Source of the DNA: Primulina eburnea
Lineage: Eukaryota > Streptophyta > Magnoliopsida > Lamiales > Gesneriaceae
Reading direction: 5' to 3'
DNA length: 64,000 nucleotides
Assembly (NCBI RefSeq): GCF_022965805.1
Contig: NC_133104.1
Location: forward strand, 28,020,069-28,084,068
In this document: one piece after another, positions 1-64,000 of the stretch
Position numbering within the stretch: the stretch's first letter is position 1
Layout of the letters: each line of letters opens with the position of its first letter
Translations under genes and position numbers: made by a program
The notes under the pieces: generated by a model
The model's input: the letters and a program-made list of their open reading frames with translations, nothing else
Database searches by the model: none
Told to the model about the DNA's origin: nothing

Positions 1-1505
1 CTTGTCTTGTTTGTTTTAAAAACCGATGGGACCATGAACCAAGCCATGAAATGTCATTTTGGTCATGTCCTAGACATGCTAAGGAAGGGTTCTAACCATG
101 GTTACAGGCCTAAAGGCCAACCAAGATTCGAACCTCATTGAACAATCAAAAACCAGAATTTTCGAGACTCAACTTGCAACTATGGTGGAGTTGCTGTCAA
201 GTCTTGAATCTAGCGAGTTGGGGGCTTGAACTAATGGACCAACATGATCCTAACTCACCCTAGTACATTCCTAGATGCAGCCTTGGATGTCTGGAACCGA
301 GCCAACCCCCTGAAATCACAAAACAATACCAAACGTGAAGCACAAGGAAAAGAGCCGAAAATCTGTGTAGAATTTTTGTTCATGTTGATGTAAAAATTTT
401 GGTTTTGCCTTTTAAATCATGCATAAGTAATGTTTTAAAATAATTATATGACTTGATTGAAGAGCAAAAGATAATATAAAAATTCCTTGAATTCTTTTGT
501 TCGAAAAGAAACAACTATACGACGACACGGCGCGTAGGAGACGGAGTTGCTTTACTTTCTTGTTTTCTCTCTTATTTTCCTTGAGCTCCTCTCGATTCTT
601 TTTGTGCTGAAAGAGACTGAAATTTTCAAAATGAGGGGAGGAGAATGGCTAGGAAAAATGAATGGGAAGTCTACTAATTAAATGGGGGTTGAATGGCAAG
701 ATCAAATCTTTCTATCCTAGAGTTTGAGAGATAAGGAAATAAGGTATGATTTGATTTGATTGAGGGAGTGTGAGGGACGATTTTTATCTTTCAAATTATG
801 GTAGAAATATTGCTTAAATCATTAATTATTGGTGATTAAAAATGAAGGGATTATCTACCAAGAATCGATAAGGAAGAGAATCAAAGAAAATGAGTTGTCA
901 ACCTTGATTAAATCCTACAAGGTGATGGCCGAATTCTTGAAGTAAAATGGAGGGAAATATTGCTTAAATATTGAATTTTTAACACTTTAAAGTTTTAAAC
1001 ACTTATTATGTATTTTAGTGAAATAATAAATTAATTTAGGATAGTAATTATCTTCCATGCATGGCTAATTCTTTAAAATAAATTACTAACATGTTAAGTT
1101 ACAATTTCATAAATAAAATAAGCCTAGATTAACTTATCTCAATTGGTTATACATTTTAATCTAGGCTTTTAATTAATTATTAGACATAAATGAACTTATT
1201 TACTACATATCTCTAATTAATTAAATAAATCCTTAAATATTCTTTTACATTAAAATAACTTATTATTTATCTTATATAAATTCTAGGAATATTTTCTTCT
1301 TATTAAATTTTATCTCAATACTCCAACTCCAGTCCGACCTCTCTTATTTAACCGAAAAGACAAAATCTAAACTACTGCGATTTAAAATAAATGATCATGA
1401 ATTAATACAATTTAAAATGCTTGAAATATAAAAGAAATCATTTTAATTTTTAAATAATAGTAATTATGCATTGCTTATACGTAGTCTGGTTTAACGGGTT
1501 CTACA
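1..1505 (-). repeat. 3' LTR of the first Gypsy element, partial
   Basis: Nearly the same sequence as 8022-9519, and ending at the same TCTACA terminus. The left part of the LTR lies before the window. It carries no gene. AT-rich stretches dominate 960-1480. The few differences from the other LTR are scattered substitutions and short indels, so the element is not brand new. Confidence 0.92.
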
Positions 1506-1543
1506 ACTCTCCCCCCCTTAAAAAAATTTCTTCCTCGAAATTA
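1506..1543 (-). other. polypurine tract and pre-PPT hairpin motif
   Basis: On the minus strand an A/G-rich run, AAGGGGGGGAGAG, directly precedes the 3' LTR. It is the expected primer site for plus-strand DNA synthesis. Just upstream is a near-palindrome of the form AATTTCGAGGA.GAAATT (plus strand 1525-1543). It ends at the TAA codon of pol and recurs beside the tract in the other Gypsy elements of this window. Confidence 0.8.
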
Positions 1544-3202
1544 AAACTTACCGAATAACTCGGGATACCGACTACTCATTTTTGGCTCAGATTCCCACGT
1601 AGCTTCCTCCTCCGAATGATTAAGTCATTTGACTTTCACTAGCTTAACCAGTTTGTTCTGAAGCTTCTTCTCCTGTCTGTCTAAAATCTGCACTGGTCTT
1701 TCTTCATAAGACAGGTTCGGAATGAGCTGCAACGGTTCAAAATTCAGGACATGCGAAGGATTCGACATATACTTCCTCAGCATAGACACGTGGAACACAT
1801 TGTGTACTCCGGTCAGATTCGGCGGAAGAGCAACACGATAAGCTAACGTCCCAACCCTGTCGAGAATCTCAAATGGTCTGAAGAATCTCGGACTAAGCTT
1901 TCCTTTCTTTCCGAACCGCATGACACCCTTCATAGGTGCTATCTTCACAAAAACATGGTCGTCCAACGTCAAACTCTAGATCTCTCCTCCTCTGATCCGC
2001 ATAGCTCTTCTATGGACTCTGAGCAGTCCTCATCCTATCACGGATCTTGACTACTACATCAGCAGCCTGCTGAATGATTTCCGGATCAAATTCTGATCTT
2101 TCCCCTACCTCATCCCAATGAACAAGCGATCTACACTTACAACCATACAGGGCTTCATAAGGAGCCATCCCTATAGACGACTGAAAACTGTTTTTATAGG
2201 TGAACTCTATCAATGGAAAATTCGACTCCTAACTCCCTGAGAAATCAATGACACAAGCACGGAGAATATCTTCCAAAATCTGGATAACTCTCTCTGTCTG
2301 CCCATCTGTATGAGGGTGGAAAGTTGTGCTAAACAACAACTTCGTACCCACTGCTGAATGCAAACTCTTCCAAAATGCGGAAGTGAATCTAGGATCTCTG
2401 TCAGACACTAGAAACGGGAATACCATGAAGTCTGACTATCTCTCGGATATACAACTCTGCATACTGAATCACGGTGAAATTCGTCTTAATGGGCAAGAAG
2501 TGCGCTGATTTGGTAAGACGATCAACAATCACCCAGATAGCATTTGATCCTCTACTGATTTTGGCAGACCTACCACAAAGTCCATGGTAATATTCTCCCA
2601 CTTCCACTCGGGAATAGGAAGAGGCTTGAGCAAGCCTGCTGGTCTCTGATGCTCCGCTTTCACTAGCTGGCACGTCAGACACTCGGATACAAAACGTATG
2701 ATATCCTTCTTCATTCCGGGCCACCAATACAACAATTGCAGATCTTTGTACATCTTCGTACTCCCAGGATGAATAGAGTACGGCGACATGTGGGCCTCAG
2801 ATAAAATATCTGCTCGAATAGAATCGTTGTTAGGAACCCACAATCTGTCTCGTTATTAGGAACCCACAATCTGTCTCGATATCTCACAGTACCGTCGCTA
2901 ACTGTATACAAGATACTGCCCTTGGCCTCATCTCTCTGCTTCCACTTTTCCAACTGCTCATCTGCTGATTGACCACTACAAATACGGTCTAGAAGGGAAA
3001 ACTGAATCATCAAAGTAGATAGACGGGGAACTCTACCCCGAGGATATGTCTCTAGATCAAACCTCTGCATCTCAAACTGAAGAGGCCTCGAAATTGCTAG
3101 ATGAGCCATCACTGCGACTTTCCTGCTCAGTGCATCTGCAACTACATTAGCTTTGCCCGGGTGGTAGCTAATGTTACAATCATAGTCCTTCACTAGCTCC
3201 AA
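1541..3202 (-). pseudogene. Gypsy integrase with chromodomain-like tail, broken
   Basis: The pieces in order are: end of RNase H and the linker ([15 protein letters not shown] near 3130-3180); the integrase zinc region (H and C residues including CLTCQ near 2670); the catalytic core (VDRLTKSAHFLP near 2520, then [15 protein letters not shown] near 2390 and [13 protein letters not shown] near 2310); the YEALYGCKCRS segment; GKKGKLSPRF; and a chromodomain-like end with HSEEEATWE and YPELFGKF. Integrase joins the cDNA into host chromatin, and chromodomains in this group recognise histone marks. Breaks seen are a 26-base tandem duplication at 2830-2878, several frame changes, and TGA in place of Trp in the KWLNHS motif near 1620. 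It is non-functional. Confidence 0.9.
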
Positions 3203-3211
3203 CCAACGCCT

Positions 3212-4310
3212 CTAACTCATATTCAGCTCTTTCTGCGTAAAGAAGTACTTGAGGCTCTTATGTTCGGTAAAGATCTGGCACTTCTCTCCGTACAAATAAT
3301 GCCTCCAAATCTTCAAGGCAAATACTATGGCTGCCAACTCTAGATCGTGGGTAGGATAGTTCTTCTCATGGATTTTCAACTGTCGAGAAGCATATGCTAT
3401 CACCTTCCCATGCTGCATCAACACTGCGTCTAGACCGAGCTTTGAAGCATCGGTATACAAAACAAACTCGTCAGGCCCTGACGGAATGCCGAAACTGGCG
3501 CTGATATAAGAGCTTGCTTCAAAGTATCGAAGCTCTTCTGACACTCGTCGCTCCACACAAATTTAACATTTTTTTTGTCAATGTAGTGAGTGGAACTGTG
3601 ATAGAGGATAATCCCTGAATAAACTTCCGATAATATCCTACTAGCCCAAGGAAACTACGGATCTCTGATGCATTTTGCGGCACAACCCAATCCCTGACTG
3701 CTGCAACTTTCGCTGGGTCTACCTCAATACTGCTGCTAGAAACGTTGTGGCCTAAGAACGCCACCTTCTCTAACCAAAATTCGCATTTACTGAACTTCCC
3801 GAATAACTTATACTTTTGCAAGGTCTACAAAACTGTGGTCAGATGTCTGCTGTGCTCCTCGTGATTCTTTGAGTAGACGAGAATGTCGTCTATGAATACT
3901 ATCACGAACTGATCAAGATACGGCTGAAATATGCGATTCATGAGATCCATGAAGATCGCTGGCGCATTCGTCAAACCAAACGGCATCACAAGGAAATCGA
4001 AGTGGCTGTATCGAGTCCGAAAGGCAGTCTTGAGAACATCGGCGTCTTTCACCCTCAACTGGTGATAACCAGAACGCAGGTCGATCTTAGAGAATACTGA
4101 AGCTCCCTGTAACTGATCAAATCGATATTCAATCCGCGGACAAGGGTATTTGTTCTTCACTGTAACCCTGTTCAATTCCCGGTAATCAATACAGAGCCTC
4201 ATCGTACCATCCTTCTTCTTCACAAACAAGACTGGCGCGCCCATGGTGAAAAACTCGGGCGAATGAACTCCATGTCAAGAAGTTCCTGAATCTGCTTCTT
4301 AAGTTCTGCC
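3212..4310 (-). pseudogene. Gypsy reverse transcriptase and RNase H, broken
   Basis: RT motifs are clear: [42 protein letters not shown], and the catalytic FIDD at plus-strand 3885-3896. They are followed by FLGHNVS and the RNase H start [11 protein letters not shown], and by [19 protein letters not shown] and [10 protein letters not shown]. The enzymes copy the element RNA into DNA and remove the RNA strand. The frame changes at about 3822 and 3540. RNase H has LDAVLMQ where family members usually have LGCVLMQ. The segment matches the RT of the second Gypsy element (49029-50009) in motif order but differs in many residues. Confidence 0.92.
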
Positions 4311-4323
4311 ATCTCTGTCGGTG

Positions 4324-4884
4324 CTAATCGATACGGTTCTTTTGAGATCGAGCCGTACCTGGCATAAGCTCAATAGAAAACTCCACCTCTCGCTCGGGTG
4401 GCATACCAGAGACGTCCTCAAGAAAAACGTCTAGAAAATCCCTAACAATTGGGACATCGGAAACTGACTGACTGGGTGCTTCGGGAACAGACACAAAAGT
4501 CTCTAAGAACGCTCGACACCCTCTATGCATGAGCTTCCTAGCCTGGAAACAGGATATCAAATGGGGTAAATGAAAGTACCTGTCTGCTTCAAATAAGAAC
4601 CGATCCATCCCAGGCGGTCGGACTAGAACAGATCTCCACTGAAACTCGATCAAAACACTATTCCTTAGTAGCCAATCAATACCCAGAATGGTATCAAACT
4701 CTGGCATCGGCAAAACGATAAGATCCGCATAAACAAGATTGCCATGAAGCTCGGCCAGCTTCTCTCCAGAAGGCAGTATTACTGAATAGGCTATATCTAG
4801 CCCAATGGTGTTGACCTTGAGGAAATTAGCAAAGACCTCTGAAATGAACGAATGAGTAGCCTCTGAATCTATCAAAGCATTCAT
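4324..4884 (-). pseudogene. Gypsy aspartic protease and RT N-terminal linker, broken
   Basis: The frame holds ALIDSEATHSFIS, where the aspartic protease signature is normally DSGATHS, so the active-site glycine is replaced by glutamate. Further on come FDTILGIDWL and the linker ending in [15 protein letters not shown], which normally leads into the RT. The protease would mature the Gag-Pol polyprotein inside the particle. The frame stops at 4324, where family members continue into KELKxQLxxLL. A plus-strand shift lies between 4244 and 4324. Confidence 0.85.
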
Positions 4885-5016
4885 AGCTGAAACAGCTATA
4901 AAAATTCTCCCTGAAAATTTTGAACACCAAGCTCAACCCAATAATCACACGAACTAAACTTATAGACATGCGGGGGGTAAGGTTCACTGATTAGAGCATG
5001 CAATCGTATCGCAATT

Positions 5017-6125
5017 CTAAGTTAAAAATCTTACCCAGACTTCCAAAACATTGAATTTCAAATACAAACTTAAAGCTTTAAGATATCTGTCATGAGCATG
5101 GTCTCCGGGTTCGTCTCCGCTGCATGGAGAGCAAAAACTCTGCCTTGAGTAGGCAGACTCCCCTGAGGGCAATTCTTCAGCAAGTGGTAAGGACTCCCAC
5201 ACTTGTAACACTTCCCTGAGCCATACATACAAGCTCCAGCATGACGACGCGTGAACCTAGGACAGACTGGATGCCCTAAAGTCCTCGAGAATGCACGTCC
5301 CTGCTGCTGAATGTCCTCTGTTTCTGGGTGGGCCGTAGAAAGGCTTCTTACTCTGATGCTGCTGCTGAGGAGGAGGACGGTGCGGTACTTGGACTGGTCG
5401 CTTGGCCTAGCGGTATCTCTCTATATCATTCTGGTTCTGCTCTGCAGCTAGAGCTCCTGAGACAGCGACGTCATAGGTAGTAGGGCCTTCCACCCTAACA
5501 TCACGGCACAAGATCGGCCGCAGACCATCTAGAAAATGCCTCAGTTTGGCTCCAGAATCATTCGTAATCAGGGTTACGAAATGGCAACCCCTCTCAAACT
5601 TACGGATGGACTCCGTAACAGTCATATCTCCCTACCTCAGGGTCATGAACTCCCTGGCTCAACCTGGAACGCACCTCGTCAGTAAAATATTTAGAGTAGA
5701 ATACCTTTGTAAACCGCGTCCAGCTTAGAGTAGCCAGATGCTCCTTCCCACAATAAGCGGGCGTCTCCTCTGAACAGATAGGTTGCACAACGAACCCTAT
5801 CTTCATCTCCGAGCTCCATGAATTCGAAAATAACCTCAAGGGACATAATCTAGCCCTCGGCAATCATAGGATCTTCCGTCCCTGAGAACTCCTTAGGTCT
5901 CATCTTAATGAATCGCTCATAGGTCGCCTCAGGCCCGGCCGGCCTGGCTGCCACAGCGTTATTCCCTGCAAACTGTGCGAAGAACCTATTCATCCTAGCT
6001 AACATCTGGGCGTTCATGTCCGGTGGAGGGGGTGGAGTTACATTCCTCTCTTGCCTCTGATTCTCGCCGTCCTCCTGGCGAGGCTCATCATATCTCGTGC
6101 GCTCAAGAATGCGTCTAGGAGGCAT
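5017..6125 (-). pseudogene. Gypsy gag, broken, with CCHC zinc knuckle
   Basis: Starts MPPRRILERTRYDEP and continues with a proline run and a gag core (TYERFIKMRPKEFSG, then pieces such as WTRFTKVFYSKYF). A CCHC knuckle, CYKCGSPYHLLKNC, is read at 5169-5210 on the minus strand. Gag forms the particle and binds RNA. Stops are frequent: TAG replaces Trp near 5850 and further stops lie at 5600-5700. The reading frame is split over at least four pieces. It starts about 230 bases from the primer-binding site. Confidence 0.85.
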
Positions 6126-6358
6126 AATGTTTCATATATACAACCCATACATAACCAACATGCATAATTCATTATTTCTTTAAATTTAAATAAATACTGT
6201 ATAATCATAATCTTGACATAAAATTTTTGATGAAAACATGATGTTAAAATATTTCATTATTTAAAAAAAATGGGTAAAAGTAAAACTTACATACCGAAGA
6301 CGTGACTTCGTGAGCTTCTCGAGGTCAGTAGTAGTACAACCCTTTACAAGAACATAGA

Positions 6359-6369
6359 CTCTGATACCA
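6359..6369 (-). other. primer-binding site (initiator tRNA-Met)
   Basis: The minus strand reads TGGTATCAGAG two bases after the end of the 5' LTR. This is complementary to the 3' end of initiator tRNA-Met, the usual primer of plant LTR retrotransposons. It fixes the element's orientation as minus. Confidence 0.9.
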
Positions 6370-6371
6370 AC

Positions 6372-9300
6372 TGTAGAGGCCAGTATTTCGTATTTGAAAT
6401 TTGCGGAATAATTTAAAATTTTCCTTTAAAAGTAAATAACTTGCCTCATTCATAAAATAAACTGATAAAAAGGTTTAAATGTCAAAATAGTAGCAGAAGT
6501 AAATATTGTTTCAAAACAATCACTTGAAAAATATTTCAACAAGACAAAATGAGTTTGAGCATAAAAATGATAAATAAACTGAAACATGAGGTCATCTAGG
6601 TTCCTACTACTGCCAACCCAAGCTAGCTCACTGGTCCCCGCCCTCGGTCTCGACCTCACAATTACCTACAACAATCAAGTCTAGTGAGTTTAAAGACTCA
6701 GCATGCATATATCATAGATAACAAGTAAATATATCATAAAATTCGGCATAACGTAAAAATGTCGTATTGTAAAAACGTAACGTGAAAATCGTGTCATGAA
6801 TAATTATAAATACGTGCATAACTGAAAATCGTACGTAAATAATTTACTTGATAGAGCCATGTCATAAAATAGCATATCATAATTTTCTGTTGAGATAATG
6901 TTCTACGCAAGTGGCCCATAACATAACATAACATGAATCATCTGATCAAACTAAACCGCAGTATACTGGGCGGTAGAGAACATCACAGCCCTTGGACTGG
7001 ATATCCATACCCATACATGAACATGAACACGTCATAAGTCACCGGGTGAAGTAATAATCCCATAAGCTGAAATCCCATAAGCGTGAGGTGGCCACAAGAC
7101 ATGTCACATATATCTCAAAAATAAACATTTTTCTATTTTTGCACATAATTTAATTGTAATCCTGTTTTTATCAAATGGGTTGGATCGTTCCCAGGCTCGC
7201 TGCAATCTAATTCTAACAAGAGACACATGCGAATAATCTTAACATGAGAATAACTTCGTAATAGAACCCAAAAACGGGGCCAACTAGACCAACAACTTGA
7301 TTTCTAACCATTAATCTGTACCAACCTGAACTAACATCGAATCATCGTTTAGTCATGGTCAAAATACGCCTAACATGATGAAATAATGCTCCTAAAAATT
7401 GTAATTCACGAAATTTGGTGAATGGAGGCCAAAATCTTGAAACGCTCTTTCGAGAGTCACTTTGGCACATTGCACCTTAATTCTCGAACGACCTCTAAAC
7501 TTAACCAGATCATAAACGGCCAAAGACATGACCTTCCTAACTCAATGAGGTATTGTCCAGTCCAAAGCCATAGGCTAAAAGCTAACCAAGAACTCGAAAC
7601 AAGCCTCCGAACCGAAGGCAAATTTGCTGTCAAAAAATACAGCAGCAGTTGTTGTGCTTCCTTGCTTCGTTTACGAGGCTATTGGCCATTGGGGCTTGAA
7701 CCACCGACCAGAGCCTCTTCTCAACATCCTAAGGTGTGGCTTGAACCATGTCTAAGGGCCCTAGACCGACAACAATCCAAGCAACATCCGAGACAATCCC
7801 AAGCTTCACCCGAGAACACACATTGCACGCGTGGGAGTGTTGCTTGTTTTGTTGTCAAATGAAGGATCCATGGATATGAGGTTAACCATGGTCCATGCTA
7901 GACATGTTAAGGTGTTGTATGAGTCATGGCTAAGGGCTAGAAGCCAAACACAACCCACCTAACACCATAAAGCCGAACCAACTCACACACAGAAAAAAAC
8001 AGAAATCGAAGCCGTGGGACACTTGTCTTGTTTGTTTTAAAAACCGATGGGACCATGAACCAAGCCATGAAAGGTCATCTTGATCATGTCCTAGAAATTC
8101 TAAGGAAGTGCTCTAACCATGGTTACAGGCCCAAAAGCCAACCAAGATTCGAACCTCCTTGAACAATCAAAAACCAGAAATTTCAAGACTCAACTTGCAA
8201 CTATGGTGGAGTTGCTGTCAAGTCTTGAATCCAGCGAGTTGGCGGCTTGAACTAATGGACCAACATGATCCTAACTCACCCTAGTACATGCCTAGATGCA
8301 GCGTTGGACGCCTGGAACCGAGCCAACCCCCTGAAATCACAAAACAATACCAAACGTGAAGCACTAGAAAGATAGCCGAAAATCTGTGCAAAATTTTTGT
8401 TCATGTTGCTGTAAAAATTTCGGTTTTGCCTTTTAAATCATGCATAAGTAATGTTTTAAAATAATTATATGACTTGATTGAAGAGAAAAAGATAATATAA
8501 ACATGCCTTGAATTGTTTTGTTCGAAAAGAAACAACTATACGGCGACACGGCGCGGAGGAGACGGAGTTTCTTTACTTTCTTGTTTTCTCTCTTATTTTC
8601 CTTGAGCTTCTCTCGATTTTTTTTGTGCTGAAAGAGACTGAAATTTTCGAAAATGAGGGGAGGAGAATGGCTAGGAATGGGAAGTCTACTAATTAAATGG
8701 GGGTTGAATGGCAAGATCAAATTTTTTCTATCCTAGAGTTTGAGAGATAAGGAAATGAGGTGTGATTTGATTTCATTGAGGGAGTGTGAGGGATGATTTT
8801 TATCTTTCAAATTAAGGTAGAAATATTGCTTAAATCATTAATTATTGGTGATTAAAAATGAAGGGATTATCTACCAATAATGGATAAGGAAGAGAATCAA
8901 AGAAAATGAGTTGTCAACCTTGATTAAATCCTACAAGGTGATGGCCGAATTCTTGAAGTAAAATGAAGGGAAATATTGCTTAAATATTGAATTTTTAACA
9001 CTTTAAAGTTTTAAACATTTATTATGTATTTTAGTTAAATAATAAATTAACTTAGGATAGTAATTATCTTGCATGCATGGCTAATTCTTTAAAATAAATT
9101 ACTAACATGTTAAGTTACAATTTCATAAATAAATTATGCTTAGATTAACTTATCTCAATTGATCATATATTTTAATTTAGGCTTTTAATTAATTATTGGA
9201 CATAAAGGAACTTATTTACTACTTATCTCTAATTAAATAAATAAATCCTTAAACATTCTTTTATATTAAAATAACTTATTCTTTATCTTAAATAAGTTCT

Positions 9301-9519
9301 AGGAATATTTTCGTCTTATTAAATTTTATAACAATGCTCCAACTCCAGTCCGGCCTCGCTTATCTAACCGAAAAGATAAAAGCTAAACTACTGCGATTTA
9401 AAATAAATTATCATGACTTAATACAATTTAAAATGCTTGAAATATAAAAGAAATCATTTTAATTTTTAAATAAGTAATTATGCATTGCTTATACGTAGTC
9501 TGGTTTAACGGGTTCTACA
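6372..9519 (-). repeat. 5' LTR of the first Gypsy element (3148 bp)
   Basis: Bounded by TGTAGAGGCC at 6372 and GGTTCTACA ending at 9519. Its right half repeats 1-1505. A more diverged copy of the same LTR type is at 29347-32160. Small ORFs inside (for example 7422-7862) have no protein character and are not genes. Promoter elements could not be placed with confidence. Confidence 0.92.
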
Positions 9520-9680
9520 TAATCACTTGAGCTATGAACTCATGTCTTGTTATATACATGAATCATTGAGGGTCACACAAGTATTGAGTTATGTGTTCAT
9601 GTTAATATAGTCAAATTGAAGGAATTGAATTTGGACACTGTATTTTGATAGAGATAAAATATATTGCTTATAAAGAAGTT
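9520..9680. other. intergenic segment between two retrotransposons
   Basis: 161 bases, unlike either flanking element. They hold the outer target-site copies: TAATC for the Gypsy element at 9520-9524 and AAGTT for the Copia element at 9676-9680. No gene is seen. It is probably a remnant of the ancestral sequence and would have been continuous with 20823 onward. Confidence 0.6.
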
Positions 9681-10601
9681 TGATAGGATCGGTTAATCGA
9701 ATAAAGAGTGTTTAGAAGGGGGGTTGAATAAACACTGCTCAAATTTAAATATTTTTCGACAATATGAGTTCAGTTTTGTTACAAACTTAAACTGGATATC
9801 CTAAAACAGTTGCGGAAAATAAACTGACTGAAAGATAGAGTATCTAACTGAAAATGAGAGCTGAAGTAATGACACAGTATGTTTCTGGATGTTCGGAGAC
9901 TTGAATAACTCCTACGTCACCCCTTCTATCACGAAGATAGGATATCCACTAAAAAACTTTGATCAAATACACGACACTGTACTGACCCACTTCAGTTTGG
10001 ACTTATCACTTTGTCAAAACTGAAACTCTTAGTATACAACACTTTTATAGATCGTAATTGATCTTAGCATAACTTAGAAAATCTATTAAAGATTACAAAG
10101 TGCTATATAAGCTCGAGAATGTAGTCTTGAATACTACTGATATGACTGATAAGCGTGAGCTGATTTATGATTGTGAGTAAATATTTCTGCAGCGTAATAG
10201 CAAGTAGAATAGGATAACAGAAAGTCGGGGGTTGTCTTCAGTTGCTGCCTTCGACTATTTATAGGTTCTTCTCTCAACGGTAACATTAAAGAATGTTTGA
10301 ATATTCTAACCGTTGATTGCCACGTCGATATATTCTGACAGTCGTACACTGTTCATTCTGCAATGCGACGTTCCACTACGAGTTTCAGGTATATGTACTA
10401 TTTTGTCTGTTGTCGCTTTCAACTGATGACGTGTACAGCTGAGAGATCAGCTGGTAAAGAATCAGTTGCCGAGAATGAACTTCAGTTGTATAGAACAGTT
10501 GACTAATGTTCAGCAGATGACGTGTTCAGTTGATGATCAGTTCAGTTGCTTAGTTTAGTTGGTAAGTCTTTTTGTCAAAGCACCGGAATAAGTTTCCAAC
10601 A
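9681..10601 (-). repeat. 3' LTR of the Copia element
   Basis: 921 bases from TGATAGGATC to TTTCCAACA. It matches the 5' LTR closely except for a missing stretch of about 30 bases after GGATATCC (near 9800) and scattered substitutions. It is directly preceded on the minus strand by the purine tract AAAGGGGGAAAT (10602-10613). Confidence 0.93.
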
Positions 10602-10752
10602 ATTTCCCCCTTTATGGTGTTTGACAAAACTTAGAATAAAAAATAACTGAATGACTGAACTCTTGTAGATAAAATAAGATGTAGATTCAACTGAACTCAT
10701 ATTCTTCATAGATACAAGAATTTAAGATTACTTCTGCTGTCCTAAAATCAGT

Positions 10753-12522
10753 TTAAGTCTCTTCCGCCTTTTTGTCAAACAGCTCCATCTTAGAAGATAA
10801 TTTCCGAACGTCAATAGATAGGAGCTTAACAGAGTCGGAAATATTGCTGATAGCAGTAGTCATTGCAACTTGAAGCAAGTCGATTTTTCTTGAAACAAGA
10901 GATTCTACACTGTCGACTCGTTTGTTGATAGAGTCTTGAGCGGCAGTGAGACTGGAAAATATCCCTCTGTTTTTCTGTATATCTTCAACTGCAAAAGTCA
11001 GAGAGGTAACAGCTGCTTGTATGGCGTTTAGTTTTTCTAAGTTGAACTGATGGGAAGATTCCAACTTCAGAGTGTGTGACAGCTGAGTGTTCTGAATCTT
11101 CGATATGGCAGTGATTATTTGTTGCATACTTTCCTGCATATGCTGAACTTCTTCAAAAATAAGATCAATATCTGATGAAGATGGAGGAGGAGACTGATGA
11201 GATGTTCCTGGTTCTCTTGTTGTCTGTTCAGAAATGACTAAAGCTTGTTCAGTTGAAACTGTATTAGCAACATTATGAACTGGAACATCAGTTACAATAA
11301 TTTCTCCTTGAACTGGAGGCGGTGATGGTAGATTCTTATCGGCAGAAGAACTGGCCAGATGAATGGCAAATGGTGATGAGACCAAAACTGGTGCCTCTAC
11401 AGAGTGAACGTGAGAATCAATCGGCACATCAGTCGAAATAGCTTGGTCAGCAACTGGATCTTGCTGAACTGGTTCTTCTGAAGAAATGGTGACCTCTGGA
11501 TGGATTTGATCAGCAGAGTGATCAACTGGATTAGACATAGGGTCTCTCAATTTAGTATCCTGCACCACTGCTTGGATAATTTCCTCAATGTTTGCAAAGG
11601 AAAGCTCGGCTTCCGTGTACAGTTGCTGTTCAGCAGGAGATGGTTGAGGCATATCCTGAACTGACTTTTCAGTTGGAACCAAAGCCTGTTCTGAGGATGG
11701 TTTTTCAACTGTATCCTCTTCATCAGTATCTGAATTTCTTTGATGATGAACCAACTCCTGATCCATTTCCCAAAATTTGATATGAGATTGTAACCCAAGC
11801 AAATCGGTATCAAGCTGAGTAATTACTGATTGATCAGCAAATGCAGTAGGATTTGTTGGAACGTAGTTGTCTTTCAATTTGCTGACAATTTGAGCCAACT
11901 TCTTGGATCTCACCTGATCAAACAAATAGGATTTTCTTTCCAACGCCTGAGCAATTGTTGCAGCTTTCACCGTTCTTAGAACATAAGCTTCCAATTTGAT
12001 GAAGGTGCTCAGCTGAGATTTCTTCTTCAGTTTCTTGGCAAAAACTTGTGTGTGAAAAGCTATCCAAGCATCGTAGGACTGAACTTTTGAAGCTGCATAA
12101 CTATTAACCTTTGCCCAAACAAGGTCAATGTGTGTCTGAATGGCATTGGAAGGTCTGGGCTCTTCAATCAGCTTACCCTTGCCTTTATCAGTGCTCAGAA
12201 TGTGAGGGATTTCCAATCCTGTTCGAGTTGATTCCACCACCTCTATAAATTTTATCCCTTTGGGTCGAGCAGGTGCCACACTGGCAGGGCGAGTGATTTG
12301 AATCAGAGGTGTTTTGGTCCTAACTGATTCCTTTTTGGCACCAACTGAAGCTTCTGGTGGAATGATTTTTAAAAGAACTGCTTCTATTGGTTGCTGAGCA
12401 TCTGAAGAAATAATTGTATCAGTAGGAATGGATACCTCGGCAGTTGTTGATTTAACCCTTTGGGTCCTTGGTTTCTTGGCAATCTGAGGAGATGGAGTTT
12501 TCTCTGATTCAGAAGTACTCAA
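10753..12522 (-). pseudogene. Copia extra ORF, C-terminal part (about 589 codons)
   Basis: This long frame starts MSTSESEKTPSPQ in a low-complexity, Ser/Thr/Pro-rich stretch. It has a short basic helical part near residues 130-230 (SKVQSYDAWIAFHTQ and RSKKLAQIVSKLKDN), an acidic Pro/Gln/Ser-rich middle, and a C-terminal helix-rich part of about 130 residues with heptad-like spacing (MQESMQQIITAISKIQ to LSSKMELFDKK), probably a coiled coil. The preceding codons KRKLIL stay in the same frame upstream, so the printed Met is probably internal. A one-base shift near 12530 and a TAG at about 12632 separate it from 12629-13371. No transmembrane segment is seen, so an envelope role has no support. 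Function is unknown. Confidence 0.75.
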
Positions 12523-12628
12523 AATTAATTTCCTCTTAGCTAACCTTCAGTTGAGCCAAAGTTTTGGCCTTCTTCATTGATTTTGGGGCTGCTTTATCAG
12601 TCCCAATCTCCTGTTTGATTTTGACAAA

Positions 12629-13371
12629 CTAAGCAGGAGAAATGTCCAGTTTGGTTCTCAGTGGCATAGTGTTCTTCGCATTAAAAACTTTAAACATTGA
12701 TGATCTTTCTGAGTCATCAGCCACTAATCCTTTCAATTTCAGCAGATAACTAAGTTGCACAGCAAATCCCTTGGATTGTTTAGAAGACAGAAACATATTT
12801 TTCAGAACATTAAATATAAGGTGCTTCCAGTTGAATTGACGATCAGCCATAATAACAGAAATGGACTTGAAATTTCTCCAAAGTAAGGGCAGCAAACGAT
12901 CCAGATTTTTCCAAAAGCCCTTCTGTTCTCCAAAGTAAGGGCTACAACATCAGCAAGTAACTGAACTTCATACTTCAGTTCTTTCTTTGGATCGGAGACT
13001 TTGATCTTCCGTCTATCAGCAGAGAGTGTGGTTTGCATCTCTTCAATATCAGATGCTTTAACATCCGAGAGTTGTTCCAATCCTTCAGAGGGTAGAGAGA
13101 AAATTTCTCCAAAGGAGTATTCAGAGATGGTCAGAGACTGATTATTGACAGTAGAAGTTATGTTGCCATCAGAGTCAACCATACCGGTGGAGTAGAAATC
13201 CTGAAGTTCTTTTGGGCAGATTTCTTGAGATGATGCACCCAAAAACGTCCTTAATCCAGCAGTCTCAAGTTTTTGAAAAACTTTCTTGACATCATCATCA
13301 CCGAAAGATAGGATTGACCCAAAATTGATAGCCATAGCATTTAGCATATAAGCGGGAATTTGAGTTGCCAT
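12629..13371 (-). pseudogene. Copia extra ORF, N-terminal globular domain
   Basis: Starts MATQIPAYMLNAMAINFGS; this Met at 13371 is preferred over an upstream Met at 13431 because the conserved-looking part begins here. The region reads LSFGDDDVKKVFQKLETAGL, YSFGEIFSLPSEGLEQL and, after a frame change near 12900, KSISVIMADRQFNWKHL and KQSKGFAVQLSYLLKLKGL. From memory, proteins with this plan occur in many copies in Gesneriaceae annotations, where they probably also derive from retrotransposons. A 13-base stretch (CTTACTTTGGAGA) occurs twice near the frame change. A TAG at about 12632 ends the frame. Confidence 0.65.
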
Positions 13372-13907
13372 TTCGAACTGATTGAATTCCTGAAAGAAAA
13401 GTTGAAGGATGAAACTTGTTCTTGCTCTCAAAAATCTGTGGATAAACGCAAAGTAAAACTGAAATGGAGCGGGGAATGGTACATATGTACGTGACTATTC
13501 AAATTCTGGATACGTGTCAATCCATAGAAATTCTGAATTACAACGTGTGTACGTGTGCTGTGATCATGTGTAATTTTACGGTTTAAAAAGTGTCCACGTT
13601 GACACTAATAATTTACTGAAACACGGCATTTAATGCTTGAAAGACAGTCACGTCGCTTGATTTTGAATACAATAGGTTTAATTAGTTAACTTATATGAGA
13701 AGATTAGTAAGACGCTCAACTGACCGATCAGTTGTTATTGTATCCTTTCAGTTGAGAGCTGACTAATCAATTGACTTCTCAGTTAACCTCTTAGAACCAA
13801 TATTCCCCCTAAATAAATGCATAAAATAATTAAAGCGAAAAGTAAATATCAGAGATATTAATTGCTGATGACACGTAGACGACCCTTCAGCTTCCTTGAA
13901 AGTTTGC

Positions 13908-13915
13908 TATAAATA
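13908..13915 (+). promoter_or_regulatory. TATA box of the antisense ORF
   Basis: TATAAATA in the context TTGCTATAAATAGAAG, 71 bases before an ATG on the plus strand. The spacing leaves room for a start site near 13940 and a purine-rich leader (GAAGAAGGAGAAAAC) ending in an A-rich context before ATG. This is seen in sequence; promoter activity is inferred. Confidence 0.55.
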
Positions 13916-13978
13916 GAAGTGACATTGTTAGTTTCAATCAAGTTGGTGGAAGAAGGAGAAAACAAAAAAAATAAAAAA

Positions 13979-14377
13979 ATGGCAGAAGCGAGTGGCTCAA
14001 GTGGTTCTCCATATTCTCTGGAAGCTAAGAAGGCGGCTATTGAAGATGAAGTCTTCTACACCAGTCTTCCCTACTAGGAAAAATTACTAGAACTTGAGTT
14101 CCTGTATAACTCCGGAGAGGCTACCACTCCCAGACTGGTGGAACAGTTGACAGAAGTGCGGGAGCGCTTGAATATCGCTGTTTGGGTGGATGTCTTTAGA
14201 GATGGTCACATTCATCAGCTGATGCTTCAGAAGGAGCTGGAGATTCTCAATCGCATAGCTTCTTCTCATAGCTTTTGTAAGACGTCTTCCTCAGCGCTAT
14301 CAGTTTGGTTGAGGATGTGGATAGCCGATGTAGAGGAAAAATATGACAGTGTAATTGAAGCGAATGTTTATCGTTGA
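13979..14377 (+). pseudogene. ORF on the strand opposite to Copia pol, one in-frame stop
   Basis: Reads MAEASGSSGSPYSLEAKKAA, then TAG at codon 33 (14075-14077), then 99 further codons to TGA at 14375, including LLELEFLYNSGE, RLVEQLTEVRERLNIAVWV and RIASSHSFCKTSSS. The composition is hydrophilic with likely helices and a Ser/Gly-rich start. It lies inside the Copia element between the end of pol (14593) and the extra ORF (13371) and runs against both. It has its own TATA box. I do not recognise a family. Accessory ORFs in antisense between pol and the 3' LTR are known in some plant retrotransposons, which supports a real accessory gene, now or formerly coding. Confidence 0.5.
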
Positions 14378-14592
14378 ATGAAATGTTTATTTTGGTGTAA
14401 CTTTGATGTTTCTTTTTCCTGCAAGTAATAGATTTTAATAACAGATAAACTAATGAACTGATGAAGCACTAACTGATAGAAGATTAACTGACATCAGTTG
14501 AGAGTCATAAAAATAAACAATTAACTGAAGAGCTAGTAAGTGACAGCAAAACTGAAAGATGAATTAAGAATCAAGACAAAAATAACAACTGA

Positions 14593-16730
14593 TTAGGATA
14601 AATCAATTAATCCAAGTATATTGCGAAAATGAGAAAACTTAGTCTCAGCCAATGGTTTGGTGAAGATATCAGCTGCTTGCTGCTAAGTTGATACGTATTC
14701 CAGTTTGATGTTCTTCTTCAGGGCATGATCTCTGATGAAGTGATGTCTGACATCTATGTGCTTAGTCCTGGAGTGAAGAACTGGATTATAGGTAATAGCA
14801 ATTGTGCTTGTGTTGTCACAGAATATAGGAGATTCCTTTGCATCAACACCATAATCTTTCAGTTGTTGCTGAATCCAGAGCAGTTGAGCACAGCAGCTTC
14901 CAGCAGCAAGATATTCTGCTTCAGTTGTGGAAGTTGCTATGGATGTTTGCTTCTTACTGAACCAAGAGATCAGTCTGTCTCCTAGAAACTGACATGATCC
15001 ACTTGTACTTTTTCGATCAAGCTTGCATCCTGCATAATCTGCATCTGAATATCCAACTAAATTGAAAGATGAATCTTTAGAATACCATAATCCAACATTT
15101 TGTGTGCCCTTAAGATATTTCAAAATACGCTTGGCAGCAGTAAAGTGTGATTGCATGGGATTTGCTTGAAATCTAGCACACATACATACAGCAAATACAA
15201 TATCAGGACGACTAGCAGTTAGGTACAATAATGAACCTATTAAACCTCTGTAAAGTGTCGTCTCAACTGATATTCCCCCTTGATCAGTGTCCAATTTAAC
15301 TGATGAGCTCATGGGAGTGCTTGCGGCTGAACATGATTCCATACCAAATTTCTTGAGTAATTCCTTAGTGTATTTGGTTTGAATGATAAAGGTTCCTGAA
15401 TCCAGTTGCTTCACTTGTAAGCCAAGGAAGAATGTCAGTTCACCCATCATGCTCATTTCGAACTTATCCTGTATTAACTTAGCAAACTTCTCGCATAATT
15501 TGGGGTTAGTTGACCGAAAAATAATGTCATCAACATACATTTGAACGAGTAGAATATGATCATTCTTGGAAATTTTGAACAAGGTCTTATCAACTGATCC
15601 AATAGAAAAATCGTGATCAGTTAGAAATTTTGAAAGAGTTTCGTACCAAGCTCTTGGAGCTTGTTTAAGACCATATAAGGCTTTGTTCAAATGATATACA
15701 TGATCAGGAAGGTGATGATTGATAAAACCAGGAGGTTGTTCAACGTAGACTTCTTCCTGCAACTGCCCATTCAGAAATGCACTCTTAACATCCATTCGAT
15801 AGACTTTGAAGTTTTTGAATGAAGCATAGGCAAGGAATATCCTGATTGCCTCCAGTCTTGCAACTGGTGCATATGTCTCATCATAATCAATTCCTTCTTC
15901 CTGCCTATAGCCTTGTGTCACTAGCCTTGCTTTGTTACGCACAACTGAACCATCTTCGTTCAGTTTTTTCCTGTACACCCATTTTGTACCTATAACAGTT
16001 TTCGAAATTGGTCTTGGAACTAAGTTCCAGACATTGTTATGGATAAACTGATTTAGCTCTTCTTGCATTGCATTTATCCAGTTTGGATCATCAAGAGCTT
16101 CATCAGTCTTCTTGGGTTATAGTTGTGATACGAAAGCTGAATGAATAAATAGATTGTGCATCTGATTTCTTGTTCTTACTGGATCAGATGCTTTACCTAT
16201 TACCAACTCTGGAGAATGTGATTTCTTCCATCTGAGTTCAGCATTTATTGCTTCTGAATCAGCAACTGCTTCTGTGGGTAACTGAACATTTTCAGTTTCA
16301 GTTGGAGCAGTTTCAGTTGGTAACTGAGTGTCATTTGGTTGCTCTATATACTGATCATTTGGAACAGCTTCTGGTTCTTCTGGTTGATCCAATACTTCCG
16401 GTTCAGGTGTTTGGAGATTGCTTTGATTGATATGGATTTCTTCTTCATCATCATCATCCAAGCTTATATCTGTAAATCTATCAGCTAGCTCAACTTGATC
16501 AGTTGGCTTATCAGTTAGTACAGTTTCATCAAAAACAACATGAATAGATTCCTCAACATTTAAAGTATTTTTGATGAAGACTCTATACGCTTTACTCACT
16601 GAAGAATAACCAAGAAATATTCCCTCTGCAGATTTAGCATCAAAGGCTTTTAAATGAGTTTTACCATTGACAAGTATAAAACATCTGCAGCCGAATATTT
16701 TGAAGTAGGAAACCACACTTTTTCTTCCAT
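14593..16730 (-). pseudogene. Copia integrase C-terminus, reverse transcriptase and RNase H
   Basis: Order on the minus strand: FKIFGCRCF and GIFLGYSSVSKAYRV (integrase end), an acidic linker, then RT from [10 protein letters not shown] with [30 protein letters not shown] and catalytic YVDD at 15526-15537, then RNase H with [22 protein letters not shown] and the typical end TKPLAETKF, stopping at 14593. YVDDIIF is followed by RST where GST is usual. Breaks: TGA for Trp in TPYEIWHG (about 16730), a stop at 16117, and TAG for Gln after EYVST (14683). The 461-codon frame 14683-16068 is otherwise continuous. Confidence 0.93.
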
Positions 16731-16731
16731 G

Positions 16732-17812
16732 TCAGATCTCATAAGGTGTTTTCATATGATTCTTATTAATCATTGATCTGTTTTGAGTGTAACACGCAGT
16801 GTTCACTGCTTCTGCCCAAAACCTTTGAGATACCAGAATCAGCAAGCATTGTTCTAGCAGCCTCTTTAAGGGTCCGATTTCTCCTTTCAGATACACCATT
16901 TTGCTGAGGAATTCTAGCTGCTGAGAGCTCATGCTTAATTCCGGCATTCTCTAAATAATTTGTAAGAATTTGATTGATAAACTCAGTTCCTCGATCAGAT
17001 CTGATTCTATCAATTCCAACTGATTTTTCATTTAATAATCTTTTGAAAAGCTTAATCAGTTGAGCAGCAGTTTGGTCTTTGGACTTGAGAAATATAACCC
17101 AAGTGAATCTTGAAAAATCATCTACAACCACCAAGGTGTATTTCATTCCCCCTAAACTCATGACTGGTATTGGACCAAATAGATCCATATGTAACAGCTC
17201 TAAGCATCGGGAAGAAGATTTACGACCCTTGTTCTTAAAAGAAGATTTAATTTGTTTACCAAACTGACATGCTGAGCAAATTTTGTCTTTGATAAAATCC
17301 ATTTTGGGCAGTCCAGTAACAAGATCGTGGTTACTCAAATATGCAATAGACTTGAAATTCAGGTGGTTTAATCTCTTATGCCACAACCAGTTTTTAGAAG
17401 ACTTTGAGGCAATAAAACATATTGGTGCATAAGGTTGATCATTCCAACTGACTTTGTAAGTGTTTCCACACCTTTTGCCAGCTAGGATGATCTCTTCAGT
17501 TGAGTTTTTGACTGAACAAGAATGTTTGTCAAACTGAACTGAGAATCTATTATCGCATAATTGACTGATACTGATCAGATTATACTTCAGATTCTCAACT
17601 AATAATACATCATTAATGGTGAAGTTACCATGGATAAGCTTACCCTTACCCACAGTTTTACCTTTAGAATTATCTCCAAAACTGATGTTTGGTCCAGTGT
17701 ATTTGACCAGTTGAGATAATAAATTTGAATCTCCTGTCATGTGGCGTGAACATCCAATATCCAAGTACCATATAGATTCAATGCTTGACCTGTTACCTGC
17801 AATCACACACAA
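16732..17812 (-). pseudogene. Copia protease and integrase core
   Basis: Begins with the protease: WYLDIGCSRHMTG, where the family has WYLDSGCSRHMTG, so the Ser beside the catalytic Asp is Ile. Then comes the pre-integrase zinc segment (WHKRLNHLN and CSACQFGK) and the integrase core with HMDLFGPIP, VVVDDFSRFTWV, IRSDRGTEF and PQQNGVSERRNRTLKEAAR. These hold the Asp, Asp, Glu catalytic set. The frame shifts near 16830 within RFWAEAVNTACYTQNR. The protein would cut the polyprotein and insert element DNA. The change at the protease site may inactivate it. Confidence 0.92.
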
Positions 17813-17836
17813 GATAAGATTCTGGTACCCCTTTTT

Positions 17837-18424
17837 CTATTTGGGTCCAAAGTTGATTAGTCTTTTAGGAATCCAGACTTGGATCAGTCTAACTGACCGT
17901 CCAGTTGCTGTATTCCAAATGGTCTTTCCCTGTTTGTGTGTGCTTGATATATGGTGTGCAGGAGATACAACATGTGATTTGCCCTTTTTCAACTGATTGT
18001 TCAGCCAGTATCTTTTCTGAATTGGCTTACTGTTGTAGTAATTTGAGTAGCCATTTAAGTAATTTTTGCTGAAAATTTTTGGTTGCTGACTTCGAGAGTT
18101 AGTCACAACTTTTGGGCTATAACCAATTCCACATCTTTTGCCCTTGTTCATACTTTGAGTTGGCTGTTCAATTAGTTTACTCGGCTCAGCTTGTTCTTGT
18201 ACCATAACTGATTTTACAAAGTGAATGTATTTCCCTTTGTTTATATTCAGTTTTGGCTGAGTATCTTTGGAAGACGAATCATCTTTACTACAGAATCCTA
18301 AACCAATTTTATCAGTAACTGATTTCTGAGAATTCTGTATATCAGTTGAAGCATCAGACGATTTGTTCCAAGCCTGAATAAGCTCAGTGTGCTTTGAATT
18401 TTCATGCAAAAACTTTTGAATCAT
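17837..18424 (-). pseudogene. Copia spacer between gag and protease
   Basis: An in-frame, hydrophilic stretch of about 195 codons rich in Lys, Ser, Asn and Gln (for example KSSDASTDIQNSQKSV and NYLNGYSNYYNSKPIQK), leading to IWNTATGRSVRLIQVWIPK just before the protease. No catalytic motif is seen. Sirevirus-like elements have such long spacers. A stop near 18430 separates it from gag, and a short break near 17830 from protease. Confidence 0.7.
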
Positions 18425-18454
18425 TAATTGATCCCTGCTTCTTTCATTTCTGAG

Positions 18455-19804
18455 CTAAGATATTTCCCTTCTCAGACTCAACATATCAACTGATTCATCA
18501 GTTTTTGTTTTATCGTCTTTGGGATCATTTTGCTTCGCTCTGGCTTTTTCAAACGATAAAGCAAGCTTTTGATACTCATTAACCATGTCATGCAATGTCG
18601 AAATAAGTTCTTCTCTGGTAAAATCAGTTGAACTAAAATCAAATACCTGTTGACTGCTGGACTCTAGTTCTGTATCAGCAGCCATCAGACATTTTACTTC
18701 TTCTTCATTGTCAATTGAACTGCATGAAGTTTCTGGTTCTGATTCCTCGCTGTCAGTGTCTGCCCATTTGGCTTTGCTATCTTCAGCTAGGAGTACTTCA
18801 TGTTTCTTTCTGTAAGGCTTCTTGTCGTCCTTAGATCTCCTCTTGTGCTCATATACATTCTTCTTTCTTTCAGTTGAAACTTGACTGTCCTTCTTAGGTT
18901 TGGGAGAGTCAGCAATATAATGACCTGGTTTGCCACAGTTGTAGCATGCATTTGATTCTTCTCTGGAGTTGTTTCTTTGATATTGCTTCTGAAAGTTCTC
19001 TTGATTTTTCCTCATAAATCTTCCAAATTTCTTAATGAACAATGACATGGCATCATTGCTTAGTTGATCAGCAGCTTTCTCAACTGAACCATTTGGTTCT
19101 GTTCTTACAGAAGTTAAGGCAGTAGTAGCTGCTAGAGTAGATGGTTCTCCTTCTCGAGTTTGTAGTTCAAACTCGTATGCCTTCAAGTCAACAAATAGAT
19201 CATGGAGTTCAACTTTGTTCAAATCTTTAGATTCCCTCATTGCCATGGTCTTTACGTCCCACTCCTTGGGAAGACCTCTGATTATCTTCAATGCAACTTC
19301 TTTGTTTGAATAAACCTTTCCAAGTGCATTTAGTTCGTTGATGATGCAGCTGGTTCTCTCATCATATTCATGCATTGTTTCTCCAACTTTCATTCTGATG
19401 TTGTCGAACTTCTGCATGGCAACAGAAAGTTTGTTTTCTTAGGTTTGTTCGTTGCCTTCGCAAAGCTGAATTAACTTCCCCCAAATTTCTTTGGCTATCT
19501 TGCACATCTTGATTTTACTGAACGTTACTTTGTCCAGTGTTTTGTACAATATTTGCTTTGCTACATTATCTAGATTTGCTTTCCTCTTGTCCTCAGTAGT
19601 CCACTCATCTCTTGGCTTTTCTATACGATGAGGTGCCCCATCAGTGATGGCAACAGCTGTATTGGTTTTCAAAATTTTCATGGGTCCGTCAGTTATAACA
19701 TACCACATATCATCATCTTGTGCAGCTAGGTGAGCCTGCATCCTGATCTTCCAATCGGCAAAGTCTTCTCTTGAGAACATAGGAATCTTGTTGAATGAAG
19801 ACAT
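18455..19804 (-). pseudogene. Copia gag, one nonsense codon, zinc knuckle damaged
   Basis: The ATG at 19804 (MSSFNKIPMFSREDFADWK) is chosen because it starts the standard Copia gag domain; the upstream frame reads into the leader. The domain continues with EIWGKLIQLCEGNE, then TAA (19439-19441) in place of a sense codon, then the same frame to 18455 with NKLSVAMQKFDNIRMKVGET and LKIIRGLPKEWDVKTMAM. The zinc knuckle is CYNCGKPGHYIADS: the last Cys of the CCHC set is Ser. The tail is acidic and Ser-rich. Confidence 0.9.
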
Positions 19805-19848
19805 AGTGAACAATTTGAGTTTAGATAATCTTTGATAGGATATGAATA

Positions 19849-19860
19849 GCTCTGATACCA
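19849..19860 (-). other. primer-binding site of the Copia element
   Basis: The minus strand reads TGGTATCAGAGC two bases inside the 5' LTR boundary, complementary to initiator tRNA-Met. It fixes the orientation and the LTR boundary at 19863. Confidence 0.9.
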
Positions 19861-19862
19861 CT

Positions 19863-20817
19863 TGATAGGATCGGTTAATCAAATAAAGAGTGTTTAGAAG
19901 TGGGGGTTGAATAAACACTGCTCGAATTTAAATATTCTTCGACGATATGAGTTCAGTTTTGTTACAAACTTAAACTAGATATCCCGTCGGTCAATAACAA
20001 TCAGTTAAACTGAATAAAACAGTTGCGGAAAATAAACTGACTGAAAGATAGAGTATCTAACTGAAAATGAGAGTTGAAGTAATGACACAGTATGTTTCTG
20101 GATGTTCGGAGACTTGAATAACTCCTACGTCACCCCTTCTATCACGAAGATAGGATATCCACTAAAATACTTTGATCAAATACACGACAATGAACTGACC
20201 CACTTCAGTTTGGACTTATCACTTTACCAAAACTGAAACTCTTAGTATATAACACTTTTATAGATCGTAATTGATCTTAGCACATCTTAGAAAATCTATT
20301 AAAGATTACACAAAGTGCTATATAATCTCGAGAATGTAGTCTTGAATACTACTGATATGACTGATAAGCGTGAGCTTTGATTTCTGATTGTGAGTAAATA
20401 TTTCTGCAGCGTAACAGCAAGTAGAATAGGATAACTGAAAGTCGGGGGTTGTCTTCATTTGCTGCCTTCGACTATTTATAGGTTCTTCTCTCAACGTAAC
20501 ATTAAAGAATGTTTGAATATTCTAACCGTTGATTGCCACGTCGATATATTCTGACAGTCGTACACTGTTCATTCTACAATGCGGCGTTCCACTACTAGTT
20601 GCAGGTATATGTACTATTTTGTCTGTTGTCGCTTTCAACTGATGACGTGTACAGCTGAGAGATCAGCTGGTAAAGAATCAGTTGCCGAGAATGAACTTAG
20701 TTTGTATAGAACAGTTGACTAATGTTCAGCAGATGACGTATTCAGTTGATGATCAGTTCAGTTGCTTAGTTCAGTTGGTAAGTCTTTTTGTCAAAGCACC
20801 GGAATAAGTTTCCAAAA
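19863..20817 (-). repeat. 5' LTR of the Copia element (955 bp)
   Basis: Starts TGATAGGATC and ends TTTCCAAAA, where the partner LTR ends TTTCCAACA. Its last bases are fixed by the AAGTT target-site copy that follows. It contains about 30 bases missing from the other LTR. The otherwise high similarity indicates a fairly recent insertion. Confidence 0.92.
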
Positions 20818-20822
20818 AAGTT

Positions 20823-22176
20823 TATAAGTAATTTTCATATTTGAAAGTTGTGGAAGTTAGCAAGACTACTAATTAAGTTAGGAGAATGCAGCAGTCTAAT
20901 TCAGTAAAAGAAATTCCAAAATAGACATCTGCAAAAAATAAATCATTGAAAAATTTTGATTTTGGAAATTTTCATTTTTAACCATAATAACAAAATTTGT
21001 ATCATCGTCACATCGATGATTGTTGATCTTCGATTGATATTATGATTAAATCACAATTAAATAATTAATGAATTTACATAGATTTTTCTCTCTTTCACAC
21101 CACCAAAAATTCAATCTACCTTGCTTTGAACATGACCTACGGTCGAGACACTCTTCAACCACCGTGTGAGAAAACGATATTCCAACAATACTCTCATATA
21201 TTGAGTCACCAATTTTTTCACAAATCATGGCGACCAATTTAACGCCAAATCTTTGGAACTACGATTTAACAGTAGAGATGAATACTTGTTGAATCTTTTC
21301 ATTTGTATTTCTTTAACCTAGTCTTTCTGAAGCTCAAACTCAGAGAAACACAAAGCTTGAAACTGGATCGAGTTAAAAATTAAATTGTGTCTTATCAGGA
21401 TTTTCATGAAATTTTCTATGATATTCGAGTTATTGCTTTTCAAACAAAATTTGCAAACCATTTAAGAAAAACAACATATTTGAGTAAAAATAATTACTAG
21501 AGGAGACTTACAAATTGTAGTCATCTGAAAAGAGGGGTCATTTCAGAATGCAATTTTGGAGTAGATAAATTTAGTAAGATAAATAAAATAGAATTGGTTT
21601 CTAATATAGTATGCAATATTGCATTATTTATAATTTCAAATTCAAATAAGACATCCCAAGATACAAAAATTATACATTAGATGCTTTTGACAGAATTATA
21701 TCATACATTAACTCTTTCAAATTATGGAAATCTCGAATTTCATGCATTGAGTGTCAAATATTTCTGATTATTGAGAGTAATATATACATTTGTTGAGAGT
21801 AATTTAATGTCCATTTGAAACTCTTTTGAATCTATCTCTTTTAATTTTTTTGTGCTCTCTTATTTGAATTTTTAAGAAGACAATTCAAGATATATATAAT
21901 ATACATATGGTTTTGGAAGAAAACTACAACGCATTAAATCTTTCAAATTAAGGTAATTTCGAAATAATATGTATTTGAGATAAAAAAAATTTATGATTAA
22001 TAAATTGTAAATTAATGTTCATTGGAAAACTTTAGTGATAACTTTTAACGCTAAACCAATTTTATTTTTAGAAAAATTAAATAAACTAATTAAATATTTT
22101 ATTTCTTTTTTAGTAAGTAATTTGGGTAGAAACTTATTTAAAATAGAAAAATTTATTTTTGAATGATTTACCTCAT
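20823..22176. other. AT-rich intergenic DNA, no supported gene
   Basis: No repeat boundary or coding signal is certain. A 63-codon frame on the minus strand (21046-21237, with VGISFSHTVVEECLDRRS) looks more protein-like than its surroundings, but has no recognised domain, promoter or partner exon, so it is not called a gene. Confidence 0.5.
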
Positions 22177-22446
22177 GAGTGATACTGAACATTGCAATCA
22201 TTTGTATTTTAAATTTATTTATACATTTTTAATTGAACTGATTGATATAATCAATGCAAATTTTTTAATATAGTTTATTTTTTCAATAGAGTTTAGTTTT
22301 AATTTAAGTAAAAAAAAACATATAATACATAAATTACATTTGAATTAATATAAAAATTACTTAAATTCAAAATTGAATTAAATGAATTGATATAATCAAT
22401 GCAAACAATAATTGAAGTCATCATTTATTGCAGTACACACACACAC

Positions 22447-22493
<47 letters not shown>

Positions 22494-22801
22494 TGATGTT
22501 GAACATTGCAATCATTTGTATTTGAACTTTATTTATACAGTTTGTAATAAAAATTAAATATATCATAATAACACAAAATCATCTCACAGATTAAATTGAT
22601 TGATATAATCAATGCAAAATTTTTAATGTAGTTTATGTTTTCAACAGAGATTAGTTTCAATTTAAATAAAAAATAAAAAACATATAATACATAAGTTAAA
22701 TTTGAATTAATATAAAAATTAATTGAATTCAAAATTGAATCAAATGAATTGATATAATCAATGCAAACAATAATTGAAATGATCATTTACTGCAGTACAC
22801 A
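22177..22801. repeat. direct duplication flanking an (AT)n microsatellite
   Basis: Unit 1 (22177-22440) and unit 2 (22491-22801) both run from GAGTGAT..TGAACATTGCAATCATTTG to GCAGTACACA, with many small differences. Between them is a short AC run and an uninterrupted AT tract at 22449-22490. Each unit also repeats GATTGATATAATCAATGCAAA internally (near 22240 and 22386 in unit 1). It is non-coding. Confidence 0.85.
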
Positions 22802-24540
22802 TATTTCAATATTCATAATATATATTTCTTTTTTTAGAAATGACATTTTGACGGGAAATTACTATTTTTGGCAAAACTCTGCTTTTATATATATATATAT
22901 AGATGTCCATGTGTATGTAGGGATGGGCAACGGTTAGTTTGGTCTGGTTTTATTCTACAACGATTTTGTTTTTCGATTTTCGATTTTGAATATCTCTAAT
23001 CCAAAACCAAACCATTTTATTACGGTACGGTTCGATTTTTTTTTTTGTAATGCAGTTCGGTTTATACGGCCGATTATATATGATTAGATAAAATTTTGTT
23101 AAGAAATAAATTTATACGTCACTTTATGCCTTTAAAATCTAAATCATAGTATTTGTCAAACATTTAATTTGTAGGACTTAATCTTATATATATATATATA
23201 GTGTTATGTACAGACATGGCATACGAATATAATAACAATATATAACTAATTAACTATGTAAACACAGAAATTGCATGAATCCAACGGAATATTCAGTAAT
23301 AGGAATGATAACAAGGTGCCAACCAGCTCGAATGAAACGCCAATCATTTTAAGAAAAAATTAAAGAAATATATACATTAAAGAAAAATAAAAAATCGACT
23401 GGTGAGTGGTGAGAAAGAAAAGAAATTGATCGAATTGAAAATTGAGGATTAACGTTATTAAGTTTCTAAATCTTAATAGTCCCATTATACATAAAAAAAT
23501 CTTATACTTAAGATTCATATGACTCATTATACATAAAAATCATATACTTAACAATAACATGACCGGTTAGATTATTCGTTTTTTGAGGGATTAAAACGAA
23601 AACCGAATTTCATAAAATATAAAACCGTAACTGAACGAAAAGCCGAACCATTTAAACCAAATTATCAATGTTGATTGTATTTTATTTTGCGTGAAATATA
23701 AATATAAAATTTATTCGAGCACGAATGAAAAAATGAATTCTAAATAATATCATATTTTTAATGTTGTTTTAATAATTACCAATTTTTTTTATTTTTTTAT
23801 TGGAGTATAATTACCAATTTTAATATGTATTTATTTGTCAAAAATTGTTTTAATCATTTCAAATAAATATTTTAAGACATTCGAATTAATTATTACATTT
23901 ATTTTAGTTAATTTTTGCGATAGAAGAAACAAATTAGAGAGTAAATAGTCTAATTGTCATTTGTTAACAAATTTTGATGTTTTGCAATCATTATTCGATA
24001 ATTTAGCGCTTACTATAAAATTTTGCTAAGTCAAATAACTATTATGGTAACTAATTTTGGTTATTGAAAAACTGATCGAATTTCCTTTTTCAAATTCTAC
24101 TCACTGCTCGTATTTTTTATTTAATAGGAAAAAAAAGTATAAAAGGGCAAACTCAAACACAAATCAAATAGAGAAGTTATTCAAAATAAACTCATTTTTC
24201 AGAAATTATATTTATTAAAATTTAACATATGCATACGTAAAGAAAATAAAAATAAAAAACAAAAAATGCTGAGACCAACACATAGAGATTTTTTATTTTC
24301 TAACATTTGATTTTTAAGATAATCCAGTTGGCGATAATGCATAATCATTACTATTTATAAAGAATATAGAACTTGCGCGCCAGATTTTCAATGGAACGAA
24401 GTTATTTTTAACTCTTGCAATTGCTTTACCATATTACAGCAAAGATGATGGAAATGAAATATAGCCAAACCAAAATGTAGCACTAAAGGAAACAAAATAA
24501 TAGTCACATATAGTAGCGCTAAAACACGTAAAATACACGC
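22802..24540. other. AT-rich intergenic DNA with a degenerate hAT-like repeat
   Basis: From 22919 the sequence GGATGGGCAACGG followed by GGTTTGGT-like and TTCGGTTTATACGG runs, and complementary runs AAAACCGAA and GCCGAACCATTTAAACC at 23600-23660, resembles the degenerate ends of small non-autonomous hAT elements. A clean right terminus was not found. An imperfect tandem repeat (CCCATTATACATAAAAAAATC and CTCATTATACATAAAAATCA) lies at 23480-23550. The rest shows no coding features. Confidence 0.4.
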
Positions 24541-24543
24541 CAT

Positions 24544-24549
24544 TTTATT
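24544..24549 (-). terminator. candidate polyadenylation signal of CDKA
   Basis: AATAAA on the minus strand, about 320 bases after the CDKA stop codon, in an AT-rich stretch. The distance fits a plant 3' untranslated region. The cleavage site cannot be placed from sequence alone. Confidence 0.5.
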
Positions 24550-24868
24550 AATCAAGAAAGAAGAACTAACATATCTTACATTAGAATAACCGCACAGAGA
24601 AATGGACAAACAAGAAAAGGGAAAACAAAAAGAAATTTAGACACAAGCACACACAATAAGAGGGGGGTGGGGTGAGCAAATAAAATCACTAGCAATTGAG
24701 AAATTGCAGTGTTTTTGCGCCGCCCAAAACAGCTTCGATAAGAACTGAATCACACCCAAGAAATAAAAAAGGGAGGCAATTTTCTCGCATAAATTAAACT
24801 TCTGACTGAACAAAACCACTGAGATGCCACATACCAGTATACATTTGCATTCGGATGAGGAGATCCAA

Positions 24869-27708
<2,840 letters not shown>

Positions 27709-28486
27709 CTAGTCGAAGATGATTGAATTTGCTGATCAGTTGTAGAAACGATTTTTCAGAAAAGAAAAGGCAATGTAAGGACATGATGCAAAAGTAACAT
27801 AAATACAGCTATCCAGGTATTTATCTTAAACAGGATCTATAAACAAATCAGACATTGGGCATGTGTCACTCTGTATCTAAAAAGTTTTCAATTAAGCACA
27901 GAGAACAAATCATTAAATATAAACAATCATCTCAATCAAGCGAAAAATAGCTTCTTCCTACGCTTCATATTACTCCAGTAAATCCATAAATTCGCATCGA
28001 TCCACATTAGAATGCAACAACATAAGAAGTTAAAATCCATAGCAGAAGTTTAGACTTTAGATCATGCTGAAACTGAAAAGGCATTCGCAAATTTCACAGT
28101 GTTTCACTTCATAAAGCAATAATTATCCGAAAACAAAACTCGACCAAGCCTAAAAGGCAGAAAGATCGTCTACATTTTCTTCATCATAAACATCAAACAC
28201 ACAAACAATACACATAATGATGGATTCAGTTAAAGCTCTAAACTAATCGCAGTTCTATTCATCAAAGCTTCTTCCAATGACGTTAACTCAAAATAACAAA
28301 TGAACTATCAATTTATAGAAAATCAACAATCAAACTCACATTCTAGCATCAGAAATCGAAGACTGGGGAACTAGATTGACAGAGAAACTGCAAAAATAAG
28401 TTAATCAATGCAAATAATGCAAAGAAAAAGTAAGAGATAGTTGAGAGGCGATTGCTTTTGACATACCAGAGATCGATGAAAGTGGA

Positions 28487-28519
<33 letters not shown>

Positions 28520-28550
28520 TGAAGGCAGTGTGGCTGTGTTTCTGCAATAG
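27709..28550 (-). other. CDKA 5' untranslated region with probable leader intron
   Basis: The base run just before the CDKA ATG reads GACTAG, a good splice acceptor. A matching donor, CTG/GTATGT, lies at 28466. This implies a 758-base leader intron (27709-28466), as is common in plant CDK genes. Upstream is a pyrimidine-rich leader that on the plus strand is a hexamer repeat (GAGTGA)n at 28485-28521. No other gene is seen in the intron. Confidence 0.55.
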
Positions 28551-29059
28551 GGTTGGCTTTTTTAAAAAACAAATTATATTTCGTTTTTTAAAAATTATAT
28601 GATTGGGTAAAAATATGGGCGCTTTGACCAAGATTGGATATGGTAAGTCAAGTCGTTTTCTCTACTTTTAAAAAACAATAAAAATTTCCCATTTGCTACT
28701 TGTCAAAAAATCATTGTTCTCATTCTCAACTTTATCTTTACTCCTTACTCCATTAAAACATTGTTTCAACTCTCCATATCTTTTAAATTTCCAAATTTAC
28801 CCTTATATCTTTATTTTAAATAATTGATTTTTCATTTGTAAATAATGGTTCATCATGCTTCCGTAAATAAATTAAATTTTTTTACCTCTTTGACCGGAGT
28901 ACCGCCGGGTTATATCCACCGTATTTTACGAACTGCTCCTCACAGGCCAACCACACGATCGCAACCGATGGTTACAGACGCAGATTCCTTCAGCAGCACT
29001 TGGCACAACTCTAATTCGTTTCTCAATAAAAGATAAAATTTTGAAAATAATACATGAGA
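28551..29059. other. CDKA upstream region between gene and viral remnant
   Basis: Probable CDKA promoter, AT-rich at 28660-28840. The segment 28885-29000 has higher GC content (GACCGGAGTACCGCCGGG and on) and unknown origin. A short ORF there (28845-29036, plus) has no recognisable protein character. The left boundary of the pararetrovirus remnant is near 29060 and is not exact. Confidence 0.4.
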
Positions 29060-29080
29060 GGAGCTAGAGCAAATATCTCT

Positions 29081-29086
29081 TTTATT
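29081..29086 (-). terminator. viral polyadenylation signal
   Basis: AATAAA on the minus strand, about 165 bases after the TATA box. In caulimoviruses the signal lies a short way inside the transcript and is bypassed on the first pass, producing a terminally redundant RNA. The spacing here fits that plan. Confidence 0.55.
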
Positions 29087-29250
29087 CAAACAATAACACT
29101 CTATTAATATATAGTAACCTCCTGTAGAGGAGGAGAAACTTGTTTAGTAGCTGAACACACTACACACATATACTTGAAATAAAATTATTACAAATAGTTT
29201 GAAGAAAAATGAAGAGGTTGATCGATGCCTTCATCTTCCTTCTGCTTCCT

Positions 29251-29258
29251 TATTTATA
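29251..29258 (-). promoter_or_regulatory. pararetroviral pregenomic-RNA promoter, TATA box
   Basis: The minus strand reads CTATAAATAAGGAAG, followed by a purine-rich leader, as in caulimovirus 35S-type promoters. About 90 bases upstream the viral sequence is cut by the Gypsy insertion at 29346. Any enhancer beyond that point was displaced by 3.9 kb. The promoter faces the CDKA gene. Confidence 0.65.
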
Positions 29259-29346
29259 GAAGGCTTCTTCGGATTTGAAACTCGGACTTCAAATCTTGAT
29301 AAGCCTTTACAGCTTGCCTATGGACCATGTAGTGGTTGAGTGGTCC

Positions 29347-32160
29347 TATAATGGCCCGAAAATTCGTGTTTGAAAATTTACGGAAAATTTAAAATTTTGT
29401 TTTTAAAATAATCAAAATGCCTCATTCACAAAATAAAGTGATAAATCAAGTTTAATGTTTAAAAATAGCAGCGAAAGAAATTATTTCGCACAAAATAACA
29501 AATTAAAGTAATCCAGCAACTCATAAAAATGTTTGAGCATAAAAATGGCAAGTGCTGTAAATGAGGTCCTCGGGTTCCACTACTGCCGACACAAGCTAGC
29601 TCACTGGTCCCCGCCCTCGGCCCCGACATCATCAGCACCTACAACAATCAAGTCTAGTGAGTCTAAAGACTCAGCATGCATATATCGTAAATAACGAGTA
29701 AATAATATAGTAAAATTGCATGGGATAAAAAAAAATCATGTCATGAGGCATAACGTGAAAATAACTTATCATGAGCAATTATAATACGTGCATAACTGAA
29801 CTGAAACTCATAGTGAAAATGTTTGCTCAATCGAGCCCTGTAATGAAATATCATGTAATAATTTTCTGTTGAGATTATGATCTATGCAAGTGACCCCTGA
29901 ACTGAACTGAACTGAACTGACCGGTAACTGGCGACCAGGTGAAGTAATAAACGTCTGATCAGACTAATGCCACAGTATATTGGGTGGTACATAACTGAAC
30001 TGACCGGTAACTGGCGACCGGATGATACAATGATCCCATGATAGTGAAATGGTCACAAGCAATATCGCATAAATCTCAAAAATGAATATTTTATAATTTT
30101 ATGCACGTAATATAATTAAATGGCATTATGAAGTATCCTGTATTATTTTACCACATGGATTGGATCGTTCTCAGGCTCACTGCGACCTAAATTTAACATG
30201 AAAAATATGCAAATGATTTTCTTGACCAAACTTTGTAATTGAATCCAAAAATGAGACAATTACGCCCAACGACTTCGTATTTAATCATGACTCCATGCCA
30301 ACCTGAACCAACACCGAACCATCATTTAGTCATGATTAAAATACACTTAAAATGATGAAATAATCCTCCTAAAATGGTGAGGCCGAAATTTTGGTGAATG
30401 GAGGCCAAAACATGAAACGCTCTTTCGAGAGTCAATTTGGCACATCGCACCGTAATTTCTCGTACGACTTCTAAAATGATCCGAATCACGAACGGCAAAA
30501 AACATGACCTTTCTAACACGATGAGGCACAGTTCAGTCCAAGGACATAGGCTAAAAGCCAACCAAGGACCCGAAATGTACCTCTGAACCGCAGGTACAGT
30601 TGCTGTCACAAAACAATACAGCAGCTGTGCTTTGGTTTCCTTGCGTCGTTTGCGAGGCTAATGGCCATTGGGGCTTGAACCACTGACCAAAGCCTCTTAC
30701 CAACATCCTAGGGTATGGTTTGAACCATGGCTAAGGGTCAGAGGCCAACCAAGATCCACACCATTCCACCAAAAACCGAACAACACATGTAGTAGGGGAA
30801 AGGGCCGAGGGGCTGTTCTTGTTTCTTTAATTAAAAACCGATTCAACCATGGACCAAGCCTCAAAAGAGCGACTTGGTCAAGTCTTAGACATGATAGGGA
30901 TAGGTTATAACCATGGCTATAGCCCTTAGGGCAGCCAAGATCAGATCCATTTCCCTTTGACAGCAACAACAAAAATCGAAGCACAAAAAAGGGCATGCTT
31001 GGGAAGTTGCTGTCATTTCTGATTTCCAGCATGTATGGGGCTTGAACTAATGGACCAACATGATCCTAACATGTCTTAGTACATGTCTAGATACAGCTTT
31101 GGGAGCCTGGACACGAGCCATCCACCTGAAACACCAAAAACAAGTGAACCGTGAGGAGCACAAGGAAGGGCCGAAAACCTGCATCTTTTATTTTTGAAAA
31201 GTTCTTGATATATTTCGGTTATACCATGGAAATGATGATCATATAATGTTTAAAAATGTTAATATGACTTGATTGAAGAGCGAGGAAAAATATAAACATG
31301 CCTGGTTTCGTTTTGAAAAGAAAAACGAACGAAACGACGACGCGGCGCGGAGGAGAGGGAGCGTTTTCTATCTTGCTTGCTACTCGATTTTTCCTCTTGT
31401 TTCTACCTATGAGGGTCACGATTTTTCTCTCAATATGGCTCTGAATTCGGTGGTGAGGAAGGGGAAATGGTGGTTAGGAGAGTGAGGGGAAGGGGTTGCA
31501 ATATAAGAGGGATGGCAAGACCAAGTCTACCTCTTTTGAAATTTGAAATTGTTTGCTAACCAAATGATTGTTGGAGGGATACTAGAGTGACCGAATCCTA
31601 CATGCTAAACAAGGCTAGGATATTGATTTAATATTAATTAATTAAGGGTGATTAATAAATGAAAAGATTATCATGCTAAGGGATGACAAGGAAAGGGTCA
31701 AAGGTGAGTTGGCAAGGAATTGATTAATCATCTAAGGGGCCGAAAATTAAACAAATATATGGAGGGGAAATATTGTTTAGTTAGTAAATTTTAAACCTTT
31801 AGAGCCTTACCTATCCTTTAAATAATTTAGTGAATTAACACCAAAAATTATGGAACCTAAATGAACTTATTTCCTACTCACCTCAAGTTACTTAAATAAT
31901 TCCTTAAACCTTCTTTTAACTTAAATTAACTTATTAGCTAGCAATAATAGACTCTGGGAATGATTTTCTAAATCTTAAATTTTATCTCAAAACTTCAACT
32001 CCAGTCCGGCCTCACTGAATTAACTGAAAAGATAAAAATTTAAACTACTGCATAAAATAACTAAATTTTAAAGAAAATCATTTAAATACTCATGCAATAA
32101 AATCATTTTAATTTAAAATACTAGAATTATGCATACGTAGTCTAATTTACGGGTTCTACA
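29347..32160 (-). repeat. 3' LTR of the deleted Gypsy element
   Basis: Ends GGGTTCTACA at 32160 and begins TATAATGGCCC, where TGTAATGGCCC would be expected, so the terminal TG is mutated. It is collinear with 6372-9519 but clearly diverged. Small ORFs inside have no protein character. Confidence 0.88.
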
Positions 32161-32196
32161 ACTCTTCCCCCTTTAAAAGAAATTTCGTCCTCGAAA

Positions 32197-32853
32197 TTAA
32201 AACTCACCGAATAACTCGGGGTACCGACTCCTCATCTCTGGCTCAGACTCCCACGTAGCTTCCTCCTCTGAATGGTTGAGCCATTTGACTTTCACTCGCT
32301 TAACCAGCTTGTTCCGAAGCTTCTTCTCCTTCTTGTCTAAGATCTGCACTGGTCTCTCCTCATAAGATAGGTTTGGAGTAAGCTGCAACGGCTCAAAATT
32401 CAAGACATGCAAAGGATTCGCCATATACTTCCTCAGCATAGAAACGTGGAACACATTGTGTACTCTGGCCAGATTCGGCGGAAGAGCCACACGATAAGCT
32501 AGCGTCCCAACTCTGTCGAGGATCTCAAATGGTCCAATGAATCTCGGACTGAGATTCCCTTTCTTCCCAAATCGCATGAGACCCTTCATAGGTGCTACCT
32601 TCACAAAGACATGGTCGCCAACGGCAAACTCTAGGTCTCTCCTTCTCTGATGTGCATAAATCTTCTGTCGACTCTGAGCAGTCCTCATCCTATCAAGGAT
32701 CTTGAATAATACATCGGTAGCCTGCTGAATAATCTCCGGACCCAACTCTGATCTCTCCCCTACTTCATCCCAATGAACAGGAGATCTACACTTACGACCA
32801 TACAGTGCTTCATACGGAGCCATACCAATAGACGATTGGAATTGATTAATCAT
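32197..32853 (-). pseudogene. Gypsy integrase C-terminal part with chromodomain-like tail
   Basis: An open frame of 218 codons: FQSSIGMAPYEALYGRKCRS, GDHVFVKVAPMKG, FGKKGNLSPRFIGPFEI, HNVFHVSMLRKY, then VKWLNHSEEEATWESE and YPELFGEF before TAA. It has no stop, unlike the matching part of the first Gypsy element. The first few codons at 32840-32853 already belong to LTR sequence, so the true N-terminal side is lost. Without the RT and the core it cannot act. Confidence 0.9.
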
Positions 32854-33288
32854 CTAAGGGGCCGAAAATTAAACAAATATATGTTGGGGAAATATTGTTT
32901 AGTTAGTAAATTTTAAACCTTTAGAGCCTTACCTATCCTTTAAATAATTTAATGAATTAACACCAAAAATTATGGAACCTAAATGAACTTATTTCCTACT
33001 CACCTCAAGTTACTTAAATAATTCCTTAAACCTTCTTTTAACTTAAATTATTTTATTAGATAGCTAAAATAAACTCTGGGAATGATTTTCTAAAATTTAT
33101 ATTTTATCTCAAAACTTCAACTCCAGTCTGACCTCACTGAATTAACTGAAAATATAAAAATTTAAACTACTGCATAAAATAACTAAATTTTAAAGAAAAA
33201 CATTTAAATACTCATGCAATAAAATCATTTAATTTAAAATACTAGAATTATGCATGGCTTATACGTAGTTTAATTTACGGGTTCTACA
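32849..33288 (-). repeat. 5' LTR fragment of the deleted Gypsy element
   Basis: Repeats the end of the 3' LTR (from about 31712 on) up to the terminus at 33288. The 5' part of this LTR, the primer-binding site, gag, and most of pol are absent. Confidence 0.88.
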
Positions 33289-33312
33289 GGTCCCTTCTTG
33301 TCATGTCTTTTT

Positions 33313-34986
33313 CTAGATTATTAATTTAGAAATTAAATTCTCATCTTCTTTTATCTCCCTTAGATACCATTGACGATGAGCATATAAGAGATCTGCGGTA
33401 ATTTCATCTCCTTTTTCCTGGAAACGTTGGACTAGCCATTTAAGAGCATCTGCCTCTTTTCTTTTATAATTGATTTTATTTTTCAAGACTTTCAGATATA
33501 CCCGGTAGATATTTAAGTTTTGATTTTGGTGTGTTTAACTGGTTCCATTTACCCTTATTTATAGTGTAAATTTGGGATCCAGTTTTCTTGTTTTTCTTCT
33601 TTGGATTCTTTTTTTAAATTACGTATTCAATGGTTCTTGTCATTTTCCACTGATTATTGGTGGTCATGTCCTTAAACTCACATGGTGGGTTTTCTTTTTG
33701 TTAGTGGACTAGTTACATGTCCATCATCAATTTTGTCGAGGAATCTTTGGTTTTCGGTGTCCTCGAGGAAAACGTGAATGTGGTCCATCCCCACTTGTGC
33801 TTGTGTCGGTAAAGTGTTTCCGATCAGATCTCGGTTTGAATCTTTTACCGAATTCAGGTTCCTTCTGGTTTTGGCATTCTCCACAAAAGATTTCTCTTTT
33901 TCTCGAATAAATCTTTTGCAAAACTTGTGGTTTTTCCTGTCATGGTGTTTAACAAGAATGATCCGTTCACTGAATGATTATAAAATTTGAACGGGAACTT
34001 GCTTTGTCCATATCAGTGAGACAGACCCATAAACCTCATGCTCTTCGTGTAGACATATCATCTTCAGAAATTGAAGCAACCAGAGGTGTTTCTTATGTTG
34101 GAGGGTCCTTGATAAATTTTTAAATATTTGTATCCGGCCTCCTTAACTTGATGAAATGAAAGGCTTCATGAGAACCTTTCCCTGCTGGTTCTGGTGCTGC
34201 ACTGAAAAAGTATAGCTCCAAAACATCTCCTCTGGACAATTAATCATTATTCGCCCAATTTTCATGAACAGCTTCCTGGATCCATTTTGGTAGTCCAGAA
34301 ATTTCCGGAAAGCTTGGTGATGTAGTATAAACTGAGGCAAGAGCCCCAAATTCATACCATTCCTTGACCTCCTTTGGATATGAATTTGGTTTCATCCATA
34401 CCCTGGGATATTTTCCTGAAACATTAACACTGTTAGCAGCTGGGTTCATTCCAATTCTTGTTTTCAATTTCTCCCAATTCTGCTGATAAACCTGAAATAG
34501 AGAAATTGTTGCTTCGTTAGTACCAACCTTAGATTTGCCTTTGTCAATACGAGGCCTAAGGTTGATCTCTCCATCTTCAATCCTCGAGGTGAAGGGTTGA
34601 GTTGAAGACTCAAGATAAGGATCAGGAGTCTCTATTTTTGTTTCAGCCGACTCATCTGGTGATGATCCCGACTTAACACTTGTGCAAGGGGTATTTGAAT
34701 CCCTCGCTACAGGTATAGAGTCATGTACTCAAAAACTCTCCATTTGGGAAACCAATGGCATCTCAATTCCTTGGAGGATAGGCATTTGCATTACAGACCA
34801 TAACTGTGTATATGCCTGTAAACAACCTGTAATTCGATCAGAGACAATTATCTTATCAGCTTGTTGTAGCCTTCCCGCAACTTCTGCGTTAACGGCCAAC
34901 TTGTTGAACTCGGTTTGAAGCATTTCAAGGTGCTCCATCAAATGCCTCTGCATCTTGATAATAGCATCAATGTCAATGATGTCCAT
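33313..34986 (-). pseudogene. viral transactivator/inclusion-body-like ORF, broken
   Basis: The ATG at 34986 overlaps the end of the RT ORF by 14 bases: the RT stop lies within ATGGACATCATTGA. The start is helical (DAIIKMQRHLMEHLEMLQ). The middle has the motif YPRVWMKPNSYPKEVK followed by FGALASVYTTSPSFPEIS, which I associate with the caulimovirus translational transactivator. The C-terminal part is Lys/Glu-rich and ends at TAG near 33313. Several in-frame stops (for example after QMESF, and at 34239) and frame changes break it. In exogenous relatives this protein supports translation of the polycistronic RNA and forms inclusions. Confidence 0.7.
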
Positions 34987-36475
34987 CTCTTGTTAAAAAA
35001 TCTGCAAGAATATTTTCATGAGATTTTATTATCACAATATCAAAAATATAATTTTGACATAGTGCTTGCCATCTTAATAATCTGGCTTTCTCAGTTTTAG
35101 ATTCAATTCTATTCCTTTAGAAAGCTTTCACCTGTGTATTATCAACTTTAAAAGTGAATTTGTTTGCAAGTAAGAATAATGGCCATTTTTCAAAAGCCCT
35201 TTTTACTGCATAAAATTATTTCTCATTGATATGCCATCTGATGGCTTCTGCATCTGAGAATAACCCACTACAATATCTACATGGTTGTTCTCCATCTGGT
35301 GTGAGCTTAGTAAGAACTGCTGCCCACCAATGATCACTGGCATCGGTATACAATACTAGATCATCTTCGTCTTGAGGAATAGCCATTTTTGGAAGATTTT
35401 TACAAACCTTCTTTAAATGGATAAGTCCTTCTGTGTGTTCTTTTATCCATATAAATCTTGCATCTTTTTTCAATAATGGACTAAACACCTTCCTGTGTTT
35501 TGCTAGGTTTTTGATAAACATCCCAGCAAAATTAACAACTCCTAAGAAACTTTGAAGTTGCTTCTTGTCTTTGAGATTTTCTAGAAAATTCTGCACCTTT
35601 TCCACTATGTGTTCTTGGAGAATTATTTTTGACTCATCGATTTCAATTCCGAGGAATTCAATCTTCCTTGTAGCAATGACTACTTTCTTTTCAGATAAAA
35701 CCAGTCCTTATTTCTTGCAAACATTAGAGAAAATCTCCAAATGCTTAATATGTTCATTCATATCTTTAGATGCTATTAAAACATCGTCAATGTAAACAAA
35801 CATAAACTTAAAATAATCTTTAAAAAGATTATCCATCTTTCTTTGAAATATCTAGGGTGAATAAGCCAACCCCATTGGTAATACTTCCCAAATATAATGT
35901 CCTTGAGGTGTGGAGAAAACTGTGAATTTCTTGCTTTCTTCCTGCATCTGAATCTGATAGAATCCTGACTTGCAATCAAATTTAGAGAATATCTTGGCAT
36001 TGCGAATGCAACTAATCAAGTGTTCTCTACTAGGTATAAAATACCCATCAAACTCCAGAATCTTATTAATTTCTTGATAATTAATAACAAGTCTGGGTTT
36101 TCCTCTTTTTATCTCACCATGCTTTCTTACCAGAAAACCTGAACTGCTATATGGTGACATACCTGCTTTGATCAAACCAAGGTCCAAATGTTCCTTGATT
36201 ATAATCTGCATATCCCTTTGATCAATGATATTCATTGGGATAGGCTTGCAACGGACAAATTCATAATCTTTGCCTTCCTTAATCTTAAGGCAAGCTTTGA
36301 GTTGATTTATTTCCCACCATGCCAAGGGATCTTCATTGTAGTTTTCTTTGATCCTCTTCTTGATATCTTCCAGTGATACATTGGATTCAAACTCTACTTC
36401 ATTGGTCTGTAGAGTTATCTTAAGAAATTCTATATCTCCTGGTTGGAGTTCCTTATTTGCTCTCAACTGGAGCAT
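34973..36475 (-). pseudogene. viral reverse transcriptase and RNase H, broken
   Basis: RT motifs: PSYSSS-like SPYSSSGFLVRKHGE, KPRLVINYQEINK, FSKFDCKSGFYQIQM, VLPMGLAYSP and catalytic YIDD at 35783-35794. RNase H motifs include LVLYTDASDHWW. The end ILADFLTR overlaps the next ORF. The family is set by a DCKSGF box and the lack of integrase, which fit Caulimoviridae rather than Gypsy. Stops occur after GLAYSP, near 35705 and at 35216, among others. A TGA between protease and RT (about 36482) breaks the joint frame. Confidence 0.85.
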
Positions 36476-36481
36476 TGTTTC

Positions 36482-37091
36482 TCAAAACCGTCTTGAATCC
36501 TTCATTTTTGAGTTCATAAGTTTTCCTGAATCACCACGCTTGCTGCGAAACTGGATTGGCAATTTTCTGTAAAATGCCTCTCGTGGTCTCTCGACTATGA
36601 TTTTGTGATCACAGGGTGTTGTGAACACTAATCGTCTAGTCTCATTTTCTTGAGTATAGGACTTAAACATTTGTAGGAAATTATTTCCTAACAATATGTA
36701 AGCTCTTGTATCATGAAAATAAATTGGTGGTTTCTTTACCTTGTACCAAGGTGTTTGTCTAGCACCGCCAATCATGATTTCAGTCCTCTTAATCCCTTTA
36801 CATAGGATTAAGATTCTTCTAGAAAAATCTCTCCCAACAACCTTGGGTAATTCTTCGTCCAAATTATTTGGAAAAATTCCTCGTTTTGCTGTGCAGATTC
36901 CAGCCCCTGAATCAATATAAGCAGCAAAGTATTCTGCCTTATATTGTTCATATAACATTCCTATTGGAATGTATATGGAAAATGGACTTGTGGTCATTGG
37001 ATTTTTCACATTTTATCCTCTGCCATAAACTCCATTCCATATTCTAGACGATTCCAAGGTTTGTGTTCCTCGAGAAACTCTAGTCCAAGAA
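36482..37091 (-). pseudogene. viral aspartic protease domain
   Basis: Contains AAYIDSGAGICTAKRG, an aspartic protease active site (D-S-G) in the caulimovirus style, and a later ILLGNNFLQMF segment typical of the second half of the fold. The frame 36482-37009 is open and ends at a TGA in the same frame as RT, so the original was probably one protease-RT protein. The protease releases RT and processes coat protein. Confidence 0.8.
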
Positions 37092-38227
37092 TTAGTCGAT
37101 CTGATTCTTTCCCTGAATTCCTTGGATATAGACTTCCAGTTCTCCGATATTAATCAGTCCTTGGTAAGTTCCTATCGTAGGTTGCTCCAAATAATATATG
37201 GTATTACAAGAAAATTGATTCCATTTCTTCGTAATATCAAATACTATTTCTATTTCCTTCCATCCTTCTGGGCATCTAAGCTTTCCTATTGTAGAAAAAG
37301 TTTTCAGCTCCTGTTGGGTTTCTATGACCGGCGTTTTTCCCCATCTGTAACTTGTTATTCTATCTCCTTGAAAAGATAGTCTTCTTGATTCCAATCTAAG
37401 ACTTTGATTCCTTTGTAGAATCGGTTTGTCTTGGATTTGGATATCTGTTTCCTGTATTAAAGAAAACTCAATTCTTTCTGGATAAATTGCCTGAGCAACT
37501 TTTCTAAATATCTCTTGTATTTCAATAAACTTGTTTCTAATAAACAATTCAGAATGATGTGTATTAGATAGAGCTTATGAAATTTGATAGGTAATAGAAT
37601 ATGGTCTATTACCTTCTTTCATCAACCTTTTTCCTTGAAGTTCTGATGCAATGTCAAGGCTCGGCTGAAATCTCGATCTGCCAGGTTGTAGGCTATCCTT
37701 GGATAGATTACTCCTACAGTCTTTCCTGCACAGAGGTTTCCTGAGATTGTTCCCAGTATTGAATCTTGTAGATTCCCCATTCTTTTATCGCATATAGTAA
37801 TATCAATAGGTGAATCTATTCCTTCTTTGAAAGTAGCCTTTATCATAATCTGGATTGCTCCGATATGAATCCAGGACATGGTCCTTGCTACTTCTATCTT
37901 GAGTTTTTGTAATTCCTCCTTAATTTCTTCGGAAGGATTTAACTGCATCTCCATTCTATTTCCTGTAAGTTCCATTGGGATAGCCATTTTCTTTCTAGAA
38001 ACTTTATAGATTAGATGATGCTTTCTGTTTCTTAGGCCAAGACTTCCTAAGAACTTTTCTATCTGTCCTGCAAAGAAACCTTGATATCTCTTTAGACTCG
38101 AATTTTCTCTCATGATTCTCTGAACCATGTTATGAGATATTGCTGTCTGGCTGAAAAACCCAGATAGATCTTCATGTGTTTCGTGTCGAAACACCTCATC
38201 TTCAGTCAGATTCTGATTCTGTTCCAT
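37092..38227 (-). pseudogene. viral movement protein (30K type), broken
   Basis: Starts MEQNQNLTEDEVFRHETHED. The core has GAIQIMIKATFKEGIDSPI and a segment ending in GVIYPRIAYNLADRDFSRAL, in which I recognise the pararetrovirus movement-protein core (LxD-type). The frame stops at 37622; the same protein probably continues in another frame (ELFIRNKFIEIQEIFRKVAQ) to 37092. Movement proteins modify plasmodesmata. The assignment of the last 150 residues to this protein is less certain. Confidence 0.7.
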
Positions 38228-38249
38228 CAGATTCTTCCTGACTTAAGAC

Positions 38250-38361
38250 TTATTCTTCTTCATATATACTTTCATCTGAGGCAATATCCTCAAACCGGTA
38301 TACTTGAATAAGATCTTGGTAATAAACTGCTTCTTCAATATCCGAGGTAGGATCAAAGCGT
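38250..38361 (-). pseudogene. viral coat protein, acidic C-terminal fragment
   Basis: An open stretch with FDPTSDIEEAVYYQD and a Glu/Asp-rich end before TAA at 38250-38252. Acidic tails are common in caulimovirus coat proteins. It is separated from the zinc-knuckle fragment at 53565 by the second Gypsy insertion, and the TAATA duplication marks the break. Confidence 0.65.
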
Positions 38362-38366
38362 TTAAT

Positions 38367-38748
38367 ATGTAATGCCCGAGAATTAATCACGGTTAATTAA
38401 CCATTATTGAGTACTAATTTAATGTGATTATGAAAGGGCTAACCGAGACACAAAAGGAGATCACGTGTGAAATTGAAGTGCGAGGACAGTAGCATCGGCG
38501 CACATGCGCGAGTATACGCGCGCACATGCGCGAGAGGAGGAGAGGGGTTGGCGCACATGCGCGACTGAATGCGCGCACATGCGCCAAACAGGCAGAAGAC
38601 ATTGTGCATATGCGCGGAAGATGTCGCGCATATGCGCGAGTTGCAAAAGCCGAGACCAGTAGGTCTCGCGCATATGCGCCAGTAATGTCGCGCATATGCG
38701 CGAGTCATGCAAAATGAAAAATCGACATGTGGTGTATTATGCAACGCT

Positions 38749-38787
<39 letters not shown>

Positions 38788-40123
38788 GCAAATACTTCCT
38801 CAGAAAGAAAGGAAAACGAAAATGAAGGGGAAAAGTTGATTCTTGATTTTAGAAATTGATTTACGAGCAATCCGTTCGTCCAAACTTGAATCCGAGTACG
38901 ACACTGTGTTCTTATCAACGCAGGCTACTACAGGACGTAAGTTTTACTACGTTTTGACATGTTTTGAAATTATGATGTTGTTAGAATTGAATACACGTCA
39001 TATATGTTATTCTTGACATGTTAGACAGCGTAGAATCGAAGTCAGATTGAGAAACGGATACCATATGGAATTATTATGATTTCAGAATGAAATTGGTTGA
39101 GATGTAATGTCAGATTTGTACGGTGGTTGATTGAAACTATTGGAATTGATTTAGACGGATATAGTATTATCAGTATCGCAAGATTGTACGGTTGTACTGT
39201 CAGAATTTGATAAAACAGAGATGTTGCGACTTGATTAGAATATTGATACAGAATATTGATATTGTCATTGCCAGATTGAACAGTGACAGACTTTGAATCA
39301 AGACTTCGACTGTATCAGAGCAACAACAAGAAAGGTATAAATAAATGTTGATTCGGGATTGCACAACTCGAGTTAGGTTTGACTTGAGTTTCCCTAAATC
39401 ACATACTTTATTTTATTGCATTGATATTTGCAGATTATCAGATTGATATGTTAATCTATGGACTTAGAGCAGAGTCAGAGTCCGAGTCTAGGGCAGATCA
39501 GCCTAGCTAGGGCAGAACCGCCGAGTCTTTCTCAGAACCGATAAGACTCTAGACTTACGGTGTATCGATGAGCTTTAGATGTAGATCGACGTCTATCGTA
39601 GACACTCGATACAGCATACCAAAGTCTAAATTAGATTGGGATCCCTAGATTTGAGATAAGATAAGATTAGATCACGAGTCATTGATTCATGTAATCAGAC
39701 TAGATACATGTTTTGATGTTTGTTTATGCTTTTATATATGTTTTATATGATTGCATTTAATACATTGTTTATACTGGGATATTTATATCTCACCGGAGTT
39801 ATCCGGCTGTTGTCTTGTTTGTATGTGTGGATGACAACAGGTGGGACAGGTACAGGGTCACAGAGGTGAAGACAGATCGAGATTAGAGTGGTGATTCCGG
39901 ACTTGGACTAGAGATAGGTGTTTAAAGACTTGATAGTTAGGTGTTGAACCTGAGATGTAAATTATTGTATGATGTTTGAGATTTATACTTTCATACTGAT
40001 ATGTATAGGAGTTTGATTTCATTACCTTCCGCATTTAAAATAAAAAATTAGACCCTGATTACTATAATTGATTAATTAGTCCCAATGATGATTAAGAACT
40101 TGATTAGCGTCCGGGTCCCCACA
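38367..40123 (+). repeat. 5' LTR of the second Gypsy element
   Basis: 1757 bases. Beyond the usual termini it carries eight copies of a GC-rich palindromic 12-mer (38498-38701) and an uninterrupted TA tract (38753-38784). The rest (38940-40123) has no unusual motif except a dyad around CACCGGAGTTATCCGGCTG near 39791. Confidence 0.93.
38498..38701. repeat. cluster of 8 palindromic GCGCAYATGCGC motifs in the 5' LTR
   Basis: Motif starts at 38498, 38520, 38551, 38573, 38604, 38626, 38668 and 38690. The left four are GCGCACATGCGC. The right four are GCGCATATGCGC, a perfect palindrome, apart from GTGCATATGCGC at 38604. Spacing alternates between about 22 and 30-42 bases. It lies upstream of the TA tract in what would be U3, so a binding-site array is plausible; this is inferred. 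Confidence 0.85.
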
Positions 40124-40128
40124 ACAGG

Positions 40129-40140
40129 TGGTATCAGAGC
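40129..40140 (+). other. primer-binding site of the second Gypsy element
   Basis: TGGTATCAGAGC, five bases after the LTR end. It is complementary to initiator tRNA-Met and gives plus orientation. Confidence 0.9.
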
Positions 40141-40383
40141 GATAGATCCTTTAGATTGAGATAGAAGAGGCTAGTGAGCGGGGTAGATTGAGGTTTTCTT
40201 TCCTGCTTTTGAATGCTAGCATGTTTTACTTCTTTATTACATGTTACTTGTTTATCTTATTTGATATAGTAATATGTTTTATTGAGATTGGATCAGTACT
40301 GATTCTAGATCAGCAGTAAGATGATCAGAGGAGGATTGAAACAGAATTGTGGTATTTGTTGCTAATCTATTTGATTATCAGAT

Positions 40384-41340
40384 ATGCCTCCGAGACGAGT
40401 ACCAGAACAGGGAAGTACATCCAATCCTACAATGGATGTCACACCGACTCCAATGGAAACGTTACTGAAACGATTTCAGTCATTTCAACCGCCAACCTTG
40501 AAAGGTACAGAGAACGCTGTGGAGTGTGAGAGTTGGCTTGATGATATAGAGATGTTGTTCGAATCCTTGGAGTATACAGATGAGAAGAGAGTGAAATTAA
40601 TTGGACACCAGTTACACGACGTTGCCAAGGACTGGTGGATTACAAGAAAGAGGGCATTGGAGCACAGAGGTACGAACATTACCTGGGATATTTTTAGAAC
40701 TGAATTTTATCAACGATTTTTCCCAGTGTCGTACCGAAAGGATAAGGGGGCGGAGTTTGCCAATCTAAAGCAAGGACAGATGAACATAGAGGAATACGTG
40801 TCAAAGTTCTCCTCCTTGCTGAAATTTGCTCCACATGTGACTGACAGCGAAGAAGCTACTGCTGATCAGTTCATCAATGGCCTGAACCCCGATATTTTCA
40901 CATTGGTGAACACAGGGCAACCGAATAATTTTACTGATGCCCTGAACAGAGCCAAAGGGAGCAGAAGCCGGTCTGATGAGACAGAAAGGGGCTTCATTTG
41001 TGCCTCCAGCACCGAGACCACAACAACCACCTCCCAGATTTGAGGGTGGCAGCAGTAGTGGAGGAAAGAAAGAATTTTTGAAAGCCAGGGGAATGCAATT
41101 CAAGAAATCTGACAGTAGTTCTTCCAGCTCCGGTGGTTCCAGACCGAGCCAGAGTTACACTGGAGTCTATTGCAAGACTTGCGGAGGAAGACATGCTACT
41201 GAGCAATGCCAGGGAGTGACTGGTAGTTGCAATTTCTGTAAACAGCCGGGACACTTTGCTAAAGTGTGTCCACAGAAAGGTTTGCAGAGAGCTCAGGGGG
41301 CCGAGTCATCGGAATCAGCAGCACAGACTGAGAGACGATC
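40384..41340 (+). pseudogene. gag of the second Gypsy element, frameshifted, two zinc knuckles
   Basis: Starts MPPRRVPEQGSTSNPTMD. The gag core has ECESWLDDIEMLFESLEY, DVAKDWWITRKRAL, EFYQRFFPVSYRKDKGAEF and DQFINGLNPDIF. The frame shifts near 40960. After it come a Pro/Gln-rich stretch and two zinc knuckles, CKTCGGRHATEQC (41171-41209, three residues before His rather than four) and CNFCKQPGHFAKVC (41228-41269). The sequence is cut at 41340 by the nested element, soon after the second knuckle. Confidence 0.9.
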
Positions 41341-44300
41341 TGAGACGTCCTCATCTTTTATTGCTTTAAAAGTACTAGTAAAATTTTTTTTTTTTTAAAT
41401 CTCTCACATTTTCGGTCATTGCATGCACATGCACATAAAAATAATCTTGCACCCTTTTAAAGTAAATCATCCAACTAGTATTTGAAAATTAAAAGGGGAT
41501 AGTCAAACCAGAAATCGTAAAACGTTTTACCAAACCTAAAAAGCAATAAATGTTGAAAAGTGTAGCCCATACTAAACTCTCCAAAAACCTCTCAAAAGCG
41601 TAAATAAATGGTCTTAAAATCTTTAAAAGAAATCATAAAACGTAATGCGGAAAATAATGCACTGGTCCTCGGGTTGTGTGCGCCATCAGTCCAGTAGTAT
41701 CACTCATCAAGACCTTCCTCAGAACCACCTGCATCCATCACACCTAGTGAGTCTAAAGACTCAACACACCATAATCTTTATAACGAGTAATACATAATAC
41801 AGTTAACATATAACGGTGAAAAGTACTTGTACTTAAAATATCGTTTTCATGAAGATGCATAAACTTTAAACATAAACGTTTTCGTAAACATTTTCATCAT
41901 GCATAAAAACATTTTCAAAAGGCATAAACATATCACTTAAACATATTCATATTCATGTCCATATTCGTATCCATATTCATATTCGTATTCATGATCATGT
42001 TCGTGTTTGTTGAATTCAGATCGTTGATTGTGACTTTCATATACGTGTTAGGCGATGGATCCATCTATATGTAACCACAGTACTGGGCGGCGGGGGACAC
42101 CAGCAACACTCTCACCGGTCAACTGGGCCCTGGCCTTATGTAATATCATATCATCATATACATATACATATCCGTGTCCGAGGAAATACGATCGTCGGGC
42201 TCCCACTGGGACCATAACCCTCACGATATCTCCAACATATCATCGTGTTAGTCACAATCCATTCACATCATTCAACATGTTATCATCACTTAATAAAAAT
42301 CATGCTTATAACATTTTTTTCATTTTAAACCACGCATGCAGCATGTCTTTTACGTTAACGTTTCATCATAAAAAAAATCCATAGACATTTAAAATTCCAT
42401 AATCCTTTAAAAATAGCATTTTGGCATAAGACATCATAAAAACATCCATATACATTTAAAATTCCATGTTAACATATAAAACAGCAAATAGGGCACTGCC
42501 ATGACCTTTACTAATTTCTCGGTGTAAAATGACCGTTTTACTCCTGGACTCGACATTTTTCGTTTTCGATACTTTTCTTGATTTCATGACTCTAACATGT
42601 CCCAAATAATTATTTAAGCTTACGTGAATTTTTTTGTAATTTTATTTGGCTTACAACTTAGACTTTTTCAATTTATCTTTTATTAGTGATTTTAACGGTG
42701 TTTTAATCCCGAAAAATACCAAACGTTAATATAAAATTCCTAAATTCTAAATTTAGTCCTTTTTATATTATTTTAGCCCTTATGGATCACGACTCGACCC
42801 CCGTGAGTCGTTTTCCAATTTTTCTTTGTTTTAGAACTCAATTTGGCACCTAAACTTCGACCCCGAGCCAACTCCTAAATTATCGAGTTACCCCCGAACC
42901 ATATCGATCCAAAACTTGCCCAACATATTAAACTTACCTACTGGACTCTAAGTTAGACAAGGAACCCACCCAAAACCCAAAAACGAGACAACCCAACCCG
43001 CTGCTAGTGCTGGCCGAGAGAACCTATTTGCATGGGTTCTATGTTTTGATGTCTAGACCCTAACCCAACGACCCAGCCCTTGAACCCCGGTCAAGGACAC
43101 TTGCTTAGGACCCTAGTGAGTCACTCTAACCCAGTCCCAGCCCCTCCAACCCAGCCCCCGACCCCCTGGCGAAGGATGGAACAGACAGCGCTGCTGCGTG
43201 CTGTCTCTCGGCGAGAGTCCCTCCTGCACGGGACTCTTCGCTGATCACCCCAACGGGTCCTAGCCTGGCTAGGACTCCTCCTATGGCACCCACACACCCT
43301 TGACTAGTCCTGGAACCAAGCCAAGCCTCCCCAGCCCTATCGAATCCCTGACCCGATCGCTCGAAGCTTGACAGTCCAAGTTGATTTCGAGTTCTGGACA
43401 GTTCTTGATCTTCTTGCTATATTTGTGGGGCGTGTGTGCGTCTTAGGTTAGAAGATTTATCGCCTAGTTTTCCCTAGACATCATGGCAGCCCTCACACAC
43501 AATAAAAACGTGAATCCATGCATCAACAACTTGGTAATTCTCGGTAATTTGAAGCATGCACAAGAGGGGTCCCTTTTTTTCTTTTTCGAAAATTGCTAAC
43601 AGTTCATGCATCAATTAAATAAACAATACTATGGTATCATGGATGAGAAAAGGGAGATTAGAGGGTGCCTTTGCGTTATATACGCTCGAATAACCGACGA
43701 CGACGAAGAACGGAGGAACGACGAGGCTAGACTCCACGTGAAAGCTCCCAACTCACGCTGCTGCCGATTTTTCTTTCCAAAATAAAGTGCCGTGTGTGTG
43801 GTGAAGGAGTGCAGCCGTGAATTGCAAAAGGGAGAGGAGAGGGGAGTTTTAAAAGTTTGAAAGTGTGTGGCCGATAGAATAAATCTAGATTATTTGTGGC
43901 AATAATATACTTTAAATACTTATCTAATTTTCTAAATAGGCTTAGGCCTATTAAGCCATAAATTAAAGCCCATTTAAATTAACTAGATTTTAAATAAAAT
44001 AAAAACAAAGTTTTCTTTTAAATAAAAATGTGAATTTACTAGCCGGATTGCTAAAAAGCTCGATTTTTTTGTTGAAAAACCAACACTGATAAAATTTACG
44101 TCCCGGCGTATAAAATCATCTCAAAACCTCTTATTTTCAAAAATAAGAAAAAGCATCACCCATATTTAAAATAATTAAAAATAATCATTTAATAAAAACA
44201 TTTGACATTTTTCAGCCCTCGGTCCCCGTTCCTCGATCGTTGCTTGAATAATCCTTAAAAATACAATTTTATGCATGATGATAATAAAAATCATATTTAG

Positions 44301-44422
44301 CAAATAAACATGCATGTCACATAATTAATTAATGCAATTAAAACATTTAATTTAAATACAAAGAATTTAATAATTTGCGCGCATGTGGTTTACGTGAACT
44401 TTAAAATTTTCGGGGCGTTACA
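41341..44422 (-). repeat. 3' LTR of the LARD-like element (3082 bp)
   Basis: Begins TGAGACGTCC and ends GCGTTACA on the plus strand. GC-rich part at 43000-43330, AT-rich ends. A 109-codon frame at 42055-42384 recurs unchanged in the other LTR, but that reflects LTR identity and not coding. Confidence 0.92.
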
Positions 44423-45662
44423 ATCTTCCCCCCTTAAATTGAATTTCGTCCTCGAAATTCGCTTATCCTTAATAACCCAAAGTTATACTTAGTTCTAGTA
44501 TCCCAAAAATCCACACTTCCGCTGCGCTTATTCTGATAGAACTTAAACTCTAGAATGTCCTTACGTCTCTTTATCCCAATAAATTTTTCTTCGAAATCCT
44601 TATTTTCAAATCGCAACTTAAAAAGACCCATAAAGACTAAGTGCCGTTACTATTATAACCTCGAATTTCAATTTTTCTTACGATCCCCAATATTAAAAGA
44701 TAAACAATCAAACTTATCGTATATTATTTTCCTTATTCTATACCCAAAATATTCATCAACTATCAATTTACATCTTAAAATCCCAAACACACATTCAAAT
44801 TCTTAGATTTTTCAAGCCTACTATTGTTTCATCCTTAAAATCTTTGATTTAACATTCCTTAAAACATTATAACCCAAGATATCCCTATGTTCCAAATATT
44901 CTTAAAAGTCTAAATCCTCAAAATTCTTACTAATTAAACCATTTAATTCGCATTTATTGCTAAACTAGTCCTCAAATTCCTCAATATTTGCAAAATAACA
45001 TCTTAATTTCCTCAAAAATCATCCTAATTGGTCTTGAATTTCGAAAATCCTAATATTAACCCATAAGTTTTTATCATTTGTAATTTCCTTCTACGGGTTT
45101 CCCATAACATAGTTTGAATAAACTTAAACTTATTTACCCAAAAATAAATTTCTATAACCAATCTTGCCTTTCATCAACTTAAAATCCCAATTTATCTATT
45201 TTATTATTCTTAAAGTCGTTGTAATCCTCGAATAATCATTCCTTACGTCTAATTCCCAAAAATTAATTCGACTAGTAACCATGAATCATAAATATTTTCT
45301 CAGAAAATCTACGTGTCCCAAAGAATTCATAATATTCTCGATTATCTTATAGCCCAAAAATTAGAACGTCAATACTAAAACCCAAAAATCGACATAATCC
45401 AATTCCACCACAAACCAACATGCGTTAAAATAAAATAATTTTTCATTTCATATCACGTATAAAAATCATAAAGCATATAAATCAAAAATTATCATAAAAC
45501 TATTAAACATGTGACGTAAACATATAAGTCATGTACTCATGCAGGTAACATCATAAAATCACATAAAGCATGTAAAACTTACAACTTAGAGGCTTGACGA
45601 CTGATCTTCCCGGCGCTGATGGTGGCACAACCCTTTACAGGAACCACCGCTCTGATACCAAC
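44423..45662 (-). other. internal region of the LARD-like element, non-coding
   Basis: A purine tract next to the 3' LTR, then AATTTCGAGGACGAAATT-type inverted repeat (44440-44459). The rest is AT-rich with no coding frame above 85 codons. The primer-binding site is at the right end. Nothing resembles gag or pol. Confidence 0.85.
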
Positions 45663-48387
45663 TGAGACGTCCTCATCTTTTATTGCTTTAAAAGTACTAG
45701 TAAAAATTTTTTTTTTTTAAATCTCTCACATTTTCGGTCATTGCATGCACATGCACATAAAAATAATCTTGCACCCTTTTAAAGTAAATCATCCAACTAG
45801 TATTTGAAAATTGAAAAGGGATAGTCAAACCAGAAATCGTAAAACGTTTTACCAAACCTAAAAAGCAATAAATGTTGAAAAGTGTAGCCCATACTAAACT
45901 CTCCAAAAACCTCTCAAAAGCGTAAATAAATGGTCTTAAAATCTTTAAAAGAAATCATAAAACGTAATGCGGAAAATAATGCGCTGGTCCTCGGGTTGTG
46001 TGCGCCATCAGTCCAGTAGTATCACTCATCAAGACCTTCCTCAGAACCACCTGCATCCATCACACCTAGTGAGTCTAAAGACTCAACACACCATAATCTT
46101 TATAACGAGTAATACATAATACAGTTAACATATAACGGTGAAAAGTACTTGTACTTAAAATATCGTTTTCATGAAGATGCATAAACTTTAAACATAAACG
46201 TTTTCGTAAACATTTTCATGATGCATAAAAACATTTTCAAAAGGCATAAACATATCACTTAAACATATTCATATTCATGTCCATATTCGTATCCATATTC
46301 ATATTCATGATCATGTTCGTGTTTGTTGAATTCAGATCGTTGATTGTGACTTTCATATACGTGTTAGGCGATGGATCCATCTATATGTAACCACAGTACT
46401 GGGCGGCGGGGGACACCAGCAACACTCTCACCGGTCAACTGGGCCCTGGCCTTATGTAATATCATATCATCATATACATATACATATCCGTGTCCGAGGA
46501 AATACGATCGTCGGGCTCCCACTGGGACCATAACCCTCACGATATCTCCAACATATCATCGTGTTAGTCACAATCCATTCACATCATTCAACATGTTATC
46601 ATCACTTAATAAAAATCATGCTTATAACATTTTTTTCATTTTAAACCACGCATGCAGCATGTCTTTTACGTTAACGTTTCATCATAAAAAAAATCCATAG
46701 ACATTTAAAATTCCATAATCCTTTAAAAATAGCATTTTGGCATAAGACATCATAAAAACATCCATATACATTTAAAATTCCATGTTAACATATAAAACAG
46801 CAAATAGGGCACTGCCATGACCTTTACTAATTTCCCGGTGTAAAATGACCGTTTTACCCCTGGACTCGACATTTTTCGTTTTCGATACTTTTCTTGATTT
46901 CATGACTCTAACATGTCCCAAATAATTATTTAAGCTTACGTGAATTTTTTTGTAATTTTATTTGGCTTACAACTTAGACTTTTTCAATTTATCTTTTATT
47001 AGTGATTTTAACGGTGTTTTAATCCCGAAAAATACCAAACGTTAATATAAAATTCCTAAATTCTAAATTTAGTCTTTTTATATTATTTTAGCCCTTATGG
47101 ATCACGACTCGACCCCCGTGAGTCGTTTTCCAATTTTTCTTTGTTTTAGAACTCAATTTGGCACCTAAACTTCGACTCCGAGCCAACTCCTAAATTTATC
47201 GAGTTACCCCCGAACCATATCGATCCAAAACTTGCCCAACATATTAAACTTACCTACTGGACTCTAAGTTAGACAAGGAACCCACCCAAAACCCAAAAAC
47301 GAGACAACCCAACCCGCTGCTAGTGCTGGCCGAGAGAACCTATTTGCATGGGTTCTATGTTTTGATGTCTAGACCCTAACCCAACGACCCAGCCCTTGAA
47401 CCCCGGTCAAGGACACTTGCTTAGGACCCTAGTGAGTCACTCTAACCCAGTCCCAGCCCCTCCAACCCAGCCCCCGACCCCCTGGCGAAGGATGGAACAG
47501 ACAGCGCTGCTGCGCGCTGTCTCTCGGCGAGAGTCCCTCCTGCACGGGACTCTTCGCTGATCACCCCAACGGGTCCTAGCCTGGCTAGGACTCCTCCTAT
47601 GGCACCCACACACCCTTGACTAGTCCTGGAACCAAGCCAAGCCTCCCCAGCCCTATCGAATCCCTGACCCGATCGCTCGAAGCTTGACAGTCCAAGTTGA
47701 TTTCGAGTTCTGGACAGTTCTTGATCTTCTTGCTATATTTGTGGGGCGTGTGTGCGTCTTAGGTTAGAAGATTTATCGCCTAGTTTTCCCTAGACATCAT
47801 GGCAGCCCTCACACACAATAAAAACGTGAATCCATGCATCAACAACTTGGTAATTCTCGGTAATTTGAAGCATGCACAAGAGGGGTCCCTTTTTTTCTTT
47901 TTCGAAAATTGCTAACAGTTCATGCATCAATTAAATAAACAATACTATGGTATCATGGATGAGAAAAGGGAGATTAGAGGGTGCCTTTGCGTTATATACG
48001 CTCGAATAACCGACGACGACGAAGAACGGAGGAACGACGAGGCTAGACTCCACGTGAAAGCTCCCAACTCACGCTGCTGCCGATTTTTCTTTCCAAAATA
48101 AAGTGCCGTGTGTGTGGTGAAGGAGTGCAGCCGTGAATTGCAAAAGGGAGAGGAGAGGGGAGTTTTAAAAGTTTGAAAGTGTGTGGCCGATAGAATAAAT
48201 CTAGATTATTTGTGGCAATAATATACTTTAAATACTTATCTAATTTTCTAAATAGGCTTAGGCCTATTAAGCCATAAATTAAAGCCCATTTAAATTAACT
48301 AGATTTTAAATAAAATAAAAACAAAGTTTTCTTTTAAATAAAAATGTGAATTTACTAGCCGGATTGCTAAAAAGCTCGATTTTTTTG
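45663..48387 (-). repeat. 5' LTR of the LARD-like element, truncated
   Basis: Matches 41341-44071 with very few differences, among them a shorter TATTCG repeat near 46300. It stops at a T7G tract, after which the interrupted Gypsy protease resumes. The 351 bases corresponding to 44072-44422 are absent. Confidence 0.92.
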
Positions 48388-50009
48388 ATATCCGTGAATT
48401 CGGTTAAACATTGTATGCTACAGTATGACGGGCATGAGATTGAGTTAGATTGCATCGTACTTGGGTTGTCCGATTTTGATTGTATTATTGGTATTGATAT
48501 GCTGACCAAGTACAGAGCGACAGTTGATTGCTTCCACAAGATAGTGAGATTCAGACCAGATATGGCTGAAGAGTGGAAATTTTACGGTAAGGGCTCTAGA
48601 TCGAGAATTCCTTTAGTATCCGTACTATCTATGACTCGATTGTTACAGAAAGGAGCAGAAGGGTTCCTTGTATATTCAGTAGATTTACTGAAGTCGAGTC
48701 CAGCATTGGCAGATCTGCCAGTAGTACGTGAGTTTGCTGATGTCTTCTCAGATGAGATCCCGGGATTACCTCCAGTTAGAGAGATAGACTTCAGCATTGA
48801 ACTGATGCCAGGTACAGTACCGATTTCTAGAGCTCCGTACAGAATGGCACCAGTTGAATTTTAAAGAATTGAAGGATCAGTTGGAAGATTTACTGGCCAA
48901 GGGGTACATCAGACCGAATGTGTCTCCTTGGGGTGCTCCAGTATTATTCGTAAGAAAAAAAGATGGTTCGATGAGACTCTGCATCGACTATCGGCAACTG
49001 AAAGGCAACGGTAAAGAATAAATATCCTTTGCCTCGTATAGATGATTTATTCGATCATTTGCAGGGTTCTTCAGTATATTCCAAGATCGATTTGAGATCA
49101 GGATATCATCAGCTGAGAGTCAGAGATTCTGATATCTCAAAGACGGCATTCAGAACCAGGTATGGACACTATGAATTTATTGTCATGCCGTTTGGTCTGA
49201 CGAATGCTCCAGCTGTATTCATGGGATTGATGAACCGTATCTTCCAGAAATATCTCGATGATTTTGTGATTATTTTCATCGATGATATTTTGATTTATTC
49301 AAAGAATATGAGTGAGCATGCTGAGCATCTAAAAACTGTGTTGCGAATTCTAAGGACTGAGAAGTTACATGCTAAACTGTCGAAATGTGAGTTTTGGCTA
49401 AGACATGTAGTATTTCTGGGTCATATTATATCTGGAGATGGTATATCAGTTGATCCCAGTAAAGTGGAAGCCGTGATTTCTTGGCCAAGACCGACGTCAG
49501 TGCTCGAAATTCGCAGTTTTATGGGTTTAGCGGGATATTACCGTCGATTCATTAAAGATTTCTCGAGTATAGCTAAACCAATTACTCAGCTGACTCAGAA
49601 GAATGATCCATTTGTTTGGTCTGAAGAATGTGAGACCAGTTTTCTGGAGTTGAAGAAGAGGTTGACCAGTGCACCGGTGTTGACTATTCCATCCCGTACT
49701 GGTGATTTTGTGGTTTATTGCGACGCTTCTCACAGAGGGTTGGGATGTGTGCTGATGCAACGAGGGCATGTTATCGCTTATGCCTCAAGACAGCTTAAAC
49801 CACATGAGACTCGTTATCCAATTCATGATCTAGAATTGGCAGCCATTGTCTTTGCATTAAAGATATGGCGACACTATCTTTATGGTGAAAAGTTTGAGAT
49901 ATATTCTGATCATAAGAGTTTGAAATATCTGTTTTCACAATCTGAATTAAATATGAGGCAACGAAGATGGCTTGATTTGCTTAAAGATTTTGATTGTGAA
50001 ATAAAATAA
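48388..50009 (+). pseudogene. protease remnant, reverse transcriptase and RNase H of the second Gypsy element
   Basis: Resumes inside the protease after its active site: LDCIVLGLSDFDCIIGIDML. Then the linker ends [19 protein letters not shown] carries [42 protein letters not shown] and FIDD (49275-49286). RNase H has [18 protein letters not shown] and [10 protein letters not shown]. The frame 49029-50009 is open for 326 codons. Breaks: a frame change at about 48860, another at about 49003, and TAA at 50010 just before PGKSNAAADALSRK. The catalytic Asp of the protease is not in the window because of the deletion beside the nested element. Confidence 0.93.
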
Positions 50010-51604
50010 TATCCAGGAAAGTCTAATGCAGCAGCTGATGCACTGAGTCGAAAGGTATGTTCTTTATCCTCATCGACGATTGGTGTTTCAAATTTGATAG
50101 AAGACTGCTGTTTGTCTGGATTAGAATTTGAAACAGATTATAGACCGTTGAGACTTTATACGGTGCAAGTAGTACCAGAGCTGATTATGAGAATTAAGGC
50201 AGCTCAGCGAAGTGATCAGAATGTACAGAAATCAGTATCGATGGTTAGAACAGAACATCGATCAGAATATCAGGTACGTGTCAACGTCTTGTATGTGAAT
50301 AATCGTCTGGTTGTGCCAAATGTTTCAGATTTGAGACGACAGATATTGTCAGAAGCGCACAACAGTCGATTCAGTATTCATCCTGGTGGCAGAAAGATGT
50401 ATAACGATTTGAAAGGACAGTTCTGGTGGAAACAAATGAAGACTGATATCGCCGAATTTGTTTCCAAATGTCTGAATTGCCAGCAGGTGAAGGCAGAAAG
50501 AAAGAAACCAGGAGGATTATTACAGAGTTTGTCCATTCCTGAATGGAAATGAGATCATATTTCCATGGATTTCGTGACGCAGTTGCCGCGTTCCTCCAAA
50601 GGTTGTGATGCGATTTGGGTCGTGATTGACAGATTGACCAAATCCACATGTTTTATTCCGTACAAGATGACGTACAGATTTGACCAGATGGCAGAGATCT
50701 ATGTCAGAGAAGTGGTCAGATTGCATGGAGTGCCGAAGTCGATTGTATCGAATCGTGATCCTTGATTTACTTCGCACTTCTGGCAGAGTTTGCAGCAAGC
50801 TCTCGGTACGAAGTTAAATCTGAGTACCGCATATCATCCACAGAACGACGGACAGTCAGAACGGACTATCCAGACACTGGAGGATATGCTAAGAGCAGTA
50901 GTGCTAGATTTTAGCACTAATTGGCAAGATGCATTGCCGCTTTGTGAGTTTTCGTATAACAACATCTATCAGACGAGTATTGAGATGGCAACATTTGAAG
51001 CGTTGTACGGAAAGAAGTGCAGATCCCCTCTTTATTGGGATGATATCTCTGAAGTGCCTGAAATTGGACCTGACATGATCAGAGATATGACAGAAAAAGT
51101 GAAGCTAATTCGAAAGAAAATGAAGGCAGCGCAAGACAGACAGACAAATATGCCAATGTTCGACGCAGACCGTTGGTATTTGACGTAGGAGACCGAGTAT
51201 TTTTGAAGATCTCACCTTTCAGAGGAGTTGTCAGATTTGGCAAGAAAGGGAAACTGTCTCCACGATACATCGGGCCTTATGAGATTCTCGAGAAGATAAG
51301 AGATCGTGCCTATCGACTCGCTTTACCGCTTTCATTATCTGGGATATATGATGTCTTTCATGTATCGTTATTAAGGAAGTACTTTCCTGATGCTTCACAT
51401 GCTATTAGATCAGACGAGGCCGAACTGGATGAGACGTTGAGCTATGTTGAAAAACCGATTCAGATTATTGATCGTAAAGAAAAACAGCTCAGAACGAAGA
51501 CAATTCCACTTGTAAAAGTTCAATGGACTCGTCATGGCACTGAAGAAGCAACCTGGGAAACTGAATCAGATATGAGACAAGAATTCCCAGAGTTATTTCG
51601 ATGA
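50010..51604 (+). pseudogene. integrase with chromodomain-like tail of the second Gypsy element
   Basis: Zinc region: SEAHNSRFSIHPGGRKMYND and CLNCQQVKAERKK. Core: VIDRLTKSTCFIPYK, HLNPRF-like SNRDP then TSHFWQSLQQALG, HPQNDGQSERTIQTLEDM. Then FEALYGKKCRSPLYW, GKKGKLSPRYIGPYEI, HVSLLRKY and a tail with EEATWETESDMRQEFPELFR. Stops: TGA for Trp in PEWKWDHI (50552) and TGA for Arg in RDPRF (50762). A frame change lies at about 51170. All three stop types fit C-to-T or G-to-A decay, and the frame is otherwise well kept. Confidence 0.92.
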
Positions 51605-51662
51605 TGTAATTTCTTATACAGTTTTGTATATATACTCCTGATTGATACGAATAAAATGCCTA

Positions 51663-51701
51663 TGATTTCGAGGACGAAATCGTATCTTAGGGGGGGAGAA
51701 A
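51663..51701 (+). other. polypurine tract and pre-PPT motif of the second Gypsy element
   Basis: GATTTCGAGGACGAAATC followed by the purine tract TTAGGGGGGGAGAAA directly before the 3' LTR. It matches in type and position the motifs near 1525, 32180 and 44440. Confidence 0.85.
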
Positions 51702-52149
51702 TGTAATGCCCGAGAATTAATCACGGTTAATTAACCATTATTGAGTACTAATTTAATGCGATTATGAAAGGGCTAACCGAGACATGAAAGGAGATCACGT
51801 GTGAAAATTGAAGTGCGAGGACAGTAGCATCGGCGCACATGCGCGAGTATACGCGCGCACATGCGCGAGAGGTCCAGAGGGGTTGGCGCACATGCGCGAC
51901 TGAATGCGCGCACGTGCGCCAAACAGGCAGAAGACCTCGCGCATATGTGCGGAAGATGTCGTGCATTTGCGCGAGCCTATGCAAATGATGTCCAGAAGAC
52001 ATCGCGCATATGCGCGGAACTAAGTCGCGCATATGCGCGAGTTGCCAAAGCTGAGAACAGTAGGTCTCGCGCATATGCGCCAGTAATGTCGCGCATATGC
52101 GCGAGTCATGCAAAATGAAAAATAGACATGTGGTGTATTATGCAACGTT

Positions 52150-52220
<71 letters not shown>

Positions 52221-53559
52221 GCAAATACTTCCTCAGAAAGAAAGGAAAACGAAAGTGAAGGGGAAAAGTTGATTCTTGATTTTAGAAATTGATTTACGAG
52301 CAATCCGTTCGTCCAAAATTGAATCCGAGTACGGCACTGTGTTCCTATCAACGCAGGCTACTACAGGACGTAATTTTTACTACGTTTTAACATGTTTTGA
52401 AATTATGATGTTGTTAGAATTGAATACACGTCATATATGTTATTCTTGACATGTTAGACAGCGTAGAATCGAAGTCAGATTGAGAAACGGATACCATATG
52501 GAATTATTATGATTTCAGAATGAAATTGGTTGAGATGTAATGTCAGATTTGTACGGTGGTTGATTGTAAACTATTGGAATTGGTTTAGACGGATATAGTA
52601 TTATCAGTATCGCAAGATTGTACGGTTGTACCGTCAGAATTTGATAAAACAGAGATGTTGCGATTTGATTAGAATATTGATACAGAATATTGATATTGTC
52701 ATTGCCAGATTGAACAGTGACAGACTTTGAATCAAGACTTCGACTATATCAGAGCGACAGCAAGAAAGGTATAAATAAATGTTGATTCGGGATTGCACAA
52801 CTCGAGTTAGGTTTGACTTGAGTTTCCCTAAATCACATACTTTATTTTATTGCATTGATATTTGCAGATTATCAGATTGATATGTTAATCTATGGACTTA
52901 GAGCAGAGTCAGAGTTCGAGTCTAGGGCAGATCAGCCTAGCTAGGGCAGAACCGCCGAGTCTTTCTCAGAACCGATAAGACTCTAGACTTACGGTGTATC
53001 GATGAGCTTTAGATGTAGATCGACGTCTATCGTAGACACTCGATACAGCATACCAAAGTCTAAATTAGATTGGGATCCCTAGATTTGAGATAAGATAAGA
53101 TTAGATCACGAGTCATTGATTCATGTAGTCAGACTAGATACATGTTTTGATGTTTGTTTATGCTTTTATATATTTTTTATATGATTGCATTTAATACATT
53201 GTTTATACTGAGATTTTTATATCTCACCGGAGTTATCCGGCTGTTGTCTTGTTTGTATGTGTGCATGACAACAGGTGGGACAGGTACAGGGTCACAGAGG
53301 TGAAGACAGATCGAGATTAGAGTGGTGATTCCGGACTTGGACTAGAGATAGGTGTTTAAACACTTGATAGTTAGGTGTTGAACCTGAGATGTAAATTATT
53401 GTATGATGTTTGAGATTTATACTTTCATACTGATATGTATAGGAGTTTGATTCCATTACCTTCCGCATTTTAAAAAAAAAAAATTAGACCCTGATTACTA
53501 TAATTGATTAATTAGTCCCAATGATGATTAAGAACTTGATTAGCGTCCGGGTCCCCACA
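51702..53559 (+). repeat. 3' LTR of the second Gypsy element
   Basis: 1858 bases, collinear with 38367-40123. It has about ten of the palindromic motifs (51833-52102, some mutated) where the 5' LTR has eight, and a 64-base TA tract (52154-52217), exactly twice the length in the 5' LTR. The extra 100 bases are almost entirely these two differences. Confidence 0.93.
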
Positions 53560-53564
53560 TAATA

Positions 53565-54155
53565 CCTCTTTTTTCATTTTCTGGACAGTTAGTCGAGATA
53601 TGACCTCTTGCTCCACATGTCCAGCAATTACAATCCTTGAAACTTTTATTGGCTCGAGTATGAGCCGTTCTGAAAGTCATCTTCGTAGGTGTCCTTCCTG
53701 TACTTCGAGATGTACTCGATATCCTACTCCTTGATGGTCCACTTCTTTGTTCAGATTTTTAATATCTGACTTTCTGTATAGACCATATTGTTCTTGGTTC
53801 CAAGAATTTCTTCCACTTCGAGCATAAGGATGAGTCCTGAAACTTTTCTTCTTATGCTTTTGTGGTTTACTTCCAATAATTGTTGGAAGATCATTTTCCT
53901 TACAACACAAAAAAGTTCTTTTGTTAATACCCCTTAAGCATTTGTAATTCTTTTGTAATGCCGCCATGTGACACCATTCTGCCAATTTTCCTTTGAGGAA
54001 AGAGGCTCTTCGTGCCAACGTATCTGGATTTCCAGGTACGTATTCCCTAATGAGCATTTCTCTCCAGGGACTCGGCATTTTTGCGAAGAAAAGCTGCATA
54101 GCTATATCTTCTTCGACTCTTGAATTCCATCTATATTTAGTGAATAACATAATGT
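53565..54155 (-). pseudogene. viral coat protein, central and zinc-knuckle fragment
   Basis: Contains EEDIAMQLFFAKMPSPWREM, a Lys/Arg-rich stretch, and a zinc knuckle CWTCGARGHISTNC at 53585-53626, the nucleic-acid-binding mark of caulimovirus coat proteins. A frame change lies between 53677 and 53740. The right end is the CACTA insertion (TGT at 54153-54155) and the left end is the Gypsy insertion. Confidence 0.75.
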
Positions 54156-54900
54156 CACTAGTAGAAAATTCGCTTTTTACTTAGCATATTCAATGAAGTA
54201 ATAAGGTAGTTAATTGCCGAAGTATATGGACGTGAAGTAATAGATGTACCTTTTACTTCGCATAATAACCGAAGTTGTATGATTGAAAATACTGAAGTCA
54301 TTGGCTGGTTTTCGAAGGAAAACCGGTCCAGAATTGGACCGGTGCCGAAGTAAGAAATGTGTTTTACTTCAGCGATTATTGTAAATAATGAAGTAATATA
54401 TTATATATAACTTCGTCTTAATTATTATTTAGCGAAGTAGTTAATAATATGTTACTTCATTATTTACAATAATCGACGAAGTAATTCATATGAAAGACTT
54501 CGTAATTACGTATTTTGATGAGGTAATAGACACAAACAACTTGACAATTTATCCTATTTGTCGAATTAAATATTATCATAACTTCAGCATTTATCCTATT
54601 TGTTGAAGTATTTTATATTATGTTACTTCACAATTTGCATTTATTGATGAAGTAAGTGGTTTGAAAGACTTCAGTAATTTGTATTTTGGTGAAGTAAATT
54701 TGCAAACAACTTCGTTTTTACAGAACAATTTTGAAGTAAATTAATTCTATCACTTCGTCTGATTTCTTATTGACGAAGTATTTAATATTATGTTACTTCA
54801 CAATTTTCATATAACAACAAAGTAATTTATCTGTTACACTTCATTATTTTTTATTTTGATGAAGTAATTGTTAAAAAAAAAACTTCACAATATATGACTT
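54156..54900. repeat. CACTA terminal and subterminal repeats, left end
   Basis: The 13-base terminal repeat is followed by many copies of GAAGTAA, ACTTCG and CGAAGT in both orientations up to about 54890. A direct copy pair of TTCATTATTTACAATAATC appears near 54450 and, inverted, near 54365, so part of it can fold. Such arrays bind the accessory transposase protein in the family. Confidence 0.88.
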
Positions 54901-56429
54901 AATACACTAATATAATTAAATTCATAAATTATCCATCTAAAAATGATTAATATCCACGAATCTACAATTACATATTCATCAATCCACAAGTAACCCAAAA
55001 AATGTATCCACAAAACCAAAAGTATATCCAAAATTCCACAATGAGAAACAAAATATTTATCCCAACATACACCATCCATCTAAGCACCTACATAGGAGTA
55101 AACAAATTCACTCCATTCACTTCTGACCTCGTCATATTGACATTGGGTGTAAAATTGGTTCTTGATGCATCCTGCAAACTGAAATTTGAAAAAGAAAATA
55201 CATTAGATTCTTCTATTTCAAATAAAAATTGACAGATATAAAATATATCAGTACTGGTAGAGGCATGTTTCATTTGAAAGTACGAACTTATTTCATTTGC
55301 ATTTTGAAATAACACCGGATAAAAATTCATAACATGTCACCACTCTCCAAGCTGAGATAGCGCCTGTTGTTTCCATCTAGTCTACATCCATTACAGATTA
55401 CCCCAATTGCATGAAGAAAATTGCACTTACTAAACCAATTTAATCAAGATATTATATAAATAATTTCGAAAAACCACAAAACTTGAAACAAGTCACCACC
55501 CAAATAGAAAAATGATGTAGCATATCGAACACCAAGCAAATTTATTTATCCATGGACCAGTAACGCACACATATATAACAAATCAAACCGAAAGCATACA
55601 AAACACAAACAAAAGGCATAAATTGTCTTTAATTTCCGGTGAAGAAATGCGCCCCCTAAACTCGGATATGCCCCTGCAAATATGTGTCAATTATAATTAT
55701 TAAAACATAAAAAACGTAAGGCTGGATGAGCCGCCAAGCTAGCTAGGAAAATTAAAACTTAATCTTGGAACACAAATATAATTACCCAATGCTTAAAAAC
55801 AACTATAAGAATTTCCCGTGTACAATATATTTTTTTCCGAAGAACAAGCTGTCACAAAAAAGTAAAACCATATTAATTTGAGGATTAACGTAAAAGAATT
55901 AATATATGAGACAATTTTGATATGATTAACATTATGCATGTACCAATAAACGCAGACAACAAGAGTCTCGAGTTCAATCCGATATGAGGGAACCAATGTT
56001 AAGTACCAGTCAATTCCTTCAAGATGGTTAGTTGCATTTACATTTGCGTGAGGACAGATATAGACCAAAAAAACAGGAAAAGACAAAACCAGATCACCTT
56101 AAACTCCAACAAAATCTGAAGCAACCCAACTTCTTGTTTCAAGAAGCAAAATCAACTTAAAAGTAAGAACATATTGAATTTGTGCCACTTGGAAATGATA
56201 CAAGAATCTTGAAAAAAAGACAACACTTACAGTCCAGAATCATAATCCCGTATAGGATTTCTGGGCTTCAAATTTCTTGATAAAACCAACAGCCCACCAA
56301 ATAAAACAAATGGCAACACATTATCTCAACAATAAAATATATCACAATGGCAACACATTATCTCAACAATAAAATATATCTTAATGACAAAAATTCATCT
56401 CAATCAATCAATGAATTTATCCCAAGAAG
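54901..56429. other. CACTA interior without a supported gene
   Basis: AT-rich. Short frames on both strands lack domains. A near-repeat of ATGGCAACACATTATCTCAACAATAAA occurs twice at 56310-56370. It may contain introns or the 3' end of the Ulp1-like gene. Confidence 0.4.
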
Positions 56430-57560
56430 AAACTCACCATCTTCTCCAAGTGTGGATCATCGCAATCGACTATCTCTTTCATGTACCTCATCACACAATA
56501 TCCACACTCAACCGAACCACTTTGTTTCAGATTACCCTATCATGGAATTGAAAAGTTAATGCTACAATCACAATCTAATTAATAACCACTACCAATTCAT
56601 GTATTCATAAATAAGTACGATACATACCGTCAATACTTTAAAACCCGGCCCTTTAGAAATACCCTTGGAGGCATTGTACATCTTCACCCCACTACATTTT
56701 AAATAGTAAGAAGTTATTTTTTTGCATATTTATAAGTTAATGTATTCAAAATCAACATAATCTACTACCTACTTTGTCACAATAGTTTTCCATGTATCAT
56801 CTCGGTTCCTGTTGGACGTAGAATCCAATAAATATATCATATTCTTATCTTCGTTGACGATTGTCAAGATCCAATGGTACCTGAAAATATGAAATTACAG
56901 CATTGACTACCATGAAGTAGAAATCTATAAATAATTAAATTCTTACCAAGTGTTGTATGGGATGAGGCAGATGCTATCTCTACACACTGCTTCCAACTGG
57001 TCAGCAATATGTTGTGATAAGTCACGGCCATCTGTGCCAATCGGGCATGTAGGTATATTACCGGGATCCACAAACGAAAAATAATCAGCCTTGTCTTTTT
57101 TCTTCAAATCTTTGTAGAGGTGACTGCATGATATAGATGCACAAATATATCGTTTAGAAAATTTTCAAAATATGAATAAGTACCACAAAAAATATTATAT
57201 AAATGCACAAATATTGTAAGTTAGACATTATATATACCCCATGTAAACTAAAATTTGTCTGGCACCTATCTCCCTCTTCTCCATAAAGCGTACGATATCT
57301 TCTCTCAGCAACCATATGCTTTTAGTATGTCCAAACATAGCGTCCTCAAACTCAATGCATATGGTATCCGATTCATTCAGCAATCGAACAACATGAGAGT
57401 AGATATACTTGCACGACATGGGTAATGTTTTCTCAATTTCTTTGAAATTGTCGCGCTGACCAGAACATCTGCAAGCACAAATGATTGAGGTTTCCCCTTT
57501 CTCTACAATTTAAAATATTATTCATACAAGTATTTTAAAATAAAACATTGTTCGAGCAAC
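56430..57560 (-). pseudogene. Ulp1-like (C48) cysteine protease gene of the CACTA element, exons
   Basis: Exon pieces on the minus strand: YSHVVRLLNESDTICIEFED (57400-57340), KDKADYFSFVDPGNIPTCPI, then YHWILTIVNEDKNMIYLLDS near 56860, with the catalytic His-Trp and later Asp, then QSGSVECGYCVMRYMKEIVD near 56480, with Gln and catalytic Cys. That set and spacing fit peptidase family C48, which cleaves SUMO-like modifiers. Many plant CACTA elements carry such a gene; its role in transposition is unclear. The exon limits are approximate and breaks cannot be told from introns without transcripts. Confidence 0.65.
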
Positions 57561-57569
57561 ATATCTGAC

Positions 57570-59090
57570 AGTTGCAAACACAAAGTCAAATGAAAACCGA
57601 AAGTACCTTTGTCATTGGAAAAATAACCAACTCTTTAGGCCAACCAACAATGACTCCAACAACATCATTGATGATTGTTGGTCCAAACTTAATTGGGATC
57701 GGAAGCTGTGCTTTTTCATCTACGATAACATCAATAGATACCTTGAAGTTCTCTTCCCCAAGTGCAACATGGTGAATCATAACATTTGGACCTCCTTCTG
57801 ATATTATTGTGCCATAAGTCACCACGTTTGCGCGTTCTTTTACAGCCAGGTGACATTTTTTCCCCTTTCAAGAACAAAAAGACATGATATATTTTTATAT
57901 GGAGGTGAATAGAATTTAATTGACATCAAAATTCAGAGACATACAACCTTCGTATTTGAAGTGCCGCAATGATAAACTTCTTGCACATCATTTGACAATT
58001 TTGAGTCTTTCACTCCTGAGAACTTGTTTGATGCTACAGTCTCAGAAGATCGATCATTGATTAATGGAATCACAGCAGCAAGTTGAGACCTCAGCATCTC
58101 CAATTCAGCTTTCAAACTTTTAGTCTCCTCCGATTGTGCTTTTACATTTTCAATCACAGCTTTTGATATTGTTTCTCTCTTCTTTCTTGGAGTTTTAAAG
58201 TATACTTGTGGTTTTACGAAACCTCCCACACCTCGAACCCTTCCATAGTGTTCTTGGCTTCCTAAGGCAGCGGTTAACACGTCATTCATTCCAGAAGATT
58301 TGAACTCTCCTTTGCCTTTCTTTTCCAACAATTCATCCTACAATTGGAGACATGACAAATCAATTCACAATCTACAGTGTTATTTATCTAGGCAATATGG
58401 CGATTGAATAAAACTAAACATTTACAATTTTTTCAACTACTTCTGATGTCTCTGAACATGTTATGTTGCCAGATTTGTCTTCTCGAGCTTTACGCCAAAG
58501 CACAGATCTATCAATTTCCTCATCTTCAGCAACCAATTTTTTGTTCCACTACAATTTCAAAACTCATATGTTTAATAACATAAAGAACATGCTAAAAATT
58601 ACAAATATATTGCTCTGTTTCTTACCAGTTCAGCCTCCAAGCCGATGTAACCCTTGCGAGACTTTCTGTGGTGATATTTACAATGCATGGTCCGTTGTTT
58701 TTGTTTTTCATGAGTAACCTGCATCATTATGTTGCCTCAGTTAAGTATTGAATTTAATAAATTCGTGAGGAAACATATCAATTATTAAAGTACCTCCCAT
58801 GATGGATCCAGTCTCGCATCCACAAATGCTTTCCAATCCGCTAGTGGGAGTTGATACTGACTTGGTGGAGAAATAAACTTTTCAGGATTATCTTTGTTCG
58901 GCCAAACAAATCTACTAGTCAATTTGTTTTTGAAATCTCGCCACTTCTGAGATGCTGAATTCATCACAACATACTCATTTTCTGGCGCTAGTTCAAAGAC
59001 ATTCTGCAACAAAAACAGATTATTTAGAGGTGCAAGTATGATTGTAAATTCAAATTGAAGCTTGTACTTACCGAAATCTCTTCCCACAGT
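57570..59090 (-). pseudogene. plant En/Spm-type second transposase gene of the CACTA element
   Basis: Exon pieces in order: FVWPNKDNPEKFISPPSQYQ and WKAFVDARLDPSWEVL (59087-58790), a middle exon with HHRKSRKGYIGLEAEL, then GMNDVLTAALGSQEHYGRVR and VGGFVKPQVYF with a helical stretch KSLKAELEMLRSQLAAVIP (58331-57933), then GPNVMIHHVALGEENFKVSI and a final GWPKELVIFPM. This is the layout of the Transposase_24 family (TNPA-type role, binding to the subterminal repeats). Splice sites were not fixed. Confidence 0.7.
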
Positions 59091-59499
59091 TTTTGTTTTA
59101 TGGTTTCTGGAACTTCATGCCATGACTTTATACTGATTGGCACCATGGCTCTAGCAATAGAATTAATGTATGATTGTAAAGCCCTTCCATTTGCATTTTA
59201 TGCTGGCCGCCCCATGTCATCATAATCAATCTTTGCTTTTTCCCCCATCTGGCAGTAGCAAATAGTTTACCCATCAACGTAGGGCCTCGCTTGTTCCTCT
59301 GCACATCTACAGGATGTTCTTCTCCATCAGTAAGTATAGGGTGCTCTGAATTAGTAACTTCGTTTAGCTTATCATCATGTACTCCTTGTATAATCTCAAC
59401 TGTATCATTTGCGTCCTTTTTTTTTACGACCCATTGAGCCTTTTTCTACATATTTACATGAATGAAACCAATTTTAAAACCGACACAACAACATTAACC

Positions 59500-60240
59500 A
59501 TTAAAATAACATAAACAATAATTCTAATAAGACATGTATAAACATGACATAAATAATAACAGAAACAATAATAAACATGACTTGTAGAAACCCGACATAA
59601 ATAATAAACATGACATAAATAATAGCAATGAGGTTATGTTTATAGCATAACAAAAAACATGACATAAAAGTGAAACACATCATTTTTTCTTGTTCGTTTC
59701 CCAGCCACCCTCAGTTTCTGATCTAAAGTAACTTTCATGAGCCGGAATACAATGAGTATCAACATCATCAATTGGTCGAGAATCAGGAATACTAGTCCAA
59801 CCATCATCATCTCCCTCGTAACATCGATTTGGCATAGGAGTACAATTGACCACCCTTTTTGTAATGGGTCATCAATATAAAAGACTTGATTGACTTGACT
59901 TGCAAGGACAAATGAGTCATTCTTGTGCCCTATTTTGTTCATATTGACCAAGGTGAATCCACATTCATCATTGTTGATTACTCCTTTGTCATTTGCAACC
60001 CACGAACACTTGAAAAGAGGAACTTGAAATTGATGATAGTCCAACTCCCATATTTCTTCAATCACTCCATAGAAAGTCACATCAGTCATCAAGGGATTCT
60101 TATCTTTGGCACTACAGACAAGCATGGTGCTAGCAACTAGAGAAACCCCACTGTTTTGGCAAACTCTCTCATCATCCCGTGCCTTTGTTTGGTATAAATT
60201 GCCATTTATCACGTAACTACTATACTTAATGACTTGCACA
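59500..60240 (-). pseudogene. C-terminal DUF4216-type domain of the CACTA transposase gene
   Basis: Contains FYGVIEEIWELDYHQFQVP, FKCSWVANDKGVINNDECGF, LVNMNKIGHKNDSFVLASQV and FYIDDPLQKGWSIVL, the pattern of DUF4216, which follows DUF4218 in plant TNP2 proteins. The right part after residue 135 (hydrophobic, ending near 59640) is probably read-through. A short exon piece between the two (60364-60558, MFPKKEKDERWIQDAHNKKF) belongs to the same gene. Confidence 0.7.
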
Positions 60241-60595
60241 CGTGGACCATGAGCCAGTCATGTCAATGTTGATGCCGTTCCACCATTGCAGCTATCTATT
60301 TCAGCATCCACCTGACATTTATACAATTAGAATAGGGTGATTAAAATACTAGCTCCAAAATGTTCACCGCAAATCGCATAAAAGCAGATTTATCCACCTA
60401 AACTTTGCACGAAACCAGTCAATGAACTTCTTATTGTGAGCATCTTGTATCCACCTTTCATCTTTCTCTTTTTTCGGAAACATTGACTTCAGGAAATATT
60501 TATGTTCACTGTGGAAATATTTATATAACAATTTGTGTTGGATATTAAATATTGACAATCACATGGGTGCAAAATTATAGAATAATGCAATACAC

Positions 60596-62184
60596 TTACA
60601 TAATGTAGGGAGATACTTCTTCTGTATTTTCCAGCACAATCAAATGTGCTTGTTTAAGGTCAACTTGTGGCACTACAATTGGTGTTTTGCATGCTAAGAA
60701 GCCAACAATGTTTGATTTGGGATCGCTATTTGATTGAGGGAACCCAATAGGATCAAGGTCATTTAGGTATTCCGAACAAAACTCAATTGCTTCTTCAACT
60801 GAATATCTATGAACAATGCAACCTTCAGGATGTTTTCGACTGCCTACATAACTCTTGAGCACCTTCATGGATCTTTCGAACGGGTACATCCATCGGAAGT
60901 ACACTGGTCCACATAATCGAACTTCTCGAACAAGATGAACTGTTAAGTGAAGCATGACATAGAAGAAAGAAGGGGGAAAATACTGCTCCAATAAGCAGAG
61001 TGTAACAACCAAGTCAGATTGCAGCTTATCTAACTTGGCTACATCTATCACCTTGCAACAAATATCTTTGAAGAAGAAGCATAATCTTATGATGGCATAT
61101 CTAACATGTTTTGGTAACGCATCACGTATGAGTATTGGCAGGAAATGCTGCATTAGAACATGAGAATCATGAGGTTTCAAGCCAATCAATTTCAACTCAG
61201 ACAAGGACACAAGATTTTCCAGGTTCGATGAGAAACCTTCTCGGACTTTTATATCCATTATCGACTGACAAACTTGTAACTTTTTTTTTTTGTGAATGAG
61301 AATGCAGCAGGAGGAAGATATGTTCTTTTTTCACCAAATTTAGGTGCCAATTCAGGCCTAACTCCCATTTGAACCATGTCCAACCTAGCTACCACATTGT
61401 CCTTAGTTTTTCCTTTAACATTCATCAAAGTATTAATGAGAGATTCGAAAACATTTTTCTCTACGTGCATCACATCGAGACAATGCCTAACATGCAGGTG
61501 TTTCCAATAAGGAAGATTGAAAAAAATTGATTTCTTCTTCCAACATTTTTTGAAATCTGTTGATCCAAAATCTTTTTCTTCTTTACTATCTTTCAAATTA
61601 TTGTCCTTTGCATTCTTTCTCTTTTTACCTTTCACACTAATCTTCTTTCCGAAAACACACCTTATGTCAGAAAGCTTGTCAAACAAAGCAACCCCAGATA
61701 ATGGTGTAGATGATTCTCCATGTTCTTCCATACCATCGAACTCTTTCATATGCCTCCGATATGGATGAAACCGTGGTAGGAATCGTCTATGACCAACAAA
61801 TTACATTTTCTTCCCATTTTCCAAATGCTTTGCACAAGTATCTTCTTTGCATACTGGGCATGCATAATAACCATGTGTAGTACATCCACTAAGGTTACCA
61901 TAGGCTGGAAAGTCATTGATGGTCCATAGTAAGACTGATTTAAGAGGGAAAAATTGTTTTCGATAAGCATCATAGACACCATCAACTCCATCCCACAATC
62001 ATTGCAAATCTTCAACTAACACATCAAGATAGACATCTATATCGTTTCTTGGCTGTTTAGGGCCTGAAATGAGCATAGTTAGCATGATGAATTTTCTCTT
62101 CATACACATATTTGGAGGCAGATTATAGGTGACCAACATATTGATGATAATAAAACAACATTTGTAAGTAGACATTTTAATCAA
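60596..62184 (-). pseudogene. TNP2-type CACTA transposase, N-terminally truncated, broken
   Basis: Pieces: MLISGPKQPRNDIDVYLDVL (62090-62010), LWTINDFPAYGNLSG (about 61920), GHRRFLPRFHPYRRH (61790-61750), LPYWKHLHVRHCLDVMHVEK with FESLINTLMNVKGKTKDN (61500-61400), then the DUF4218 part with LKPHDSHVLMQHFLPI, LEQYFPPSFFYVMLHL and GPVYFRWMYPFERSM. These are hallmarks of the enzyme that cuts CACTA ends. TAA stands before FVGHRRF (about 61800) and another stop is at about 61258. The N-terminal zinc and early catalytic part is not found upstream of 62184. Confidence 0.85.
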
Positions 62185-62830
62185 GAAAATTAGTACATAA
62201 AAATAGATATCTCTTCATAGCACGATTGGAAAAGCCTCAACACACAGATGCATATAAGTTAGAAAAACAAAAAAATTCGACGGAGACAATGACTAACAAA
62301 CACCTTCATGTCCAGTCCTCAACACACAGTGCATGTAAGTTAGAAAAACCGAAAATTAGACAATGCCTAACAAGAAGGGGACAACAAATATTTTAGACAA
62401 TGCCGAAAATTAGGAACCTAGAGACGGACAACCAAGGCGACAACAAGAAATTAATAAATTATCGTTCCAATCAATACCATACCTCGGGAAACTGGTGACG
62501 GACTAACACAGGTAAAGCAATATCGTTCCAGTCCAAATGGAGAAGAAACAAAGGTGCAGGGGACGGCGGTTGTGTATCTCAGTCGCTTCTTCCATCTCAG
62601 TGCGTAGAACGGTGGTGGTGGTGGTGGGTTTTGCTTCCCTCTCGGTGAGTGGAACGGCGGTGGTGTTGGTGGTTCGAAGCGAACGACGGTGAGTGGAACA
62701 GCGGTGGAGTTAGGGTTAATTTTCAAGGAAAATGTGGATAGATCGAATGAGCTCGCGTACATCTCTGATCGAAGGAATATATGATATAAACGATATATAT
62801 TAAATATTTAATTAAACTTATCGTTTCATC
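62185..62830. other. CACTA 5' non-coding region
   Basis: Shows no transposase N-terminus. A GGT-rich run (62600-62630, GGTGGTGGTGGTGG) gives a spurious Pro-rich frame on the minus strand. It probably holds the element promoter and a lost first exon. Confidence 0.4.
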
Positions 62831-63063
62831 TTATTACTTCAGTATGCACTTATTTCCTTATTTTTTACTTCATCAACATTGATATGCCGAAGTAAAATAT
62901 AATAAAAAAATATAGTGAAGCCCGTGTTTTTAAACATCCGAAGTAAAATATATTTTTTTACTTCGCTTGTTTTATTACTGAAGTTATTGGTAATGTATTA
63001 CTTCGTAATTTATTATTGCCTAAGTAATGCATGCCGAAGTAAAATCCGATTTTTCTACTAGTG
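62830..63063. repeat. CACTA terminal and subterminal repeats, right end
   Basis: Repeats of TTACTTC, ACTTCG and CCGAAGTAAAAT end in CGATTTTTCTACTAGTG, the inverted copy of the left terminus. Copy number here is lower than on the left. Confidence 0.88.
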
Positions 63064-64000
63064 TGTATTCATCCACCAAACATATATCATGTAATTCTAG
63101 ACTATACAGAGCTTGAATATATTTCTTCTTTTTCTCTATATCTTGACTGTTGAAATAGTCTACCCCTATAAAGTGTGCTTTAAATAGGGTAGTCATTTTT
63201 CCAGCGATCTCACTAAGAGATTCACCAGCTAGGACCGACTCTTTCATGTCTAAAGAAGTCATGTCCCATAAAATTTTCACTGATCACATAAGACTTATTT
63301 CTAACAGTTTAATGAATCCTTCTTTGTTGAGATCAAGTGTTCCTGCGGCAATTCTCATAGCATATGTCCAATCGTCTATGAGATCTTCTCTATTTTTGAA
63401 GTCTAATACATCAAGGTTAAGCATAACCCCGTAAGGATGTATAGGATCCAAAACAGTTTTCCGATAGGGTGTTTGGTGCAAAGGAATTTGATTTCTCCTT
63501 GCTCTTGTTCCCGCTAGGTGTGATCCTCCACCAGTATAGAAATCAGTTTGAGATTCTCTCATATTTATATTATGAGATCCCATACTTTCCCTTGGTGGTT
63601 CCTGAGAAGATGATCAAGTTATAGTAGGTGGTATTTCACCTACTGCTGTGTTCATCTTTAGATATACTACTCTGAGATTTGCGAAAGATTACGCAAGCTC
63701 TTGTAGATCCTCCAGACCAATCCTTTCTAAAGTTGTCATCAGATTAATTTCTTTTCTGAGACAAACTTAATTAGATTGATCATCTTTTCTTCTTTAGTCA
63801 AAGATTTTGACACCACTCTGGTCTTCCCTTATTGATGTAACAAAAGTTCGGTACCAAATGATGGTGGTAACCATCCTCCTGAAGTTCTTTTACTAGAACT
63901 TGGTTGTTGTTCTAGTTTTTGAATTCTTGTTTGAATATCCCTTAATATCTCAAGAATTTCTTCCTGGGTTTCAAGGATTTTCTCAACCCTTTGAGGTACA
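63064..64000 (-). pseudogene. viral coat protein, N-terminal fragment, runs off the window
   Basis: Minus-strand pieces: a helical, coiled-coil-like start (VEKILETQEEILEILRDIQT and RIQKLEQQ near 63960-63880), the segment NTAVGEIPPT (about 63650), GSHNINMRESQTDFYTGG, LNLDVLDFKNREDLIDDW and HDICLVDEYT at the CACTA junction (63067). Frame changes or stops occur at about 63830, 63770, 63680, 63620 and 63284. The assignment to coat protein rests on its place upstream of the zinc-knuckle fragment and on weak similarity of the helical start to caulimovirus coat regions. Confidence 0.55.

Follow-up and report, generated by a model that had tools for sequence, protein, structure and literature searches.

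A frame of 132 codons running antisense to gag and pol inside a retrotransposon of Primulina eburnea is probably a genuine accessory gene of a Sirevirus-like Copia family, with a putative internal promoter and a selected acidic protein of 132 residues, and the copy analyzed here is broken. The window, meaning the whole stretch of DNA that was analyzed, comprises 64,000 nucleotides of contig NC_133104.1. An earlier note on this DNA had described TATAAATA at 13908, a purine-rich leader, an ATG at 13979, and a frame of 132 codons interrupted by a TAG at codon 33, and each of these observations is correct. Its larger proposal, a gene read antisense from a promoter of its own, holds for the coding frame on the plus strand, which is open in a relative and carries a mark of protein-level selection, while the promoter is proposed from the DNA itself (TATA box, ACGT cluster, and shuffles). 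The features of the element are as follows.

9681-20817, minus strand: Ty1/copia LTR retrotransposon, from the LTR pair, Pfam domains, and junction motifs, with ends read by eye
9681-10601, minus strand: 3' LTR, from the LTR alignment
10604-10611, minus strand: polypurine tract AGGGGGAA, then AT/TG at the LTR edge, from a motif scan
10753-13371, minus strand: sense extra ORF in two broken frames, from the ORF list
13432-13978, plus strand: region proposed as promoter for the antisense gene, lying between two divergent extra ORFs, with 7 ACGT cores
13908-13915, plus strand: TATAAATA box, from the sequence
13979-14377, plus strand: probable antisense gene of 132 codons, with internal TAG at 14075-14077 (codon 33) and final stop at 14375-14377, from the ORF, relatives, and substitution test
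14378-14682, plus strand: putative 3' UTR of the antisense gene, with AATAAA at 14512, from the sequence
14683-17812, minus strand: pol (gag-pre-integrase, integrase core, SH3-like, RVT_2) in several broken frames, from ORFs and Pfam
17837-19918, minus strand: gag with zinc knuckle and the next frame, 17837-18424, broken, from ORFs and Pfam
19849-19862, minus strand: primer binding site TATCAGAGC with spacer AGTGG, adjoining the 5' LTR end CA, from a motif scan
19863-20817, minus strand: 5' LTR, from the LTR alignment

The antisense frame lies on the plus strand and gag-pol on the minus strand, which is the position and orientation of antisense ORFs of the Grande and Retand type. Its ATG, 71 bases downstream of the TATA box, has A at −3 and G at +4. 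The remaining five frames of the same stretch contain 5 to 10 stops each, none of them nearly open, and the longest stop-free run on the minus strand is 67 codons. Because no minus-strand ORF of at least 80 residues in the ORF list overlaps the frame, opposite-strand coding does not account for its conservation. In dinucleotide shuffles, frames reaching 132 codons or more with no more than one stop arose 0.31 times per shuffle of the plus strand of the element and 0.06 times per shuffle of the region between pol and the LTR, so the length of the frame by itself is unremarkable. The real plus strand contains one such frame, the TATA-led one, and none of 400 shuffles of either stretch produced such a frame with TATAAATA 35-120 bases upstream, the expected frequency of TATAAATA being 0.015 per 100 bases of a single strand. 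GC content is 45% in the frame, 34% upstream, and 30% downstream. Between 13432 and 13978 there are seven ACGT cores compared with 2.25 in shuffles (P 0.002, in a test made after the cluster had been spotted by eye). From the TATA box, the leader, and the ACGT cluster, we infer that the antisense gene has a promoter of its own.

Relatives were sought among 5.77 billion protein clusters, using the antisense frame with an X at the stop as the query. One of 25 candidates matched, with an E value of 3.8e-62: P0001, a protein of 132 residues that starts and ends as the antisense frame does, aligns without gaps, and is identical at 102 of 132 residues (79% identity across 92% of the query by BLASTP). 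P0001 comes from a 534-base contig and may or may not lie in a retrotransposon. A profile search recovered P0001 and a second protein, P0002, among 451 candidates, with P0001 as the sole full-length relative found. P0002 is a gene model of Primulina eburnea, Primulina being a genus of Gesneriaceae; it has the same start and follows the antisense family over its first 46-47 residues (identity to P0001 at 34 of 47), and the remainder resembles, by eye, a Ty3/gypsy integrase, as in a fusion. The stop at codon 33 is missing from both proteins. Searches for relatives of P0001 in IMG/VR viral contigs (18 stretches matched the pattern, none confirmed) and in GTDB bacterial and archaeal genome contigs (113 stretches, none confirmed) have little meaning for a plant gene. 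Judged by these protein matches, the antisense frame is a member of a real protein family.

P0001 is known as a protein only, and selection was therefore assessed with BLOSUM62 scores in place of dN/dS. The window frame and P0001 differ at 30 positions, of which 29 were scored, the stop being left aside, and the null was random mutation of the window frame up to an equal number of changes. The changes in P0001 had a mean score of +0.83, compared with −0.43 (SD 0.31) under neutral mutation, and this value was reached in none of 2000 simulations; with a strong C-to-T and G-to-A bias the null rose to −0.19 (SD 0.30), and +0.83 was reached once in 2000. Three earlier simulation runs of the same conservatism each gave 0 of 1000. 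Residues 47-132 taken alone, with the null over the whole frame, had their score reached in 0 and 2 of 2000 simulations (neutral and biased, respectively), and residues 1-46 alone in 31 and 23. The score of P0002 was reached in 259 and 331 of 2000 simulations and provides no evidence of selection. That P0001 has no new stops is unremarkable, the same being seen in 417 and 254 of 2000 simulations, as is its longest run unchanged from the window frame, 23 residues (P 0.054-0.059). Since the changes in P0001 are more conservative than neutral ones, it appears well supported, on this single comparison, that the frame has been selected as a protein.

The host element is 11.1 kb long, with 4.1 kb between pol and the 3' LTR, and the AAGTT found on either flank, at 9676-9680 and at 20818-20822, is a candidate target duplication (by eye). 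Its LTRs differ at 26 of 920 aligned bases (2.8%) and by nine gaps, in an alignment of slices that extended a few bases past the LTR ends. Pfam matches above the cut-off were to gag, zinc knuckle, gag-pre-integrase, integrase core, an SH3-like domain, and the copia-type RVT_2, the scan of the gag region having covered all but frame 17837-18424. The coding sequence of the element is spread over several frames, and the window copy is therefore broken; the damage extends to gag, pol, and the sense extra ORF, and a stop interrupts the antisense gene. The sense extra ORF had no Pfam match at the cut-off, and of the 7994 best candidates scored for its longer piece, 10756-12522, none was a relative at E ≤ 0.001. 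No further copy of the element was detected in the window by BLASTN (E 1e-3), and apart from matching itself the antisense gene had three TBLASTN matches, all at chance level (E 4.7 or worse). Elsewhere in the window, a minus-strand ORF of 91 residues at 5850-6125 resembles, by eye, a fragment of a Ty3/gypsy gag.

The junctions and layout suggest that the host element is a Sirevirus-like Copia. The Sirevirus polypurine tract is described as the octamer AGGGGGAG, 10 bases from the 3' LTR, with the attachment site AT/TG, and as a variant with a terminal A in ToRTL1 and Tnd-1 (PMC2829016). Here, AGGGGGAA followed by AT/TG corresponds to the ToRTL1/Tnd-1 variant, and the plain octamer AGGGGGAG is absent. 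At the other end, the described junction of 5' LTR and primer binding site reads CA, then ATTGG or AGTGG, then TATCAGAGC (PMC2829016), and the element has CA, AGTGG, and TATCAGAGC. A further Sirevirus feature is a cluster of several polypurine tracts in the part of the linker close to the 3' LTR; in the window element the octamer occurs at 10604, 13803, 15273, and 17146, always on the sense strand, with two of the four in the linker and two in pol, and the rest of the window holds two more, counting either strand. The octamer at 13803-13810 lies between the divergent extra ORFs, about 100 bases upstream of the antisense TATA box. The terminal polypurine tract is accompanied by an inverted repeat with a perfect arm of 10 bases, plus CACC over one gap (by eye), which is shorter than the average of 28 bases given for Sireviruses, in a source that reports such repeats for nearly half of the remaining Copia elements as well (PMC2829016). 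That source further describes Sirevirus LTRs as carrying a repeated motif with a CGG-CCG core and a C-rich integrase signal near the LTR end. A sense extra ORF between pol and the 3' LTR is reported for 74% of SIRE elements (PMC6317226), and the broken ORF at 10753-13371 occupies the position of the env-like ORF of the SIRE lineage. As described in PMC2829016 and PMC6317226, that lineage (SIRE1, ToRTL1, and Tnd-1) thus shares with the window element the polypurine tract, AT/TG, the primer binding site, the AGTGG spacer, and a long linker with a sense extra ORF; the window element differs in its additional antisense gene and in having two of its four polypurine octamers in pol.

P0001 is acidic, with a pI of 4.8 and 12 lysines plus arginines against 20 aspartates plus glutamates. 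Neither P0001 nor window residues 34-132 matched a Pfam family at the cut-off; the sole match of P0001 up to E 1 was a subthreshold one to DCD_N (E 0.1), and Transposase_28 (the Retand domain) gave no match up to E 1 with either query; there was no SMC match. There were no PDB matches by sequence up to E 10, and the best PHROGs match had an E value of 0.29. An AlphaFold model from two sequences was poor (pLDDT 63.2, pTM 0.52), and Foldseek returned 360 PDB matches up to E 10 of which none reached E ≤ 0.001; given the weak model and the lack of a match at that level, no fold was assigned. Direct DNA binding by the antisense protein was considered and is disfavored by its acidity; because the protein is acidic and has no recognized domain, protein contacts are preferred. 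The gene would be transcribed from the internal TATA promoter against the genomic RNA, with a transcript that would stop before pol, and its product would be the small acidic protein of 132 residues that the comparison with P0001 indicates has been kept by selection. A promoter of its own would permit production of the protein while the LTR is silent, and the protein would most likely act through protein contacts that affect expression of the element itself or silencing by the host.

The hexamer AACTGA/TCAGTT occurs 94 times in 9682-20826, compared with 12.8 expected from a dinucleotide model and 8.9 from the flank density of 0.79 per kb scaled to the length of the element; it was chosen as the most enriched hexamer of the window element, so these figures are post hoc, and they cover that one element. 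Its density in the element is roughly tenfold that of the flanks; it lies on both strands and fills the LTRs, the linker, and the coding sequence. In eight sense ORF pieces it appears 50 times, compared with 17.0 in synonymous-codon shuffles (maximum 32 in 2000), and the motif is therefore no by-product of the protein sequence. By piece, the observed count was reached in 0 of 2000 shuffles for integrase and likewise for RT-RH, P was 0.0005 for 17840-18424 and 0.0115-0.03 for four pieces, and the first gag piece gave P 0.49. The antisense frame has one site in 399 bases (synonymous shuffle P 0.29), and seven sites at 14456-14592, 3' of the antisense gene, are not significantly clustered (P 0.08). 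Outside the element, a short run of tandem AACTG units is found at 29794-30000. Many copies of the hexamer include CAACTG or TAACTG. Because both of these are listed as MYB binding sites (PMC4689866), binding by a host MYB would be the plain reading of the motif. The VANC system of VANDAL transposons, as described in PMC5735166, likewise combines an extra protein with a short motif enriched along the element; VANC motifs lie mainly in noncoding tandem repeats in one orientation, whereas here they are also found in coding sequence and on both strands, and the antisense protein is acidic. By analogy, the antisense protein, expressed from the putative internal promoter, might act at the AACTGA/TCAGTT sites, or recruit a MYB-like partner to them, and counter silencing of its own family; the enrichment of an element-specific motif is of the VANC type, the association of motif with protein is hypothetical, and we consider the idea a long shot.

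An alternative source of the conservation would be all or part of a host gene that the element captured in antisense orientation, in which case the conservation would mirror the host gene and not a function in the element. The TATA box, leader, and start context do look like those of an ordinary plant gene, the GC content of the frame exceeds that of its surroundings, the scarcity of the AACTGA/TCAGTT hexamer in this short frame is what a later arrival might leave, and P0001 could lie outside any element. However, no Pfam family at the cut-off, no PDB chain, and no host gene among the matches of either protein search points to a captured gene, and the only annotated relative, P0002, continues (by eye) into integrase-like sequence; we regard capture as rather unlikely. 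The antisense RNA itself could be what matters, pairing with genomic RNA to feed or block silencing, with the protein secondary. Any transcript from about 13940 on would be complementary to the RNA of the element, and antisense transcripts without coding capacity, together with a role for double-stranded RNA, are treated in PMC7264820, but a function in RNA would leave the conservative amino acid changes unexplained, which makes this account improbable. Least probable of all is a chance open frame behind a chance TATA box in decaying sequence. The stop, the broken state of gag, pol, and the sense ORF, and the frequency of near-open frames of this length in shuffles of the plus strand are compatible with chance, which is nevertheless already contradicted by P0001, a full-length relative whose ends coincide with those of the frame and whose changes are conservative, and none of the 400 shuffles combined such a frame with a TATA box in place. 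The preferred reading remains an accessory gene of the element, selected as a protein.

Grande and RIRE2 are Ty3/gypsy elements, and AtRE1 and Mdoryco1-1 are Copia elements. Precedent for a gene that is antisense and has its own promoter comes from maize, where gene23 of Grande encodes a nuclear protein (PMC7264820). As gene23 is described there, both genes are antisense, lie between pol and the 3' LTR, have their own promoter (here by sequence), and encode an accessory protein without a known domain; the window gene differs in its Copia host, in the sense extra ORF next to it, and in having only 132 codons, and the likeness is drawn from description, not from sequence. Most likely, the antisense gene would be an accessory gene of the gene23 kind, acting on the cycle of the element itself. 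Antisense ORFs between pol and the 3' LTR, common to families or species, are also described for Retand (with Transposase_28), RIRE2, and bean pvRetro13 (ORF2) and 14 other families (PMC11963269, PMC4093653). These sources place Retand and all 15 bean families in Ty3/gypsy, unlike the window Copia element, and the bean ORF2 proteins have 211 to 939 residues (PMC4093653) against 132 here; Retand antisense ORFs under 600 bp are mentioned as well (PMC11963269). Antisense promoters inside plant LTR elements are reported for AtRE1 and Mdoryco1-1 (PMC7264820), so an antisense start in a Copia element has precedent; the window element shares with these two an internal antisense start (putative here), and the passages on them in that source mention no accessory protein. 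A survey that found 582 Copia extra ORFs counted them from 250 codons up (PMC6317226), and a gene of 132 codons was therefore uncountable there. Among the entries listed in our literature search, no title or opening of an abstract announced an antisense gene for a Copia or Sirevirus element.

The published antisense accessory genes of plant LTR retrotransposons considered here belong to Ty3/gypsy elements (a class assigned partly from general background), and most are longer. Surveys with a 250-codon cut-off, such as that in PMC6317226, would miss some genes of the kind described here. The element-wide motif suggests a partner, either a host MYB or an element protein, and the gene offers a concrete case for the question of what antisense accessory proteins do. 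Finding a short antisense gene under selection in a Copia element of Sirevirus type, next to a sense extra ORF, would point to more than one origin for this class of gene.
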